This document shows positions 1 to 64,000 of a stretch of DNA of 64,000 bases, one piece after another; within the stretch, counting starts at the first letter, position 1; every line of letters begins with the position of its first letter. The notes under the pieces are model-generated. The model saw only the letters and a list, made by a program, of their open reading frames with translations. It was not told the origin of the DNA and ran no database searches. This DNA comes from Pseudomonadales bacterium (GTDB taxonomy: Bacteria; Pseudomonadota; Gammaproteobacteria; Pseudomonadales; Ketobacteraceae). The stretch is from the NCBI GenBank assembly GCA_002708905.1, contig PAPM01000025.1, forward strand, positions 186,001 through 250,000, in the 5' to 3' direction. The position numbers and the translations under genes are program-made.

Positions 1-2696
1 ACCTTGTTGAACATCTTCATAACTTCGATGATGTAAATCGGTTGGCCCGCTTCCACATGATCCCCCTCTTCCACAAACAGGGGCGCACCCGGTACTTCGC
101 GACCGTAGAACATGCCACCGCTCACCGCGACGATCTCATCGGCCTTGGTAGCAGGAGGCGGCACCAGCACTTTCATCATGCGGCCCTGCAGTTCTTCGTT
201 ATGCAGCGCTTCCGGAATAAAGACTGTCAGGTCCTCGTTCACTTTGAGTTCATAGAAGCCGACCTGATTGGCCAGTTTGGGCAGCGCGCACACCACTTCC
301 ATGCCGGCCTGGAAACCCAGGTGAGCCGCCTGAACCTGAGTCCAGGTAGCAGCGTCCAAACCACCTTGCGGGGCGTCTTCGTTCAGCATCGCACTCAACT
401 TCAGCCAATCGGATTCACCCAACTTGGCTTCCAGATCGCGGTAGAATTGGAGGCCGGCCTGCAACACTTCGTTATCGTGTTTCCAGATACACTCGGCTGC
501 CGGCAGGTCAGCCCGATAATCCATGTTCAGGTAGTGATAGGTTTCGTCCAGCACCTGAATAGGGTTGCGGGTCCAGACCACGGTGTCACCGTCGAATTTG
601 ACATTGGCTTTGTTCAGGCTCAACCAACCGGAGAAAATGTGGGGGTCTCGGGTCAGGATATCCAGCGCACGCAGTAACAGCGTGTGCTTGCGCTCCATGG
701 AGGTTTCGATGGCCTGCATGGCAGCCTGCAGATCTTCACCCACACCATGAGCCTCTGCAATCTGCTTTTTGTAGATGGCTTTGGCGTGGTTAAACGCGTA
801 TTCCAGATCGAAATCGGCAATCGCTTCTTTCAACTTGCCCACCAAGGTGAGGTAAGGCATCACGAACTTGGTGGTGGATTTGGCGTGCACGTTTTCCGCC
901 AGGAACCAATGCACCAGACCGTAATGGAACTGTAAGTTAGTCGCCAGATTTTCACCGCTCATCTTGGTACGACGCAGCAGTTCAGCCATTTCTTCATAGC
1001 TGTGCTTGCGGTTTTTACCAACTGATAGCAACAAAGCGATGTTACTGTCGTAGGCGCCTGCCAGATGATATTTGATGAACTGGTTGGTATCCGGGTTACG
1101 GGCACTGATGCCCTGATCATCACGGATTTCGTTTTCGATGGGACTGGACCAGTATTCAATGATACCACCGGCGTGAGGCTTCAATGCGGCGTTGGTGGCG
1201 TTCAAACGGGCTTCCACAGAAGCACGCTCGCGGGGAATACGCTCCGGCTTGGGCAACTTCTTGCCGTGACGGGCCAACAGGGTCATGGCTTCCACCAAAG
1301 AATCCACCAACAGGTAATCGTTGGGATCTTCCGGATTCACGAACTTCAGGGTGTAGCACAGTTCAGATACGCGGTGCTCCACCTGGATACGGGTGTTCAT
1401 CTCCATGAAGAAGTGGCTGTCTTTGTCGACGATACATTCGAAGGTTGACACAGAATCCAGGCCAACCGCCAGGCCAAAACGCTCAGATTCTTCCTCCATA
1501 CGTCGCAGGATCGCCAGATCGGTTTTCAGGGCTTCCACTTCACCGCTTTTGCCCGCCGCTTCCGCGGCAGCGATGGCTTCTTCCAGCATTTCGCCGGTGT
1601 TGGAGATTTCCAGCAGTTTCTGTTCGTGCATCTGCAGGGAACAGTCACGGGCCCCCAGGGTAGTACACCATTCACCATTACCAATAACCTGGATTTCCTG
1701 GTGACGGGTGGTTTCGATGTTGAGCTCAATCAATACGTTCTTGTTGTCGCCCACACCGGTTGTTTTCACTTCCTGCAGAATTTCGATCAGTTTTTCTGCT
1801 GCTACGGAAGACGCCTTCTTGATGCGGTCTGCCAACTCGCCGTCAAAAGCCGCTGGCGATTGCAGAATACGCTGACCTTTACCACCGCCACCGCCGATGG
1901 CCTTCAGGCGCACGCGGTTTTCCGGGTAACGACCAAAAACTTCCGCCACCCGGGCGATGGCTTCGGCACAGATTTCATCGGTAGTGATGATGTCCATGGA
2001 CTTGGCGTAGGATGCGTTGAGTACTGCATCGGCCGCATCTTCCAAGGCAACGCTTTCGTCCCAGTTGGAAGCGTCAACGCTCAGGCCTTTTTCTTCTGCC
2101 AGCGCTTTCAAACCGGCACGGTCACCAACTTTGGTAATCAGCGTCAGTGAAGTCAGGTTATCAATACCTGGCGTGGTGGATACGTCATTTTGCAAAGCCG
2201 TACGCTTGGCTTCGTCTTTTGCACCAGCACCACGTACAGTACCGGAACAGGGGCCGATAAAGTTCAAGCCAGCATTTTCCAGCGCGCTTACCAGGGCCTC
2301 ATCTTCCGCCATAAAGCCGTAACCGGCAAACACGGAATCGTGACCGTTTTCCTTACAGATGCTGATGATCTGCTGGATGCGCTGAGTACGCTCATCCTTG
2401 TCCATACCGGTGTAATCCGGTACCCGGTGCACCATGTCAGGGTTCTTCATCTGACGCAGTTCAGGGGCCAACGCGTTGTTGTAGGTAATGGAATCTTTTT
2501 CTGACAGCAGAATACCGTATTCGGTAATGCCCATCTCTTCCCACACATCCATCACTTCCTTACGGATCGGACCACGACAGATGATGAGGGGTTTCATATC
2601 GCTACAGTCAAACTGGCTGACCCATGCGGAATCGGTGGGCTTGCGGCGGCGATCTTTGTTCACCAGAGGATTGTTGGTGTAGTTTTCGTTGCTCAT
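1..2696 (-). CDS. acyl-CoA carboxylase alpha subunit (biotin carboxylase + biotinyl domain), partial
   Basis: The reading frame is open from an ATG at 2696 to the left edge, giving 898 visible codons; the C-terminus lies outside. The middle of the N-terminal half has the ATP-grasp loop KAIGGGGGKGQ and the catalytic stretch EMNTRIQVEHR of biotin carboxylases. The last visible residues are EVMKMFNK, the biotin attachment motif with its lysine. The protein carboxylates its own biotin with ATP and bicarbonate and passes the carboxyl group to the beta subunit encoded next. At 900 residues or more it is much longer than the usual 600-700-residue PccA/MccA alpha chains; the extra length lies between the two domains. 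The substrate (acetyl-, propionyl- or another acyl-CoA) cannot be read from sequence. Propionyl-CoA released by steroid and odd-chain breakdown is a plausible link, but an inference. Confidence 0.9.
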   Translation of the reverse strand, partial: MSNENYTNNPLVNKDRRRKPTDSAWVSQFDCSDMKPLIICRGPIRKEVMDVWEEMGITEYGILLSEKDSITYNNALAPELRQMKNPDMVHRVPDYTGMDKDERTQRIQQIISICKENGHDSVFAGYGFMAEDEALVSALENAGLNFIGPCSGTVRGAGAKDEAKRTALQNDVSTTPGIDNLTSLTLITKVGDRAGLKALAEEKGLSVDASNWDESVALEDAADAVLNASYAKSMDIITTDEICAEAIARVAEVFGRYPENRVRLKAIGGGGGKGQRILQSPAAFDGELADRIKKASSVAAEKLIEILQEVKTTGVGDNKNVLIELNIETTRHQEIQVIGNGEWCTTLGARDCSLQMHEQKLLEISNTGEMLEEAIAAAEAAGKSGEVEALKTDLAILRRMEEESERFGLAVGLDSVSTFECIVDKDSHFFMEMNTRIQVEHRVSELCYTLKFVNPEDPNDYLLVDSLVEAMTLLARHGKKLPKPERIPRERASVEARLNATNAALKPHAGGIIEYWSSPIENEIRDDQGISARNPDTNQFIKYHLAGAYDSNIALLLSVGKNRKHSYEEMAELLRRTKMSGENLATNLQFHYGLVHWFLAENVHAKSTTKFVMPYLTLVGKLKEAIADFDLEYAFNHAKAIYKKQIAEAHGVGEDLQAAMQAIETSMERKHTLLLRALDILTRDPHIFSGWLSLNKANVKFDGDTVVWTRNPIQVLDETYHYLNMDYRADLPAAECIWKHDNEVLQAGLQFYRDLEAKLGESDWLKLSAMLNEDAPQGGLDAATWTQVQAAHLGFQAGMEVVCALPKLANQVGFYELKVNEDLTVFIPEALHNEELQGRMMKVLVPPPATKADEIVAVSGGMFYGREVPGAPLFVEEGDHVEAGQPIYIIEVMKMFNK

Positions 2697-2742
2697 CTTC
2701 TAAATCCTATAAATTCTCTTCTACCTGGTTGCAGGCTACCGA

Positions 2743-4470
2743 TTAATGGAATTCGCGTTGCACGCCGCCCATGGGCTTGGCTTCATAATGACGCAACAGG
2801 AAGTTGAGATTTTGTGCCAGGCTGGAACGCAGGTCGTACGGCATAACCAGCTGGGAAATGGAACCCAGGCTCAAGGCTTCTTTCGGGTTCATCAGGGCCT
2901 TTTCGTACATCTGGTTGTACATGGCTTCCTGCTGTTTCACCCATTCCGCCACTTCGGCTTGCGCCTGTTCCCGCGCCTGGGCTTCAGTACCACCGGCCGC
3001 CTGCAGCTGGGTAGTGCGTTCGGCAATCTTGCCTTTAACCGCTGCCCGTACGGCCGCCAGTTCCTTCTTGTAAACGAATTCTTTACCGGCATTACCCATT
3101 ACCGCCAGACGGGTGGTGGGCAGTGCCAGTACCACGTCAGCGCCGGTGGCGTAGCTGTTAAACGCGGCATAGGCGCCACCGAAGGCGTTACGCACGATCA
3201 GCAGTATACGGGGTGTACGCAGATCGATGATGGCGTCCAGCATGGCACGACCGGCCTGCACGATACCGTTACGTTCCTGATCGGTTCCCGGCAGGAAGCC
3301 GGTGGTGTCTTCGATGAAAACAACGGGAATGTTGTAGACGTTACAGAAGCGGATAAAACGTGCGTTCTTGTAAGATGCCGCAATGTCGATCTGACCGGAG
3401 GACACTGCACTGTTGTTGGCCACGATACCGACAACGTTACCGCCCATACGGCCGAAGGCACAGATGGTATTCTGGGCGCGGTCAGGCTGGAATTCAGTGT
3501 AATCACCGTGATCGCAGATCTGCTGGATCAGGATACGGATATCGATGGGGGTGTTGAAACCGGATGGCGAGTTAAACGCCTTCTTAAACAGGATGTCCGC
3601 GTCCCAGGTTTTACGATCCAGCGGATCGGACGTCTCCAGGTACGGTGCCATGGTGCTGTTGTTATCCGGGAAGTAACGCAGCAGCTCTTTGGCTTTGCGC
3701 AGGGCAGACACTTCATCCGGCACCACGAAATCGGTTACACCGGACTGGCCGTGAACACCGGGTCCACCCAGCTCATCAGCCGTAACGTCTTCACCCAACA
3801 CGGATTTAACAACGCCCGGACCGGTCAGACCAAAGAATGTGTCCTGGGGCTGAATCATGAAGCTGCCCTGACGGGGCAGGTAAGCACCACCACCGGCGTT
3901 GTAGCCGAACATACACATGATGCTGGGCACCACACCGCTGATTTTACGCAGCGCGGTGAAGGCCTCTGCATAACCGTCCAGACCACCCACACCCGCAGGT
4001 ACGAACGCACCGGCAGAATCGTTCATGCCGATCAGCGGAATACCACGCTCACCGGCCATTTTGATCAGGCTGGCCAGCTTGCGGCCGTTGGTGGCGTCCA
4101 TGGAACCGGCACGCACGGTGAAGTCATGGCCGTACAGGGCCACATCACGACCGTCAATGTTGACGATGGCGGTGACGATGGAGGCACCATCCAGGTTCTT
4201 GCCCCAGTTCTGGTACAGCACAATGGGATCTTTGTCGGTGAGGACACGAATCCGTTCCCACACAGTCATCCGCTTTTTAAGATGCTGCTTTTCAATGGCT
4301 TTGACCCCGGCAGCCGTCTCAGGACGCTGCATGATCTCCCAGCCTTCTTTCAGGGATTCTTCATAGATACCGGGTTCCCGGACTATTTCACCGGGGATCT
4401 TGAATTCTTTGGTTTCCGGTTCGTGAAAGGGGTTTTCCAATGATGGAACAAGCTTCTTCTGTATTCCCAT
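2743..4470 (-). CDS. acyl-CoA carboxylase carboxyltransferase (beta) subunit
   Basis: The 575-residue product has the crotonase-like carboxyltransferase fold of AccD5/PccB/MccB proteins. Visible motifs include the glycine-rich [19 protein letters not shown] segment and, in the C-terminal half, the [19 protein letters not shown] and [14 protein letters not shown] segments that form CoA- and biotin-binding pockets. It moves the carboxyl group from carboxybiotin to an acyl-CoA. It lies 46 bp upstream of the alpha gene on the same strand, so the two form one enzyme and probably one transcript. The frame opens further up at a GTG at 4542, but that codon directly abuts its only GAGG. The ATG at 4470 matches the expected N-terminus better, though its ribosome site is weak. 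Substrate specificity is unknown. Confidence 0.88.
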
Positions 4471-4868
4471 GCTGTTACACGCTCTTTGGTTGAATCGCTG
4501 GAACTGTTCGCGGCTTTTCAGCAGTCTTGGGAGAGGGATCACCTCAAGCCAAAACCGGGATAGCAGAAAAACCTATTTAAGATCAGCGAGTTGTGTGCCG
4601 ATATTAAAAAAATCTGTTTCTTGAGGGTGCTGCATTATTCAATCGAGCGACCGCGGAGTCAATCACCTGAACGCTCATCCACACTGATGAAAAACAACAC
4701 AGATGTCGCAGGACACACGGAATTGAGGTGACACAATACCCCATTGAATTTACGGGCATTTTACGTTTCCCCAAGCCCCCCAAGGACAAAAAGGGCCGCC
4801 ATTATCCCACAGTTATCCGCCATTTTCAGCTTTGGATTTTCGGCGCCCGAAGCCCCATAATCCGCGCC
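4471..4868. other. divergent intergenic region between carboxylase operon and rsmE
   Basis: About 400 bases without a supported gene. The plus-strand frame of rsmE is open back to 4728 and the minus-strand frame of the carboxyltransferase back to 4542, but neither extension resembles the families. The segment should hold the two divergent promoters. I see no clear paired -35/-10 boxes, operator, repeat or RNA gene in it. Confidence 0.5.
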
Positions 4869-5591
4869 ATGAATGTGATACTGATCCATCCCCGGGAATG
4901 GGGGCAAAACACGACAACCGGACAGCTGGTTCTGCGTGACGAGCGCTATCGACACATCCGCGAGGTGATCAAGCCGGAGCCCGGTGACCAACTGCGGGTG
5001 GGCCTGTTGGGAGGGTTGCTGGGGAACGCCCGCGTGGAAGCGATAGACAACCACTCCATCAGCCTGCAGATCCAGTTGGACAGCGCGCCGCCGGCACCGC
5101 TGCCGGTGACGCTGCTGCTGGCTTTGCCGAGGCCAAAGGTATTGCGCCGCACCCTGCAGGCCTGTGTCACACTGGGGGTAAAAAACATCTATCTGATCAA
5201 CAGTTTTCGGGTGGAAAAGAGCTACTGGCAGACTCCGTTTCTGGAGCAGGGCCCATTGCAGGAAACCCTGTTGCAGGGACTGGAGCAGGCCCGTGATACC
5301 GTGCTGCCGCAGGTCCATCTGCGCAAGCGCTTCAAGCCTTTTGTAGAGGATGAACTGCCGGTGCTCCTGCAGGGTAAACTAGGCTGGATCGCCCACCCCA
5401 CTGCGGACGCCCAGCCCTGTCCCAGTGGCTTGGTTGACCCCTGTTTATTGGCCGTGGGACCCGAGGGCGGCTTTATCCCTTATGAGGTGGAAAAGCTGGT
5501 GGAAAACGGATTCCAGACCATCGGTCTTGGGCCCAGAATCCTCAAAGTGGAGACCGCTGTACCGGCTTTATTGGGCAAACTTTTTGTGTAA
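4869..5591 (+). CDS. rsmE: 16S rRNA m3U1498 methyltransferase RsmE
   Basis: The 240-residue product belongs to the SPOUT methyltransferases that methylate N3 of U1498 in 16S rRNA using S-adenosylmethionine. The C-terminal knot is clear: LLAVGPEGGF, then LGPRILKVETAVPALLGKL, the usual SAM-binding loop. The N-terminal half is the PUA-like RNA-binding part (short hydrophobic strand, then RDERYRHIREV). The start was set at ATG 4869 because the family begins with a short strand before the HPREW-like motif and because this gives the standard length; the frame is open upstream to 4728. It stands alone between two divergently or convergently transcribed units and is a housekeeping gene. Confidence 0.93.
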   Translation: MNVILIHPREWGQNTTTGQLVLRDERYRHIREVIKPEPGDQLRVGLLGGLLGNARVEAIDNHSISLQIQLDSAPPAPLPVTLLLALPRPKVLRRTLQACVTLGVKNIYLINSFRVEKSYWQTPFLEQGPLQETLLQGLEQARDTVLPQVHLRKRFKPFVEDELPVLLQGKLGWIAHPTADAQPCPSGLVDPCLLAVGPEGGFIPYEVEKLVENGFQTIGLGPRILKVETAVPALLGKLFV

Positions 5592-5626
5592 CAAATCTTA
5601 TACTTTCAGATTCAAACCTCCATATC

Positions 5627-7654
5627 TTAAACCTTAAAGGCACTGAGGATGGTTTTCAGCTGACTGGCCTCCGACGCCATGTCCTCACTGGCCCTGGCCG
5701 TGGCTTCCGCCTGGCGGGTTGCCTGATCCCCGGAATCACGGATGTCATGAATGTTCTGGTCAATTTCGTGGGCCACCTGGGCCTGCTGGTTGACGGAAAG
5801 CGCAATCTGGCTGGTCATCTCCACCACGCTGTTGAGATCCTGGCGTATCTCGTCAAACACGGCCCCCACCGCCCGGGAATCCTCCACCGTTCCCCCAGCC
5901 ACCTCGCTGCTGTGGGCCATGGCCGCCACGGCCTGTTCAATCTTCTTCAGGAAGTTATCAATAATGGCTTCTATGTTACCCGTGGAATCCTGGGTACGCT
6001 GGGACAGGGAACGGACCTCATCCGCCACCACCGCAAAGCCCCGGCCTTGTTCTCCGGCACGGGCCGCTTCGATGGCGGCATTCAAGGCCAGCAAATTGGT
6101 CTGGGCCGCGATGGATTTGATCTCATCAATCACCTGGGCAATCTTCTGGCTGTCCCGGGCCAGTTCATTGATAGTGGTACTGGTGAGTTGGATATCCTCC
6201 GAAAGCGAGCTGACCTGACGCAGGGTCTCCCCCACCTGCTCACTGCCCTGACGGGCCTTGTCACTGGTGGTACCCACCAATTCTTCCGCCCGCTTGGAAT
6301 AGTCGGCCACGCCCTGCACGGTGTTGGTCAGCTCGCTGATGGCGGCTGCCACCTGTTGGGTTCGGCCGGTTTGCGAGCTCATGCCAGTGCTGCTTTCCCG
6401 GGAATAGCCCCTGACGTTGTCGGCCAGCTGCGTCACCTTATCGGCGCTGGAAGCCACTTGAGTGACCAACTCCCGCACCCGTTCCGTACTCAGGTTAAAG
6501 CGCATGATAAGACGCCCCATTTCATCATTGCTGCGCTGCTCCAGGCGAACCGTCATGTCACCCTCCGCCATGCGGGCGGCAGCACCCCGCACCTGCTCAA
6601 TGGCATCGTTAAGGGCCACATAGAACGAGGCATAGGCGTACGCCGTAATTAACAGGAGGGAGACCAGGATCAGACCAATTTGGGTGGCCCCGGTCCAGAG
6701 CGCCCTTTTCTTGTCATCAATGCTTTGTTCCGCCAACGCCAGCAATTTCGCGCCAAACGCCTGCTGCTGTCCGATCTGTTGGGTCATGTGCTCAAAGAAC
6801 GCCTGCCAACCCAAGTCGAAGGTGGCAGCCATCAGTACCTTGCTGTCCACAAACTGACGCTGGGCCTTGAGCCCTTCCTCCAGTTTCTTCAGCTCACCGG
6901 CCATCGCAGCGCCGGCCTCCCCGGGCAGGGCATTGGCCACCGTCACCGGAAATTCCTCGCTGAACCGGTCCAGGCTCAGCAGCGCTTTGTCCAGGGCCTC
7001 CAGGGTGAATCCGTCCAGATAGGTATAGGTCAACCCATAGGAGCCTATGGCCCGCAATCGGCTGTTGATATCACTGAGCTGGACCAGGTGGCGGGTCAGC
7101 AGATCCAGCATGCCCAGCACGCTTTTATCGCTTTCCAGGTTGAGGCCACTGGTCTCATAAACATACTTGATCAGCGTCAGCAGCTGCCCCGTTGGACCAC
7201 TCATGGCCCGATAGGTGAGCTCCGGCCCCTCTTCATTGTTTACCCCCACGCTGGCGAGCCCCTCCACCCCGCGGCGTACTTCCTGCAATTTGGCCTGGAA
7301 TTCAGCGTCCTGAACCAGGGGCTCGGGACGCGCCGACAATGCATCAACCGCACGCAACACCTGATCCGTGACCTTGCTTTCCATGTTGCGCACGTCTGCC
7401 TCACGGTGAATATTCGACACCACCCGCAAATCCCGCTGCTGCGCCATTAATCGCTTGATCTCCAGCAGTTCCGAAATCAGCCGCAGCCCCTGCTGCTCCT
7501 GTTCGGCACTCTGTATTTCCGTCAGGGAATCCCGTACCAGCATGCCGCTGAAGGTCAGCAGGGGCAGGTAGAACAACAAACTGATTAGGATGAACTTCTT
7601 GGCAAAGCTTACCCTGGATATCAGGGCTATCCCCGGCGCCAACAACGACTTCAT
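5627..7654 (-). CDS. methyl-accepting chemotaxis protein
   Basis: This 675-residue transmembrane chemoreceptor has a first membrane helix at about residues 20-42 and a second near 322-346. A periplasmic sensor of about 280 residues lies between them, rich in helices and of no family I can name. A HAMP linker follows ([18 protein letters not shown]), then the long cytoplasmic coiled coil with the invariant hairpin tip [32 protein letters not shown]. The tip binds CheA and CheW and controls flagellar rotation or twitching. There is no C-terminal CheR/CheB tethering pentapeptide. No chemotaxis genes lie nearby, so it is an orphan receptor with unknown ligand. The minus-strand start at 7654 is followed by a positively charged N-terminus and the first helix. 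Confidence 0.93.
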
Positions 7655-7723
7655 AACCCCACCTCAACGATCAGAATGGAAACGCACCCTATTCAGTATA
7701 GTCAGGGACAGAAATTCACCAGG

Positions 7724-7752
7724 TTGAACAAACTCTTGGTCTATTCTTTATA
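7724..7752 (+). promoter_or_regulatory. candidate sigma-70 promoter for the small gene at 7783
   Basis: TTGAAC at 7724-7729 and TTTATA at 7747-7752 are separated by 17 bp, the optimal spacing for a sigma-70 promoter. Transcription would start about 25 bp before the GAGTGAGGGAAC ribosome site of the next gene. This is pattern recognition only. Confidence 0.45.
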
Positions 7753-7782
7753 GAATTCGACAACAAAACGGAGTGAGGGAAC

Positions 7783-8145
7783 ATGGATCTGAAGGAAAGT
7801 CTGGACATCGCGGAGAGCTTACGTCGCCAGGCCCGCAAGGCCGTATCGAAATTTCAAACGGAGCTGGACCTGAAAGGCGGTCTGGTGGACGCTATGCGCA
7901 CCTACGGCGAAAGTGCCCTGTATGGCCGCATCATGCTGGAACACCTGGAGCCAATCTTTAACATGCTGGAGCAGGAAAATGCTGCCCAGGCCGAAAAAGA
8001 TCTGACCCGCTACCTGGGGGAGCGCACTGAATTCCTGACCGGTATGAAGCCCTGGGTACCCAGCTCCACCGATATCATGGATAACCTGCTGAACATGGTG
8101 AATGCCACCGTTATTGCGGATTTGATCGAGGCCTTTAAGGAGTAA
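7783..8145 (+). CDS. small hypothetical cytoplasmic protein
   Basis: A 120-residue acidic, mostly helical protein with no signal peptide or membrane segment. I do not recognise its family. A strong ribosome site (GGAGTGAGGGAAC) precedes the ATG and a candidate promoter lies 31-59 bp upstream, so the gene looks real. The charged N-terminal helix (DIAESLRRQARKAV) and leucine-rich middle could form a helical bundle. It lies divergent from the chemoreceptor and 249 bp before the MalT-like regulator. No function is assigned. Confidence 0.7.
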   Translation: MDLKESLDIAESLRRQARKAVSKFQTELDLKGGLVDAMRTYGESALYGRIMLEHLEPIFNMLEQENAAQAEKDLTRYLGERTEFLTGMKPWVPSSTDIMDNLLNMVNATVIADLIEAFKE

Positions 8146-8160
8146 GGGCCTCTCCCATTG

Positions 8161-8224
8161 CTGGCCCAATGTCGGCCCATTGTCGGCCCATTGTCGGCCC
8201 ATTGCCGGCCCATTGCCGGCCTAG
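8161..8224 (+). repeat. tandem 11-bp repeat, about six units
   Basis: Units of 11 bp with consensus TCGGCCCATTG run head to tail: CTGGCCCAATG (8161), TCGGCCCATTG (8172, 8183, 8194), CCGGCCCATTG (8205) and a partial CCGGCCTAG (8216). The three middle copies are identical. An 11-bp period is close to one helical turn, so the repeats face the same side of the DNA. They sit just after the small gene's stop and 171 bp before the MalT-like regulator. Confidence 0.9.
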
Positions 8225-8394
8225 CTTTCTGCAATAAATTGTTTCACACCGACACACTAAATTCCGTTATGCTCCTTGGAAGACCCAATTCTTGTAAATA
8301 ATGGCCACTTCAGGCCGTTTAGGGCAAGTTCGAGGCAAATTTGCCCTTTCTTAAAACAAAAACAGAGATCAAGCAGAGTCAAGCAGACTGACTT

Positions 8395-10995
8395 ATGTTG
8401 TTGAAGACCAAGTTCTACGCACCCCCGATTCGGGACGATGCCATTCTCAGGCAACGCCTGTTGATGCGCCTGGGGCAACCGGCCAAAGGCCAGCTGACCC
8501 TGTTTCACGCTCCCGCAGGTTACGGCAAAACCACACTCGCCAAACAGTGGCTGGACACCCTGGGTTGCTCCCATTCCTGGCTGTCCCTGGATTACCAGGA
8601 TAACGACCCCCAGCGCTTCTGGCGCTATGTGAGTTTCGCCCTGGACCGTCCCCTGCCGCAGGATGAACAGAAACTCCCCCCGGAGGATCACATTGTCCGC
8701 CTGCTCAACCACTGGCAGCAAATGGACGACAGCGTGCTGCAGGTACTGGTGATGGACGATTTTCACTGTATCCAGGATGATGCGGTGCTGGAACAGGTGA
8801 GCTGGTTTCTGGACCGGCTCCCACCCAGCCTGCATGTGGTGATCACGTCCCGCAGCCAGCCACTGATTCATATTCCGCGCCGCCGGGTGCAGCAGAAACT
8901 TACCGAGATCACAGCGCAGGAGCTTTGTTTTCGGTCCGCCGAGACGCGCCAGTTTCTGGAGAACACCCTGCATCTGCAGCTGGATAATCACAGCATTAAC
9001 GTTCTGCATAACCAGACTGAAGGCTGGGCCGCCGCCCTGCAACTGGCCGGCTTATCCATCAAAAGCGGAGATCAGCCAACCAGCCAGTTGATGGAGCGCA
9101 AACACGACCAATCCATGATGGATTATCTGGCTGAGGAAGTGCTGGCGGGACAGCCTGAATACATCCGGCAGTTCCTGATGCATGTCACCCAGATCCGGCG
9201 CTTCAGCTTGCCCCTCTGTGAGTATGCTCTGGCGGAGCTACCGGAGTGCCCGGTGAAAGACAGCCTGGAGCATCTGAAGAAGCACAACCTGTTCCTGATT
9301 CCCCTGGACGCAAGCGGGACCTGGTTTCGCTTCCATGACCTGTTCCGGGAAAACATCCAGAACCTGGCACGCCAGTTAATCCCGGACTCCCTTAAGATTT
9401 TTCTGCACCAGGCAGCTCAGTGGTATGTCCAGGAGGGGGATGACGAGGAAGCCATCTACTGCTTGCTGCAGGCACAGTTATGGGATGAAGCCGCCAGCCT
9501 GATCGAAGAACTGGGCGTATCCCGTATGCTTGCCGGCAAGAACGAGTCCCTGAACTGGTGGCTGAGCCGTCTGCCATCGCAGGTGGTAACGCAGCGTCCC
9601 AAACTGGCGCTGGCCAAAGCCTGGACCCTGTTCTGCACCGAACGCGTGGTGGAAGCAGAGCCCTATCTGGACCAGGCAGATCGCTCACTTCAAGGCCAGG
9701 ATCAGGAAGCGCTGCGTACGCAGATATTCCTGTTCCGGGCGCACATTGCCCGTTTCCGCGGCCAGGATGAAGCAGCAGCCCACTGGTCGGAGCTGGCCAT
9801 GGAGCACTCCACCAACAAACAGCATCAATTTAATGCGGTTACCCTGTTTGCCATGGGGTTGGAACAATTCCAGAGTGGTCAACAGCAGTCGGCCCGCGCC
9901 TATCTGGAACAATCACTGGAAGCGTCTTACACGGAAGAAAATTACTTTTGCGCGCTCTCCGTTTCGGTCCTGTTGTCCCATGTGTATTTCCAGTGTGGCT
10001 TCACCCCAAGAGCGCTTTTGCTGTTGGATCAGGTACGCGCCTGGATCAAAAGCAATGGTGAATGTGAAGACCAGCTCGATCGCTGGCAGAACATTATGTA
10101 CTTCACCATCTATCATGAAACCCGGCAGCCGGACAAAGCACGGCAAGCCATAGAACCGTTATTACAGCACCAGCGGGAAGGGGCTGAAAACGGTCACAGC
10201 GCGCTGATCAATCTGATGCGTTCGGTATTGAATGCCAACCAGGAAAACTGGGAAGAAGCGTTGCAACTGACGCAATCCGCCGCCAACCAAATGGCCCAGG
10301 ATCAGAGTCACTGGTCGGCCATGTCTCCGAATGCCGAAATGATCCATGCCAACATTATGTTGCTGCAGGGCAAGCACGAGCAGGCGTTGGCATGGTCCCG
10401 GAAACAAGAAGCAACCTTGTGCGGCAACCGCCGTTACAGCAACGAAGAGGACCGCATTGTGCTGGCGCGTTGCCTGGCACTGGACAACCGGCGTGACGAC
10501 GCGCTGCGGGAACTTGAAATCGTCATTGACGAAGCCACCCGTCATGGCCGGGTGATCAACAAAGTGCGCGCCCTGCTGGCTGTCGCGATGGTCCATTGTC
10601 ATTGTGGAGAAATCGATACCGCAGCCAACGTTCTGCTGGATGCCATTGAAGCCATCGACGGCGCCGCTTATTACCAAATGCTGTTTGACGGGCGCCATTT
10701 CCTGCAGCCGGCGTTGCTGCATCTAAAGGAGCAAGGGCGTCAAGGCTGGTGGCAGGAGGCGATTCTGGAACAACCGCCTGCGAACACGTCGGCCCTGCCG
10801 GAACCTCTGACCAGTCGCGAGCTGGAAGTGTTAAACCTGATTGCGGTAGGGCATAGAAACCAGGCCATTGCGGACACACTTCATATCGCCCTCACCACCA
10901 CCAAAGCCCATATTCGAAATATTTATGAAAAGATGGCCGTGGGCAGCCGCACCCAGGCCGTGGCCAAAGGGCGCGAACTGGGGCTGATCAGCTGA
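8395..10995 (+). CDS. MalT/AlkS-like ATP-dependent LuxR-family transcriptional activator
   Basis: The 866-residue protein has the plan of large STAND activators. The N-terminal NTPase has a P-loop at residues 39-47 (APAGYGKTT) and a Walker B-like VLVMDDFHCI near 120. A winged-helix region follows, then a long array of TPR-like helical repeats (about 350-780). A C-terminal LuxR helix-turn-helix (TSRELEVLNLIAVGHRNQAIA, then TTTKAHIRNIYEKM) ends the chain. Such proteins bind an inducer and ATP, oligomerise and activate promoters; known examples are MalT (maltotriose) and AlkS (alkanes). It stands alone at the left edge of the steroid island and converges on the 5-alpha-reductase operon. Its inducer and targets are unknown, and a link to steroids or alkanes is inference from position. 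Confidence 0.88.
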   Translation: MLLKTKFYAPPIRDDAILRQRLLMRLGQPAKGQLTLFHAPAGYGKTTLAKQWLDTLGCSHSWLSLDYQDNDPQRFWRYVSFALDRPLPQDEQKLPPEDHIVRLLNHWQQMDDSVLQVLVMDDFHCIQDDAVLEQVSWFLDRLPPSLHVVITSRSQPLIHIPRRRVQQKLTEITAQELCFRSAETRQFLENTLHLQLDNHSINVLHNQTEGWAAALQLAGLSIKSGDQPTSQLMERKHDQSMMDYLAEEVLAGQPEYIRQFLMHVTQIRRFSLPLCEYALAELPECPVKDSLEHLKKHNLFLIPLDASGTWFRFHDLFRENIQNLARQLIPDSLKIFLHQAAQWYVQEGDDEEAIYCLLQAQLWDEAASLIEELGVSRMLAGKNESLNWWLSRLPSQVVTQRPKLALAKAWTLFCTERVVEAEPYLDQADRSLQGQDQEALRTQIFLFRAHIARFRGQDEAAAHWSELAMEHSTNKQHQFNAVTLFAMGLEQFQSGQQQSARAYLEQSLEASYTEENYFCALSVSVLLSHVYFQCGFTPRALLLLDQVRAWIKSNGECEDQLDRWQNIMYFTIYHETRQPDKARQAIEPLLQHQREGAENGHSALINLMRSVLNANQENWEEALQLTQSAANQMAQDQSHWSAMSPNAEMIHANIMLLQGKHEQALAWSRKQEATLCGNRRYSNEEDRIVLARCLALDNRRDDALRELEIVIDEATRHGRVINKVRALLAVAMVHCHCGEIDTAANVLLDAIEAIDGAAYYQMLFDGRHFLQPALLHLKEQGRQGWWQEAILEQPPANTSALPEPLTSRELEVLNLIAVGHRNQAIADTLHIALTTTKAHIRNIYEKMAVGSRTQAVAKGRELGLIS

Positions 10996-11019
10996 GTTTC
11001 TCACCAGGCAAATCAGGCA

Positions 11020-11784
11020 CTACAGGATATAGGGAATGACCGCCCGGCGATTCTTCGGATACTCGCTGAATGTTTCCTGGTACCAACGGTGATTGGCCAA
11101 CGCTCGGGGTACCAGGTTGGCCATGGTGAACACCACAAACGACAAACCGGCCAGAGACCAGCTGGCCAGGGCGAATCCGCTCCAGGTAATGATCTCCCCC
11201 AAATAGTTGGGCATGGACACCCAACGGAAACCAAACCCATAAGGTATCTGGTATTCACCCGGGTTACTCTTGCGCAACTCCCGTAGCATGCGGTCAGACT
11301 TCTTATTCAGGTAATAGCCGAAACCAAACAGGGCGACTCCAATTATAAATCTCGGGTCAGTTAGCCATTCCCGATTAAGGTGTTCCCCGTAATGAGAAAT
11401 ATAGGTGCCGTTCAGGTAGCCGTTGATACCGCAATACAGGGAGCCCAGGGCAATCACCAACAAGGTGGTGCGCGCACCGGGTTTGACTTTGATCTGAAAC
11501 GGATAGAGAAAGGATCGGTGCATATAGTGCAACTGCCACATCAGCAACAGGATCAGCGGCACCAGTTCGAATGCCCTGGCACCAGTGAAGTAACAATAAA
11601 AAAACACCAGGCTGGCAGGCGATTCCATTAACACCCAGCCCAGCCGCACCGGAATGGTCGGACCCCAGCCGCTGCTTTGATGACGGCCGTAGGGAGCATT
11701 GACGAACAGCAACAGCAGCACGGTTATCGCGGCGCTGGCGAACACACCGATCAGCAAAGCATTAAAGACAACGTTCTCTGTCAT
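11020..11784 (-). CDS. steroid 5-alpha-reductase family membrane protein (3-oxo-5-alpha-steroid 4-dehydrogenase-like)
   Basis: A 254-residue polytopic membrane protein with about six hydrophobic segments. The C-terminal third has the 5-alpha-reductase signature: IPYGFGFRWVSMPNYLGEI, then a tryptophan-rich helix, TMANLVPRALANHRWY, and a short basic tail. Enzymes of this family use NADPH to reduce the 4-ene of 3-keto-4-ene steroids to 5-alpha-dihydro forms. The start overlaps the preceding gene's stop by four bases (ATGA), so the two are translationally coupled and follow kshA. This points to a steroid role: either reducing a 4-ene-3-one or acting on another 3-oxo-4-ene substrate. The direction of the reaction in vivo is not certain. 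Confidence 0.85.
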   Translation of the reverse strand: MTENVVFNALLIGVFASAAITVLLLLFVNAPYGRHQSSGWGPTIPVRLGWVLMESPASLVFFYCYFTGARAFELVPLILLLMWQLHYMHRSFLYPFQIKVKPGARTTLLVIALGSLYCGINGYLNGTYISHYGEHLNREWLTDPRFIIGVALFGFGYYLNKKSDRMLRELRKSNPGEYQIPYGFGFRWVSMPNYLGEIITWSGFALASWSLAGLSFVVFTMANLVPRALANHRWYQETFSEYPKNRRAVIPYIL

Positions 11785-12227
11785 GATCTGGCCGCTCGCT
11801 GCAACACAATGGCAATCAGGGTAAAGACGGTGAATTCACCAATGGGCAGCGCCAACAGTTCCTGAAACGGCCCATGGGGAAACATGCTCGTTCCCAACCG
11901 CATCAGCGCCAGCATCCACATCCCGAGGGCAGAGGCTCGCAACAACGACTGTCGGCTAACGCCCCGACCATCAAACTGGCTGATAATTTTACCCCACACC
12001 ATAAACGCAGCGCCGGCTGTCGCCAGACTGTAGAAAACCATACCGGGCTCAATCAACCCAGCCAGTTGCAACGCCGCTTTGTTTTGGAACAACTCCGGCA
12101 TAGGCAGATAGACCAGGTAGGTCACCCACAAACCGACACCCAATATCTTTAAGGTCAAAGCAAAAATCTTGAAACCAGGGGAAGTCATCGACTGCCCCTG
12201 GTTTGCGCTGGATACAATGGAATTCAT
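11781..12227 (-). CDS. small membrane protein in the kshA operon
   Basis: A 148-residue protein with four hydrophobic helices (starting at about residues 21, 53, 89 and 123). I do not recognise a family. It lies between kshA, whose stop is 10 bp upstream, and the 5-alpha-reductase homologue, whose start it overlaps by four bases. All three genes are therefore one transcript. Two starts are plausible, ATG 12227 and ATG 12188, the latter behind a strong AGGGGC. A partner for the membrane-bound reductase or a steroid-handling membrane protein are possible roles, from context only. Confidence 0.7.
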   Translation of the reverse strand: MNSIVSSANQGQSMTSPGFKIFALTLKILGVGLWVTYLVYLPMPELFQNKAALQLAGLIEPGMVFYSLATAGAAFMVWGKIISQFDGRGVSRQSLLRASALGMWMLALMRLGTSMFPHGPFQELLALPIGEFTVFTLIAIVLQRAARS

Positions 12228-12237
12228 GCGGCCCGCC

Positions 12238-13341
12238 TTATGCTTCCAGCGCTACGTTTCCGCCCGCTTCGGTTACTGACGGCTCTGCCATTTTTTGTTC
12301 CGGAATCGGATTAAAGGCATCCACCGAATAGGTTTTCTTCTCGTTCCAGGTATCCGGCACGTCGGCAATGTCCACATAGAACTGGTTATACCACTGACGC
12401 AATTTATGGATGGGGCCGTCACCATCACACAACACCGGATTGTCCACCCGCACCTTGGTATGCCAGAACTGCACGTCCTCAAAGAACGCTTGTTGGGTCA
12501 ACTCTACGTAACCTTTTACCATGGCATCGCTATCCGCCTGACTCATACCAGGAAACAGTTTCACCATCACACCGAAACGCAGATCAAAACTTTCTGTGGA
12601 GGTGGGGATATGGCTCACCAGCAATTTGGAATGCACCGGCACACCGTTCATCTCACCACTCATCTCCGTGATCATGTACGCCGGACCATAGTAAGTGGCT
12701 GTCGTGGTCAGGATGGAATCCCCGGCCAAGCGCGGGCTTTTACCTTCCATATGCTGTACACACATGTGTTTGTGGAAGGTGTTTTCAAACTTGAGCGCTG
12801 CGGACGCGTGCACCGGGCCGAAGTGCGCCTTGTCTGCCATGTTGTCCACCAGCTCACGGCAATTGGTTTCAATGGGGATCAACACCACTTCCCAATCCGA
12901 CCACTCTCCATTGCCATACTCTTCAATCACCGGTGGCAGTTGGTCCTGAATAGGCAGATTGTGTTCGGGGTCATGGTAAACGTAAGCCAGGCCGTTACGT
13001 TCCAACGTCGGCCAGGGCTTGATGCAGGCCTTGGCCGGAATTTTTTTGGCGTAGGGAATATCATCACACACACCATCCTCTCCCCAACGCCAGGCATGCA
13101 TGGCACAACGGATGGAATTGCCTTCTACATAACCCTGGGAAAGATCCGCGCCCATATGAGGACAGTAGCCATCCAGCACGATTAGCTGGTTATCCTGGCC
13201 CCGATAGGCCACCAGCTTGCTGCCAAAATAATTCAATGAAACCGGCTTGCTTGTATAGTCTTCAGCCTTACCCAGGCAATACCAGCCACGGGCATAACGT
13301 TCTTCCACCGGGGCTGCCTCAATTTTTGCGTACTTGCTCAT
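12238..13341 (-). CDS. kshA: 3-ketosteroid 9-alpha-monooxygenase oxygenase component, KshA-like Rieske protein
   Basis: The 367-residue protein is a Rieske non-haem iron oxygenase. The [2Fe-2S] ligands are C60, H62, C79 and H82 (CPHMGAD, then RCAMHAW). The mononuclear iron motif begins at N160 (NCRELVDNMADKAHFGPVH), with H173 and H178 as iron ligands. KshA hydroxylates C9 of androsta-1,4-diene-3,17-dione or related CoA thioesters. Together with 1,2-dehydrogenation this opens ring B to give the 9,10-seco phenol. Length and motifs fit KshA better than ring-hydroxylating dioxygenases. A textbook GAGGAG site precedes ATG 13341. The reductase partner KshB is not in the window. The gene is divergent from the ketosteroid isomerase across a 200-bp region with two operator-like palindromes. 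Confidence 0.88.
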   Translation of the reverse strand: MSKYAKIEAAPVEERYARGWYCLGKAEDYTSKPVSLNYFGSKLVAYRGQDNQLIVLDGYCPHMGADLSQGYVEGNSIRCAMHAWRWGEDGVCDDIPYAKKIPAKACIKPWPTLERNGLAYVYHDPEHNLPIQDQLPPVIEEYGNGEWSDWEVVLIPIETNCRELVDNMADKAHFGPVHASAALKFENTFHKHMCVQHMEGKSPRLAGDSILTTTATYYGPAYMITEMSGEMNGVPVHSKLLVSHIPTSTESFDLRFGVMVKLFPGMSQADSDAMVKGYVELTQQAFFEDVQFWHTKVRVDNPVLCDGDGPIHKLRQWYNQFYVDIADVPDTWNEKKTYSVDAFNPIPEQKMAEPSVTEAGGNVALEA

Positions 13342-13410
13342 GATTCTCTCCTCTGGGCGCTTTTTTATTGTGATGTGTACGACACAAGAGCCACTATAAC
13401 TCGATAATAA

Positions 13411-13437
13411 AATTAAGTATACACCGTATACTTAATT
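13411..13437. promoter_or_regulatory. perfect 27-bp palindrome, candidate operator in the kshA/ksi divergent promoter
   Basis: The arm AATTAAGTATAC (13411-13422), a 3-bp spacer ACC and its exact reverse complement GTATACTTAATT (13426-13437) form a perfect dyad. It lies 70 bp upstream of the kshA start and 104 bp upstream of the isomerase start. Size and symmetry suit a dimeric TetR-type repressor. It is different from the 21-bp dyad at 13482. Confidence 0.7.
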
Positions 13438-13481
13438 GCCTGAAATTCCCTGAGGTCTTAACGCTATCAACGCCCTTGTAA

Positions 13482-13502
13482 TTTTGCAAGCATAATGCAA
13501 AT
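13482..13502. promoter_or_regulatory. copy 1 of a shared 21-bp dyad, TTTTGCA-N7-TGCAAAT
   Basis: TTTTGCA-AGCATAA-TGCAAAT, ending 39 bp before the isomerase ATG. The same arrangement recurs at 17591 and 19417 in front of other steroid-island genes, so it is a probable binding site for one local regulator. Confidence 0.7.
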
Positions 13503-13541
13503 ATACCTTCATAATAACAATCAGATTACAGAGGACAGACC

Positions 13542-13898
13542 ATGACCGATGCAGCCCACATGAAGCAAACCGTTGAAAATTATATGAAAGCGGTCAGTAC
13601 CGTCGACCTGGATCTGATCCGGGACATCTATGCGGACAACGCCACCGTGGAAGACCCAGTGGGTTCTGAACCCCATGAAGGGATTGAGGCTATTTTGAAA
13701 TTCTACGGCGCCATGAAGGGCATGGGCGTGCAGCTGGAACTCACAGGGAATCCGCGCTGTGCGGCAAATGCTGTGGCGTTTCCGTTCCAGGCCAAGATCG
13801 GCCCGATCACCATGGAAATCATTGATGTGTTTGAGTTTGATGCCGATGGCAAAGTGATTTCGATGCGGGCTTATTGGGGGCCGGAAAACCGGTCTTGA
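13542..13898 (+). CDS. ksi: steroid delta-5-3-ketosteroid isomerase
   Basis: The 118-residue protein has the NTF2-like cone fold of ketosteroid isomerases. The active-site residues sit at or near the positions used in the Comamonas enzyme: Y14 (VENY), D38 (ATVEDPVGSEP) and D95 (MEIID), the last shifted by a short deletion. It moves the C5-C6 double bond of 3-oxo-5-ene steroids to C4-C5 through a dienolate, feeding 4-ene-3-ones to KstD and KshA. The gene is divergent from kshA and preceded by the 21-bp dyad. A long-stem intergenic element follows it, before the convergent SDR gene. Confidence 0.93.
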   Translation: MTDAAHMKQTVENYMKAVSTVDLDLIRDIYADNATVEDPVGSEPHEGIEAILKFYGAMKGMGVQLELTGNPRCAANAVAFPFQAKIGPITMEIIDVFEFDADGKVISMRAYWGPENRS

Positions 13899-13939
13899 TT
13901 TACCTACTACTTAATTATAATTGGGATGGCCAGATGCAA

Positions 13940-14121
13940 AGCGCAGGAGGGGCTCTGCTTTCTGGACATTCTCACGCCGCCGAGCATCGCAAAATCAAAC
14001 GGATACAGGCAACGGCTGTCTGAGCGCGTAGCGCGAGTTTCGTTGCCGCCGTTTGATTTGAGAAGCGCAGGGAAGCCGCAGGCCAAGTGTCATGACCAGA
14101 AAGCAGAGCCCCTCCTGCGCT
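13940..14121. repeat. structured intergenic element, copy A
   Basis: A 182-bp element bounded by perfect 26-bp inverted repeats (13940-13965 and 14096-14121). Inside are an 11-bp stem (13992-14002 with 14049-14059), a 6-bp stem GGCAAC/GTTGCC (14008-14013 with 14042-14047) and a tip hairpin GCGC-GTA-GCGC (14024-14034). The core matches the element at 44214 in order and in invariant segments such as ACGGCTGTCTGAG and GCCGCAGGCCAAGTGTCATGA. The stem sequences differ. It lies between two convergent genes, so it could also end transcription from both sides. Confidence 0.85.
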
Positions 14122-14134
14122 GACGACGCAATCA

Positions 14135-14890
14135 CTACATCGCTGACCGTGAACCACCATCAATAAAGATATCTTCCCCATTGATGTAGCTGGCTTCACT
14201 GGATCCCAAAAATGCCACCAACGCCGCCACTTCTTCCGGCTGCCCCTGTCGGCTCAGGGGATACAGATTGGCCAGCAGACGCTTGTTAATATTTTCCGGG
14301 AAACGAATATTTTTCACCAACGGCGTCGCGATACCACCAGGGCACACCACATTGGCACGAATACCATCGGCTTCAAATTCCTGCGCCATACATTTGGTAA
14401 TGGCCGCCACTGCCGCTTTCGATGCGCAATAAGCCGTTTGATAAGCGGTCATCACCTTTGCATTCAAGGAGGCAAAATTAATGATATTGCCCTTGGTTTT
14501 GCGCAGATGAGGAATGGCTTCCCGACAGATGATGAAGGTGCTGTTTAAATTGATATTCATGATGCGATTGAAGATGTCGGACGTCAGCTCTTCCAGGTGA
14601 TAGAACCCGGCAATCCCGGCCGCATTCACCACCACGTCCAACTGGCCAAAGGTATCCACGGCACTTTGTACCAACGCTTTGCAGGATTCTTCTTCCATGG
14701 CATTGAAGGTCACCGCGCGACACACACCACCGGCGGCATCAATCTCTGCGGCTGTAGCCTGATTGCCCTCTTCATTCACATCCCCCAATACCACCTTGGC
14801 GCCTTCTTCCGCCAGTCGAATGGCGGCTGCCTTACCCATGCCGGAAGCAGTTCCGGTTACCAATACGACCTTGTCTTCATAGCGTTTCAT
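14135..14890 (-). CDS. short-chain dehydrogenase/reductase (candidate hydroxysteroid dehydrogenase)
   Basis: The 251-residue product is a classical SDR. It has the cofactor loop TGTASGMG (residues 12-19), NAAG in the middle, the catalytic serine in NFASLNA, YCASK as the YxxxK motif and PGG after it. Such enzymes oxidise or reduce secondary alcohols with NAD(H) or NADP(H). Between the isomerase and the KstD-family gene, a 3-beta/3-alpha- or 17-beta-hydroxysteroid dehydrogenase is likely, but SDR substrates cannot be read from sequence. It probably follows the next SDR gene in one transcript. Confidence 0.8.
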   Translation of the reverse strand: MKRYEDKVVLVTGTASGMGKAAAIRLAEEGAKVVLGDVNEEGNQATAAEIDAAGGVCRAVTFNAMEEESCKALVQSAVDTFGQLDVVVNAAGIAGFYHLEELTSDIFNRIMNINLNSTFIICREAIPHLRKTKGNIINFASLNAKVMTAYQTAYCASKAAVAAITKCMAQEFEADGIRANVVCPGGIATPLVKNIRFPENINKRLLANLYPLSRQGQPEEVAALVAFLGSSEASYINGEDIFIDGGSRSAM

Positions 14891-14928
14891 TTTTGTTTTA
14901 CTCCAATATTCGCATGATTAAACTGCAA

Positions 14929-15705
14929 TTAAACCGCGTAGCCACCGTCAACAAACAACAACTGCCCGGTCACATATTTGGATCGGTTGGACGCGAAGAA
15001 TGCGGCGGCTTCGGCGATGTCTTCCGGTTGACCAAAATGCTTGATGGGCAAGGTCGCCAACACGGCTTCCTTCCAGGCCGCATCGAATACACCTTCGGCT
15101 TCCAGGCGTTTGAAAATGCCGGTTTCGATCACACCCACGGCGACGCTGTTGGCACGAATGCCGTGCACGCCTTCTTCTTTTGCCAGATACTGTACCAATG
15201 CTTCATTGGCTGCTTTGGGTGCTACCGATAATACATCCCGCGGTGGTGTGCGGCCCAATCCGGCTGAAGAAATGTGTACCAACGAACCACCTCCATGGCT
15301 GCGGAAGTGGGGAATAATATTCTTCACAATACGAAAGAATCCGTTCAAGTCCCCTTCAATCACTTCTTCCCATTGTTCATCGGTCACTTCGGCAAGAAAA
15401 GGCTGCTTGATATCGGAGCCCGCTGCCACCACCACACTGTGCAAACGGCCATGGCGGTCGGTAGCATCCTGTATAGCGGATTGAATCTGTTCCTTACTGG
15501 CAATGTCCACCTGATGGATGGTGCACTTCACCCCCAGCTCAGCGATGGTGGCCGCGGCCTGTTCCGCCCGTTCCCTGTTGGAACGATAGGTGATGGCCAC
15601 ATCACTGCCGCCCTGGGCGATGCGAGTGGCAATCGCTGCACCGATACCACCACTGCCACCGAATACCAGACTGGCGCCGTTATCGAATTCTGCCGTTAGA
15701 GTCAT
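14929..15705 (-). CDS. SDR-family protein with Ser in place of the catalytic Tyr
   Basis: A 258-residue Rossmann-fold SDR with the cofactor loop GGSGGIG, VVAAGSD in place of the usual NNAG, and the family C-terminus (GQLLFVDGGYAV). At the YxxxK position the chain reads SVAPK; the codon is TCG, so serine replaces the proton-donating tyrosine, while the lysine and the upstream HISSAG serines are kept. Either catalysis is altered or the protein has another role, such as binding or reduction of an activated substrate. It lies in a three-gene minus-strand run (KstD-like, this gene, SDR) in the steroid island. A clear AGAGGACAGG site precedes ATG 15705. Confidence 0.8.
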   Translation of the reverse strand: MTLTAEFDNGASLVFGGSGGIGAAIATRIAQGGSDVAITYRSNRERAEQAAATIAELGVKCTIHQVDIASKEQIQSAIQDATDRHGRLHSVVVAAGSDIKQPFLAEVTDEQWEEVIEGDLNGFFRIVKNIIPHFRSHGGGSLVHISSAGLGRTPPRDVLSVAPKAANEALVQYLAKEEGVHGIRANSVAVGVIETGIFKRLEAEGVFDAAWKEAVLATLPIKHFGQPEDIAEAAAFFASNRSKYVTGQLLFVDGGYAV

Positions 15706-15735
15706 GTCCCTGTCCTCTTTATTCTTGTCTCATTA

Positions 15736-17523
15736 TTAGGCCTGAACGGCTTGTTTGGTCGCCGCAGACGGACTGCCTTTGGGGCGACTGATCAATGCCA
15801 CATCCTGTTGCCTGGCCGCGTGTTTCGCCGCCAGATAGCCAAACGTCATGGCCGGCCCCAGGGTAGCCCCCGCACCGGGGTACTTGCTGCCCATTACTGA
15901 GGCTGCGGAATTACCAATCACGTACAAACCGGGAATCACTTCACCATCCTGGTCGATTGCGCAGCCATTCACATCCGTCAGCACACCGCCTTTGGTGCCG
16001 ATGTCACCGGGATGGATCGGCAACGCATAAAATGGCCCTTCGGCGATCGGTGCAATGCAGGGATTGGGACTGGTGCGGGCATCGCCGTAATAGCGATCGT
16101 AATAACTTTCACCCCGATGAAACTCCGGATCCTTGCCGGTCTTGGCGTACTCATTATTCTTACGCACAGTGTCTTTCAAGCCTTCAGCGTCCACACCAAT
16201 TTTTTCCGCCAGCGCTTCGATACTGTCCGCTTTAACCAGTACATCCCACACCCGTTTGGCGATGCGGTTATCCGGCATGGAATATCCGGGTGGAATGGGA
16301 CCGAAGGGAAATTTCTTGCGAAAGTTAGCATCAAACACCACAAATGAAGGAAAGGTGGGTTCTTCCGGTTTGTTCTGGGTGTAAAACGCCAAACCGGATT
16401 CCAGATAAGGTGCGGCTTCATTCTGGAAACGCTTGCCCGCTTTATTCACGATGACCAAACCCGGAAGGGAGCGCTCTGCGAATATCACATAGGGGCGATC
16501 CCACTTGGGGATTTTAACCGAGGGTGCCCACCAGGCGTGCTCCATTAAATCGGTCTTGGCGCCGATGTTCATGGCAGCCTGAATACCGTCACCCGTGTTA
16601 TTAATCTGGGAACCACTCCACTCCGGATTGGTGGGTTGCGGCAAATACTGTTTGCGCATTTCCAGGTTGTGCTCAAAGCCTCCGGCACCGATCACCACGC
16701 CCTTGCGGGCCCGGATACGCAGCAACTTACCGTCTTTTTTCACTAAAGCACCCAGCACCACGCCATTATCTTCGATCAACGATTGCAAGGGTGTGTTTAG
16801 CCAAAGATCAATGCGCTGCTCCAGCATGGACCAGCGTAAACGCCCGATTAATGCGTTACCCATGGTCAGGCGACGGGAGCGTTTGCCTTTTAAGCGCCCG
16901 GGAATATCCAGGTAATAACGCAGGGCCATCATCACGGCGGTGAACATCCAGCCCTTGGCCTGGGTGAGGAAAGCACGACCTTCTTTCATGGTCATGGTGA
17001 GCTTGCCGGCCACTAACACCTGGGGAGGCGGTTCCCGCAATTGCAGAAAATGTTGCTTCAGGTGTTTGGCACTAACCGGCAACGGCTGATGGGTGCGATG
17101 GCCTTCCTTGCCGCCGGGCATTTCCGGGTAGTAATCCGAATAGGGGACGGATTCAAAGGACACCCGACTGTGACGGGCCATGTACTGCAGCATCTCCGGA
17201 GCCTGTTCCACATAGGTCCTCAGGCGATCTTCCGAGACCTCATCACCAATCACCGCTTTCAGGTACTTCAGGGCTTCCTGTGCCGAATCCTGGGCACCGG
17301 CCGCCCGGGCATAATGGCTGTTGGGAATCCAGATCCCGCCGCCGGACATAGCAGAAGTGCCGCCGTACTGGTCACTTTTTTCCACCACCAGCACCTGCTT
17401 GCAGCCTTCATTACGGGCAACGACGGCCGCGGTAAGCGCGCCGGCCCCCGACCCCACCACCAGTACGTCCACCTCCTGATCAAATGGGCCGTTTTCCTGT
17501 ACAGTTTGGGGAGTGGCTGCCAT
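15736..17523 (-). CDS. kstD: KstD-family FAD-dependent 3-ketosteroid dehydrogenase
   Basis: The 595-residue flavoprotein begins with a dinucleotide fold (DVLVVGSGAGALTAA). It carries the family's GGTSAMSGGGIWIPN segment and ends with the KstD signature: FYALPIHPGDIGTKGG, GLYVIGNSAASVMG, YPGAGATLGPAMTFG. KstDs remove hydrogens from C1-C2 of 3-ketosteroids, and a sister group removes them from C4-C5 of 5-alpha-3-ketosteroids. The sequence alone does not decide between them. A 5-alpha-reductase homologue 4 kb away makes the delta-4 option worth keeping. It is divergent from the acyl-CoA synthetase at 17697 across a region holding a 21-bp dyad. Confidence 0.85.
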   Translation of the reverse strand: MAATPQTVQENGPFDQEVDVLVVGSGAGALTAAVVARNEGCKQVLVVEKSDQYGGTSAMSGGGIWIPNSHYARAAGAQDSAQEALKYLKAVIGDEVSEDRLRTYVEQAPEMLQYMARHSRVSFESVPYSDYYPEMPGGKEGHRTHQPLPVSAKHLKQHFLQLREPPPQVLVAGKLTMTMKEGRAFLTQAKGWMFTAVMMALRYYLDIPGRLKGKRSRRLTMGNALIGRLRWSMLEQRIDLWLNTPLQSLIEDNGVVLGALVKKDGKLLRIRARKGVVIGAGGFEHNLEMRKQYLPQPTNPEWSGSQINNTGDGIQAAMNIGAKTDLMEHAWWAPSVKIPKWDRPYVIFAERSLPGLVIVNKAGKRFQNEAAPYLESGLAFYTQNKPEEPTFPSFVVFDANFRKKFPFGPIPPGYSMPDNRIAKRVWDVLVKADSIEALAEKIGVDAEGLKDTVRKNNEYAKTGKDPEFHRGESYYDRYYGDARTSPNPCIAPIAEGPFYALPIHPGDIGTKGGVLTDVNGCAIDQDGEVIPGLYVIGNSAASVMGSKYPGAGATLGPAMTFGYLAAKHAARQQDVALISRPKGSPSAATKQAVQA

Positions 17524-17590
17524 AGGGTCTCACCTCTGAATTATGCTGTTTTTATTATCTCCATTGCCGCATTATAAGTTTTCAGCTCAT

Positions 17591-17611
17591 TTATGCAATA
17601 ATATTGCAAAT
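17591..17611. promoter_or_regulatory. copy 2 of the shared 21-bp dyad
   Basis: TTATGCA-ATAATAT-TGCAAAT lies between the divergent KstD-family gene (67 bp from its start) and the acyl-CoA synthetase gene (85 bp from its start). Arm spacing and sequence match the copies at 13482 and 19417. Confidence 0.65.
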
Positions 17612-17696
17612 TAATTGTATATTTGGTTTGCTATAACCGTTCCCTACAAAAAGAACCAAAAAAAAGAAGATCCAAAACAATAACAGGAAGCATGCC

Positions 17697-19388
17697 ATGC
17701 AGCCGGAAGCAAACAGCTATTTACAAGGCCCAACCACCCAACCCCTATTGGAAGAGACCATCGGCCAATGTCTGGATCGAATGGCCCACACCTATCCAGA
17801 GCGTGAGGCCATCGTGGTGCGTCACCAGGGTATACGCTGGACCTATTCCGATTATCTTAAGGAAATCAACCGGCTGGCCACTGGGCTGTTGAACCTCGGC
17901 ATCAAGCCTGGCGATCGGGTGGGCATCTGGGCCCCGAACAGAGTGGAATGGTGTCTGACCCAGTTTGCCACCGCCCGCATCGGTGCCATCATGGTCTGCA
18001 TCAATCCGGCCTACCGCCTGTACGAACTGGAATACGCTCTCAACAAAGTGGAATGCAATGCCATCATCACAGCGCAGAGCTTCAAGACCAGTCACTATCT
18101 GGACATGCTGAACCAGCTGGCGCCAGAGTTGAAAACCTGTGCGCCAGGGCAGCTACAGGCGGCAAAACTGCCGCACCTGAAAACGGTTATCCGCATGGGG
18201 GATCAGACATCCCCGGGCATGTTTAATTTCGATCAGGTCTGCCGATTGGGCACTGAGTCAGACTATGCACGGATGCACTCCCTCAGCCATCAACTGAAGC
18301 CCTCTGATCCCATCAACATCCAGTTCACCAGCGGTACTACAGGTAGCCCCAAAGGGGCGACCCTCACCCACTACAACATTCTCAACAATGGCTATCAGGT
18401 GGGTCAGGGTATGCATCTAACCGAACAGGACCGACTCTGCATTCCAGTCCCGCTCTACCATTGCTTCGGCATGGTGATGGGCAACCTGGCCTGCCTCACC
18501 CACGGCGCCACTGCCGTCTTCCCCAGTGATGCCTTTGATCCTCAAGCCGTGCTGGAAACGGTACAGGCTGAACGCTGCACCGCACTGCATGGGGTTCCCA
18601 CCATGTTCATAGCGGAACTGGATTTCCCGGAATTCGACCAATACGATCTGTCCTCCCTGCGCACTGGCATCATGGCCGGCAGCCCCTGCCCCGCGGAAAT
18701 CATGCGCAAGGTGATCGCCAATATGCATATGAAAGACGTCACCATCATGTACGGCCAGACCGAGACCAGCCCGGTGAACCACATGACCGCCATTGACGCC
18801 CCCCTGGACAAACGCTGCGAAACCGTCGGCAAGGTGGGCCCTCATCAAGAAGTGAAAATCATCGATGCCGAAGGGAATACCGTCCCCCTGGGCACAACAG
18901 GCGAACTCTGCTGCCGGGGTTACTCGGTCATGCAAGGCTACTGGAACGACCCGGTTAAAACCGCCGAGACCATTGATGATGAACAATGGCTGCATTCCGG
19001 CGACCTGGCGACCATGGACGCTGAAGGTTATGTGCAGATTGTCGGTCGGATTAAAGACATGATCATCCGCGGTGGTGAAAACGTCTATCCGCGGGAAGTG
19101 GAAGAGTTTCTCTATACCCATCCGGACATTCTCGACGTCCAGGTCTTCGGGATTCCCGATCCGAAATATGGCGAGGAGATCTGTGCGTGGGTGAAAGCCC
19201 GCTCAGGGAGTCAGTTGACTGAGCAGGCCATAAAAACGTTCTGCAAAGACCAGATCACCCACTTCAAGGTGCCAAGACATATTCGCTTTGTGGAGGAATA
19301 CCCCATGACGGTCACCGGCAAGATCCAGAAGTTCAAGATGCGGGAAGCCATGGTGGCGGAACTGGAGCACCAAAACGAGCCCGCGTAA
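17697..19388 (+). CDS. AMP-forming fatty-acid/steroid acyl-CoA synthetase
   Basis: A 563-residue ANL-family ligase that activates a carboxylic acid as acyl-AMP and then as the CoA thioester. Visible motifs are the P-loop-like [14 protein letters not shown], the aromatic YGQTETSP of the adenylate pocket, [26 protein letters not shown] as the hinge, and [11 protein letters not shown] with the catalytic lysine near the C-terminus. The sequence resembles general medium- and long-chain FadD proteins. The shared divergent promoter with the KstD-family gene and the dyad suggest a substrate from steroid catabolism, such as a side-chain acid; this is inference. It is distinct from the FadD3-like enzyme at 37297. 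Confidence 0.87.
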
Positions 19389-19416
19389 TGTCGTCCAGCG
19401 CACCTTGCGCAGTACT

Positions 19417-19437
19417 TTTTGCAGAACATTTGCAAAA
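19417..19437. promoter_or_regulatory. copy 3 of the shared 21-bp dyad, upstream of tetR
   Basis: TTTTGCA-GAACATT-TGCAAAA ends 68 bp before the ATG of the TetR gene at 19506. A copy in front of a tetR gene is the usual sign of autoregulation and makes that protein the best candidate to bind all three copies. Confidence 0.65.
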
Positions 19438-19505
19438 TTCGCTACAATAGCGCTGCTTTATGTGGTTAGACGCCATCCACATTGTTCCCAAACACAGGAT
19501 TATTC

Positions 19506-20222
19506 ATGAGCGCCACCAAGACCAACAGCTTTATGCAGGCCGGCTCCCGGGGCAAATCCCGCCGCGGTCGTACCCCATCCATTGATATGGAGAAGATCGA
19601 GAACGCCGTCAGGGAAGTGGGCGCCCAAATGGAAGACATTTCCATGAAGGATGTGGCGGACTTTTTGGGGGTAAACGTCACCACACTGTATCGCCATGTG
19701 GGTGGCATCGATGGCCTGCGCCGGATTCGCGCATCCCTGTCCCGCAGCGACCTGCCGGCACTACCTGCCACCAAAGGCCATACCTGGCAGAGCTGGCTCA
19801 AGGTATTGGCGGACTACTATCGTAGCGCCCTGCTGCAACATCCGGATCTGTTGGATTTCGTTCAGGCAGCCCTTGATCCGGACTTCCTTAATCTGGAACA
19901 GGAAGCCAGTATCCTGGTGCAATACGGCTTTGAGCCCAGGGCTGCCCTGTTGGCCCACAGCTTTTTAATCACCACCATTACCGGCTATGTACAGCAGGAA
20001 CTGCAGACAATTGAGGAAGCCCGCAGCGGATATGCGCCCTATTACAGTCGCCTGTTCCAAAACCTGGATGCCCATCCCGACCGGCTGCCTACCCTGAGCC
20101 AGGTTAATCTGAGTCAACGGGATCTGGACCGGGATGTGAACTTCAAATCCATCATTCACTATGCCATTGCCGGTATTGCCTGCCAAAAGGGCGCCCCTAG
20201 TGACCCGGAAAAAGTGTTGTAA
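19506..20222 (+). CDS. TetR-family transcriptional regulator (first of two)
   Basis: The 238-residue product has an N-terminal TetR helix-turn-helix (SMKDVADFLGVNVTTLYRHVG) and a helical ligand-binding domain. The frame is open eight codons further upstream, but AGGA stands at the right distance from ATG 19506. The tail before the HTH is basic (SRGKSRRGRTPS) and may touch the minor groove. A copy of the 21-bp dyad lies just upstream, so it is the leading candidate to control the ksi/kshA and kstD/acyl-CoA synthetase promoters, probably as a repressor released by a steroid or acyl-CoA. It need not be a direct KstR orthologue. Confidence 0.85.
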   Translation: MSATKTNSFMQAGSRGKSRRGRTPSIDMEKIENAVREVGAQMEDISMKDVADFLGVNVTTLYRHVGGIDGLRRIRASLSRSDLPALPATKGHTWQSWLKVLADYYRSALLQHPDLLDFVQAALDPDFLNLEQEASILVQYGFEPRAALLAHSFLITTITGYVQQELQTIEEARSGYAPYYSRLFQNLDAHPDRLPTLSQVNLSQRDLDRDVNFKSIIHYAIAGIACQKGAPSDPEKVL

Positions 20223-20300
20223 GCTATAGCTTTTCCAATTACGAAGCTTATATTCCGTATCCATTGCCCTAGAACTTTTGCCTTAGAGGCCTGCAACCCG

Positions 20301-21026
20301 ATGGCTGCCAACAGTAACCGTAAGAGTGCCCTGTCCCACGACAAGATCATCAACGTCGCCTACAAACTGGCGAAGAAAGATCCCGTAAACGCCATGAGCA
20401 TGCGCAAGGTCGCAACGGTGTTGAAAGTCACCCCCATGGCGATCTACAAATATTTTGAAGACAAAAATGACCTGACCGCCGCCGTCATTGATAAACACAT
20501 GCTGGAAAGCCGGCTGGTGCCAGATGAAATCGATCCCAGCCAATGGCACGACTGGATACACACTTCTTTCCTCCGCATGTGGGATGCCCTGGCCAGCGCA
20601 CCCAATATGATCCGCTACATGACCCAAGCCACCAGCTTTGGTCCGGCGGTGCTGCGCTGGCAGAACGAAACCCTGGGTGTGTTTATCAACGCAGGCTTGA
20701 CACCGAAGCAGGCGCTCACCGCCCACGCGGCCCTGTCGGAGTTGGCCACCGGCAGCAACATTCTGATTCCGGTGCGGGAAAGGGGGGTGGAGACCGTCTT
20801 TCCCAGCGTCTGGAGCGCGATTAAAAACGGCACCACACCAAACCTGGAAGACATCGCCAAGGCGCAATCCACCGTGGAAGAGTACCCATGGCTGCTGATG
20901 TGCGGCCAGGCCATGATGGAAGACATGCAGGACAGCCGGCGGGCCTTCTGTAATGAAATGGAATTAATATTGGATCGACTGGCATTGCAGATACAGGAAA
21001 ACAAAAAGCAGGCGAGGAAGAAATAG
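20301..21026 (+). CDS. TetR-family transcriptional regulator (second of two)
   Basis: A 241-residue TetR-type protein with the HTH AMSMRKVATVLKVTPMAIYKYF at about residues 33-54 and a helical C-terminal domain. It lies 78 bp behind the first TetR gene on the same strand, and the gap contains the 12-bp palindrome AAGCTATAGCTT (20221-20232). It may have its own promoter. The perfect 27-bp palindrome at 13411 needs a binder and this protein is one option. The gap also holds TATATTCCGTAT, which resembles the centre of that palindrome only weakly. Confidence 0.84.
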   Translation: MAANSNRKSALSHDKIINVAYKLAKKDPVNAMSMRKVATVLKVTPMAIYKYFEDKNDLTAAVIDKHMLESRLVPDEIDPSQWHDWIHTSFLRMWDALASAPNMIRYMTQATSFGPAVLRWQNETLGVFINAGLTPKQALTAHAALSELATGSNILIPVRERGVETVFPSVWSAIKNGTTPNLEDIAKAQSTVEEYPWLLMCGQAMMEDMQDSRRAFCNEMELILDRLALQIQENKKQARKK

Positions 21027-21103
21027 CACTGTCTCCTCGTCCAACCGTTTGCCGAGCATTTTGTAAACAGCGAATAATGGGGTTTCAGGTACCCGGTTTT
21101 ATA

Positions 21104-21139
21104 TAGTCCGGTAAAGCGTCTACACTTAGTCCAGTAAAA
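21104..21139 (+). promoter_or_regulatory. direct repeats TAGTCC(G/A)GTAAA upstream of the fnr-type gene
   Basis: TAGTCCGGTAAA at 21104-21115 and TAGTCCAGTAAAA at 21127-21139 agree at 11 of 12 positions with a 23-bp period, about two helical turns. They end 29 bp before the ATG at 21169. This is a candidate activator or repressor site; nothing links it to a known protein. Confidence 0.45.
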
Positions 21140-21168
21140 CAAAAACGAATGGACTCGGAGACGGCTTC

Positions 21169-21963
21169 ATGAACGGAGCGACCAAAATTGATCTGGTTAA
21201 CGCCGAAACCTTTACCCCGGCGTCCCATCCTGAAAGTAATGCACCCTGTCTGAATTGTCGTCTGAGCGAATATTGCTTACCTGCATTATTCGCGGCCAGC
21301 TCGCAAACGCAGCGGGACCATCTATTGAAATCGCTGGTCAGACAGCAGGAAGCCCATGTCCTGAAACGTCAATATCTGTTTCGCCAGAACGATCCGTTTA
21401 ACACCCTGTACATCGTGCGCTCAGGTGCGGTAAAAACGGTGTTGTTGGACAGCAGTGGATGTGAACAGATTACCGGCTTTTACTATCCGGGTGATTTGTT
21501 CGGTCTGGATGGTATCAATACCCACCACTATGCGACCACATCCATGTCCCTGGGTAATGCCACCGTGTGTGCCGTGGACTTTCCCAAGTTGGAAAAAATC
21601 AGTACGTTCGTGCCCTCCCTCCAGCATCATGTATTCCGCATGATGGCCAGGGAAATTGAGCGCAACCAGCGGGTGATGTCCATTTTGAATCATAAGACCG
21701 CAGAGCAACGGGTCGCCTTTGTACTCTTACGCTATGCGCTGCATCTGCGTCGCATGCAGCATACCACCCAGGAATTCACCATTCCCATGTCGCGCAAGGA
21801 TATGGCAAACCACCTGGGTCTGGCGGTGGAGACCGTAAGCCGGATTCTTTCACGCTTTCAACGCCTTGGGATGCTGGAAATCCGGGGTCGCCAGGTGTCC
21901 GCCATGAACCTGGCCGGCCTACAGGAGCATTTTGAAAATGGTGATGAACATAGCATGCAATAG
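21169..21963 (+). CDS. fnr: FNR/Anr-type oxygen-sensing transcriptional regulator
   Basis: The 264-residue Crp/FNR-family protein has the cysteine set that holds an oxygen-labile [4Fe-4S] cluster: C27, C30, C36 (CLNCRLSEYC) and C134 (GNATVC). A cyclic-nucleotide-like beta roll follows, then a dimer helix and a C-terminal HTH whose recognition helix reads AVETVSRILSRF. The E-xx-SR pattern is that of FNR and predicts TTGAT-N4-ATCAA targets. When oxygen falls it should dimerise and control anaerobic genes. I see no such site inside the steroid promoters examined. The stop region forms a 7-bp hairpin, AGCATGC-AATA-GCATGCT. Confidence 0.9.
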   Translation: MNGATKIDLVNAETFTPASHPESNAPCLNCRLSEYCLPALFAASSQTQRDHLLKSLVRQQEAHVLKRQYLFRQNDPFNTLYIVRSGAVKTVLLDSSGCEQITGFYYPGDLFGLDGINTHHYATTSMSLGNATVCAVDFPKLEKISTFVPSLQHHVFRMMAREIERNQRVMSILNHKTAEQRVAFVLLRYALHLRRMQHTTQEFTIPMSRKDMANHLGLAVETVSRILSRFQRLGMLEIRGRQVSAMNLAGLQEHFENGDEHSMQ

Positions 21964-22008
21964 CATGCTCATCAGTCTATGCCCAGCCCAGCCCAGCCCC
22001 GCCTTCTG

Positions 22009-23211
22009 TTAAAACACTTCGAACAAACCGGCGGCACCCATACCGCCGCCAATGCACATGGTCACCACCACGTATTTAACACCGCGGCGCTTACCTTCCA
22101 ACAATGCATGACCCACCATACGGGCACCGCTCATGCCAAAGGGATGACCGATGGCAATGGCGCCACCGTTGACGTTCATTCGGGCCGGATCGATTTCCAG
22201 TTTCTGCTGGCAGTAAATCACCTGAGAGGCAAACGCCTCATTCAATTCCCACAAACCGATATCATCGACTGTCAGGCCATGACGGTTCAGTAGTTTGGGT
22301 ACGGCGAACACTGGGCCGATGCCCATCTCATCCGCTTTACAACCTGCCACTGCCAAACCTCGATAAGCGCCCAAAGGACTCAAACCCAGCTGTTCGGCCA
22401 GCTTGGCGTCCATTAACAAGGAGGCGGAAGCACCATCCGATAACTGGGATGCATTGCCCGCAGTGATAAATTTACCTTGTTTTACCCAGTTGCCGTCCTT
22501 CCATACGGGCTCCAGAGCCTGCAAACTTTCCAGGGTGGTACTGGGCCTATTGCATTCATCCTGCGCCAGGGTCACTTCTTCATAGGTGGTTTCTTTGGTT
22601 TCCTTGTTGAAGTTGGCCTTGGTCACGGTCATGGGAATGATTTCATCAGCAAACAGCTTATTCTGTTGCGCCGCTGCGGTGCGCTGCTGACTCAAAAGGG
22701 AATACTCATCCTGCGCTGCCCGGGATATGCCATAGCGTTCCGCTACTATTTCAGCGGTTTCAATCATGGGAATGTAAGCCGTGGGATCGATGGCCGTCAC
22801 GGTTTTCGACACATTACGAAAGGTATTCTTGTGTTTGTTTTGAGTGAGGGAAATAGACTCTACACCGCCGCCGATACCCACATCGTATTCGTTACACATG
22901 ATGCTTTTCGCTACCGTCGCAATGGACATCAGCCCGGAAGAACACTGACGTTCGATGGCCATGCCGGCAGTAGTTTCCGGTAAGCCACCAGCCACTGCAC
23001 ACAGGCGACCAAGATTATAGGCCTGGGTCCCTTGTTGGGCAGCGGCACCGAATACGCAGTCTTCCACCAGACTGGGATCAATACCAGCTTTCGTAACCAC
23101 TGCATTAACCGTGGCACCGCCAAGAGCAGGCGCTTCCGTATCATTAAAAGCACCCCGGAAAGATTTCGCCAACGCGGTGCGGGCTGTGGCAACAATAACG
23201 GCTTCACGCAT
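22009..23211 (-). CDS. acetyl-CoA acyltransferase (thiolase)
   Basis: The 400-residue thiolase has the nucleophile C90 (ERQCSSGL), [24 protein letters not shown] with the active-site histidine, and the second cysteine in [12 protein letters not shown]. It cleaves 3-ketoacyl-CoA with CoA to release acetyl-CoA. It closes a minus-strand run with a MaoC hydratase, ipdF and two acyl-CoA dehydrogenases. The probable role is a thiolytic step in breaking down the C/D-ring remnant or the side chain. It differs from the FadA6-like thiolase at 28036. Confidence 0.88.
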
Positions 23212-23265
23212 ATCAATTCACCTGTGTTTAATTCAATTATCGAAATAGTTTTATTCGGGATGTTG

Positions 23266-23724
23266 TTACTCAGGAAAGTAGCGGGAGATGGTATCCACCA
23301 CACAGGCAGGCCGGTCCCCACCTTCAATCTCGACGGTAACCCGAATCACCGCCTGAACCCCACCTTTTACCTGTTCTACTGATATCAGTTCACCCACGCC
23401 ACGCACCCGTGAGTTGACCTTCACCGGTGCCGGAAAACGCAGTTTATCCGCACCATAATTCACTCCCATACTGATGCCCTGCACATCGATAATTTGCGGC
23501 AGGAACATATTCACCAGTGACAACGTGAGGTAACCGTGGGCAATGGTGCAACCAAAGCTGCCGTGTTTGGCTTGCTCAGGGTCCACATGAATCCATTGGT
23601 GGTCGCCGGTGGCATCAGCGAATAAGTTAATCCGATCCTGGTCGATGGTGAGCCACTCGCTTGCGCCCAACTGTTGCCCTACAGCCGCTTCCAGATCTAA
23701 AGGCGATTTAAAAACTGTGGTCAT
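23266..23724 (-). CDS. MaoC-family enoyl-CoA hydratase
   Basis: The 152-residue product is a single hot-dog fold with the hydratase-2 motif FADATGDHQWIHVDPEQA, where D and H are the catalytic pair, followed by IAHGYLTLSL. It adds water to 2-enoyl-CoA to give the (R)-3-hydroxyacyl-CoA. It lies 33 bp downstream of ipdF and 54 bp upstream of the thiolase, all on the minus strand, which suggests a steroid beta-oxidation step. The exact substrate is not evident. Confidence 0.85.
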   Translation of the reverse strand: MTTVFKSPLDLEAAVGQQLGASEWLTIDQDRINLFADATGDHQWIHVDPEQAKHGSFGCTIAHGYLTLSLVNMFLPQIIDVQGISMGVNYGADKLRFPAPVKVNSRVRGVGELISVEQVKGGVQAVIRVTVEIEGGDRPACVVDTISRYFPE

Positions 23725-23757
23725 GGTGAATCCTCTTTATTCTGTAGCGATGAAAGG

Positions 23758-24549
23758 CTATGCATGCTGACTGGAGCAGGAGAGAATTTCGCCGGTCATA
23801 TAGCTGGAATAGTCCGACGCCAGGAACATCATGATGTTGGCAATCTCCCAGGTTTCCGCACCACGGCCATAGGCCTCCCGTCCTTCCAGTTCCGCCAACA
23901 ATTCAGCCGGTGCCGATTTCTTCAACATGGGATGAACCGCCAGCGAAGGTGACACTGCATTGATACGCACGCCAAACTCAGCCGCTTCCAACGCCGCGCA
24001 ACGGGTTAACGCCATCACACCGGCTTTGGCGGCGGCATAATGACTCTGCTCTTTCTGCGCACGCCAACCCAATACCGACGCGTTGTTCACGATCACACCG
24101 CCCTGGCCCCGTTGTTTCATGGTTCGCATCATGGCCCGGGTCATACGCATGGTACCGTTTAGTGTCACATCAATAACCTTGAACCATTCGTCGTCATCCA
24201 TTTCAATCAAGGTACGGCTGGTACCCAAACCGGCGTTATTGATCAGTACATCCACGCCACCGAGTTTTGCTTCAGCAAAGGCAACCAGTGTTTGCACATC
24301 GTCTTCCGCCGCAACGTTAGCCACTTGGCCAAAGACCGCATCCAGCCCGGTTTCCGCTTGCAGGTTCTGCACGGATTGCTGCAGGCGCCCTTCGTGAATA
24401 TCGCTCAGCACAATGCCGCGACAACCTTCTTCAACGGCTTTTTTCGCCGCGGCGAAACCGATGCCTGCACCGGCTGCTGCGGTAATCAAGACGGACTTAC
24501 CCGCCAGCAATTGATGCCCCGCCACATAGGTTGGGTTATGAATGTCCAT
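23758..24549 (-). CDS. ipdF: IpdF-like SDR, 5-hydroxy-HIP(-CoA) dehydrogenase
   Basis: The 263-residue SDR strongly resembles mycobacterial IpdF (Rv3559c family). It has an N-terminal AGHQLLAGKSVLITAAAGAGIG, the segment VIVNNASVLGWRAQ, SHYAAAKAGVMALTR with the YxxxK motif, and a C-terminus ending SCSSQHA. IpdF oxidises the 5-hydroxyl of the hydroxylated C/D-ring propanoate intermediate so that it can join the HIP route. This comparison is from memory of the family rather than a search. It follows two acyl-CoA dehydrogenase genes and has a perfect AGGAG site. Confidence 0.83.
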   Translation of the reverse strand: MDIHNPTYVAGHQLLAGKSVLITAAAGAGIGFAAAKKAVEEGCRGIVLSDIHEGRLQQSVQNLQAETGLDAVFGQVANVAAEDDVQTLVAFAEAKLGGVDVLINNAGLGTSRTLIEMDDDEWFKVIDVTLNGTMRMTRAMMRTMKQRGQGGVIVNNASVLGWRAQKEQSHYAAAKAGVMALTRCAALEAAEFGVRINAVSPSLAVHPMLKKSAPAELLAELEGREAYGRGAETWEIANIMMFLASDYSSYMTGEILSCSSQHA

Positions 24550-24592
24550 GATCTTCTCCTGCGAAAATTCTGTATCTTATGACCCAGACTCT

Positions 24593-25786
24593 TTAAGGCC
24601 TGGGCTCTTTGGGCATACCCAGCCCACGCTCGGCAATGATGTTGCGCTGTATTTGATTGGTGCCACCATAAATCGTATCGGAGCGAACGAACAGGTACAT
24701 GGCCTGCAGACGGCTCAATTGATAAGGTTCTGCTTCCAGGATCTGGCTTTCCGGCCCCAACACGTCCATGGCCAGCTCCCCCAGTTCCCGATGCCAGGTG
24801 GCCCAATACAATTTATAAATCAGCGCTTCCCGTTGTAATGCGCCATCGCTTCCGGCCTGACCGGACAACATCCGCATGGCGTTGTAACGCATGATTTTCA
24901 ACTCAGTATGCGCTTTGGCGATACGCTGGCGGATCACCGGGTCCTGGGCCGCGCCATTCTCTTTGGCAACGCGTACAATTTCGTTGAACTCGTTCTGGAA
25001 CTGCATCTGCTGACCCAGGGTGGAAACGCCCCGCTCAAAGCCCAGCAGTCCCATGGCCACCTTCCAGCCTTCACCGGGGGCCCCGACGATATCCTCTGCA
25101 GCGCAGACCGCATCATCGAAAAACACTTCGTTGAATTCGCAGGTGCCGGTGATCTGTTGAATCGGGCGGACTTCCACACCGGGTTGATCCATCTTCACCA
25201 AAAAGAAACCCAAGCCTTTGTGGGCTTTAGAATCGGGATCGGTGCGGGCAATAACAAAACAGTAATCCGCTTCATGGGCCAGTGACGTCCAGACTTTCTG
25301 GCCATTGATCACCCATTGCTGCCGGTCCTGGTCAAAGCGCGCCTTGGTTTTGACATTGGCCAGATCGGAACCGGCACCGGGTTCTGAATAACCCTGACAC
25401 CAGAGTTCCTTACCGCTGACGATGCCGGGCAGGTATTTTTGCTTTTGGGCCTCAGTGCCAAACGCAATAATAGTTGGGCCCGCCAGGCCTTCGCCGATGT
25501 GACCTACCCGCCCGGGTCCACCGGCACGGGCATACTCTTCATGGAAGATTACCTGCTGCTCGATGGAACAACCACGGCCCCCCATGTCTTTGGGCCAACC
25601 CACACAGGTCCAACCGCCTTGCGCCATTTTCTGTTCCCAGGCATGACGTTGCTCATGGAACATATGCTCATCGCCGGGGCCACCACGAAAACGAATGGGC
25701 TCGAATTCATCGCATAAATTATTTTGCAACCAGCCGGCAATTTCTTTACGAAACGCTTCGTCTTCGGGACTGAATGTCAGTTTCAT
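24593..25786 (-). CDS. acyl-CoA dehydrogenase, FadE30-like (alpha-type)
   Basis: The 397-residue flavoprotein has the acyl-CoA dehydrogenase motifs QGYSEPGAGSDLA (substrate and FAD pocket), NGQKVWTS, and the C-terminal IYGGTNQIQRNIIAERGLG that closes the FAD site. It introduces a 2,3 double bond into a CoA thioester. Its start overlaps the stop of the next acyl-CoA dehydrogenase gene by four bases. Steroid acyl-CoA dehydrogenases of actinobacteria are alpha2beta2 complexes made from such adjacent pairs, so these two are likely one enzyme. The place next to ipdF suggests HIP-CoA or a later C/D-ring ester as substrate. Confidence 0.85.
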   Translation of the reverse strand: MKLTFSPEDEAFRKEIAGWLQNNLCDEFEPIRFRGGPGDEHMFHEQRHAWEQKMAQGGWTCVGWPKDMGGRGCSIEQQVIFHEEYARAGGPGRVGHIGEGLAGPTIIAFGTEAQKQKYLPGIVSGKELWCQGYSEPGAGSDLANVKTKARFDQDRQQWVINGQKVWTSLAHEADYCFVIARTDPDSKAHKGLGFFLVKMDQPGVEVRPIQQITGTCEFNEVFFDDAVCAAEDIVGAPGEGWKVAMGLLGFERGVSTLGQQMQFQNEFNEIVRVAKENGAAQDPVIRQRIAKAHTELKIMRYNAMRMLSGQAGSDGALQREALIYKLYWATWHRELGELAMDVLGPESQILEAEPYQLSRLQAMYLFVRSDTIYGGTNQIQRNIIAERGLGMPKEPRP

Positions 25787-27012
25787 AGTGCGCCCTCCTG
25801 AAGCGATAGATCCTGGTCCAGTCCATCACGATCTAACAACAGGGATGCCAACCGTTCCCGGTGCCAGGCCCCGTTACCCAGATAATGTTCCGAGGCTTTG
25901 GCCCGTTTGAAATACAGGTGCACATCGTATTCCCATGTGAAGCCCACACCACCGTGGATCTGAATGGCTTCACCGGCATTTTTGAAAAATGCGTCGGAAC
26001 AATAGGATTTGGCAATGCTGGCCGCTTCACTCAATGCATCAGTGTCGATTGCGGCGTCGTTTGCAAGAGCCTCCATGGCTTCCTGAGCAACACAGGCAGC
26101 GTAGTACACACCGGAACGGGCCACTTCCACCCGCAGCATCATATCCGCCGCTTTGTGTTTAATGGCCTGGAATCCGGCAATGGTACGACCAAATTGGGAA
26201 CGTTCCTTACTGTAGGCCACCGTCATGTCCAGCACTTGCTGGGCGCCACCCATTTGTTCCGCAGCGAGCGCGATCGTCGCCAGGTCCAGAATGGTTTGTA
26301 GTTGGCACCCGGCCCTGCCTTCCTCACCCAAACGATCTTCCGGGGAGATCTTCAGACCGTTGACGGTGACAGTACCCTGACGGCGGGTTTGATCCATGGT
26401 GGGTAACGCTTCCCGCTCGATGCCAGCGGTGTTGGCATCCACGATAAACAGACTGATGCCATCACTACCCTCGCTACCGTCCTGTCGTGCTGCCAGAATC
26501 AAGAATTCACTACTAAAGGCGTCCAGCACGTAGCGGTACTCTCCATTAAGCACATAAGTGTCGCCCTGTCGTTGCCAGGTGGCGTCCACCACATCACAAC
26601 TCCAACCGCCACCGCGACGGGAAATCACTTCCCCACCAAACGCCAGCGATGCGGTTTTGCCCTCAATGAGTCGCGGCAACCAAGTCTGCTTCTGCTGTTC
26701 ACTACCTACAACCAGCAGAGCATTGATACCAAGGCATACACTGGTAAAGAAAGGCGAACACAACAGGAAACGCCCCATCTGCTCCTGCGTGGCCACCAGT
26801 TCCACATATCCCAATCCCATGCCGCCGTACGCTTCCGGTGTGTGAATCGCCTGCCAGTACAGGTCACGGCAGATGCTGTGCCACAGCGATACATCATAAC
26901 CGGTGGCTGTGACCATGACGTCGCGAATGGCACCTGATGTTGAGACTTCCCGCAGAAACGATTCCGCTGTATCGCGAATCATGTTCTGCTCTTCGGTAAA
27001 TGCGAATTCCAT
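25783..27012 (-). CDS. acyl-CoA dehydrogenase, beta-type partner
   Basis: The 409-residue product has the fold of acyl-CoA dehydrogenases but weaker motifs. It keeps SQFGRTIAGFQAIKHKAADM and IQHGGVGFTWEYDVHLYFKRA-like C-terminal features (here IQIHGGVGFTWEYD). The middle, where alpha-type chains have EPGAGSD, reads FGGEVISRRGGGW. Such divergent chains serve as the second subunit of heterotetrameric steroid dehydrogenases, where only one active site per pair is complete. It is translationally coupled to the alpha-type gene. A rho-independent terminator of the preceding operon lies just upstream. Confidence 0.83.
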   Translation of the reverse strand: MEFAFTEEQNMIRDTAESFLREVSTSGAIRDVMVTATGYDVSLWHSICRDLYWQAIHTPEAYGGMGLGYVELVATQEQMGRFLLCSPFFTSVCLGINALLVVGSEQQKQTWLPRLIEGKTASLAFGGEVISRRGGGWSCDVVDATWQRQGDTYVLNGEYRYVLDAFSSEFLILAARQDGSEGSDGISLFIVDANTAGIEREALPTMDQTRRQGTVTVNGLKISPEDRLGEEGRAGCQLQTILDLATIALAAEQMGGAQQVLDMTVAYSKERSQFGRTIAGFQAIKHKAADMMLRVEVARSGVYYAACVAQEAMEALANDAAIDTDALSEAASIAKSYCSDAFFKNAGEAIQIHGGVGFTWEYDVHLYFKRAKASEHYLGNGAWHRERLASLLLDRDGLDQDLSLQEGAL

Positions 27013-27052
27013 GGGGACTGGCTCTCTCCTCTTTTAACAAAGAGAAAATCTA

Positions 27053-27099
27053 AATAAAAAAAGGGAGCCATGTAACGAGGGATAGAGTTACTGGCTCCC
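27053..27099 (-). terminator. rho-independent terminator of the ipdA-fadA6-SDR operon
   Basis: Read on the minus strand, GGGAGCCA-GTAAC, a 10-base loop and GTTAC-(A)-TGGCTCCC form a 13-bp stem with one bulge (27063-27099), followed at once by a run of seven T and a further ATTT (down to 27053). It sits 13 bp after the stop of the SDR at 27112. This marks the end of one transcript and separates it from the acyl-CoA dehydrogenase/ipdF operon. Confidence 0.88.
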
Positions 27100-27111
27100 C
27101 AAACCCAAACT

Positions 27112-27999
27112 TTACGCGCCGTACACCTGTTGCGCCGGCGTCTCTTTAGTTAACAATTCATCCATCGCAGCGGACAATTCTGCAGGTTCCCAGCGAGCTC
27201 CTTTGTCCACGCCCTCCGTGGTACGCCAACCATCGGCAATGGAAATCTTGCCACCGGCCACTTCAAATACCCGGCCACTGACAGCGCTGGACTCTTCACT
27301 ACACAACCACACCACAAGCGGCGCCACATTGGCGGGATCATAAAAGTCAAAGCCACCGTCTTCCGGCTTTTTCATCATCTCGGCAAACACATCTTCGGTC
27401 ATACCGGTACGGGCTGCTGGAGCCAGAGCATTGGCGGTAATGCCATAACGACGCAATTCAGCTGCCTGATTCAAGGTCAAGGACGCAATGCCGCCTTTCG
27501 CCGCAGCGTAATTGGACTGGCCGATGGAACCATTCAAGCCGGCACCGGATGAGGTATTAATTATTCGGGCATCCACTTTCACACCCTGTTTGCTTTGGTC
27601 ACGCCAGTAATGCACCGCATGACTGCTGATACAGAAATGACCTTTGAGATGAACCGACATAACTGCGTCCCAGTCCGACTCGGTCAGGGACGCAAACATG
27701 CGGTCCCGACAAATACCTGCGTTGTTCACCACTGCATGCAAGTCGCCAAAACTTTCCAAAGCCTGTTTAACCGCATTGGCAGAGTCTTCATAGTTTGTAA
27801 TGTCAGAATTATTTGCTACGGCCTGACCACCTGCTGCCACAATAGCATCCACTGTAGATTGTGCGGCCGCCGCATTGATGTCGTTAACGACCACTTTGGC
27901 GCCTTCAGCTGCCAGGGCTTTGGCATAGGCTGCGCCCAGACCACCTCCGGCACCGGTGATGATTACGACGCGGTCTTTACATAAGGATGAGCTTGTCAT
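27112..27999 (-). CDS. SDR, Rv3548c-like 3-hydroxyacyl-CoA/hydroxysteroid dehydrogenase
   Basis: The 295-residue SDR has TGAGGGLG, NNAGICRDRMF, INTSSGAG and SNYAAAKGGIASL (YxxxK). Its long tail after the fold resembles the 17-beta-HSD4 type seen in steroid gene clusters (Rv3548c type in mycobacteria, a comparison from memory). A probable role is oxidation of a 3-hydroxyacyl-CoA during C/D-ring or side-chain beta-oxidation. It lies 36 bp downstream of fadA6 and is the last gene before the terminator. Confidence 0.82.
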   Translation of the reverse strand: MTSSSLCKDRVVIITGAGGGLGAAYAKALAAEGAKVVVNDINAAAAQSTVDAIVAAGGQAVANNSDITNYEDSANAVKQALESFGDLHAVVNNAGICRDRMFASLTESDWDAVMSVHLKGHFCISSHAVHYWRDQSKQGVKVDARIINTSSGAGLNGSIGQSNYAAAKGGIASLTLNQAAELRRYGITANALAPAARTGMTEDVFAEMMKKPEDGGFDFYDPANVAPLVVWLCSEESSAVSGRVFEVAGGKISIADGWRTTEGVDKGARWEPAELSAAMDELLTKETPAQQVYGA

Positions 28000-28035
28000 G
28001 ATTGGCTCCCAATAATTTTTTCTTTTAGTTGACTG

Positions 28036-29184
28036 CTACAGTCGTTCAATAATGGTCACATTCGCCTGACCACCGCCTTCGCACATAGTCTGCAATCCAA
28101 AGCGACCGCCGGTACGTTCCAGTTCATGCAACAAAGTGGTCATCAGTTTGGTTCCCGTTGCGCCTAGGGGATGCCCTAGCGCAATCGCCCCGCCATTCAC
28201 ATTGGTTTTGGCGTGGTCGTAACCGGTTTCTTTCAGCCAGGCCATGGGCACGGAGGCAAAGGCTTCATTGATTTCCACCAGGTCAATGTCGTTCAATGAC
28301 ATGCCCGCTTTCTTCAACGCATACTCAGTAGCGGGAATCGGCGCCGTCAGCATCCAGATGGGATCTTCGGCCCGCACAGAAATATGGTGAATGCGTGCTC
28401 TGGGTGTCAGGTCATAACGTTTGAGAGCGGCTTCGGACACCAGCAACATGGCTGAAGCACCATCACAGGTTTGCGACGACACACCCGCAGTCACTTTGTC
28501 ACATCCAAACAGGGTTTCCAGTTCCGCCATTTTTTCCAGAGTGGTGTTGCGCGGCGTTTCGTCCATGGTGACCCCTTCCAACGGCACGATTTCTCGATTG
28601 AAACGGCCTTCTTCAATGGCTCGTAATGCACGTTGGTGGGATTCGTAGGCGAATTCTTCCAGTTCACGGCGGGACAGGTTCCACTTATCTGCAATCATTT
28701 GCGCAGAACGGAACTGTGTGGGTGGCTGATCACCGTAACGGGCCACCCAACCTTTGGAGCCGGTGAACGGATCGGTAAAGCCCAAGGGCTCTGCTGCCAT
28801 CATGGCTGAGGAAATGGGAATCTGTGTCATGGTCTGCACACCACCGGCCACCACTACATCCATGGTGCCTGACATGATGGCCTGGGCAGCAAAGTGCACA
28901 GATTGCTGGGACGATCCGCACTGGCGATCAATGGTGGTGCCGGGGACTTCATCGCTGAGCCCGGCAGTCAACCAACAGGTGCGGGCAATATCACCGGCCA
29001 ACGGACCAATGGTATCCACACAACCGAAAATCACATCTTCGTATTCGTTGTCGGGAATATTGTTGCGTTCCACCAAATGTTTTAGCACATGTGCGCCCAA
29101 GTCGGCGCCGTGTACATGGGCTAGGCCCCCTTTACGCCTGCCGGTGGGACTGCGCAGTGCATCTACTATGTAGGCTTCAGCCAT
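28036..29184 (-). CDS. fadA6: FadA6-like steroid thiolase
   Basis: The 382-residue thiolase closely follows the FadA6 pattern: [12 protein letters not shown] with nucleophile C89, the segment [43 protein letters not shown], and [17 protein letters not shown] at the C-terminus. FadA6 removes acetyl-CoA from the product of the last ring-opening in HIP catabolism. The gene precedes an SDR in the same transcript. It is separated from the acyl-CoA dehydrogenase gene upstream by a 220-bp gap that contains a long-stem element. A TTAGGAG site precedes the ATG. Confidence 0.87.
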
Positions 29185-29231
29185 GATTGTTGCTCCTAAG
29201 TCTTTTTTGATCCGGTGCTCCGAATCCGTTC

Positions 29232-29375
29232 AGAGGCAGAAAACAATTCGGGTGAGAATCGCTACAAGCACATCCCTGCACCCAAAACACTCGCGTTGCT
29301 CGCGGGGTGGGCTCTGCGCTCGACAGCGGCCGTCCTTGGCCGCTGACGTTCTCTCCCGAATTGTTTTCTGCCTCT
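29232..29375. repeat. structured intergenic element C (different core)
   Basis: Inverted repeats of 27 bp with one T/T mismatch (29232-29258 with 29349-29375) enclose a core with a strong hairpin CAGCGGCC-6-GGCCGCTG (29324-29345). The core does not match elements A and B. It contains GCACATCCCTGC and GTCCTT loops of the kind seen in gammaproteobacterial intergenic palindromes. It lies between same-strand genes and would form a large hairpin in the mRNA between an acyl-CoA dehydrogenase and fadA6. Confidence 0.8.
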
Positions 29376-29404
29376 TCTCTCATTTCGTGCTCGACCCTGC
29401 TCAC

Positions 29405-30469
29405 CTATCCCTGCTCACCAAAGGTCTTATCCGCTCCGATCTTCGCATTGGGGTTCATCAACCACTGGTGCAAACGATTTTTATGGAAGCCGGAATGGCC
29501 CCAGAACTTATCCAGCGCCCAGGCCCGTTTCATCCAGATGTGCAGGTTGCACTCCCAGGTGTAACCCATGGCACCGTGGGACTGAATGCTGTTTTTTGCC
29601 GCCAGAAGAGCAGCCTCTCCCGCCGCCACCTTGGCATGGGAAACCGCAAAATCCGCATGCACCGGCCGTTGACTGACGGTATACGCCGCACGATACAACG
29701 CCGGTTTGGCAAATTCGGTTTTCACCGCACAATTGGCCATATGATGTTTCAACGCCTGATTACTACCGATGGCACGCCCGAACTGAGTTCGATCAGAGGT
29801 GTACTGCACTGTCATGTCCACCATGGCTTCTGCCAGTCCGATCAACTGCGCTGCTGTACCCAGAGCGCCGCGATTCAACGTTGCAGCCATAGCGGATACA
29901 CCGGGTGCACCGTTTACCAAACGGGTTTCCTCTTCCGGACGCCATTCCACTTTGAACAGGCGGCGACTGGGATCGACACTCTGCATGGGAATCAACTTGA
30001 CCCGTTCCCGTTCCACCAGGTGAAACTCATTACCGCTGGGCATTAACAGGTAATCCGCCACATGGGCATCACTTACAGTGGGATTCACCGCGTGACCCAC
30101 TGCGATTCGGCGCTCCCCGGTGGCAATTTTTTCCAACAGGGTTGCGCAACGGGCATCCCGCTCCGCCTGACAGGCCAACAGGGGTGTGGCCACCAAAGCG
30201 GTTTCCACCAAGGGTTCCGCCAATGCAACGCGACCGCACTCCTGAGCCAGCAACACAAAATCCAGTTCGCTCATACCCAGGCCACCGAACTGCTCCGGTA
30301 CCAGCATGGCGGTCAGTCCCAGCTCCACCATTTGTTGCCACAGGTTATCTTCACGACCGGTCTCAGTGTCCCAACCGCTGCGCAGCCGTTCCGGCGTCAC
30401 TTCGTTCTGTAGGAACTGTTTTACGTTGTCACAAAACACCAGTTGATCGTCGCTGAATGTAAAGTCCAT
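29405..30469 (-). CDS. acyl-CoA dehydrogenase, beta-type partner (second pair)
   Basis: The 354-residue protein is a shortened acyl-CoA dehydrogenase. It has RTQFGRAIGSNQALKHHMAN and the C-terminal IQSHGAMGYTWECNLHIWMKRA, but no EPGAGSD-type motif; the middle reads RIAVGHAVNPTVSD. It resembles FadE-type chains that form the incomplete subunit of steroid acyl-CoA dehydrogenase heterotetramers. It lies 15 bp downstream of the alpha-type gene at 30485. The substrate is a CoA ester of C/D-ring catabolism by context. Confidence 0.82.
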   Translation of the reverse strand: MDFTFSDDQLVFCDNVKQFLQNEVTPERLRSGWDTETGREDNLWQQMVELGLTAMLVPEQFGGLGMSELDFVLLAQECGRVALAEPLVETALVATPLLACQAERDARCATLLEKIATGERRIAVGHAVNPTVSDAHVADYLLMPSGNEFHLVERERVKLIPMQSVDPSRRLFKVEWRPEEETRLVNGAPGVSAMAATLNRGALGTAAQLIGLAEAMVDMTVQYTSDRTQFGRAIGSNQALKHHMANCAVKTEFAKPALYRAAYTVSQRPVHADFAVSHAKVAAGEAALLAAKNSIQSHGAMGYTWECNLHIWMKRAWALDKFWGHSGFHKNRLHQWLMNPNAKIGADKTFGEQG

Positions 30470-30484
30470 GCCTAGCTACCTCAC

Positions 30485-31660
30485 TTATTTGCGTGGCATG
30501 CCCAGCAGACGCTCGGCAATGATGTTGCGTTGAATTTCATTGGTGCCCGCGTAGATGGGGCCGGACTGGGCAAACAGGAAACCATCCATCCAGTTGCCGG
30601 TATCGGCCTCGATCTCTGTCTCGGCTTTTGCGTCCGGTAGCAACTCTGCGTTATTCGCCAAAATGCGCATGGCCGTTTCGTGCATGTGTTGATCCAGTTC
30701 GGACCAGAAGATTTTGTTCACTGACGCTTCCGAACCGATCTTGCCGCCCTTCATCAGGCGCGATGCCGTTTGATAAGTGGAAAGGGCATAAGCTTCCGCA
30801 TCCATGAAGGATTTCACCACCGCGTCTTCCACGCTGAGATCCAGAATGTCGTTGGCATGGGCACGATAGAGAGCCACCAGCCTTTTGGCGGTTTCCTGGA
30901 AACGAGCCGGACTGCGCAACATCAATCCTCTCTCAAAACCGGCGGTGGCCATGGCGATGTTCCAACCCTGGCCTTCGTCACCCAAACGGTTGGCAACCGG
31001 CACGCGCACATCATCAAAAAAGATTTCTGCAAATCCGGGCAGACCATTTAACTGAGGGATCGGACGTACGGTAACGCCCGGCGCATCCAGCGGCACCAGC
31101 ACAAATGACAGACCATGATGTCGTTCGGAATCGGGATCAGTACGAAAAATACAGAATACCCAATCGGCAAACACCGCGCGGGTTGACCAGACTTTCTGAC
31201 CATTCAACACGTACTCATCACCCTCACGAATGGCCTTGGAACGAATGGCGGCCATATCACTACCGGCACCCGGTTCGGACCAGCCCTGAGCCCACATTTC
31301 TTCGCCACTGGCCATGCGGGTAATGAAACGTTCTTTTTGCTCAGGCGTACCATATTCCATCAGGGTCGGCCCCAACAGGAAAATACCGTTCTGATTTACC
31401 CGCAGGGGAGCCTGGGCGCGATAGTATTCCTCTTCGAAGATCAACCACTCAATCAGGTTGCAACCGCGTCCACCGTACTCCTTGGGCCAGGTCACCATGC
31501 CCCAATTGCCCTTGGCCAGGGTCTGCTCCCACTGCCGATGCTGTTCAAAGCCTTCTGCGGTATCAAAAGATTTCAACGGCGTGGCGGGCACATTGGCTTG
31601 TAACCAGTCGCGGACTTCATGACGAAATGCAATCTGTTCCGGCGTGTAATTCAGATCCAT
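30485..31660 (-). CDS. acyl-CoA dehydrogenase, alpha-type (second pair)
   Basis: The 391-residue flavoprotein has QGWSEPGAGSDMAAIR, NGQKVWSTRAVFADW and the tail IYAGTNEIQRNIIAERLLGMP, all complete. It pairs with the following beta-type gene. In mycobacteria FadE31, FadE32 and FadE33 act in HIP degradation next to fadD3 and ipdAB. The gene content here is parallel, so a cyclohexenyl or later acyl-CoA substrate is likely. It starts 16 bp after the crotonase stop. Confidence 0.85.
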   Translation of the reverse strand: MDLNYTPEQIAFRHEVRDWLQANVPATPLKSFDTAEGFEQHRQWEQTLAKGNWGMVTWPKEYGGRGCNLIEWLIFEEEYYRAQAPLRVNQNGIFLLGPTLMEYGTPEQKERFITRMASGEEMWAQGWSEPGAGSDMAAIRSKAIREGDEYVLNGQKVWSTRAVFADWVFCIFRTDPDSERHHGLSFVLVPLDAPGVTVRPIPQLNGLPGFAEIFFDDVRVPVANRLGDEGQGWNIAMATAGFERGLMLRSPARFQETAKRLVALYRAHANDILDLSVEDAVVKSFMDAEAYALSTYQTASRLMKGGKIGSEASVNKIFWSELDQHMHETAMRILANNAELLPDAKAETEIEADTGNWMDGFLFAQSGPIYAGTNEIQRNIIAERLLGMPRK

Positions 31661-31676
31661 ACGGTACTGCCCTCAC

Positions 31677-32435
31677 TTAAGACTGCGGGTTAAAGTTGGC
31701 GTCGCGCTTTTCCACAAACGCATCCCGGGCTTCCTGAGAATCCTCCACCGTATAAGCCTGCAGGGTGAAACCCTGCTCCCAACGGTATTTGTCTTCCAGG
31801 TTGCCGTCTTCAATGCCGGTAAGCGCTTCTTTCGCCAACTGAATCATGGGGGAACTTTTCTCAGCGATCTTCGCAGCCATGTCCAGGGTGACCGTACGCA
31901 ATTCCGCTAACGGCACCACCCGCTCTACCGCGCCCAAGCGCCAGGCTTCCTGGGCGTCGATAAACTCACCGGTGTAATACATGTAGCGAACTTTCTGCAC
32001 CGGGAACATGCGCTGCAGATGCGCGCCACCGCCCATAGCACCACGATCCACTTCCGGCACACCAAAGCGGGCACATTCTGAAGCGACAATAATGTCCGCC
32101 GCGCCGGAAATACCGATACCGCCACCCAATACAAAACCATGCAGCGCCACAATCACCGGCTTGGGATTGAGATGAATGGATTTGAAGGTGTCGTAGTTAC
32201 CTTTGTTGACCGCGACAATTTTGCTGCTGTCTGCCGCCAGCTCCTTGATGTCCACACCGGCACAGAAACCTTTTCCTTCAGCACGAATCACAATGACTTT
32301 TACCGCGGGGTCTTCACCCAGTTCATCCAGGCGTTTGGAGATGGCAGCCCATTCCTGGCTGTTAAACGCGTTCACCGGCGGTTTGCAAAACACCAGTTCA
32401 GCGATTCCGTTTTCGATTACTGTTTCAAAGGCCAT
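31677..32435 (-). CDS. echA20: EchA20-like crotonase, ring D hydrolase
   Basis: The 252-residue crotonase has PPVNAFNSQEW, RAEGKGFCAGVDIKEL, the oxyanion-hole region GFVLGGGIGI and FGVPEVDRGAMGGGAHLQR. These features match mycobacterial EchA20, which opens ring D of the HIEC-CoA intermediate hydrolytically to give COCHEA-CoA, the IpdAB substrate. The neighbours ipdC, ipdB and ipdA support this over a general enoyl-CoA hydratase. The identification rests on remembered family features and synteny, not on a search. Confidence 0.84.
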   Translation of the reverse strand: MAFETVIENGIAELVFCKPPVNAFNSQEWAAISKRLDELGEDPAVKVIVIRAEGKGFCAGVDIKELAADSSKIVAVNKGNYDTFKSIHLNPKPVIVALHGFVLGGGIGISGAADIIVASECARFGVPEVDRGAMGGGAHLQRMFPVQKVRYMYYTGEFIDAQEAWRLGAVERVVPLAELRTVTLDMAAKIAEKSSPMIQLAKEALTGIEDGNLEDKYRWEQGFTLQAYTVEDSQEARDAFVEKRDANFNPQS

Positions 32436-32496
32436 GGCAGCTCTCTTTTGTAGAAGTTCTCTGACTTTTTGTATCTGTGTTAATCGTGTTATGCCG

Positions 32497-33603
32497 TCAC
32501 GCCATGCGCACAGGTTCTTTTGCAGAAGCCGGGCTTACCGCATCTGCAGGCGAAAATCGCTCCAGTACCTGTTCAGCATCAGTGACAATCCGCTGGATCA
32601 GTTCTGACACACTGGGCAAATCATCAATGGTGCCGGCAATCTGGCCGCTGGGCAGGATGCCCTGCTGGGGATGCCCCTTCACCATGGCTTCCTGAATCAT
32701 CATGGGCGCGTTGGCCGCCATCAGGGTTTGTCCCAGGGTCATGCCATTGTTTTGTTTCATCTTCCAGGCTGAACTCAACATACCCAGCAGGGAACCACCG
32801 GTGAGCTTGGTGAATGCCAACCCGTTCACCAGGGCCAGCCACAACATACCCAAGGGAGATTTATTTTCCAGATCCTGCAGGCACTGGTTCAGGATCATCC
32901 GTTGCGGCATACCATCCAGTTTTTTGCTGACAATGATCTGCTCGGTTACCGACTTCAGGTATTCCTGTTTGGTGTTGTCCGGCACCGGACATTCACGGGT
33001 CAACAAAAAGCGAGTACCCATGGCAATGCCTTCGGCACCGTAGGACAACGCCGCCATCAAACCACGACCGTCTTTGAAACCGCCGGCTGCTACCACGGGA
33101 ACATCCAGAGCATCGACCACCTGGGGCAACAAAATATTGGAGGATACGGAGCCGGTGTGACCACCCCCTTCGCCCCCTTGCACCACTACCGCATCAGCAC
33201 CCATCTCCACGGCTTTCACCGCATGCTTCAACGCACCCACAGTGGGGATACAGACCACACCAGCCGCCTTCAGCTTTTCCACCATGGCTTTCGCTGGTGA
33301 ACGGCTGTAGCTCACCGCTTTCACACCATGGCGAATACAGAGCTCGATGATCTCCGCCGCACCGGGAGAGTACATATGAAAGTTGACACCAAAGGGCGCC
33401 TTGGTTTTTTCCTTGATCGCCAGGATACCCTGCTCCACTTCCGCCGGCGTCATCACGGCTCCGGCCAGAAAGCCAAAGCCACCAGCATTGCAGGTAGCCG
33501 CCACCAGATTGGGATCGGCCACCCAACCCATGGCGGTTTGGATAATGGGGTACTCACACCCCAATAGTTGGCAGAGACGGGTATTTAATGCAGGATGCGT
33601 CAT
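32497..33603 (-). CDS. ipdC: IpdC-like FMN-dependent reductase/dehydrogenase
   Basis: The 368-residue TIM-barrel flavoprotein is of the nitronate monooxygenase (2-nitropropane dioxygenase) family. It has GGFGFLAGAVMTPAEV near the N-terminus, VVQGGEGGGHTGS and VVAAGGFKDGRGLMAALSYGAEGIAMGTRF, which bind the FMN phosphate. In steroid clusters this family is represented by IpdC, which converts 5-oxo-HIC-CoA to the HIEC-CoA stage. It lies in the ipd operon between the ltp-like gene (7-bp gap) and echA20 (61-bp gap). Confidence 0.84.
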   Translation of the reverse strand: MTHPALNTRLCQLLGCEYPIIQTAMGWVADPNLVAATCNAGGFGFLAGAVMTPAEVEQGILAIKEKTKAPFGVNFHMYSPGAAEIIELCIRHGVKAVSYSRSPAKAMVEKLKAAGVVCIPTVGALKHAVKAVEMGADAVVVQGGEGGGHTGSVSSNILLPQVVDALDVPVVAAGGFKDGRGLMAALSYGAEGIAMGTRFLLTRECPVPDNTKQEYLKSVTEQIIVSKKLDGMPQRMILNQCLQDLENKSPLGMLWLALVNGLAFTKLTGGSLLGMLSSAWKMKQNNGMTLGQTLMAANAPMMIQEAMVKGHPQQGILPSGQIAGTIDDLPSVSELIQRIVTDAEQVLERFSPADAVSPASAKEPVRMA

Positions 33604-33610
33604 GGTCTGG

Positions 33611-34792
33611 TTACCGTTTCAAAATCACTGAGGAACCATGACCGAACAGGCCCTGGTTGGCGGTGATACCCACCTGAGCACCAGCCACCTGTCGGGCACC
33701 GGCCTGACCGCGCAACTGCCAGGTCAACTCACACACCTGGGCAATGGCCTGGGCGGGAACCGCTTCACCAAAGCAGGCCAGTCCGCCGCTGGGATTAATG
33801 GGTAAACGTCCACCCACCCGAGTAGCACCATCGCGTACCAGTTGGGCAGCCTGACCCCGCTCACACAACTGCAGGTCTTCCATCCAGTCCAGTTCCAACG
33901 CTGTGGAAAGATCGTAAACTTCTGCCACGCTCACATCCTGAGGACTAATACCTGCTTCCTCATAGGCTTTCACAGGCAACGCCGCACGAAAGCTGTGAGC
34001 GTCCACCACGGCAGCAGAATCCGTGGCAATATCCGGCATTTCAATCACGGCAGACGCGTAAATAGGTGTCACCGTGGAGATGGCAGCCACTTTCACTGCA
34101 TCAACGCGTCCGATTTTGCGGGCGTATTCCAGGCTGGACACCACCAGGGCCGCACCACCATCAGAGGTGGCACAGATATCCATCAAACGCAGTGGGTCCG
34201 CTACCATATTGGACGCGGCCACATCATCAGCACTGAATTTTTTGCGATAGCGGGCATTGGGGTTTTCAAAGCCGTGTTCAGCATTTTTCACTTTGACCAG
34301 GGCAAAGTCGTCCTGGGAATCGCCGTACATTTCCATGCGACGGCGCGCATAGAGGGCGAAGTACGTGGGGTTGGTAATGCCCAAACGGAAACGTACCCAG
34401 TCCGGATCATCCGGTCGATCCCCTTTTTGCGGTGCCAGGAAACCTTTCGGTGTGGTATCCGCGCCGACCACCAACGCCACGTCGCAGGCACCGGACAGAA
34501 TCTTGCTGCGCGCCGCCGCCAATGCCTGAGAGCCGGAAGCACAAGCCGCATAACTGGTATTCACCTCAGCGCCCTGCCAGCCTAATGCCTGGGCGAAAGT
34601 AGCGCCCGCCACATACCCCGGATAGCCGCAGCGCATAGTGGCGGCACCTGAGACGAAACCAATATCTTTCCAGGCCACACCGGAATCAGCGAGTGCGTCA
34701 CGGGCCGCTTTGACGCCATACTCAGTGAAGTTACGGCCCCACTTTCCCCAGGGGTGCATGCCCACGCCCAGAATTGCAATGTCATTACTCAT
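33611..34792 (-). CDS. Ltp3-like thiolase-superfamily protein (lipid-transfer/aldolase type)
   Basis: The 393-residue protein is a thiolase-fold SCP-x/Ltp type. It keeps the nucleophile region YAACASGSQAL (C84), but where true thiolases have a GHPxGASG histidine it reads NPSGGLACFGEAVPAQAIAQ. The C-terminus GITANQGLFGHGSSVIL retains a late active-site loop. Such proteins pair with DUF35 partners; some (Ltp2 with ChsH2) are retro-aldolases in side-chain removal, others are uncharacterised. The best match from memory is mycobacterial Ltp3. The start at ATG 34792 overlaps the DUF35 stop by 8 bp; the frame is open upstream to 34846. Confidence 0.82.
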   Translation of the reverse strand: MSNDIAILGVGMHPWGKWGRNFTEYGVKAARDALADSGVAWKDIGFVSGAATMRCGYPGYVAGATFAQALGWQGAEVNTSYAACASGSQALAAARSKILSGACDVALVVGADTTPKGFLAPQKGDRPDDPDWVRFRLGITNPTYFALYARRRMEMYGDSQDDFALVKVKNAEHGFENPNARYRKKFSADDVAASNMVADPLRLMDICATSDGGAALVVSSLEYARKIGRVDAVKVAAISTVTPIYASAVIEMPDIATDSAAVVDAHSFRAALPVKAYEEAGISPQDVSVAEVYDLSTALELDWMEDLQLCERGQAAQLVRDGATRVGGRLPINPSGGLACFGEAVPAQAIAQVCELTWQLRGQAGARQVAGAQVGITANQGLFGHGSSVILKR

Positions 34793-35258
34793 AGTCATTA
34801 CTCGCGATGGGTTTCCACTTCCAGGTGATGTGCTCAGCGGCTTCATCTTCGAACAGGGTGTCCAGCACCAGTTCCATTTCCATGCCTGCCTTCAGGTCCG
34901 AAGGATTGACACCTGCCACCACCTGACCCAACACAATCATTTTTTCTTTTGCCAGCTCCACCGCAGCAATAGTGAAGGGAACAAAGGGTTCAGCCGCCAC
35001 ATAGGGCGCCGGCGGCTTATACTCAGCGTTGGTGAATGACCAAACTTTGCCAGTGCGGCTCAGTTCCACGTCATCAAACTGGTCACCGTCGCAGGCGGGG
35101 TTTTTGCAAAAATTTTTGGCTCGCGGAAAATAATAGGTGCCGCAACTGGCACATTGATTGCCAATCAGGTGGGGCTGGTCTTCATTCAGGGTGAACCAGC
35201 CCTCGAGGGCTGGTTGCCTTGTTTTTTTGCCAGCTGCCGCGTTAGTTTCTTCACTCAT
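34785..35258 (-). CDS. DUF35 OB-fold/zinc-ribbon acyl-CoA-binding partner
   Basis: The 157-residue protein has a rubredoxin-like zinc ribbon (CASCGTYYFP, then CKNPAC) followed by an OB-fold (GKVWSFTNAEYKPP, PFTIAAVELAKEKMIVLGQVV). DUF35 proteins bind acyl-CoA and form complexes with Ltp or thiolase-like enzymes. The overlap of its stop with the start of the Ltp3-like gene gives a strong case that the two products form one complex. The N-terminal 20 residues are charged and probably disordered. Confidence 0.85.
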   Translation of the reverse strand: MSEETNAAAGKKTRQPALEGWFTLNEDQPHLIGNQCASCGTYYFPRAKNFCKNPACDGDQFDDVELSRTGKVWSFTNAEYKPPAPYVAAEPFVPFTIAAVELAKEKMIVLGQVVAGVNPSDLKAGMEMELVLDTLFEDEAAEHITWKWKPIASNDYE

Positions 35259-35319
35259 GTCGTCACCGCTGTAATCGAATTGTCGTGCGCTATGGCTACA
35301 TCAACTGAGGATTAAGTCA

Positions 35320-36147
35320 TTAGCGTCTGTCCCCAGGGGGGTTATCCTTGATCTGTTTGGCGCGGAAATTCAGTGGGTCAAGCTGCCCGATGATCTCCAT
35401 TTGTTGAGCTGTCGGCGCCGGGGTTATCGCCACATCACCGGGCACATGAATTTCAAAACCGGTGTTTTCCAATACCTGTTCCACTGACACGCCAGGATGC
35501 AAACTCAACAGCTGTAACATATGATTGGGCCCGTTCCAGTCCATGACACACAGGTCCGTAATCACACGACGGATATCAATATCATCAAAGGAATAGCCTT
35601 TAGGCAGACGTTCCGGGTTATAACCAATGGAACACACCACATCGCATTCGTCTTCCACGAACACCCGCTTGCTGTGGGCCGGGACGAAAAAGGAATTGGC
35701 ATGGTTAATGGAATTACCCGGAAAGCCACGCGCTCCTAGCATCTGCACCTTGGGCTGCTGGTAAGTTCCACCCAATGCGGAAATGTTGGTTTGACCATAG
35801 CGATCAATTTGCGATGGCCCCACCAACGCGTGCCGCTTGCCGCTCCACACGTTGTCAAAAATTCGCGAGACCCCCATCCAGGTTTCCTGGGCCTGCCCCT
35901 CGTGTGAAGATCGGCCACTGACCGGATTTGGATCACTCAACATGAAGGCTTCGGAATCCGTCATCATCATGTCCGGGTTGCAGGTTTTCATCGCCAGACT
36001 GGCCGCCAGGCGGGGCAACAGACCAATGCCCGTCGCCAGAATTTCCCCATCGCCACGGAACGCTTCCGCGGCAGCACAGATCATTAATTCGGCCAGGCTG
36101 AACTCTTTACATGAGTCTTGTGATGAGCCTTGTACTGTCTGATTCAT
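35320..36147 (-). CDS. ipdB: IpdB-like CoA-transferase-family beta subunit, ring-opening hydrolase
   Basis: The 275-residue protein has the CoA-transferase beta fold with LAELMICAAAEAFRGDGEIL and GIGLLPRLAASLAMKT near the N-terminus, and VEDECDVVCSIGYN, VCDMNWNGPNH-like features (here VITDLCVMDWNGPNHML). With IpdA it forms the complex that opens the last ring of COCHEA-CoA by a retro-Claisen-like hydrolysis rather than CoA transfer. It follows ipdA by 42 bp. The assignment rests on the pair, the neighbouring ipdC and echA20, and family resemblance. Confidence 0.85.
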   Translation of the reverse strand: MNQTVQGSSQDSCKEFSLAELMICAAAEAFRGDGEILATGIGLLPRLAASLAMKTCNPDMMMTDSEAFMLSDPNPVSGRSSHEGQAQETWMGVSRIFDNVWSGKRHALVGPSQIDRYGQTNISALGGTYQQPKVQMLGARGFPGNSINHANSFFVPAHSKRVFVEDECDVVCSIGYNPERLPKGYSFDDIDIRRVITDLCVMDWNGPNHMLQLLSLHPGVSVEQVLENTGFEIHVPGDVAITPAPTAQQMEIIGQLDPLNFRAKQIKDNPPGDRR

Positions 36148-36189
36148 TCTTGTATCCCGTTAATATTTCTTTTTACGGATCGCCTGGCA

Positions 36190-37065
36190 TTAATAAACCG
36201 GTAGCGGTAATTTGCGGATGGCATCCAGACCGCCCACCGCTTGCTGGTAATCTTCTTCACTGGCACCGCTTAAAAACTTTTCCTGATAGGCGGCAAACCC
36301 ACCCTCTTTTACCGAGTCAGCGTAAGCCTTGAAGTGCTGGGTGTCGAAACCATAGAGCGGATTGCAGGATGAAGGATGGGCACCGCCGGGAATGGGCACC
36401 ACGCTGTGGGTGTTGGAACGCTCCCAGAACACCTGGCGCGCTTCGTCGCCACCATAAAAATATCCGGTTGCTGCCAGTTCTTCACAACTGACGATGGTGT
36501 GTTTGGCTGCACGGGCAAACCAATCATCCATATAATGATCCGGACCTTTGATCTGGCACACACCACGGGCATCCGCACGATCCACATGAATCAATGACAC
36601 ATCCAGATTCAACGCCGGCATGGCCACCCATTCTTTATCGTCGTAAGGGCTTTCCACCAACTTCAGTTCGGGAGCGTTTTTGATGATATCGGTACCCAAA
36701 CCAATCGCGGTGGGAATATAAGGGAGACGCCAGGCTGCGGCCCTCAAACCCAGCAACATCATGCCTTCGTCCACTTCCATTACATCGATGTCACCTTGCT
36801 GGCGAGCGATGCGGAAGTAAGGCTCCAGGGGAATAAAGTCCAAAGACACAAAGGCGTACACCAGCTTTTTGACTTTTCCCGCAGCACACAGCATGCCCAC
36901 ATCGGCTCCACCATAGGACACCACCGTAAGATCGCTGACATCACTGCGTAACAGTTCGCGCACCAGGGCCATGGGTTTGCGCCTTGGGCCCCAGCCACCG
37001 ATCCCAATGGTCATACCGCTTTTGATGTGGCTGATCGCCTCTTGCGCGGACTGCACTTTATTCAT
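36190..37065 (-). CDS. ipdA: IpdA-like CoA-transferase-family alpha subunit, ring-opening hydrolase
   Basis: The 291-residue protein has a CoA-transferase alpha fold: IKSGMTIGIGGWGPRRKPMA, SYGGADVGMLCAAGKVKKLV and MEVDEGMMLLGLRAAAWRLP, with a conserved glutamate region. It partners IpdB in hydrolytic opening of the final cyclohexenone ring, a step unique to HIP degradation. It is the first gene of the minus-strand ipd operon and is divergent from the FadD3-like gene across 231 bp. Confidence 0.87.
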   Translation of the reverse strand: MNKVQSAQEAISHIKSGMTIGIGGWGPRRKPMALVRELLRSDVSDLTVVSYGGADVGMLCAAGKVKKLVYAFVSLDFIPLEPYFRIARQQGDIDVMEVDEGMMLLGLRAAAWRLPYIPTAIGLGTDIIKNAPELKLVESPYDDKEWVAMPALNLDVSLIHVDRADARGVCQIKGPDHYMDDWFARAAKHTIVSCEELAATGYFYGGDEARQVFWERSNTHSVVPIPGGAHPSSCNPLYGFDTQHFKAYADSVKEGGFAAYQEKFLSGASEEDYQQAVGGLDAIRKLPLPVY

Positions 37066-37202
37066 CGATTGGCTCTCATTTGTTCTTAAGTCTTTTTCTT
37101 AGGCATCCATTTTTCCCTGAAAAAACGCCAACTTATAAGCGATTCAACAGACTGAAAAAATGTGCCTGAGTGCTTATTGGGCATTATGGGAATTTTGCCT
37201 GT

Positions 37203-37237
37203 CACTAAAATCGTCCAAGTGGACTAGGACACTAAAA
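37203..37237. promoter_or_regulatory. candidate operator between ipdA and fadD3
   Basis: The inverted repeat GTCCA-AG-TGGAC (37213-37224) is flanked by two direct copies of CACTAAAA (37203-37210 and 37230-37237). It lies in the divergent promoter of the two HIP-degradation operons, 60 bp before the fadD3 ATG. It does not match the 21-bp dyad of the nucleus genes, which hints at separate control, as KstR and KstR2 do in mycobacteria. Confidence 0.45.
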
Positions 37238-37296
37238 GGCGGTTTAGATACTTTTTTCCTTACCATAAAAGCAAGATTACGCAGGCAACTAACACC

Positions 37297-38883
37297 ATGC
37301 AGACAGTCATCCAGACGCCCATCAATACCATTCCCCAATTGGTGGATCAGGCCGCCGCCCGTTATGGCGACGCATTGTTTCTGGAAGAAGGCGACACCCG
37401 GATCTCCTTCGGCGAATTCGCCCATCAGGTGCGCTCCGTGGTGGCCTCACTGATGGAACTGGGAATACAGCCCGGGGACAGGGTTGCGATCTGGGCACCC
37501 AATATCAGTGAGTGGGTAATTGCCGCCATTGGCGCCCAATGTGCTGGCGCGGTATTAGTGACGCTGAACACCCGTTACAAGGGCAGCGAGGCCGCCTACA
37601 TATTGCAGCAAAGCCGGGCGCGCTTGTTGTTCTGCATCGGTGATTTCCTGGGTTGTGATTACCCGGCCCAGCTTGCTGATGAAGCACTACCTGACTTGGA
37701 ACACACCGTGGTGTTTCGTGGGGAGAGCTGTACCGGTAATGGCACTCATTATCTGAGGTGGGAACAATTCCAGGAGCTTGGAAGCGGTGTGACCGAAGAC
37801 ACGATCCAGCAACGTATGAACAGCGTCAGCGAGAATCATCTATCAGACATTTTATTTACTTCCGGCACCACCGGGCACCCCAAAGGCGTAATGACCAGTC
37901 ACGAGCAAAATCTTCGCGCCTTTACTCATTTTGCCGATATTGTCGGACTGCAACCCGGTGACCGCTATCTGGTCATCAATCCGTTTTTTCACAGTTTTGG
38001 CTACAAGGCCGGCATTCTCGTGTGTCTGTTAAAAGGCGTGACGCTCCTGCCCCATGCTGTATTCAACACCGAAGACATTCTGCACCGCATCAGCAACGAT
38101 CGGATCTCCGTTCTACCCGGCCCGCCAACCTTATTCCAGTCGTTACTGGCGCATCCGCAACTGGACCAGTTTGACCTTTCCAGCCTGAAGCGGGCGACTA
38201 CCGGCGCCGCCGTAATTCCAGTGGAAATGATCCGCCAGATGAAATCCCGCCTTGGTTTTGAAACCGTGATCACGGCCTATGGCCTGACGGAAAGTTGCGG
38301 CCTGGTTACCGCCTGCCGCCAGGGTGACAGCGCCGAGATCATTGCCACTACATCAGGCCGTGCGATCCCCGACGTGGAAGTGCGCTGTGTTGATCAAAAC
38401 AATCAGGAAGTGCCTCGGGGCGAGGCCGGTGAAATTGTGGTGCGGGGCTTCAATGTGATGCAGGGCTACTTTGAAAACGAAGACGCCACCCGGGACACCA
38501 TTGATGCCGATAACTGGTTGCACACCGGGGATATCGGCGTAATGGATGCGGAAGGCAATCTGAAAATAACTGATCGCCTCAAGGACATGTTCATTACCGG
38601 CGGCTTCAACTGTTATCCCGCTGAAATCGAAAAAACCATCGCCAGTCATCCGGACATCATCATGAATGCAGTGATCGGCGTGCCCGATGAGCGCATGGGC
38701 GAAGTGGCCAAAGTATTTGCTGTGCGTTCCGACAACAGTGACTTAACTCCGGAAGCATTAATTGCCTGGTGCCGGGACAATATGGCCAATTATAAAGTAC
38801 CGCGCCAGGTGGCTTTTGTGGACAGCCTTCCCATGAACGCCTCTGGTAAAGTGTTAAAACCCGAACTGAGAGCGCTCTCATAA
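37297..38883 (+). CDS. fadD3: FadD3-like HIP-CoA synthetase
   Basis: The 528-residue ANL ligase has DILFTSGTTGHPKGVM, NPFFHSFGYKAGILVCLLKG, the pocket motif TAYGLTESCGL, LHTGDIGVMD, ITDRLKDMFITGGFNCYPAEIE and NASGKVLKPELR. The FFHSFGYKAGIL and GGFNCYPAE stretches are those of FadD3, the enzyme that attaches CoA to the methylhexahydroindanedione propanoate (HIP) left after ring A/B cleavage. It is divergent from ipdAB and followed by the hsaC-hsaF run, so it links the two halves of the pathway. Confidence 0.87.
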   Translation: MQTVIQTPINTIPQLVDQAAARYGDALFLEEGDTRISFGEFAHQVRSVVASLMELGIQPGDRVAIWAPNISEWVIAAIGAQCAGAVLVTLNTRYKGSEAAYILQQSRARLLFCIGDFLGCDYPAQLADEALPDLEHTVVFRGESCTGNGTHYLRWEQFQELGSGVTEDTIQQRMNSVSENHLSDILFTSGTTGHPKGVMTSHEQNLRAFTHFADIVGLQPGDRYLVINPFFHSFGYKAGILVCLLKGVTLLPHAVFNTEDILHRISNDRISVLPGPPTLFQSLLAHPQLDQFDLSSLKRATTGAAVIPVEMIRQMKSRLGFETVITAYGLTESCGLVTACRQGDSAEIIATTSGRAIPDVEVRCVDQNNQEVPRGEAGEIVVRGFNVMQGYFENEDATRDTIDADNWLHTGDIGVMDAEGNLKITDRLKDMFITGGFNCYPAEIEKTIASHPDIIMNAVIGVPDERMGEVAKVFAVRSDNSDLTPEALIAWCRDNMANYKVPRQVAFVDSLPMNASGKVLKPELRALS

Positions 38884-38925
38884 AACGCTCCCTATAACTG
38901 AAAGAATCACCAAAGGAATATAAAA

Positions 38926-39828
38926 ATGAAAATACACAGCCTGGGATACATCGGCGTAAACAGCACGGACCCAAGTCGCTGGGCGGAATACGGCACCAAG
39001 GTGTTGGGCATGATGGATGTGACCGCACAGTTGACCAGCGACGATAGCGTGTATTTGAAAATGGACGACCGCCCCTGGCGAATCCTGGTGCAAAAATCCG
39101 AGCAGGACAGTTACGCCTTCAGTGGCTGGGAAGTGGCTGGGGAAGACGATTTCACAGCAGCGCTGCACACACTGGAACAAAAAGGCATTCACTTCGAACG
39201 GGCCAGTGCCGATCTGGTGGCACAACGACGGGTGCAGGATCTGGTGAGTTTTTCTGATCCGGACGGCAATCGCCATGAACTCTATTGGGGGCCGGTTTCC
39301 GATTTCGGCCAGTTTGCCTCGCCTGTGGGTATCAAGTCCTTCATTACCGGTGACCAGGGGTTTGGTCACGTGGTTCTGCCCACCCCCAGCTTCGACGGCT
39401 GCTATGACTTCTATAAAAATGTCATGGGCTTTGGGGTGTCCGACCTGATGAAAGTGCGCTTCACTCCAGACCCTGCCGAGCCGGAAAAGCGCCTGTTCTT
39501 CATGCATTGCAACGAACGCCACCACAGCCTGGCGATCTTTGAAAGCCCCATGCCCGCCGGTTGTGTGCATGTGATGGTGGAAGTGGACCGGGTGGACGAA
39601 GTAGGACGAGCCCTGGATCGCATGAAAGCCCATAACGTCAAACTCACCGGCACCCTGGGTCGCCACGCCAATGACCATATGGTGAGCTTCTACATGGCTA
39701 CACCTTCCGGCTTCATGCTGGAATACGGTGCCGAAGGCCGCACTGTGGCGGACTGGAGCCGCTATTCCCCCTTCCAGAGCACTGTCAACAGCTTCTGGGG
39801 CCATGATTTCAGCGTTGGCATGGAGTAA
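38926..39828 (+). CDS. hsaC: HsaC/TesB-like extradiol dioxygenase
   Basis: The 300-residue two-domain vicinal-oxygen-chelate dioxygenase has the iron ligands H148 (GFGHVVLP), H215 (VHVMVEV) and E266 (GFMLEYG), the catalytic H200 (ERHHSL) and Y256. All lie in the order and spacing of BphC-type enzymes. It cleaves the catechol ring of 3,4-DHSA by meta fission. An AAAGGA site precedes the ATG. It is the first gene of the ring A/B set, 42 bp after fadD3, and probably on the same transcript. Confidence 0.92.
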   Translation: MKIHSLGYIGVNSTDPSRWAEYGTKVLGMMDVTAQLTSDDSVYLKMDDRPWRILVQKSEQDSYAFSGWEVAGEDDFTAALHTLEQKGIHFERASADLVAQRRVQDLVSFSDPDGNRHELYWGPVSDFGQFASPVGIKSFITGDQGFGHVVLPTPSFDGCYDFYKNVMGFGVSDLMKVRFTPDPAEPEKRLFFMHCNERHHSLAIFESPMPAGCVHVMVEVDRVDEVGRALDRMKAHNVKLTGTLGRHANDHMVSFYMATPSGFMLEYGAEGRTVADWSRYSPFQSTVNSFWGHDFSVGME

Positions 39829-39928
39829 TCACCACATTTGAATTAGGCCATTTGAGGTAGGACATTTCAGCAGCCGGTTGCGACGATAGCATCAGGATAG
39901 AAAGAGCCAGAGATTAAGAGAAAGGCAT

Positions 39929-40432
39929 ATGACTCAAATACAGTCTCAGACAGACCCAAAAGCGTTTCGTAGCGCCCTGGGGCAGTTTGCCACCGGCGTC
40001 ACCGTAGTCACCACATTGGATAGCCAGGGCAACAAGATCGGAATGACCGCCAACAGCTTCAGTTCCGTTTCCCTGGAACCCATGCTGGTGCTGTGGAGCA
40101 TTGCCCGCACCTCCAATGCCTTTGATGACTTCATCAAAGCCGATCGCTTTGCCATCCATGTGCTGAATTCCGAACAACAGGCCGTCTCCAACCAGTTTGC
40201 CTCCAAATGCCAAGACCGCTTCTGCAATGTGGAACATGGTGAAGGACTTGGCGGGGTGCCGTTACTGAAAGACTACAGCGCCGTATTCCAGTGTCAGACT
40301 GAACATCAATACGATGGTGGTGACCACGTCATCATCGTCGGCCGGGTGCTGGAATTCGATAACCGCGGCCTGCCACCCCTGATTTTTCACGCCGGTCGCT
40401 ATGCCGATCTGGAATTGCCCGTCGCTGTGTAA
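39929..40432 (+). CDS. hsaB: HsaB-like flavin reductase
   Basis: The 167-residue protein is of the flavin-reductase (HpaC) fold. It has FRSALGQFATGVTVVTT at the N-terminus, GMTANSFSSVSLEPMLVLWSI in the FMN/FAD-binding part, and a conserved YDGGDHVIIVGRVLEF near the end. It reduces free flavin with NADH for the partner HsaA. The gene is directly followed (36 bp) by hsaA. AAAGG lies before the ATG. Confidence 0.9.
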   Translation: MTQIQSQTDPKAFRSALGQFATGVTVVTTLDSQGNKIGMTANSFSSVSLEPMLVLWSIARTSNAFDDFIKADRFAIHVLNSEQQAVSNQFASKCQDRFCNVEHGEGLGGVPLLKDYSAVFQCQTEHQYDGGDHVIIVGRVLEFDNRGLPPLIFHAGRYADLELPVAV

Positions 40433-40468
40433 CCACAGCGGATCAATAACAAAAAAGTGAGAACCAAC

Positions 40469-41668
40469 ATGACAGCACAAGAACACAGCCTCCAGGACGT
40501 AACCCCAGAGCTGATCATCCAACGGGCGAAAGATATGATTCCCTATCTGCAGGAGCAGGCTCCCCGCGCTCAGGCAGAGCGCAAGATTCCGGATGAAACC
40601 GTTGCCAAAATGCAGGAGGCCGGATTTTTCCGGGTGCTGCAACCCAAGCGTTGGGGCGGCTATCAGATGGATCCCCAGGTGTTCTTCGAAGTGCAAATGG
40701 CATTGGCAGAAGGCTGCATGTCTACCGCCTGGATTTACGGCGTCATTGCCGTCCACAACTGGCAGATCGCCCTGTTTGATCTGCAGGCCCAGGAAGATGT
40801 TTGGAGCGAAGATACCAGTGTGTTGATCGCATCCTCCTATATGCCGGTGGGCAAAGTGGAACCGGTAGATGGCGGCTTCAAGTTCAGTGGTCGCTGGGCC
40901 TTTTCCAGTGGTTGTGATCATTGCGACTGGGTATTTTTAGGCGGCGTGGTGCCCCCCACAGCCGACAATCCCAATCCGGATTACCGTACCTTCCTGGTTC
41001 CCCGAGGTGATTTCAAGGTGCTGGACACCTGGCATACTTTCGGTCTGCAGGGCACCGGCTCCAACGACATTGTGGTGGACGACGCCTTTGTGCCGGAATA
41101 CCGCACCCACAGTTCACTGGACGGCTTCCGCGGCACCAATCCCGGCATTGATTCGAAAGAGGTTCCCCTCTACAAGATCCCCTTCGGACAACTGTTCCCA
41201 CGAGCAGTTTCAAGCTCCACCATCGGTGCCACCCAGGGTGCCATCAACGCCTATCGAGACGTCGCCTCCAAGCGTGTCGGCACCAACAGCGGCTCCAAAA
41301 CCGCGGAAGATCCCCATGCACAAATGGCCGTTTCCCGCGCCCAGGCTTTGGTGGATCAACTCAAGTTGCGGCTGATGCAATCCTTCGATCACCTGATGGC
41401 AGATGCTAACGCAGGCGTACCCACAGACATCAACCAGCGTATTCAATATCGCTATGAATCTTCGGCGGTGCCGGAAGCCTGTTTGGCAGAAGTGCTGGAG
41501 TTGCAAAAGATGTGTGGCGGTAGAGCAATTTTCACTAACAGTCCTTTGCAACGATTCGTGTTGGATATCCTGGCGGGTCGCGCCCATGTAGCGAATAACC
41601 CTTACCAGTTCGGTCGCAACTATGGCGCCGTACAACTGGGTCTGGAAAACTCGGACTTCTTCCTCTAA
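40469..41668 (+). CDS. hsaA: HsaA-like flavin-dependent 3-HSA 4-hydroxylase
   Basis: The 399-residue protein has an acyl-CoA dehydrogenase-like fold with the flavin monooxygenase features SGRWAFSSGCDHCDWVFLGG, WHTFGLQGTGSNDIVVDDAFVP and a C-terminal HVANNPYQFGRNYG. With reduced flavin from HsaB and oxygen it ortho-hydroxylates 3-HSA to the catechol 3,4-DHSA. The frame is open from a GTG at 40457, but ATG 40469 fits the family better. Confidence 0.9.
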   Translation: MTAQEHSLQDVTPELIIQRAKDMIPYLQEQAPRAQAERKIPDETVAKMQEAGFFRVLQPKRWGGYQMDPQVFFEVQMALAEGCMSTAWIYGVIAVHNWQIALFDLQAQEDVWSEDTSVLIASSYMPVGKVEPVDGGFKFSGRWAFSSGCDHCDWVFLGGVVPPTADNPNPDYRTFLVPRGDFKVLDTWHTFGLQGTGSNDIVVDDAFVPEYRTHSSLDGFRGTNPGIDSKEVPLYKIPFGQLFPRAVSSSTIGATQGAINAYRDVASKRVGTNSGSKTAEDPHAQMAVSRAQALVDQLKLRLMQSFDHLMADANAGVPTDINQRIQYRYESSAVPEACLAEVLELQKMCGGRAIFTNSPLQRFVLDILAGRAHVANNPYQFGRNYGAVQLGLENSDFFL

Positions 41669-41680
41669 GCGGGTGGCCTC

Positions 41681-42547
41681 ATGTCAATGAACCTGTCTCC
41701 CCGCGTGGTTTTGGTCACCGGCGCTTCCCGTGGCGCCGGCAAAGGCATCGCCCAGGCGTTTGGTCGTCTGGGCGATATCGTTTACATCACCGGACGCAGC
41801 CAGAAAGAAGGCGATGCGCCTCTGCCGGGTACCGTTTATGCCACGGCAGAAGCAGTGACCAAATTGGGCGGTGTGGGCGTACCGGTGATTTGCGATCACA
41901 GTGACGACACGCAAGTGGAAAAACTGTTCCAGCAAATCCAGAACGAACGCGGACAACTGGATATTCTGGTGAACAACGCCACCTACCTGCACGATGATCT
42001 GGTACTGCCCGGTCCCTTCTGGGAGAAATCTCTGGACCTGGTGAACATCCTGGATGTGGGTTTGCGTTCCAGTTATGTGGCGAGTTATCACGCCGCCAAG
42101 ATGATGGCGCAACAGAACAGTGGCCTGATCGTCAACACCAGTTCCCCGGGTGCCGCCTGCTACATGCATGGCCCGGCCTACGGTGCGCAAAAAGCCGGTA
42201 GCGACAAGATGATCTGGGATATGGCCCAGGACCTGAAAGCCTTTAACGTGGCTTGCGCCTCTATCTGGATGGGCGTACTGAAAACCGAGCGCCTGGATGC
42301 AGTGATGGCGGCCGACCCGGAAAAATACGCGGCGTTTTTTCAGATGGCGGAATCACCGGAATTCACCGGCCGCATCATTGATGCATTGTACCGGGATAAA
42401 AACCTGATGAATAAAACCGGGCAGGCCTTTATCGGTGCTGAAATCGGCCAGGAATTGGGTGTCTGCGATGTGGACGGTTCGCAACCCCACTCCCATCGCG
42501 ACATGCTGGGCGGACCTCTGACGTATAACCCAGCAATTGTCCAATAA
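41681..42547 (+). CDS. DHRS1-like short-chain dehydrogenase in the hsa operon
   Basis: The 288-residue SDR has the cofactor loop TGASRGAGKGIA, LVNNATYLHDD, VNTSSPGAA and AYGAQKAGSDKM (YxxxK). The extended C-terminal region and the INVxTSS-like pattern resemble the DHRS1 group rather than classical hydroxysteroid dehydrogenases. It lies 12 bp after hsaA and 24 bp before hsaD, so it is part of the ring A/B cleavage transcript. No step between HsaA and HsaD needs an alcohol dehydrogenase, so its role is open; it could act on 17- or side-chain hydroxyls. Confidence 0.83.
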   Translation: MSMNLSPRVVLVTGASRGAGKGIAQAFGRLGDIVYITGRSQKEGDAPLPGTVYATAEAVTKLGGVGVPVICDHSDDTQVEKLFQQIQNERGQLDILVNNATYLHDDLVLPGPFWEKSLDLVNILDVGLRSSYVASYHAAKMMAQQNSGLIVNTSSPGAACYMHGPAYGAQKAGSDKMIWDMAQDLKAFNVACASIWMGVLKTERLDAVMAADPEKYAAFFQMAESPEFTGRIIDALYRDKNLMNKTGQAFIGAEIGQELGVCDVDGSQPHSHRDMLGGPLTYNPAIVQ

Positions 42548-42571
42548 CCTATAAAACAAGGGCAAAACACA

Positions 42572-43411
42572 ATGACAGTGCCAGCTAAACCGCAAAGCCA
42601 ACAACTCAAAGTACTGAACGATCTCAGCATCAGTTATTGTGAACTGGGTCCTGCAGACGGCTATCCCGTGATTTTTCTCCAGGGCAGTGGCCCCGGTGCC
42701 AGCGGCTGGCTGAATTTCCGCTACAACGCCTATGCCTTTGCCGAAGCCGGTTACCGTGCCATCATTCCGGATCTACCGGGGTTTGGTGACAGCGACAAAC
42801 CCGACACCGATTACACCCTGGATTTTTTTGTAGACAGCGTGATCGGCGTTGCAGATCAGTTGGACCTGGCGCAGTTTGCGTTGGTGGGAAATTCACTGGG
42901 CGGAGCCATCAGTCTGGGACTCGCGTTACAACATCCGCAGCGGGTCAGTCATTTAATCCTGATGGGCTGCGGTGGCCTGGAAGATCAGATCACCTACTTC
43001 CAAACCATGCCCGGCATTCAGGCCATGACCAAAATCCCGCTGGACTCACCCGAGTTCACACCGGCGTATTTGAAAGAAGTGCTCCAGCTGATCGTATTCG
43101 ATCCCAGCTTCATCACCGATGAGCTCATCGCAGAACGCTTTCGAGTCCTCCAGAGCCAGAACAGCAGCGTGTTCAAACGTATGGTGATCCCTAACCTGAC
43201 GGAACAACTCTCTCAGGTCACACAACCTATTCTCGGATTCTGGGGCGGCAAGGATCACTTTTGCCCGGTATCCGGTGCAGAAAAAATAGTGACCCATTGC
43301 CCCAACGCACAGATGATTACCCTGAGCCAATGCGGCCACTGGGCCATGATCGAACACGCCGATTTATTCAACCAACGCAGTATTGAGTTTTTGGAATCGA
43401 ACCCGGTATGA
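42572..43411 (+). CDS. hsaD: HsaD-like C-C bond hydrolase (4,9-DSHA hydrolase)
   Basis: The 279-residue alpha/beta hydrolase has the meta-cleavage-product hydrolase set: GSGPGASGW (oxyanion region), S108 in GNSLGGA, D228 in GGKDHFCP and H256 in CGHWAMIE. It splits the meta-fission product of HsaC into HIP and 2-hydroxyhexa-2,4-dienoate. Its stop overlaps the hsaE start by four bases. Confidence 0.91.
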   Translation: MTVPAKPQSQQLKVLNDLSISYCELGPADGYPVIFLQGSGPGASGWLNFRYNAYAFAEAGYRAIIPDLPGFGDSDKPDTDYTLDFFVDSVIGVADQLDLAQFALVGNSLGGAISLGLALQHPQRVSHLILMGCGGLEDQITYFQTMPGIQAMTKIPLDSPEFTPAYLKEVLQLIVFDPSFITDELIAERFRVLQSQNSSVFKRMVIPNLTEQLSQVTQPILGFWGGKDHFCPVSGAEKIVTHCPNAQMITLSQCGHWAMIEHADLFNQRSIEFLESNPV

Positions 43412-44202
43412 GCCTGACACCCCAACAACGCCAACACCTGGGCGAAGAACTGTTTCACGCCTTGAGCGCAGGGCAAACCCTGGTGCCACTCACTGAGCGC
43501 TTCAGTGATATCGACATCGAAGACGCCTATCACATTTCCCAAGCCATGTTGCAGGCACGCTTACATCACACCAAAGAAAAAGTGGTGGGAAAAAAGATTG
43601 GCGTAACCTCGCTGGCAGTGCAGGAAATGCTGGGCGTGTATCAACCGGACTTTGGCTTTCTCACCTCGAATATGGAAGTCCCGAACAAAGGGGACTGCAC
43701 TATCGCCGGTAACCTGATTCAGCCCCGGGCGGAAGCCGAAATTGCCTTTCTGCTCAAGCAGGATTTAAAAGGGCCAGGCGTTACCGAACAGGATGTACTG
43801 GATGCCACCGAATGCATTATGCCCTGTTTCGAAATCGTCGATTCCCGCATTCAGGACTGGAAAATAAAGATTCAGGACACCATTGCCGACAACGCCTCCT
43901 GCGGTGTTTACGTGATCGGTGATGAACAAGCCAATCCCCATGATGTGGACCTACCCAATCTTGAAGTCACTGTATTCAAGAACGGCAACAAAATCAGCAG
44001 CGGCAAAGGCTCTGCTGTGCAAGGCAATCCGCTGACCGCAGTGGCCTGGCTGGCCAACACTTTGGGTGAATTCGGCATACCGTTTAAAGCGGGGGAAGTG
44101 ATTCTCTCCGGTTCACTGGTCCCGCTGGAACCAGTGGTGCCGGGAGATGAAATGCATATGGAACTGTCAGGAGTAGGCAGCGCAACAATAACGTTCCGAT
44201 AA
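43408..44202 (+). CDS. hsaE: HsaE-like 2-hydroxypenta/hexadienoate hydratase
   Basis: The 264-residue protein is of the fumarylacetoacetase/MhpD family. It has [32 protein letters not shown] (metal-binding glutamates) and [10 protein letters not shown]. It hydrates 2-hydroxyhexa-2,4-dienoate to 4-hydroxy-2-oxohexanoate. It is coupled to hsaD by an ATGA overlap, and 12 bp after its stop begins structured element B. Confidence 0.9.
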
Positions 44203-44213
44203 GCACGCACAAA

Positions 44214-44392
44214 GCGGAGGACGGTGGCAATGTCATCATCATTCCACGCAGCCGAGCATCACAGAAACAATCGGAAGAAGGCGACGGCTGTCTGAGCCCG
44301 CAGGGCGAGTTTCGGCGCCGCCGATTGTTTCGAGAAGCACAGGGCAGCCGCAGGCCAAGTGTCATGATGATGACATTGCCACCGTCCTCCGC
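44214..44392. repeat. structured intergenic element, copy B
   Basis: A 179-bp element with perfect 29-bp terminal inverted repeats (44214-44242 and 44364-44392). Inner stems are 44264-44274 with 44321-44331 (11 bp) and the tip hairpin GCCC-GCA-GGGC (44296-44306). The order of stems and the invariant core segments match the copy at 13940; the stem bases differ but stay paired. It lies inside the hsa operon between hsaE and hsaG. Confidence 0.85.
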
Positions 44393-44467
44393 GCACCCCC
44401 GAAGTGCGAAAACCACGGACCAATTTTTAGAAGATCACACTTTTTAAAGATCACGAGGACAGACACC

Positions 44468-45361
44468 ATGTCACAAAAACTAAGGGCCGCCATCATCGGC
44501 CCCGGCAACATCGGCACCGACCTGCTCATGAAAGCCATGCGCAGCGATTGGATCGAACCGGTCTGGATGGTGGGCATCGAAGAATCCGAAGGCATCAAAC
44601 GGGCCCGGGATTTCGGCATGAAAGTCTCCACCAATGGCGTGGACGGCCTCGTCCCTCACATGCAAGAAGACAACGTGCAGATTGTATTCGACGCCACCTC
44701 CGCCTACGTACATGCAGAGAACTCCCGCAAGGTGAATGAACAGGGCGCCATCATGATCGACCTGACACCGGCGGCCATCGGCCCTTACTGTATTCCACCG
44801 GTAAACCTGCAAAACCTGCTAAAAGAAGGCCGCAAGGAAAACGTCAACATGGTCACCTGCGGTGGCCAGGCGACCATTCCGATGGTAGCGGCTGTAAGCC
44901 GGGTACAACCGGTGGCATATGGTGAAATCGTGGCGACTGTGGCATCGAAATCCGTCGGCCCCGGCACCCGCAAAAACATCGACGAATTCACCCGCACCAC
45001 CGCCGGCGCCATCGAAAAAATCGGCGGTGCCAAACAAGGCAAAGCGATCATTATTGTTAATCCGGCAGAGCCGCCCTTGATCATGCGCGACACCGTGCAT
45101 TGCCTCACCGAAAGTGAACCGGACCAGGACAAAATCCTCGCCTCCATTCACGCCATGGTGGAAGAAGTACAGCAATACGTGCCCGGCTACCAACTTACCA
45201 ACGACCCGGTTTTCGACGGCAACCGCGTCACCATCTTTTTGCAGGTGGAAGGCCTGGGGGATTTCCTTCCCAAATATTCCGGCAACCTGGACATCATGAC
45301 CGCCGCGGCCCTGCGCACCGCTGAAATGTACGCCGAAGCCATGTCAAAAGGAGCACTGTAA
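44468..45361 (+). CDS. hsaG: HsaG-like acetaldehyde/propanal dehydrogenase (acylating)
   Basis: The 297-residue enzyme has the N-terminal dinucleotide loop [13 protein letters not shown], the catalytic cysteine in [13 protein letters not shown], and [13 protein letters not shown]. It converts the aldehyde from HsaF to its CoA ester with NAD+ and CoA. It forms a channelling complex with HsaF. GAGGA precedes the ATG. The stop overlaps the hsaF start by one base (TAATG). Confidence 0.93.
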
Positions 45362-46398
45362 TGAATTTCAAAGGCAAGAAAATCACCCTCCATGACATGT
45401 GCCTGCGGGACGGCATGCACCCCAAGCGTCATCAGATCAGTGTGGATCAGATGATTGATATCGCCTGCGCCCTGGATGACGCCGGTGTTCCCCTGATCGA
45501 AGTCACCCATGGTGACGGTCTGGGTGGCGCCTCCGTCAACTACGGCTTCCCGGCCGCAACCGACGAAGCCTACCTGGATGCGGTGATTCCCAAGCTGAAA
45601 CAGGCCAAGGTCTCTGCGTTGCTGTTGCCCGGCATCGGCACCGTGGACCACCTGAAAATGGCGGCCGACATGGGCGTGGGCACCATCCGCGTGGCCACCC
45701 ATTGCACCGAGGCCGATGTATCCGAACAGCATATCGGCATGGCCCGCCAGATGGGCCTGGATACCGTGGGCTTCCTGATGATGGCCCATATGATCAGCGC
45801 CGAAGAACTACTGCAACAGGCATTGCTGATGGAAAGCTATGGCGCCAACTGCATCTACTGCACCGACTCCGCCGGCTACATGTTGCCCCACGAGGTTACC
45901 GAGCGCATCAGCCTGCTGCGCAGCAAATTAAAGCCGGAAACCGAGTTGGGCTTCCACGGTCATCACAACCTGGCATTGGGTGTGGCCAACTCCATGGCCG
46001 CGGTGGAAGCCGGTGCCAACCGCATTGACGGTTCCGCTGCGGGCTTGGGCGCCGGCGCCGGTAATACACCGTTGGAAATTTTCGCCGCCGTACTGGATCG
46101 CATGGAAGCCGATACCGGCGTGGACATCTTCAAACTGATGGCCGTGGCGGAAGAAAAGATCATTCCCATCATGGACCACCTGGTACGGGTGGACCGGGAT
46201 TCCCTGGTGCTGGGTTACGCCGGGGTCTACTCCTCGTTCCTGCTGTTTGCCAAGCGGGCCGGTGCCAAATACGGCGTGCCCTCCCAGGATATTCTGCTGG
46301 AGATGGCCAAGCGCAAAGCCATTGGTGGTCAAGAGGATCTGATCGAAGACGTGGCCATGCAGCTGGCAAAAGCCCAAAGCAACATAAAAGCCAGCTAA
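45361..46398 (+). CDS. hsaF: HsaF-like 4-hydroxy-2-oxovalerate/hexanoate aldolase
   Basis: The 345-residue aldolase has a DmpG-type TIM barrel: [15 protein letters not shown] (metal-binding aspartate), [21 protein letters not shown] and [22 protein letters not shown] with the metal-binding histidines. It splits 4-hydroxy-2-oxohexanoate into pyruvate and propanal; propanal goes to HsaG. It is the last gene of the plus-strand set and has no clear hairpin-plus-T terminator after it. Confidence 0.93.
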
Positions 46399-46455
46399 CC
46401 CACTGAATTAGCTCAACCTTTCATCTACACCAAGCTTCAACGCAGAGTGGGAAAG

Positions 46456-46518
46456 TTTTGGGAGTTTAGAAGTAAGTAAGGTAGTATCGTTGTCATAACA
46501 ACCTCTAGACTCCCAAAA
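46456..46518. promoter_or_regulatory. 15-bp inverted repeat upstream of the TeiR-like gene
   Basis: TTTTGGGAGTTTAGA (46456-46470) and TCTAGACTCCCAAAA (46504-46518) are inverted with one mismatch and 33 bp between. The centres of the arms are 48 bp apart, about 4.5 helical turns. It lies 67 bp before the regulator ATG at 46585. No T-run follows, so a terminator is unlikely; a two-site operator is more plausible. Confidence 0.6.
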
Positions 46519-46584
46519 CGATAAGACTTGCCCGAGCCAGCGTGAAATATGGCCATTGAGAAGCAAGCAAAATGAGAAGTGCCC

Positions 46585-47730
46585 ATGTCCCTGAACATCG
46601 ACAACGTTGCCCTGTCCGATCTGCTGTGCTCCCTGTATGGCTCGGCGGCCTCCTCCCAGGCCACCAACAAGGACTTTCTCACCCGCCTGAAAAACCTGTT
46701 GAACCTGCAACATGCCACCCTGATTGTGCGCCCTCCCACCACCCATGATGCGGGCCTGATCTATACCAGCGGTGAAGACAGCGACATTGCCTTGCTGGGC
46801 ACGGAAGAAGGCAGCTATACCCAGCTCTATGCCCAGGACCCACTGATCAATCTGCCGCTGAAGGACGTGGTTACCCTGGATGAACACACCCCCCGGGCCC
46901 AGCTGTTAAAAAGCGAATACTACGAACTCTTCCTCAAGCCCTTCGATATCTATTATATCGCCGGTATTGATTGGGCGTACGATAAAAATTCCCGCATCTC
47001 CATCCGCTTCACCCGGGAGAAAAAGCAGGGTAATTTCACCGAGGAAGAAAAAGAATTCCTGCGCTTGCTGATTCCCCACCTTGAACAGTCAGTGGCGTTG
47101 GGCATTCAATTGCGTCAACTGGACTCAGAACGCCAGATCTACGCCGACTCCATTGCCCGCCGCTCCATTGGTATTTTCACCCTGGATAAACAGGGCGCCA
47201 TTCTGCAATCCAATACCAAGGCTGAGCAGTTCCTGAAGGCAGCCGATGGCTTCCACCAGGCGCAAAACAAGATCAAACTCAACAACGGCTCGTTGAATGA
47301 AACCTTCAACAAACAGGTCCACGATGCCATTGATCTGGTACGGCGCAACGAGCGGGCTCAAGTCTATGCGCTGTCCGTACCACGGGATAACGGCAAGCAA
47401 CCCTATCAGCTCTTGATCAAGCCCCTGCCTGTCGCCCCCCACGACGAATCCGATGTCACGCCCTATGTGACCATTCTGATTCAGGACCCGGAGAAGAATC
47501 TGGAGATTTCAGTGCGTACGCTGATGGACCTGTACCAGCTCACCATGTCGGAAGCCACCATCGCCATTCTGCTGGCGGAAGGCCACACCACCGATGAAGT
47601 GGCGGCTGAACTGGACATCAAAAAGAATACCGTTCGCGCCCATTTACGCTCCATGTTTGTGAAGATGGGGGTTACCCAGCAATCCATGCTGGTGACCTTG
47701 GTGTTGACGAGTCTGGCCTCGGCGCAATAA
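46585..47730 (+). CDS. TeiR/TesR-like LuxR-family regulator
   Basis: The 381-residue protein has a poorly conserved N-terminal sensor region, perhaps PAS-like in the middle (RSIGIFTLDKQGAILQSNTKAE), and a C-terminal LuxR HTH (YQLTMSEATIAILLAEGHTTDEVAAELDIKKNTVRAHL). The steroid activator TeiR/TesR of Comamonas is of this type and length, so control of the steroid genes is a reasonable guess. It follows hsaF. GAGAAG is spaced correctly from ATG 46585; a GTG two codons upstream is less likely. Confidence 0.82.
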   Translation: MSLNIDNVALSDLLCSLYGSAASSQATNKDFLTRLKNLLNLQHATLIVRPPTTHDAGLIYTSGEDSDIALLGTEEGSYTQLYAQDPLINLPLKDVVTLDEHTPRAQLLKSEYYELFLKPFDIYYIAGIDWAYDKNSRISIRFTREKKQGNFTEEEKEFLRLLIPHLEQSVALGIQLRQLDSERQIYADSIARRSIGIFTLDKQGAILQSNTKAEQFLKAADGFHQAQNKIKLNNGSLNETFNKQVHDAIDLVRRNERAQVYALSVPRDNGKQPYQLLIKPLPVAPHDESDVTPYVTILIQDPEKNLEISVRTLMDLYQLTMSEATIAILLAEGHTTDEVAAELDIKKNTVRAHLRSMFVKMGVTQQSMLVTLVLTSLASAQ

Positions 47731-47776
47731 CCTATTCGCCTCGAATCACCACACGCATAACAATAAGGACAGTACC

Positions 47777-48337
47777 GTGGCACTGATTATTCTGGGTATT
47801 ATTCTCTGGTCCGTGGTCCACCTGATTCCCGCTGCAGCCCCAGGAATCAAGGCGCGCTGGCAAGCCGCCCTGGGAAAACATGGCTACCGGGGCACCTTTG
47901 CACTGCTTATTACTGCCTCCGTTGTCATGATGGTAATGGGCTGGCGTCACTCCCTGCCAATCTATCTTTACACGCTGTCCGACCAGATCCACATGGCGAC
48001 CATCGCCATCATGACCTTCGCGGTGGTGCTGTTTGTAGCCTCCAACCTGCCTTCACGAATAAAACGAATTTTCCGTCACCCCCAATTATTGGGGCTGGCT
48101 CTGTGGGCCTTTGCACATCTGTTGGTGAACGGTGATTCCCGCTCAGTCGTATTGTTCGGTGGCCTGCTGCTATGGGCCATTTTGGAAATAATCATGATCA
48201 ATCGCCGGGACGGGGCATGGGTGAAACCACCGGTAAAAGGTGTATTTATCGAGGTCATCGTCGGTGTGCTCAGTGCAGCGGTTTTTGCGGGATTGCTCGC
48301 AGCGCACCCCTATCTCTCCGGCATTAGCCTGGGATAA
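47777..48337 (+). CDS. NnrU-family membrane protein
   Basis: The 186-residue protein has about five or six membrane helices and the NnrU features WSVVHLIPAAAP near the N-terminus and HPQLLGLALWAFAHLLVNGD in the middle. NnrU is linked to nitric oxide/nitrite metabolism in some bacteria and its biochemical role is not known. The start is a GTG at 47777 behind AAGGAC. It is convergent with the DUF2236 gene. Confidence 0.84.
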   Translation: MALIILGIILWSVVHLIPAAAPGIKARWQAALGKHGYRGTFALLITASVVMMVMGWRHSLPIYLYTLSDQIHMATIAIMTFAVVLFVASNLPSRIKRIFRHPQLLGLALWAFAHLLVNGDSRSVVLFGGLLLWAILEIIMINRRDGAWVKPPVKGVFIEVIVGVLSAAVFAGLLAAHPYLSGISLG

Positions 48338-48344
48338 CATCTAC

Positions 48345-48370
48345 GATCACCCCACGTGGGCGGGGTGATC
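48345..48370. terminator. hairpin between convergent genes
   Basis: GATCACCCC-8-GGGGTGATC forms a 9-bp GC-rich stem between the NnrU-like gene and the DUF2236 gene, covering the stop codon of the latter. No long T-run follows on either strand, so it is only a possible terminator. Confidence 0.4.
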
Positions 48371-49663
48371 GATGTCCGGTTTGATAATGTCTTTTTCGGC
48401 TCCTTCGAAATAGGAATCCAGCAAACGAACCTGCTGCTCGCGGCAACGTTGCGCAAACAGTGCACGGGCAGCTGGCCCCCGCATGCGATGGTACAGGTGC
48501 CATCCCAATCGAAAGGGTGCGCTGATCAAGGGATACCAGGGCAAAGCCAATGAGGAAATACCCAACTGCTTGCGTTGCAAAGGCCCCAGTATCAACGCCG
48601 AGTTGCTGATGTGTTTGTGATAGAGATAGCGGCGCTTGCGGCTAGCCGCCTTCGGCCGGCGCTCCAGCTCCGGCAAATAACGGGTTAAGGGCTCATTGCG
48701 CAACGCTTCCCCCAGGTAACGGATCTTGTCATCGGGCTCATTGTGGGTCAAAAAGGTATGATAGAGCTTGCGCAATCCATCCCGTTCGGTCAGCGCCAGC
48801 CACTGCTCATCAAGGCCCAACAACCAGCCGACGTACCGCCACATGTGCATCACCGCTTTCGACTGACCCGGGGTCACCGGCACGCCAAACATGCGCACCC
48901 CCATCAAGGTCACCGGACCAAAGGCCAGATAGGTGGCCAGCATGTCCATCTGATTAATCGGCAAACCCCATTTGGCATGTTGCCACTGCGGTTTGTTATT
49001 CAGGTTGCGCCGTACCAAAGCATGCACCATGCGTACACGAATGGTGGTAATAAAACCCTCACCAAACCGCTCCAGGCCCTCAGGCTCGGTTACATCATTC
49101 AACCATTTTCCGGTTTCTCCCAGGCGCAGCGAGGTTTTCTTACTAAGTGCGCCGGTCATAGCCAATGCCTGGTTAAGAGTATTGAAGTAGGCATACCCCC
49201 CCATCAGGGCCATATCCCGCAACACATAAAACGCCACATCACCGGCAAAATGGCTGGAACGAATGCCCTTCTCCATTAAATCCCGATCCAGCCATTCCGG
49301 GTCCTGATCTATGTGATGAAAAAAAGCCTTCAGTTCCGCCGGTGCATCAGTGACCGACTCGATTCCCTGCAGCAATGCCTGGTCAAACTGCTTTTTACGC
49401 TGCCCGGGATTGCTTTCAAACATCCACGCCACCACGTTGTCCATGGCGGCATCGCCCTGCCACAACGCATCCGTCACCTGCGCCCATTCCTGCTCATCAG
49501 GCGCCAACGGCTTGCCGAACACCCAGCGGGCAATGGTTTTCGGAATCCACTGCCGACGGGCCTTGTGCCAGGGTAACGCCCGGCTGGGAACGACTGGGTA
49601 CTCATCGGTTGAGGTAGCGGAGGGTGGCTGGGGGGAAGAAATGGATACTGCAGCATTTTCCAT
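48347..49663 (-). CDS. MpaB/DUF2236-family oxygenase (latex-clearing-protein-like)
   Basis: The 438-residue protein has the DUF2236 pattern: RFGEGFITTIRVRMVHALVR with the conserved R..H pair that contacts haem in this family, then LPINQMDMLATYLAFG. Relatives include rubber oxygenase Lcp and fungal MpaB' oxygenases. The substrate here is unknown. The N-terminus is variable; ATG 49663 was preferred over a TTG at 49693. It is divergent from a TetR gene, with a symmetric GAGTA-TT-TACTC site in the gap. Confidence 0.84.
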   Translation of the reverse strand: MENAAVSISSPQPPSATSTDEYPVVPSRALPWHKARRQWIPKTIARWVFGKPLAPDEQEWAQVTDALWQGDAAMDNVVAWMFESNPGQRKKQFDQALLQGIESVTDAPAELKAFFHHIDQDPEWLDRDLMEKGIRSSHFAGDVAFYVLRDMALMGGYAYFNTLNQALAMTGALSKKTSLRLGETGKWLNDVTEPEGLERFGEGFITTIRVRMVHALVRRNLNNKPQWQHAKWGLPINQMDMLATYLAFGPVTLMGVRMFGVPVTPGQSKAVMHMWRYVGWLLGLDEQWLALTERDGLRKLYHTFLTHNEPDDKIRYLGEALRNEPLTRYLPELERRPKAASRKRRYLYHKHISNSALILGPLQRKQLGISSLALPWYPLISAPFRLGWHLYHRMRGPAARALFAQRCREQQVRLLDSYFEGAEKDIIKPDIDHPAHVG

Positions 49664-49716
49664 ATCATTGACGCCTGTAATGTCAGTGGACAAAGAGAAT
49701 CCACCTACTCTAAAAT

Positions 49717-49728
49717 GAGTATTTACTC
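49717..49728. promoter_or_regulatory. GAGTA-TT-TACTC palindrome, candidate TetR operator
   Basis: A 12-bp dyad in the divergent gap between the DUF2236 oxygenase and the TetR gene, 53 bp from the oxygenase start and 72 bp from the tetR start. Divergent TetR genes commonly act on such sites. Confidence 0.5.
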
Positions 49729-49800
49729 GTATTCAACTCGCAATTTAAGTCGCACATCATCTTAATAAGAATCAGAGGGTTACCAACCAGGGCTCTGGCT

Positions 49801-50403
49801 ATGCGGAAGGCTCCCAAGCAAAAACGTTCCCGCGAGATGGTGTCCCGCCTGCTGGATGCCACCGCTGCCACCATCGCCGAGCGGGGCCTGGACGGCACCA
49901 CCACCAACCATATTGCCGAACAGGCAGGTGTCAGCATCGGCTCGCTCTATCAGTATTTCCCCGACAAGGAAGCCCTGGTGGAATCACTGCTCACCCGAAT
50001 GGGGGAACAGGCGGGACTGCGCTTCCGCCAGCAGGCAAAAAAAGTGGACATCAACGCGATGAACCTACATCAGGTGGCCCTCAATGCGATTCAGTTCGGC
50101 ATCCTCTCCATCCGCCTCGACCCCGTCATGTATGAGATGATCCGCAACTGGAGCCGGGTACCCATCCATAAATTGCTGGACCCGCTGGAGCGCGCTTTCC
50201 TGGTCGCCGCCCAGCCCTATTTCCTCAAGCACTACAGCAACTACCCGATTCATAACCTGGAAACCAAACTGTACATACTGATTAATTCCACCATTTTCAC
50301 CGCCATCCGTTATGCCGTTCAGGAAGAGTCCATGATCGAGGAAAAGGAATTGGTGGAAACCCTGGCGGATATCATTGTCCGCACTCTGGTACCCGCTGCT
50401 TGA
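49801..50403 (+). CDS. TetR-family regulator of the oxygenase locus
   Basis: A 200-residue TetR-type protein with the DNA-binding N-terminus KQKRSREMVSRLLDATA, TTNHIAEQAGVSIGSLYQYF, and a C-terminal helical ligand domain. The divergent arrangement predicts that it represses the DUF2236 gene and itself through the GAGTATTTACTC site. Its ligand is unknown. Confidence 0.86.
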   Translation: MRKAPKQKRSREMVSRLLDATAATIAERGLDGTTTNHIAEQAGVSIGSLYQYFPDKEALVESLLTRMGEQAGLRFRQQAKKVDINAMNLHQVALNAIQFGILSIRLDPVMYEMIRNWSRVPIHKLLDPLERAFLVAAQPYFLKHYSNYPIHNLETKLYILINSTIFTAIRYAVQEESMIEEKELVETLADIIVRTLVPAA

Positions 50404-50500
50404 ATACGGTAATAGCCACTTAATTTTTCCACTGTCATCAAGTTGTCCTATAACTGCCCCATGCTGATCACCGATTCTGCAATGAAGGTGAGCAGCATCC

Positions 50501-51658
50501 ATGATTGGAGCAACCCTCGCGCAACTGCCGCGCCTGTTGCGTTACAGTTTTCTTTCCGTGAGCGACAGCGCCTACCACCAATTTTCCTGGCAGCGCCTGC
50601 TGGTCATGTTGTTGTTCTGGCCGCTCTTTCTGTTCTATTTAATGCTCACAGCCGCCTGTTTGTGGCTGGATCATTTACTCTTTCCGGGATTCAAAAAAGT
50701 TACCATTAAAGCACCTGTATTCGTCATTGGTGTGCCCCGCAGCGGTACCACGTTTCTGCATCGCTTATTGGCTGGGGATCGGGAGCGCTTTACCACCATG
50801 ACACTGTGGGAGTTGATCTTCGCGCCCTCAATTACCCAACGCAGAATATGGAATGGACTGGCCGCAGTGGATGCGGCGGTTGGCAAACCTTGCCGACAAT
50901 TATTGAAATGGACTGAAGACAAAGCATTTGCCGGGCTGGATGGCGTGCACACCACCAGATTGAGTGATCCGGAAGAAGACTATCTGGCATTGATCCCGCT
51001 GTTGCAGTGTTTTTTATTGGTTTTGCCATTTGGTGATCCACAATTTTTACAACTCGCTCGCTTTGATGATACCGCCACACCGCAACAAAAATACCGGCTG
51101 CTAAATTTCTATCGCAGCCTGATGCAACGCCATTTGTATGTGCATGGCCAACACAAGACCTTTCTTTCAAAAAATCCCAGTTTCACCCCCATGCTGAACA
51201 CGTTGGCACTGGGGTTTCCTGATGCCCGCTTTATCGCCTGCGTGCGCAACCCCAACCAGGCTGTGCCCTCACAAGTCAGTTCCATTTTAGTGGGAGCCCG
51301 CCTGTTCAGCGGTCAGGTGGACACCGCGTGGTGGCGTACTCACCTGATGGATATGTTGGTCTACTACTACCAACACCTAATGAGTGAACTGCCGCAGCTG
51401 GCACAAAGGCAGCACTATCTGGTGCGCATGGAACAACTGGCAGCAGAACCACAGCTGACGGTGAACAATATTTACCGCAAATTGGGATTGGAGAGCTCAC
51501 CAGCGTATCGCGATTGGCTACATATGGAATCAGACAAGGCCCGCCACTATCGCAGTGCGCACCACTATCAAGGTCACCAGCTGGGCATTCCCGCACAAAC
51601 CTTAATGACAAAATTTCAGTTCGTTTATCAAAGCATGGGTTACGAAGCCGCAGAATAA
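50501..51658 (+). CDS. membrane-associated sulfotransferase-family protein
   Basis: The 385-residue protein has one or two hydrophobic helices at residues 32-58 and then the PAPS 5'-phosphosulfate loop VIGVPRSGTTFLHRLL (about 75-90). A later FLSKNPSFTPM and FPDARFIACVRNPNQAVPS form the 3'-phosphate region. It would transfer sulfate from PAPS to a hydroxyl of a lipid or sugar at the membrane. The following glycosyltransferase and deacetylase suggest a glycolipid or sterol-like acceptor, but that is context only. Confidence 0.83.
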   Translation: MIGATLAQLPRLLRYSFLSVSDSAYHQFSWQRLLVMLLFWPLFLFYLMLTAACLWLDHLLFPGFKKVTIKAPVFVIGVPRSGTTFLHRLLAGDRERFTTMTLWELIFAPSITQRRIWNGLAAVDAAVGKPCRQLLKWTEDKAFAGLDGVHTTRLSDPEEDYLALIPLLQCFLLVLPFGDPQFLQLARFDDTATPQQKYRLLNFYRSLMQRHLYVHGQHKTFLSKNPSFTPMLNTLALGFPDARFIACVRNPNQAVPSQVSSILVGARLFSGQVDTAWWRTHLMDMLVYYYQHLMSELPQLAQRQHYLVRMEQLAAEPQLTVNNIYRKLGLESSPAYRDWLHMESDKARHYRSAHHYQGHQLGIPAQTLMTKFQFVYQSMGYEAAE

Positions 51659-51739
51659 TTTGAAACATCTTCAGATAAACGTCGTAACAAAAATTCCATA
51701 TTCAAACAGGATACTCACGCTCAATCGGACGAAGGCACG

Positions 51740-52906
51740 ATGATGAACTCAGAACTGCGAATACTGTTTATTGTTGACGCCATTCAGGGACGCAACGGCG
51801 TAGGCACCTACTTTCAGGATCTGACCTGTCACCTGCGCAATCGGGTTGGCCAGGTGGAGCTGGTGGCCCCCAGCCTGCATGCGCCTCACCCCTGCCAAGG
51901 CGTATCGCTGCCTATGCCGGGCGATGCGACGCAGCAAGTTTTTCTGCCACGGATGCGTCGGCTTACCCAGTTGGCGGTAGACATGAAACCCCATGTCATC
52001 GTGGTGCCGGGGCCGGGGCTGTTTGCCCTGGCGGGCTTCTGGCTGGCGTCCAAACTGGGCATCCCGGTTTGCATGACCCATCAAACGGATTATTCCAAAC
52101 TGGTAGACCTGTACTGGAGCGGCATCACCGGACGATTTGCCCAAACCATGCTGGCCTGGACCAACCTGTTGATGTTCAGGGGCAGCTCCACCATCGCCAC
52201 CATCAGCCAGCCTCAGGTACAACAGTTGCGTCGTCAGGGTATTCCCCATCCTCACCTGGTGGGGACCACTCTGGCACCGGAATTTGTCGATCCGCCCGTG
52301 ACCGAGCCACGCTCACAGATTAGAAAAGTACTGTTTGTTGGGCGTCTGGCTGCGGAAAAAAACCTCGATCATTTTCTTGCCCTGACGCAACAAAGACCTG
52401 ATCTGCAATTCAGCATTGCCGGTGACGGGCCACTGCGCGGACTGGTGGAGGAACAACTGAAGCGCTGTAACAATTTGCAGTTTCTGGGTTGGTGCTCCCG
52501 ACAAACCGTGCAGGAACAGGTGGATCAACACGATCTGTTGATTCTGCCCTCCGCAGTGGAAGCATTCGGCACCGTCGCCCTGGAAGCCATGGCCAGAAAA
52601 CGCCTGGTGTTGACCACACCCGCCTGCGGCATTAATGACTGGCAATCCCTGGCCAAGGGGTTAATCACCATGGAACCCGGCGAATCCCTGCTGCAGGCCG
52701 TACGCCGTATCGAAACGCTGCCGGCTGCCGAGCGCAGTTATATCTGCCAGCAAGCCCATCGCGGCGCACGGCAACTGAATGAAGAAGCCCTGGACCAATG
52801 GCTGTCCGTACTGCAGATTACGGCGAATAAAGCGCACTTGCTGCCACGCCCCATCCCCTCCGCCACGTTCGCAGTTTTGCGTCGGCTGGCGGCGTATCAA
52901 ACCTGA
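51740..52906 (+). CDS. GT4-type glycosyltransferase
   Basis: The 388-residue GT-B glycosyltransferase has an N-terminal acceptor domain beginning LRILFIVDAIQGRNGVGTYF and a C-terminal donor domain with RKVLFVGRLAAEKNLDHFL, AGDGPLRG and LPSAVEAFGTVALEAMA (the EX7E-like motif). It transfers a sugar from a nucleotide donor, with retention, to an unknown acceptor. It lies 81 bp after the sulfotransferase and 8 bp before the deacetylase. Confidence 0.88.
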   Translation: MMNSELRILFIVDAIQGRNGVGTYFQDLTCHLRNRVGQVELVAPSLHAPHPCQGVSLPMPGDATQQVFLPRMRRLTQLAVDMKPHVIVVPGPGLFALAGFWLASKLGIPVCMTHQTDYSKLVDLYWSGITGRFAQTMLAWTNLLMFRGSSTIATISQPQVQQLRRQGIPHPHLVGTTLAPEFVDPPVTEPRSQIRKVLFVGRLAAEKNLDHFLALTQQRPDLQFSIAGDGPLRGLVEEQLKRCNNLQFLGWCSRQTVQEQVDQHDLLILPSAVEAFGTVALEAMARKRLVLTTPACGINDWQSLAKGLITMEPGESLLQAVRRIETLPAAERSYICQQAHRGARQLNEEALDQWLSVLQITANKAHLLPRPIPSATFAVLRRLAAYQT

Positions 52907-52914
52907 ACCGGCCC

Positions 52915-53652
52915 ATGCTGTCTGCACTGGTGAGTATTCATGATGTAATGCCGGAAACCCGGACTTTGGTGAGTGATATGCTCTACCAGCTGAGTCGACT
53001 GGAACGCTTACCGCAGGCCAAAATCACCCTGTTGGTGGTACCGGGCAAGCACTGGTCCCCCCCGGATATCCACTGGTTGCAGGCATTGGCCCGCGACGGT
53101 TACCCCCTGGCCGGGCACGGCTGGAGCCATCAGGCGCCTCTGCCACGAACTCTGTACCACCTGCTCCATAGCCTGGTCCTGTCCCGCAACGCGGCGGAAC
53201 ATCTATCCAGGAGCGAGCAGGCGCTGCAGGAACGGGTTCACGCCTGTCACCAGTGGTTCCGGCAACATGATCTTCCCACGCCGGATCTGTACGTTCCTCC
53301 GGCCTGGGCCAATGGTCCGCTGAACTGGTTGCAGTGGGATGAAAAGCCATTTCGCCTGTTGGAAACCTTGGGTGGTGTTACGGATCTTGGCAGTGGATAC
53401 CACCATAAACTCCCGCTCACCGGGTATGAGGCCGATACGATCCTGCGAGCCTGGTTTCTGAGTGGCTTCAACCAACTCAATCTGGCTCAGGCCCGGAACC
53501 AACAACTTGTGCTTCGTATCGGGTTGCACCCCAACGACCTGCACTATGCCCTGGGTGCCCAGGCTTTACAGCACATTGCAGGGGTTTCCAATTTCCTCGA
53601 CTATTCCGCCTTGCACCTTAGTGATTGCGAGACCCAAGACAGCACGGTATAA
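52915..53652 (+). CDS. polysaccharide deacetylase-family protein (DUF2334-like)
   Basis: The 245-residue protein begins with SALVSIHDVMPE, where D is the expected metal/catalytic residue, followed by GYPLAGHGWSHQ, whose two histidines would bind metal. The C-terminal ends in LHPNDLHYAL. This matches DUF2334 deacetylases, which remove N- or O-acetyl groups from carbohydrate. It is coupled to the glycosyltransferase by an 8-bp gap, suggesting both act on one glycan. Confidence 0.8.
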   Translation: MLSALVSIHDVMPETRTLVSDMLYQLSRLERLPQAKITLLVVPGKHWSPPDIHWLQALARDGYPLAGHGWSHQAPLPRTLYHLLHSLVLSRNAAEHLSRSEQALQERVHACHQWFRQHDLPTPDLYVPPAWANGPLNWLQWDEKPFRLLETLGGVTDLGSGYHHKLPLTGYEADTILRAWFLSGFNQLNLAQARNQQLVLRIGLHPNDLHYALGAQALQHIAGVSNFLDYSALHLSDCETQDSTV

Positions 53653-53694
53653 CCCATATCAATTCTTTTGCGTTGGCTATTGGGGGTCGTTGTC

Positions 53695-54948
53695 GTGCAG
53701 GGACAAGGTCTGGTGGGCGTTGTAGTGCTGTTGTTTTTGGCGTTTTGTTTGAGTGAGGACCGCAAGGCCATCCCCTGGAAAACCGCGCTTATTGCCCTGG
53801 CAATACAGTGCGGACTGGCGACCGTATTTCTTTACCTGCCCTGGTTTCAGGCAATCCTCCGCGCCGTCAACCGGGGCGCCCTGGCTATCCAGCAAGCCAG
53901 CGAGGCCGGTTCCTCCATGGTGTTTGGTTACCTGGGTGGTGCACCACTGCCCTTTGCGGAATCCTATCCCGGCGCCAGTTTCGTGCTGGCGTTTAAAGCC
54001 TTGCCCATCGTCATCGTCATGAGTGCCCTGAGTGCATTGTTGTTCTATTGGAAGATCCTGCCCGCCGTCATCAAGGCCGTGGCCTGGCTGTTGCAGCGCA
54101 GCATGAACGTCAGCGGCGCAGTGGGCGTCAGCACGGCAGCCAACGTATTCGTCGGCATGGTGGAGGCACCCCTTTGTGTGCGCCCCTATATCAAGACCAT
54201 GACCCGTTCAGAGCTGTTTATTCTGATGACCGCCGGGATGGCCACCGTCGCCGGCACCGTCATGGTGTTGTACGCCACGCTGCTGGCCGACCTGATCGAC
54301 AATGCCCTGGGCCACATTTTAGTGGCCTCCCTGGTGAGCGCGCCGGCCGCCATTATGTTCGCCGTCATCATGATTCCCCCCAGCCAGCCCACAGGCGAAT
54401 CCGCCAACAGCAATGCAGTGACGCTGCTTTCTCCCGCCAACAGCACCATGGACGCCATCACCTACGGCACGGAAGAAGGCCTGAAACTGTTCCTGAACAT
54501 TCTGGCACTGTTGCTGGTACTGGTATCATTGGTCACGTTGTTCAACAGCATACTGGGACTGCTGCCAGGTGTGGACGGCACCGCCATCACTTTGCAACGC
54601 GTGTTGGGTTGGTTGTTTGCTCCGCTGATGTGGGCCATGGGGCTGCCCTGGCAGGAAGCGGTTCATGGCGGACAGTTGATGGGCATGAAAACCATACTGA
54701 ATGAGTTTCTGGCCTATCTGGAATTTTCCAAAGCTGCTCCCGACACCTTTTCTGAACGCAGCACCCTGATTCTGACTTACGCCCTGTGCGGCTTCGCCAA
54801 CTTTGGCAGCCTGGGCATAATGGTGGGCGGACTGAGCGCCATGGCACCGGATCGGCGCCGGGATATTCTGCAACTGGGCGTGCGCTCCATAGTGTCCGGC
54901 ACCCTGGCGACCTGTATGACCGGGGCCTTGGTCGGGCTCCTGGTGTAA
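53695..54948 (+). CDS. NupC-type concentrative nucleoside transporter
   Basis: The 417-residue polytopic protein of the CNT family starts with a typical first helix (GLVGVVVLLFLAFCLSEDRKAIPW) and has FGYLGG, VGMVEAPLCVRPYI, the substrate loop region MTAGMATVAGT and ALCGFANFGSLGIMVGGL near the end. It imports nucleosides with protons or sodium. A GTG at 53695 has a GGGGGT site at the right distance; a TTG at 53668 is also in frame but has none. Confidence 0.9.
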   Translation: MQGQGLVGVVVLLFLAFCLSEDRKAIPWKTALIALAIQCGLATVFLYLPWFQAILRAVNRGALAIQQASEAGSSMVFGYLGGAPLPFAESYPGASFVLAFKALPIVIVMSALSALLFYWKILPAVIKAVAWLLQRSMNVSGAVGVSTAANVFVGMVEAPLCVRPYIKTMTRSELFILMTAGMATVAGTVMVLYATLLADLIDNALGHILVASLVSAPAAIMFAVIMIPPSQPTGESANSNAVTLLSPANSTMDAITYGTEEGLKLFLNILALLLVLVSLVTLFNSILGLLPGVDGTAITLQRVLGWLFAPLMWAMGLPWQEAVHGGQLMGMKTILNEFLAYLEFSKAAPDTFSERSTLILTYALCGFANFGSLGIMVGGLSAMAPDRRRDILQLGVRSIVSGTLATCMTGALVGLLV

Positions 54949-55045
54949 CCTTGGTGTTGGAACCATTGTTCGCCCTGCATTGGTAGCAATCTGCGCTTTG
55001 GTTTACACTGACGCCATAACAATAAATACAGGGTCAGGAAGAGCC

Positions 55046-55951
55046 ATGAATATCAGCTATCACCTATACGATGTGTTTGCAGACGCCCCCTTTGCCGGCA
55101 CCCAAGTTGCCGTGGTCTCCGCGGATCTACCGATAGACGATCCGAAAAAAATAAAAATTGCGGCGGAGTTCGGTTATTCCGAAACTGTGTTCTATGACTC
55201 GTCAAACACCGCCAATCCTTTTTCAGTGTACAGCGCGCGGGGCAAAACAACGTTTGGCGCTCACACCACGTTGGCGGCAGCACAACGGGCCTTTGATCTT
55301 GGGCTGGGCAAAGCCACCGGGGACTATTCTTCGTACAGTCTACAGGACGGCGGGGTATCGGTTGACACCTTCCTAGACACCGGCACCACATCGGACGATA
55401 AACAGATTCTGTTTGCACGACATTTTGATTTCACTACCGACCGCTATGTACCGGAACTGTCCCAGATTGCTGACGCGTTCAATATCGACGTCAAACATCT
55501 AGCCTACTCCCGCTATAAACCCAGGCTGGTGTCGGTGGACTCACCTGTACTGGTGGTGCCCATGACCCGCCCGGAACATGTGCTCCGCGCCCGGCTCAAT
55601 CCAAACCAGTGGTCATCCCTGTTAGCTGAAGTCTATGCCAATTCAATATTACTGATCGCCCCGGGTTCGATCAGCGGACAATCCGATTTCCACGGCCGCT
55701 TGATCACACCCAAGCAGGATGTGGCCGCCTGCCCGCCCATCGGTTCCGTACTGCCTGAGTTCATCGCTTACCTGTGTTGCCATGAAGGCACGGCTACAGG
55801 CACACACACCACCAGCATTGACCGCGGCAGTGATGAAAGCCATCAGAGCCTGATTCAGATTGAATTTGATTACAAAGGTGGAAACCAGGCCAAATGTCGC
55901 GTGGGTGGCAAAGTTATCCTGATGGCGGAAGGCAGGTTCGTATATCGTTAG
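55046..55951 (+). CDS. PhzF-family isomerase/epimerase-like protein
   Basis: The 301-residue protein starts with the PhzF signature YDVFADAPFAGTQVAVV, with SETVFY and the later FGAHTTLAAAQ region. PhzF-type proteins have two DapF-like domains and catalyse isomerisations of small acids. The expected catalytic glutamate is in GYSETVF. Function in this organism is unknown. AGGAAGAG precedes ATG 55046; the frame is open upstream to 54980. Confidence 0.85.
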   Translation: MNISYHLYDVFADAPFAGTQVAVVSADLPIDDPKKIKIAAEFGYSETVFYDSSNTANPFSVYSARGKTTFGAHTTLAAAQRAFDLGLGKATGDYSSYSLQDGGVSVDTFLDTGTTSDDKQILFARHFDFTTDRYVPELSQIADAFNIDVKHLAYSRYKPRLVSVDSPVLVVPMTRPEHVLRARLNPNQWSSLLAEVYANSILLIAPGSISGQSDFHGRLITPKQDVAACPPIGSVLPEFIAYLCCHEGTATGTHTTSIDRGSDESHQSLIQIEFDYKGGNQAKCRVGGKVILMAEGRFVYR

Positions 55952-55969
55952 GCCGATCCGAATCGGTAC

Positions 55970-58156
55970 TCAGACAATGGAACCCGCTTCCATTATCTGA
56001 TCAAAAATCGGTGGCAATTCATCGCCGGGCAGGGGGCGATAAAAGTAGTAGCCCTGCACATAGTCACAGCCTTGTTGGCGCAAGTAGTCGAGCTGCTCAA
56101 CGGTTTCCACTCCCTCGGCGATCACATTCATCTTCAGATCATGGGCCAGACGAATGACCGATGCCGTGATGGCGCGGCTTTCTTCATGATCCGGCAGTTC
56201 ACGCACAAAGGTCTGATCCAGCTTCAGGTTATCCACCGGTAACGATTTTAAATAAGTCAGGGAGGAAAAGCCGGAGCCGAAGTCATCCAACGACACGTTG
56301 ATACCCATGCGTCTGAGCTTGCTCAGCATGGTAACCACTTCATCCATCTGCTCCAGAAAGCTGGTCTCAGTGATTTCAATTTCCAGTTGCTCCGGCGGCA
56401 GACCAGAATCCTGCAAAGCCTGCTCGACAATATCAATAAAATCTTTCCGCCTGGCCTGGCAGGCTGAAACGTTCACGGCCACCACCACTTTAATACCCTG
56501 CCCCGCAAACTGCTGCGCATAGGCACAGGCTGTATTCAGTACCCACAGCCCGATTTTATGAATCAGTTCACTTTCTTCTGCCAACGGAATAAAGATGGCG
56601 GGCGAGATAAAGCCTTGCTCCGGGTGCCGCCAGCGAATCAGTGCTTCGAGGCGGACAAAGGTTTCCTCCGCCAGACAAATCTGGGGTTGATAATACAATT
56701 CAAACTGGCCCCGTTGAATCGCCGCCTCCAGATCATTTTCCAGATTAAGTCGATTCAGGAAACGGGCTCCAATGGCCGGTTTGAAAAACTGGCACTGGTT
56801 GCGGCCAAGCTCCTTGGCATGGAACATGGCCAGGTCTGCGTGCTTCATCAAAGTTGTGGCATCCAGGCCATCGGCCGGGAATAACGCTACACCGATACTT
56901 GCCGACAGGCGGAAGTCGGTGCTGTCGATGGTGACCGGCGGTATAAACGAATCCAGCAAACGTTGGGCAATGGTTTCGATATTGCCCAGTTGCTTCACCT
57001 GCGCCACCACCGCAAATTCATCACCGCCCAGATGCGCCACGATATCCGTGCGTTTCACACAATGGGCAATACGGGCCGCGAATGTATTCAGCAAAAAATC
57101 TCCGGCATGGTGCCCCAAACTGTCATTCACCCGCTTAAAGTGATCCAGATCCACGTAATACAGAGCCAATTGCTGGTGTTGAGTTGTTGCCTGCTCAATC
57201 AATTGGGTGATCTTACGCCAAAAGCTGTGGCGGTTTGGCAGCTGTGTCACCGGATCTACATCTTCAAACCGCTCTTGCCCATGATTACCGTAATGGACAT
57301 CAGTAACATCATTGGCGATACAGATGTAATGGCTCACCGTTCCTTCGGAGTCCAGCACCGGTCCGATATTTAGCCGAATCCATTTTTTCTCTCCGGTTAT
57401 GCCCTGGCTTTCAAATTCACCTTCCCAATAGGAGCCTGAGGTGACCACCCGCTTGATTTCCGGATAAGCGCCTTCGGCTTCCTGCAGCCAGCGCTCCAGC
57501 ACCGAACGTCGCTGACCGGATGCTCCGGATTCAATATGAAAAATATCCACCAACGCTTTGTTGGCAACCTGCATACGCCCCATGGCATCGCAGATCAGAA
57601 CGGCCGAAGCATTACCCGCCACGGTGTTGGCGATAACCTCCAGCGACTCCTGATTCAATACCCGCTGCTCCAATGCAGCCTGCAATTCACGCTGCTTTTG
57701 GCTCAGTTCCAGCGCCAGTTTTTCCTGGCCCAGTGCCAGTTCCCGGGCACGCTGATAGACTTGCCTTTGATCTTCAAAATTACTGCTTAGGTCGACAATG
57801 GCCAGCAACGAACGCCGCGCTGCCACCAACGCAAATGCCTCCAGCGGTCTGGCCACCGTCTCGCCTCCCTCTGACCAGACACCGGATGCCAATCTCGAAC
57901 CGGATCGCTTGTCGCTTGGACTTTCCCAATAGGCTTCGGCGTCGATCAGAAAATTTTCCAGAAAGGCCGATTGCATGGCCAGATCATACTGCTGGTGTTC
58001 GACGGGAGAATAAAAACTCTTAAACCACAGCGGCAAGCGACCTATGGGACGAAAACGGGACGAGCAGATGCGTTCAAACAAGGCAATGTCCAGGCCTTCC
58101 AGCACATCGGAGAAAAAGCCATCCGACAAGGAATCTTCCGCGATGCTCCCACTCAT
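55970..58156 (-). CDS. PAS-GGDEF-EAL c-di-GMP signalling protein
   Basis: The 728-residue cytoplasmic protein has an uncharacterised N-terminal part of about 120 residues, a coiled coil (about 125-175), a PAS domain (about 175-290), a GGDEF domain with LGGDEFA (intact A-site) and an EAL domain with RLEALIRW, the metal-binding E and D residues (VSLDDFGSGFSS) and LKLDQTFV. Both enzyme domains look complete, so the protein could make or degrade c-di-GMP. It is the last gene of a four-gene minus-strand operon and starts on the stop codon of the GTPase gene (ATGA overlap). Confidence 0.9.
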   Translation of the reverse strand: MSGSIAEDSLSDGFFSDVLEGLDIALFERICSSRFRPIGRLPLWFKSFYSPVEHQQYDLAMQSAFLENFLIDAEAYWESPSDKRSGSRLASGVWSEGGETVARPLEAFALVAARRSLLAIVDLSSNFEDQRQVYQRARELALGQEKLALELSQKQRELQAALEQRVLNQESLEVIANTVAGNASAVLICDAMGRMQVANKALVDIFHIESGASGQRRSVLERWLQEAEGAYPEIKRVVTSGSYWEGEFESQGITGEKKWIRLNIGPVLDSEGTVSHYICIANDVTDVHYGNHGQERFEDVDPVTQLPNRHSFWRKITQLIEQATTQHQQLALYYVDLDHFKRVNDSLGHHAGDFLLNTFAARIAHCVKRTDIVAHLGGDEFAVVAQVKQLGNIETIAQRLLDSFIPPVTIDSTDFRLSASIGVALFPADGLDATTLMKHADLAMFHAKELGRNQCQFFKPAIGARFLNRLNLENDLEAAIQRGQFELYYQPQICLAEETFVRLEALIRWRHPEQGFISPAIFIPLAEESELIHKIGLWVLNTACAYAQQFAGQGIKVVVAVNVSACQARRKDFIDIVEQALQDSGLPPEQLEIEITETSFLEQMDEVVTMLSKLRRMGINVSLDDFGSGFSSLTYLKSLPVDNLKLDQTFVRELPDHEESRAITASVIRLAHDLKMNVIAEGVETVEQLDYLRQQGCDYVQGYYFYRPLPGDELPPIFDQIMEAGSIV

Positions 58157-58668
58157 AGCGACCGTGCCTCAGCATGATCCACCAGCATTTGCGCCAGCAC
58201 TTCAAACGCATGCTCAACGTTGCGCCCGGTTTTCGCACTGGTTTCCATCACCGACCAGCCGGCCTCGATGCAAGGCTGCAATTCCTCGCGGCTGATTCTG
58301 CGCTCGGCTTCCAGGTCCGTTTTGTTGATCAGCAATAGAAAAGGTACGGAATTCAGGGTCTCCCGTACCTTTTGATTCAAACTGAGGGCAATCTCCAGGG
58401 TTTTCGGTCGGGTGGCATCGATCACCAGGAAATAACCGGACGCGCCCCGCAGATAGGTGGTTCTGAGTTCTGCAAATTCGTCCGGCCCTTCCAGATCCCA
58501 GATCACAAATTGCAGAGTCTGATCTGCCAACGCCACTTCTTTTTTATCGATCTTGACGCCGATGGTTGTTTGATATTTTTCGTCGAAACCGTCCGTCACA
58601 AAACGACGGACCAGGCTGGTCTTGCCTACCGCGAAAGAACCAATCAAACATATTTTCTTACTGATCAT
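58153..58668 (-). CDS. Ras/Rab-like small GTPase
   Basis: The 171-residue protein has a complete P-loop (GSFAVGKTSL), a switch I threonine in TTIGVKI, switch II WDLEGPDEF, NKTD for guanine specificity and ETSAKTG. In switch II the position of Ras Q61 is proline, so intrinsic hydrolysis should be low and a partner may supply it. The ATG at 58668 overlaps the end of the OmpA-type gene by 11 bp. The frame is open further up to 58710, but the family N-terminus begins with ISKKICLIG. Confidence 0.9.
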   Translation of the reverse strand: MISKKICLIGSFAVGKTSLVRRFVTDGFDEKYQTTIGVKIDKKEVALADQTLQFVIWDLEGPDEFAELRTTYLRGASGYFLVIDATRPKTLEIALSLNQKVRETLNSVPFLLLINKTDLEAERRISREELQPCIEAGWSVMETSAKTGRNVEHAFEVLAQMLVDHAEARSL

Positions 58669-60229
58669 ACAGCACCTGCATCGACACGATCCGCTGCTCG
58701 TCACCATCAAGCTCTGAAGCGGGCAATGCCCCCAGTCCCCACAGCAGCACTTTTTCTGCTACTACCCCATTGGCCTGCAACTGCTCAAACACAACCTGGG
58801 CCCGCTCACGGCTCAACTGGCGATTGGTTGCCTCGTTGCCGGTTCCGTCGGCAAAGCCGGTGAGAATCAGTTGGTAATCCGTAACACCCGCCGGCTCTGC
58901 CAAATCCGCCAGGGAATTTGCCTTGACTACCATACTGGCCAACACCGCGGAATCTTCTGCCACCAATTTACTGGAGGCCGACTGAAAATGCAGGCGCATG
59001 CCCTGTAGCTCAGCAACGGTTTGTTGCCACTGGGCAATGGCCTGTTGCCGGGGGCTCGGCTCTGCCACCGGAATGGGCTTTTCCACAACGGGAATCACCC
59101 GGTCTTCCACCCTCACCTGAAAACCGGTCAAATCCAGCTGACCCAATATCGCTTGCGGACTGGGGTCAGCTTCTGACCTTAAGGTTACCAACTGCAGGGA
59201 TCGCCCGACCCGTTTCTGGTCCAGGATCACCATGCCCTGCTGTTCAAGTGCCTGCATCACCTGCCGCTGCTGGTCATAGACCTGATAGGTACGGGTGATC
59301 CACAGCCCCATTCCCACCACCGCCAGCGCAATAAAGCCGTAGGCGAGCCAGGGCACCGACCGCCCGCGCTGCGCTTCTTTCTGCAACAAACCGGTTTTAA
59401 GCAGGCCCTGCACAGGCTCCAGCTGGGTTTTATCCCCGTCAAAGCCCACCAACAGTGAGGCGTGATCAAGATGAATCTTTTCTATGATCTCGCTTAGTTT
59501 CGTTGTCACTTCCGCAGCGGGTGTACCGCGAACGGCACCTGCCAGCATGGCAAAAGGGCCCGCAACAATAATCAGCGTATACTCACCAAAGCGAATATGA
59601 TCAATGCACTGTTGCTGATCCTTGTGGAACGCATCGCAGGCAAAATCATTGATGGCTGTAAGCATGGCAGAGACCAGTTCCGGATCTTCACGCGCAATCT
59701 GGGGTACACAGACATCCTGCAGCAACAATCCCGTTTCCCGATGAATCAACAACACCTGTTCAACGCGATACTGCAGCGATTTAATCAGTACATATTCTGC
59801 GTAACTCTTGCCGGCACGCCAGGCTTGAAAGCGCCAGCGCCAGGAACGGAAGCTTAAACCTTCGCTCAAAACCTGGTTGAGGTTCTGCACCATGTCCTGC
59901 AAGGCTGCAGCCACCGCCTTTCGAATAGCCGGCCCCATCACCGGGAAAATAACATTAGTGATGCGATCCGGATGTTCTTTTATTGAGGTATCGATGGCGG
60001 CATCCACCACAGATGAAAGCGACTGCGCCAGGCTATCGTCTTTGCTGGCCCGTTGCTCAAGCGCCTCGGAAATCACTTCGGTAACCAGGGTGGTCTGGTC
60101 TTTTTCCACCAAACGCTGGATAACCTGGTCCGCTTCCGGCCCCAGCAACAGGGTCCGCAAGCGCTCGACTTGCTCTTCCGGCTCAACCTTGACGGAAGCT
60201 TTGATCTGGGACACCGGCGCCACAGGCAT
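58658..60229 (-). CDS. membrane-spanning roadblock-like/OmpA peptidoglycan-binding protein
   Basis: The 523-residue protein has a cytoplasmic part of about 300 residues, one membrane helix at about 300-320 (LAYGFIALAVVGMGLWI), and a periplasmic C-terminal OmpA domain with TGFADGTGNEATNRQLSRERAQVV, the usual peptidoglycan-binding helix. Within the cytoplasmic half, LIHRETGLLLQDV and FGEYTLIIVAGPFAMLAGAVRG look like a roadblock/LC7 fold; roadblock proteins such as MglB regulate small GTPases. That similarity is by eye only. It is coupled to the GTPase gene and follows the coiled-coil gene by 7 bp. Confidence 0.78.
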   Translation of the reverse strand: MPVAPVSQIKASVKVEPEEQVERLRTLLLGPEADQVIQRLVEKDQTTLVTEVISEALEQRASKDDSLAQSLSSVVDAAIDTSIKEHPDRITNVIFPVMGPAIRKAVAAALQDMVQNLNQVLSEGLSFRSWRWRFQAWRAGKSYAEYVLIKSLQYRVEQVLLIHRETGLLLQDVCVPQIAREDPELVSAMLTAINDFACDAFHKDQQQCIDHIRFGEYTLIIVAGPFAMLAGAVRGTPAAEVTTKLSEIIEKIHLDHASLLVGFDGDKTQLEPVQGLLKTGLLQKEAQRGRSVPWLAYGFIALAVVGMGLWITRTYQVYDQQRQVMQALEQQGMVILDQKRVGRSLQLVTLRSEADPSPQAILGQLDLTGFQVRVEDRVIPVVEKPIPVAEPSPRQQAIAQWQQTVAELQGMRLHFQSASSKLVAEDSAVLASMVVKANSLADLAEPAGVTDYQLILTGFADGTGNEATNRQLSRERAQVVFEQLQANGVVAEKVLLWGLGALPASELDGDEQRIVSMQVLYDQ

Positions 60230-60236
60230 TACGCAA

Positions 60237-60785
60237 TCACTCTGCGTTGGTCAGGTTATCGGCCATGCTTGCCAGCATCGCCGCCAGAGTTTTCCGATCC
60301 GCTTTATTATTGGTTAACTCTTCCGATGCGGCGCTGATCTTTGCCATAACATCCTCGTAGTTTTTCTGCACCAGTTGCCGCAATTCATCCAGCTCCTGCT
60401 GTATCTGCCGCTGCAGCTCAGCATCGGCAGTCATAAGTTCTTCACGGGTTTGCTGAAGGTTTTCAGTAAGCGCATTGAATTGCTGTGCGGAATGCTGTTG
60501 GTACTGGGTCAGTTGAGCGGTGAACTCCTGCTTCAGATCCCTGAGCGCTTCACTGAAACTGTCGTTCATTTCCTGCAGTTTTGTTTGCAGGCTGGTTTCC
60601 ATTTCATCTTCACGCTGGTGCACTGCCCGCAGCTGTTCACCAAACAGCAAATCCCGAATCTCCAGGAGTTGCTGGCTGGCTTGCTGTGCAGGTTCCTGTT
60701 TAGTCTGCTCCAAGCTAGCCTGTTCCATGGTAGCCTGTTCCTGTTCAGACTCTGTTGACTCAGCGACGGCCGTTTTCTTATTCAT
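60237..60785 (-). CDS. coiled-coil protein, first gene of the GTPase operon
   Basis: A 182-residue, glutamine- and glutamate-rich protein with a long predicted coiled coil (heptads from about residue 40 to 150) and no membrane helix. I know no family for it. The ATG at 60785 has AGGGAAT at the right distance; a GTG at 60824 is an alternative. It ends 7 bp before the roadblock-OmpA gene, so it belongs to the same transcript. A scaffold or adaptor role is a guess. Confidence 0.72.
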   Translation of the reverse strand: MNKKTAVAESTESEQEQATMEQASLEQTKQEPAQQASQQLLEIRDLLFGEQLRAVHQREDEMETSLQTKLQEMNDSFSEALRDLKQEFTAQLTQYQQHSAQQFNALTENLQQTREELMTADAELQRQIQQELDELRQLVQKNYEDVMAKISAASEELTNNKADRKTLAAMLASMADNLTNAE

Positions 60786-61059
60786 ATCAATTCCCTGCCA
60801 AAGACTGGTTTGCTCTAAGGACACTTCCTATGTAAGGGTGGCACAAAACGAACGGGATTCAATTACGGTTAAAAATCGTACAGCGCGCATCAAAGACACA
60901 AAACCCTGTTCTTAAGGTTAATTCAGTGTCTAATATAAGACAAAGGCTTTCACTAGAACGCCTGACCGTCACAACGAATTACAAAAGCACGAGACCTCGC
61001 CCTGGCATATGCGTGCGACTTAAGCGTAATTGCTATTTATTTTTGAATAAGACCAGCCA

Positions 61060-61512
61060 ATGGATAATTTTATGAACAAAACCTCTCTTTTATTCTACCT
61101 ATACATATTGATCGGCCTGTGTGCCCTGATTCTGACCTGGGTCCATATCCCCACTTATTTGGGTTCCGGCTTCCTGGATGCCAACGTGCAGTTCTGGAAA
61201 GACGCACTTATCAATGCCAACCCAGCCAGTCAGTTTCTCGCCGTGGATATTCTGTTTTTGGCTTTGGTTATCGAGATCTGGATGGTGGTGGAAAGCCGAA
61301 GGCTCGGAATCCAGTATGTGTGGGGCTATATCGTCATTGCCACCTTCATCGGAATCAGCTTCGCTGTCCCTCTGTTCCTGGCAATGCGGGAGAAGCAGTT
61401 GGCCGCCGTTAACGGCAACACACAGGTAACATTAAAGGGTTACGATATCGTAATACTGCTGTTGCTTGGTATCCTGACCCTGATCACCGGAATTTGGATG
61501 TTCATTCGATAG
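61060..61512 (+). CDS. DUF2834 membrane protein
   Basis: The 150-residue protein has four membrane helices and the DUF2834 features LILTWVHIPTYLG, DILFLALVIEIWMVVESRRLGI and FAVPLFLAMREKQL. Its function is unknown. ATG 61072 is a second possible start. It lies 9 bp before the CoA-transferase gene and is probably co-transcribed with it. Confidence 0.78.
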   Translation: MDNFMNKTSLLFYLYILIGLCALILTWVHIPTYLGSGFLDANVQFWKDALINANPASQFLAVDILFLALVIEIWMVVESRRLGIQYVWGYIVIATFIGISFAVPLFLAMREKQLAAVNGNTQVTLKGYDIVILLLLGILTLITGIWMFIR

Positions 61513-61521
61513 GTTTTCATA

Positions 61522-62805
61522 ATGACCTTATTTGTAGACTCTCCGTTGGAAGCGGTAAACGGCATTCGATCGGATCAATGTATCTGGGTTCATTCCATGG
61601 CGGCGACGCCCTGGGTATTGCTGGATGCCCTGGCGGAACACGCCCTGCAACATCGCAATATCGAACTGTATCAGCTCCATCTGGAACACGCGGAAGGTTT
61701 GGCCAAAGCAGTGGATGGCGGACACCTGGCACCCAAGGCTTACTTCGCCAGTCAATACAATCGCCAATTGATACAGGAAGGCAAAGCGGATTACATTCCC
61801 ATCTCGCTATCCGAAATTCCCCGCCTGTTTCGCCGTCGCGAACAACGGATTGACGTGGTGTTGTTGCAGGTGGCACCACCGGACAAACACGGTATCTGCT
61901 CCCTTGGCATTTCCGTAGAAGCCACCCGTGCCGCCTGTGAAGTGGCTGATACGGTGATTGCCCATATCAACCCCAGCATGCCCCGTACCCACGGTGACGC
62001 CTTCATTCATTTGAACCAGATTGATATTGCCTATGAGCAGGACCAGCCCATACCGGAACACAGCCCGTCCGTGTTGAGCGATGTGAACCGACAGATCGGG
62101 CAACAGGTAGCGACACTGATCAACAACGGCGATTGCCTGCAGATGGGCATCGGCGACATTCCTGACGCCACCCTCGCCTGCCTGCATCACCATAAGCATT
62201 TGGGCATTCATACCGAGATGTTTTCAGATGGAGTGATACCTTTGTGCGAAAGCGGCGTGATCGACAACAGCCGCAAACGCAAACATCCGGGTAAACTGGT
62301 GACGGGGTTCGTCATGGGCAGCAAGCGACTCTATGACTTTGTGGATGATAATTCCGAAGTGGCGTTCCTCGATATTGAATACATCAACAACATCGAAACC
62401 ATCAGCCGCAATCCCAATATGGTCAGTATCAACAGTGCGTTGCAGGTAGACCTGACCGGGCAGATCTGCGCGGATTCCCTGGGTACTCATATTTATTCCG
62501 GTGTGGGCGGCCAACTGGATTTTGTGATGGGGTCCAACCTCTCCGATCATGGTCGCTCCATATTGGCGTTCCCATCCACCGCCGGTGGTGGTAAGTATTC
62601 ACGTATTGTACCCGTACTGTCGCTGGGCTCCGGCGTGGTGACGCCGAGGGGCAGCGTCCATCACATTGTCACCGAATACGGCATTGCCAATCTGCGGGGA
62701 AAGAGTCTGCGGGAACGATGCAAAGCCTTGATTAGTATCGCCCACCCTGACTTTCGGGAGGCGTTGGCTCAGCAGGCATTTGAATACTGGCGAATCAGAC
62801 TGTAA
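61522..62805 (+). CDS. acetyl-CoA hydrolase/transferase-family CoA-transferase
   Basis: The 427-residue protein is of the Cat1/4-hydroxybutyrate CoA-transferase family. It has LQVAPPDKHGICSLGISVEA, MGIGDIPDATLA, HTEMFSDG, SGVGGQLDFVMGS and VTEYGIANLRGKSL, including the glutamates of the active site. It moves CoA between short acyl-CoAs and free acids. The substrates are not evident; the gene follows DUF2834. Confidence 0.88.
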   Translation: MTLFVDSPLEAVNGIRSDQCIWVHSMAATPWVLLDALAEHALQHRNIELYQLHLEHAEGLAKAVDGGHLAPKAYFASQYNRQLIQEGKADYIPISLSEIPRLFRRREQRIDVVLLQVAPPDKHGICSLGISVEATRAACEVADTVIAHINPSMPRTHGDAFIHLNQIDIAYEQDQPIPEHSPSVLSDVNRQIGQQVATLINNGDCLQMGIGDIPDATLACLHHHKHLGIHTEMFSDGVIPLCESGVIDNSRKRKHPGKLVTGFVMGSKRLYDFVDDNSEVAFLDIEYINNIETISRNPNMVSINSALQVDLTGQICADSLGTHIYSGVGGQLDFVMGSNLSDHGRSILAFPSTAGGGKYSRIVPVLSLGSGVVTPRGSVHHIVTEYGIANLRGKSLRERCKALISIAHPDFREALAQQAFEYWRIRL

Positions 62806-62874
62806 CAAATGTTCCTGTAACAATACGCTCCGGTAATCATCTACGTACTATGAGATGGTTGGCAGGAGCAGAAC

Positions 62875-63639
62875 ATGGGCAGGTCCAGCGCCAAGTGGCG
62901 AAACAGTTTCTTCAAACTATGCGGCATCAGCCTGATGTTACCGGCACTGTTTTCGACATCCGCCAAGGCAGAAGCCGACCGGGTCTATTCAAGTACTAAC
63001 CATAACACCCAACTGGTGGAGCTTTACACTTCGCAAGGTTGCAGTAGTTGTCCGCCGGCAGACCACTGGCTAACCCAATGGAAACAGCATCCAAAACTTT
63101 GGAGCGAGGTGATTCCGGTTGCCTTTCACGTGGATTATTGGGACTGGATTGGTTGGCAGGATCGTTTTGCTTCCCCGGCGTTTGGCTTACGCCAACGCAC
63201 CCACAAAAAGCAGGGCGCCATCAAATCGGTTTACACTCCGGGCTTCGTGGTGGACGGCAAGGAATGGCGAGGCTGGTTTGAAGGCCGGCAATTACCGCCG
63301 CCCCTCCACAAACAAGGCACTCTGACCGCAGAGCTTAACGATCAGCGAATTACCTTCCGCTATCAGAATGAAGAACAACCGCTGACATCCAACCTGCAGA
63401 TTCAGGTGGTGCTGCTGGGTTTTGATCTGGAAACACCGGTGCTGCGTGGAGAAAATACCAACCGCACACTGAAAGAGGACTTTGTGGTGCTGTGGTATAC
63501 GGCTGCCGATGACGATTCCTCCTGGTCGTTTGCGTTACCGGATCGCTCATCGCTGCCCACTCAAAAACTCGGCTTTGCCGCCTGGACCACTCTGCGCGGC
63601 TCAGGCAGACCGTTACAGGTAGTGGGAGGAACACTGTAA
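62875..63639 (+). CDS. DUF1223 thioredoxin-like secreted protein
   Basis: The 254-residue protein has an N-terminal hydrophobic signal-like region and the DUF1223 motif VELYTSQGCSSCPPADHWL with a CxxC. DUF1223 proteins are predicted periplasmic thioredoxin-like proteins of unknown role. A strong GGAG ribosome site precedes the ATG at 62875. Confidence 0.85.
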   Translation: MGRSSAKWRNSFFKLCGISLMLPALFSTSAKAEADRVYSSTNHNTQLVELYTSQGCSSCPPADHWLTQWKQHPKLWSEVIPVAFHVDYWDWIGWQDRFASPAFGLRQRTHKKQGAIKSVYTPGFVVDGKEWRGWFEGRQLPPPLHKQGTLTAELNDQRITFRYQNEEQPLTSNLQIQVVLLGFDLETPVLRGENTNRTLKEDFVVLWYTAADDDSSWSFALPDRSSLPTQKLGFAAWTTLRGSGRPLQVVGGTL

Positions 63640-63730
63640 TTTCCACTCAACGCACAAAATTCACCACTTTTTCGCGTTATTGTGGTACTCCTTTGGAACC
63701 GCTTTTAGACCACCCAATGGAGAACCTGCA

Positions 63731-64000
63731 ATGAAAACAACGAAAACAAGCTTAATCAAGATCACCCTTATTGCCTTTGCTGCAATGTTGGCCCAGGGCT
63801 GCACCATCTACTGGAGCGGTATGGTGGACAACAAAAGCGGCAAAAACATTACAGTCACCGGCAAGGGCACCGATGAAACCACCTGGAAAGTCAGCGCTGA
63901 TGAAAGCGTGAAGATCACCTGGAAATACAAATGCCTCGAGGTGACCGAAGGCGATAAATCCTATTACTTTGATGCGCAGAATGTTCCCAAGGCGGCCCAG
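63731..64000 (+). CDS. small lipoprotein, truncated by the window edge
   Basis: The first 90 codons are visible. The N-terminus is KTTKTSLIKITLIAFAAMLAQGC, a lipoprotein signal peptide with C24 as the lipidation site. The rest is polar and charged with no recognised domain. GGAG lies 7-10 bp before the ATG. The 3' end is outside the window. Confidence 0.8.
   Translation, partial: MKTTKTSLIKITLIAFAAMLAQGCTIYWSGMVDNKSGKNITVTGKGTDETTWKVSADESVKITWKYKCLEVTEGDKSYYFDAQNVPKAAQ

Follow-up and report, generated by a model that had tools for sequence, protein, structure and literature searches.

The window, a stretch of 64,000 nucleotides from the genome of a Pseudomonadales bacterium, contains a tight operon of four minus-strand genes encoding a coiled-coil protein, a membrane protein with an OmpA domain (here the OmpA protein), a Ras-family GTPase and a PAS-GGDEF-EAL protein (here the output enzyme) (Table 1). 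A gap of 7 bp separates the coiled-coil gene from the OmpA protein gene, which overlaps the GTPase gene by 11 bp; the GTPase gene in turn overlaps the output gene by 4 bp (ATGA). This spacing is as given in a preliminary description of the sequence, and the gene set, tight linkage, membrane helix and OmpA domain noted there were borne out by coordinates, Pfam, hydropathy and the comparison of 85 loci.

Table 1. Features of the four-gene operon, numbered from the first nucleotide of the window.
Feature	Position	Strand	Basis or distribution
Coiled-coil protein P0001, 182 aa, ATG start	60237..60785	-	relative in 84/85 loci
IRDLLFG box, P0001 residues 43-49; similar box near P0002 N-terminus	60639..60659	-	regex
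OmpA protein P0002, 523 aa: helical domain, longin-fold domain (predicted), one membrane helix, periplasmic part, OmpA domain	58658..60229	-	
LRTLLLG box, P0002 residues 24-30	60140..60160	-	regex
All-helical conserved domain, P0002 residues 17-151, with FPVMGPAIRKAV block	59777..60181	-	AF2 model, conservation
Longin/roadblock-fold domain (predicted), P0002 residues 152-285	59375..59776	-	AF2 model, Foldseek, VIA-align
Predicted membrane helix, P0002 residues ~291-312	59294..59359	-	hydropathy
OmpA domain, P0002 residues 415-501, with GFADGTG...LSRERA	58727..58987	-	Pfam
Rup-type small GTPase P0005, 171 aa	58153..58668	-	
G3 motif DLEGPD, P0005 residues 58-63; Asp kept, Pro in place of Ras Gln61	58480..58497	-	
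Output enzyme P0004, 728 aa: PAS-like N-domain (predicted), PAS, GGDEF, EAL	55970..58156	-	
N-terminal domain (residues 1-123, PAS-like by prediction) and long helix (124-170) of P0004	57647..58156	-	common to outputs of 72/85 loci
Codon of near-invariant Gln135 of P0004	57752..57754	-	Gln in 69/72 rows
GGDEF domain of P0004, residues 300-454, GGDEF motif intact	56795..57259	-	Pfam
EAL domain of P0004, residues 474-708, signature residues present by eye	56033..56737	-	Pfam

Relation to Group 1 Rup GTPases

The same four genes constitute the Group 1 Rup neighborhood of Wuichet and Sogaard-Andersen (2014; PMC4316618), and the earlier remark that no named system has this gene set is thus superseded. 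In that paper's treatment of Group 1, rup is accompanied by genes for a coiled-coil protein, for a protein joining a conserved unknown domain to a membrane helix and an OmpA domain, and for a DGC/PDE or histidine kinase with an invariant Gln in its N-terminal region; the G3 Gln is missing from Rup. The cytoplasmic domain of the OmpA protein is listed there as unknown, and Rup GTPases are described as uncoupled from MglB. By gene neighborhood and by the motifs of the GTPase and output enzyme, we assign the operon in the window to the Group 1 Rup system, which it resembles in the four genes, the absent G3 Gln and the N-terminal Gln of the output. Beyond that account, prediction gives the unknown domain a longin/roadblock fold and the output N-domain a PAS-like one, and the outputs found here further include HD-GYP proteins, sigma-54 activators and SpoIIE phosphatases. 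What is new relative to 2014 is the predicted longin/roadblock fold of the cytoplasmic domain of the OmpA protein. No laboratory study of the Group 1 Rup operon was found in the literature since the 2014 listing.

The GTPase matches the Pfam Ras family with an E value of 8.7e-36 (scanned without its first residue) and is a single-domain protein of fewer than 240 aa with eukaryote-like G1–G5 motifs (GSFAVGKT, TTIG, DLEGPD, NKTD and SAK); the best 60 of its 836 matches to solved structures are Rab-type entries. Asp58 of G3, the residue replaced in MglA-type GTPases, is kept in P0005 and is invariant across 38 alignment rows, and the motif comparison accordingly places this G3 with the Rup type (DxxG) rather than the MglA type. 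An MglA-MglB pair sits elsewhere in the same genome, and its MglA has TPGQ. The catalytic Gln is absent: the window has Pro62, and a regex finds Gln at the position equivalent to Ras 61 in 4 of 81 related frames, so hydrolysis would need help in trans. Among prokaryotic GTPases, Rups have been reported to stand nearest to Rab/Ras/Rho/Ran (PMC4915359).

Domains of the OmpA protein, coiled-coil protein and output enzyme

Residues 1-292 of the OmpA protein were modeled with AF2 from 54 sequences, with a mean pLDDT of 82.7; across the ten-residue blocks from 151 to 280 pLDDT is 77-98, with one exception at 69. From residue 143 on, the model runs helix, two strands, helix, three strands, helix, and the b-b-a-b-b-b-a order with flanking helices of the longin/roadblock superfamily is present in it. 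At E up to 0.001, all 16 rows of the Foldseek list are longin/roadblock proteins or complexes holding them, and MglB appears at rank 20. Longins also rank first in VIA-align, led by Sec22b (Z 13.5, rmsd 2.5, 121 residues aligned), with a chain of the Rab23-bound Fuzzy-Inturned complex at Z 13.0, a chain of the TRAPP Bet3-Trs33-Bet5-Trs23 complex at Z 12.5 and MglB at Z 11.1 (107 aligned); according to the tool's own note, a best Z of 7-8 is typical of models without a clear match.

Sequence comparison gave no corresponding signal. Pfam Robl_LC7 did not match P0002 at E up to 1, and hhalign of the cytoplasmic domain against five MglB proteins returned 0.1%. Pfam searches with 54 members of the domain yielded, among the 25 of 59 matches listed, scattered weak families, one member matching Intu_longin_3 at E 0.035, while a profile search of the PDB gave 18 weak matches, the best at E 0.24 (ribosomal eS1/S3a, ATP synthase delta, hexokinase). 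Because these searches found no relationship, the longin/roadblock assignment rests on one predicted protein model. On that model, residues 152-285 are predicted to belong to the longin/roadblock superfamily and to be closer to longins than to MglB. The roadblock domain that the preliminary description had recognized by eye therefore survives as a predicted fold (AF2, Foldseek, VIA-align), so that a regulator fold is present by prediction only, but not as a sequence family (Robl_LC7, MglB hhalign), and "longin-like" is the better name. The TRAPP core, Mon1-Ccz1 and Fuzzy-Inturned are eukaryotic longin-domain Rab GEFs; since longins fit better than roadblocks, an analogy to such an exchange factor or platform is at least equal to one with an MglB-type GAP.

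One hydrophobic segment is seen in P0002, at residues ~291-312. A clear membrane segment is absent by hydropathy from 10 of the 85 OmpA proteins, an OmpA-motif regex matches 55 of 83, and in several cyanobacterial members the usual GHTD is replaced by GHTS; binding to the wall may consequently not be general. OmpA proteins of 885-974 aa (L114, L117, L119 = L141-L143) have extra helical and periplasmic stretches rather than a fused GTPase.

A short LRxLLxG box is shared by the coiled-coil protein and the OmpA protein, in the latter near the N-terminus. The regex, written post hoc after the sequences had been viewed, matches 82 of 84 coiled-coil proteins against 22 of 1680 shuffles, and 64 of 85 OmpA proteins against 11 of 1700. 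Searching with an HMM of the coiled-coil family gives weak hits to OmpA proteins (E up to 1 in 3 of 85; E up to 1e-2 in 4 of 30 loci), and the boxes stay unaligned when the two families are compared by hhalign; the shared box is thus supported by this post hoc regex against shuffles.

In the output enzyme, Pfam identifies GGDEF, EAL and a PAS domain at residues ~182-287. The domains named in the preliminary description are confirmed, but the single PAS counted there is preceded by a second, predicted PAS-like domain. PAS/LOV chains lead the matches of the N-domain model (best Z 8.6; best Foldseek E 3e-3, none at or below 0.001), which gives modest grounds for considering this domain PAS-like. 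A single conserved N-domain with its near-invariant Gln leads interchangeable outputs, namely GGDEF-EAL, HD-GYP, histidine kinase, sigma-54 activator and SpoIIE phosphatase. Gln135 of P0004 is the putative counterpart of the invariant Gln of PMC4316618 and the kind of residue its authors proposed. Arg138, whose codon lies nine bases past that of Gln135, is kept in 71 of 72 rows. The Gln also persists in L051 and L093, from which the GTPase gene has moved elsewhere, an observation neutral on any catalytic role.

Linkage and co-occurrence across genomes

The 85 loci were picked by the cytoplasmic domain of the OmpA protein and comprise the best 80 of 495 relatives in a collection of genome contigs together with 5 relatives of the window genome. 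The latter (L002-L006) derive from 18 of 57 genomes that matched the whole OmpA protein, of which 12 with matches to the OmpA domain only were dropped and the window's own was set apart. The coiled-coil gene is present in 84 of the 85 loci and the GTPase gene in 80, in 78 of them on the same strand. The five relatives match by construction, because the search models came from them and the window; without them the counts are 79 of 80 and 75 of 80. Linkage of the operon genes is conserved far beyond chance.

At a preset E of 1e-15 for the GTPase, 29 of the 30 class genomes with the cytoplasmic domain also hold the GTPase; in 27 of the 30, no more than 1.5 kb separates them. At the same cut-off eight genomes hold a GTPase without the domain, seven of them weak scorers. 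A first Fisher table (29,1;1,338) used a GTPase cut-off picked after the scores were viewed. Since the profile used for the GTPase came from copies adjoining the domain, it may have overlooked Rups in other contexts. The survey of co-occurrence thus upholds the conserved linkage that the preliminary description had anticipated (80/85 loci, 29/30 genomes).

In three genomes (L148, L149 and L151) the GTPase gene lies apart from the OmpA gene and adjoins a protein of a second effector-like family. Two further class genomes show no visible linkage, one with the OmpA gene cut by a contig end (G322) and one with a weak GTPase match (G231). With genes split or unlinked in this way, the two proteins need not form a permanent complex. 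An unsystematic reading of the loci turned up no protein in which GTPase and longin-fold domain are naturally fused; judged by coordinates alone, the long GTPase frame of L070 is an open overlapping frame.

A possible envelope-to-output route

On balance we favor a route in which an envelope-linked longin-fold platform, likened by analogy to a GEF, loads Rup, which then drives the output enzyme. The single-pass inner-membrane protein would sense, or be held by, the cell wall via its periplasmic OmpA domain, and its cytoplasmic longin-fold domain would be a docking platform, most likely acting in nucleotide exchange, for the Rab-like GTPase, which is soluble and shows no obvious lipid anchor. 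Rup-GTP may then bind the PAS-like N-domain of the output enzyme and change its activity, which for the GGDEF-EAL protein of the window would shift c-di-GMP. Hydrolysis would be helped in trans, with Gln135 of the output N-domain as a candidate residue, and the coiled-coil protein, which has the LRxLLxG box in common with the OmpA protein, might link to or compete with it.

An alternative that we consider unlikely is that the longin-fold domain makes no contact with the GTPase, and instead dimerizes or scaffolds the coiled-coil protein, with the GTPase working only with its effector and the operon representing one pathway. The three genomes in which the GTPase adjoins a second effector-like protein away from the OmpA gene would fit such a division of labor, as would the report (PMC10933270) that certain longin/roadblock proteins do something other than regulate GTPases, but the near-complete co-occurrence of domain and GTPase (29/30), which includes the split systems checked, speaks against it.

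Less probable still is an MglB-like arrangement, in which the domain would be a roadblock GAP that turns the GTPase off at fixed envelope sites and so sets polarity. The structural matches include MglB (Z 11.1), which has been reported as both GAP and GEF for MglA (PMC11016934), and a GTPase without its catalytic Gln needs help to hydrolyze GTP. However, longins match better over a longer stretch (Z 13.5 and 121 aligned, against 11.1 and 107), the protein of the window lacks a Robl_LC7 match and has 0.1% in hhalign against the MglB proteins, its GTPase has the Rup DxxG where the genome's own MglA has TPGQ, and nothing ties the operon to poles or motility. It is highly improbable that the resemblance reflects chance or convergence within PAS/profilin/roadblock-type sheet architecture and that the domain is an unrelated regulatory one: although sequence signal is absent (Pfam, PDB profile search, hhalign) and the order of elements is broadly alike in the operon's PAS-like domain, like-built models separate the OmpA-protein domain (longin/roadblock) from the output N-domain (PAS/LOV), and Z 13.5 is well above the 7-8 of models without a clear match.

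The central puzzle of the system is a GTPase that lacks both its catalytic Gln and the customary roadblock partner. The predicted longin/roadblock fold supplies a candidate for that partner, and four purified proteins would suffice to test the system. The operon would also be a general route by which an envelope-linked protein controls c-di-GMP and kinases. We offer only tentatively, and with some doubt, the broader proposal that Rups share an operon across several bacterial phyla with a wall-tied, membrane-spanning longin-fold exchange factor; if true, the pairing of Rabs with longin GEFs would predate eukaryotic membrane traffic or be independent of it, and bacteria would employ it as a generic envelope sensor feeding c-di-GMP, histidine kinase, sigma-54 or phosphatase outputs via one PAS-like effector domain. 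Because Rups are reported as closest to Rab/Ras/Rho/Ran (PMC4915359), the occurrence in bacteria of a Rab-like GTPase alongside a longin-fold partner is relevant to the origin of the eukaryotic pairing.

MglA-MglB (Robl_LC7) systems likewise set a small Ras-family GTPase beside a longin/roadblock-superfamily protein (here by prediction), but the GTPase described here keeps the G3 Asp, and its partner lacks Robl_LC7, fits longins better and has a membrane helix and an OmpA domain. With the eukaryotic longin-domain Rab GEFs the operon shares a Rab-like GTPase and a membrane-tied, predicted longin-fold partner; no sequence relationship was detected, however, and the partner here is a membrane-spanning protein with an OmpA domain. 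The actinobacterial conservons (Cvn), to which the authors of PMC4316618 drew an analogy, resemble it as operons of a GTPase, a roadblock-type protein and a sensor kinase, but as outlined in PMC13343842 they rely on a GTPase of the MglA family, a free-standing MglB-type protein and a CvnC protein, and Pfam finds none of the three in this operon. Prokaryotic Rab-like GTPases with longin and roadblock proteins are also described from Asgard archaea (PMC10933270), where in strain MK-D1 the GTPase and longin genes are reported to lie generally in separate operons, whereas here they share one, in bacteria of several phyla.

The operon and its relation to Group 1 Rups

The four genes called between 60785 and 55970 of the window all lie on the minus strand and form an operon; the coordinates and spacing in the preliminary description are correct. 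The OmpA protein (P0002) has a helical and then a globular region, followed by one hydrophobic segment and, last, the OmpA domain.

Features of the operon and of the OmpA protein that it encodes
Feature	Position	Strand	Length	Remarks
Coiled-coil protein gene		minus	182 aa	first in operon
OmpA protein gene	58658-60229	minus	523 aa	7-bp gap after coiled-coil gene
Hydrophobic segment of OmpA protein	residues about 291-312			hydropathy
OmpA domain of OmpA protein	residues 415-501			Pfam, E 4.3e-8
Ras-family GTPase gene		minus	171 aa	start overlaps OmpA gene end by 11 bp; Pfam Ras, E 8.7e-36
PAS-GGDEF-EAL protein gene		minus	728 aa	4-bp overlap with GTPase gene

The operon fits the description, in PMC4316618 (Wuichet and Sogaard-Andersen), of the Group 1 Rups, a set of Ras-family small GTPases that lack the G3 glutamine. 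The window GTPase, whose 60 best matches out of 836 to solved structures are Rab-type entries, has the G3 sequence DLEGPD, retaining the Asp and carrying Pro at the position of Ras Gln61; by regex, this position is Gln in 4 and Glu in 46 of 81 GTPase frames from 80 loci. It does not carry the G3 of MglA, which in the same genome reads TPGQ and whose gene adjoins that of a Robl_LC7 protein on contig 36. At that locus, which is apart from the Rup operon (about 4.9-6.3 kb; L132, L134), MglA is followed by the Robl_LC7 MglB-type protein and then by a further small protein, also roadblock-like by eye.

According to PMC4316618, coupling to MglB was found in 0 of 121 Rup-clade sequences. The suggestion that the operon acts in cell polarity is not supported, and the system can no longer be called undescribed, since its gene neighborhood already appears in that survey. 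The operon belongs to the known Group 1 Rup kind, on which we found no experiments: according to the survey, no Rup had by then been the subject of experiments, and a search of open-licence PMC papers found no later work on the Group 1 system.

Predicted fold of the cytoplasmic domain

An AlphaFold2 model of P0002 residues 1-292, built with 54 sequences, had a mean pLDDT of 82.7 and a pTM of 0.59. Between residues 151 and 280, blocks of ten residues scored 77-98, with one exception at 69, and the model from residue 143 runs helix, two strands, helix, three strands, helix. All 16 Foldseek rows with E up to 0.001 (TRAPP, Mon1-Ccz1, Ragulator, Asgard Roadblock3, GATOR1-Rag and an AP-1 sigma subunit) are longin/roadblock proteins or complexes containing them. 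When VIA-align was run over the Foldseek candidates, the longin Sec22b ranked first (Z 13.5, rmsd 2.5, 121 aligned), with high scores also for Vamp7 (13.3), Ykt6 (12.6), and one chain each of the Fuzzy-Inturned/Rab23 (13.0) and TRAPP Bet3-Trs33-Bet5-Trs23 (12.5) complexes. Below the longins came MglB (11.1; 107 aligned, to residue 262), Ragulator (11.0) and Asgard Roadblock3 (10.8).

Longins are distinguished from roadblock proteins by an extra C-terminal helix instead of an N-terminal one, according to PMC10933270. Since longins rank first and most of their alignments extend to residues 283-289, the domain is placed, as a prediction, in the longin/roadblock superfamily and described as longin-like. 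Profile comparisons found no sequence-level support for this relationship, so the assignment stands on a single predicted model. By that model, the roadblock fold proposed earlier by eye falls in the right superfamily. What is new is a predicted longin-type fold for a domain left unannotated in the 2014 survey.

Conservation and variation of the gene set

The cytoplasmic domain has at least 495 relatives in the genome_contigs scan, the best 80 of which, with 5 relatives of the window genome, gave 85 loci. Record titles, although labels of MAGs can be wrong, span Gammaproteobacteria, Cyanobacteria, Nitrospira, Acidobacteria, Calditrichia, Gemmatimonadota and Thermoleophilia, as well as Desulfobacteraceae and other deltaproteobacterial MAGs. 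A coiled-coil gene is present in 84 of the 85 loci and a GTPase in 80 (78 on the same strand, 2 on the opposite strand); since the five relatives contributed to the search models, the corresponding counts for the other 80 loci are 79 and 75. Among the loci lacking a GTPase, the contig ends within the OmpA gene in L036 and L055, the genomes of L051 and L093 carry a strong GTPase away from the locus, and for L099 none was found. The Rup operon of L057, from a record titled Klebsiella pneumoniae MAG, includes a kinase-type output of 371 aa, as in the Nostoc and Calothrix loci; the contig probably sits in the wrong bin.

Among 369 genomes of the window's class, its own included, the domain occurs in 30, the GTPase (preset cut-off E 1e-15) in 37, and both in 29 (Fisher P 1e-34, uncorrected for kinship), the two lying no more than 1.5 kb apart in 27 of the 30. 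G231 has the domain with only a weak GTPase match (E 4e-10), and in G322 and G337 both genes are present and unlinked. Eight genomes have the GTPase without the domain, with a core-group-like score in G419 alone; as the profile was made from domain-adjacent GTPases, the count may miss Rups in other settings.

In OmpA domains, an Asp and an Arg serve wall binding, and both are present in the window protein (GFAD...RERA). Envelope anchoring may not be general, because the motif regex matches 55 of 83 OmpA proteins (those of at least 450 aa) and hydropathy gives no clear membrane segment in 10 of 85. Several cyanobacterial proteins (e.g. L047, L062-L064) have GHTS in place of the usual GHTD, a change that may alter or abolish peptidoglycan binding. 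L141-L143 encode large OmpA proteins (885-974 aa) with an extra helical N-terminal part and repeated periplasmic units, BON-like by eye, while L006, L040, L118 and L120 have shortened ones (299-438 aa) beside the GTPase, that of L006 lacking the OmpA region in the alignment.

An LRxLLxG-like box near the N-terminus, matched by a regex composed after the sequences were viewed, occurs in 82 of 84 coiled-coil and 64 of 85 OmpA proteins, compared with about 1% of shuffled N-termini. It may be a docking element common to both; it did not emerge when the two families were aligned with hhalign.

Output enzymes and proposed signaling

Residues 1 to about 170 of the window's PAS-GGDEF-EAL protein (P0004) form a domain with no Pfam match. 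This N-domain recurs in 72 of the 85 loci, with Trp44 (72/72 rows), Ser91 (72/73), Gln135 (69/72) and Arg138 (71/72) conserved, the window row included. Its model (pLDDT 92.3) bears a modest likeness to PAS/LOV domains (best Z 8.6, best Foldseek E 3e-3), with a long helix after. Domain matches in 67 full-length proteins, the window's and 66 of the 72 hits (those of at least 250 aa from genome_contigs loci), were HATPase_c in 31, GGDEF and EAL in 18, HD_5 (HD-GYP type) in 13, Sigma54_activat in 3 and SpoIIE in 1. A single GTPase-side domain is therefore plugged into several enzymes, and HD-GYP, sigma-54 and SpoIIE are additions to the two output types given as typical in the 2014 text. The EAL and GGDEF signatures of P0004 look intact by eye, so either activity or both are possible.

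Gene content, linkage, co-occurrence and motifs are observed and the folds predicted; binding, exchange, direction and effect are inferred, in a best reading to which we give slightly better than even chances. The envelope-linked, predicted longin-fold protein would load Rup with GTP at the membrane; loaded Rup would act on the PAS-like domain of the output enzyme, which would change its enzyme activity; and GTP hydrolysis by Rup would be finished in trans.

At other loci (L142, L147, L006, L044, L045, L077), a different protein comes after the GTPase; its short N-terminal domain is sensor-like by eye. Among the copies of this second effector-like family tested against the window N-domain HMM, that of L148 alone matched (7e-5). 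In L148, L149 and L151 the GTPase is distant from the OmpA gene, yet adjoins a protein of the second family. This suggests that the closest pairing is between GTPase and effector, with the OmpA and coiled-coil proteins as a second part.
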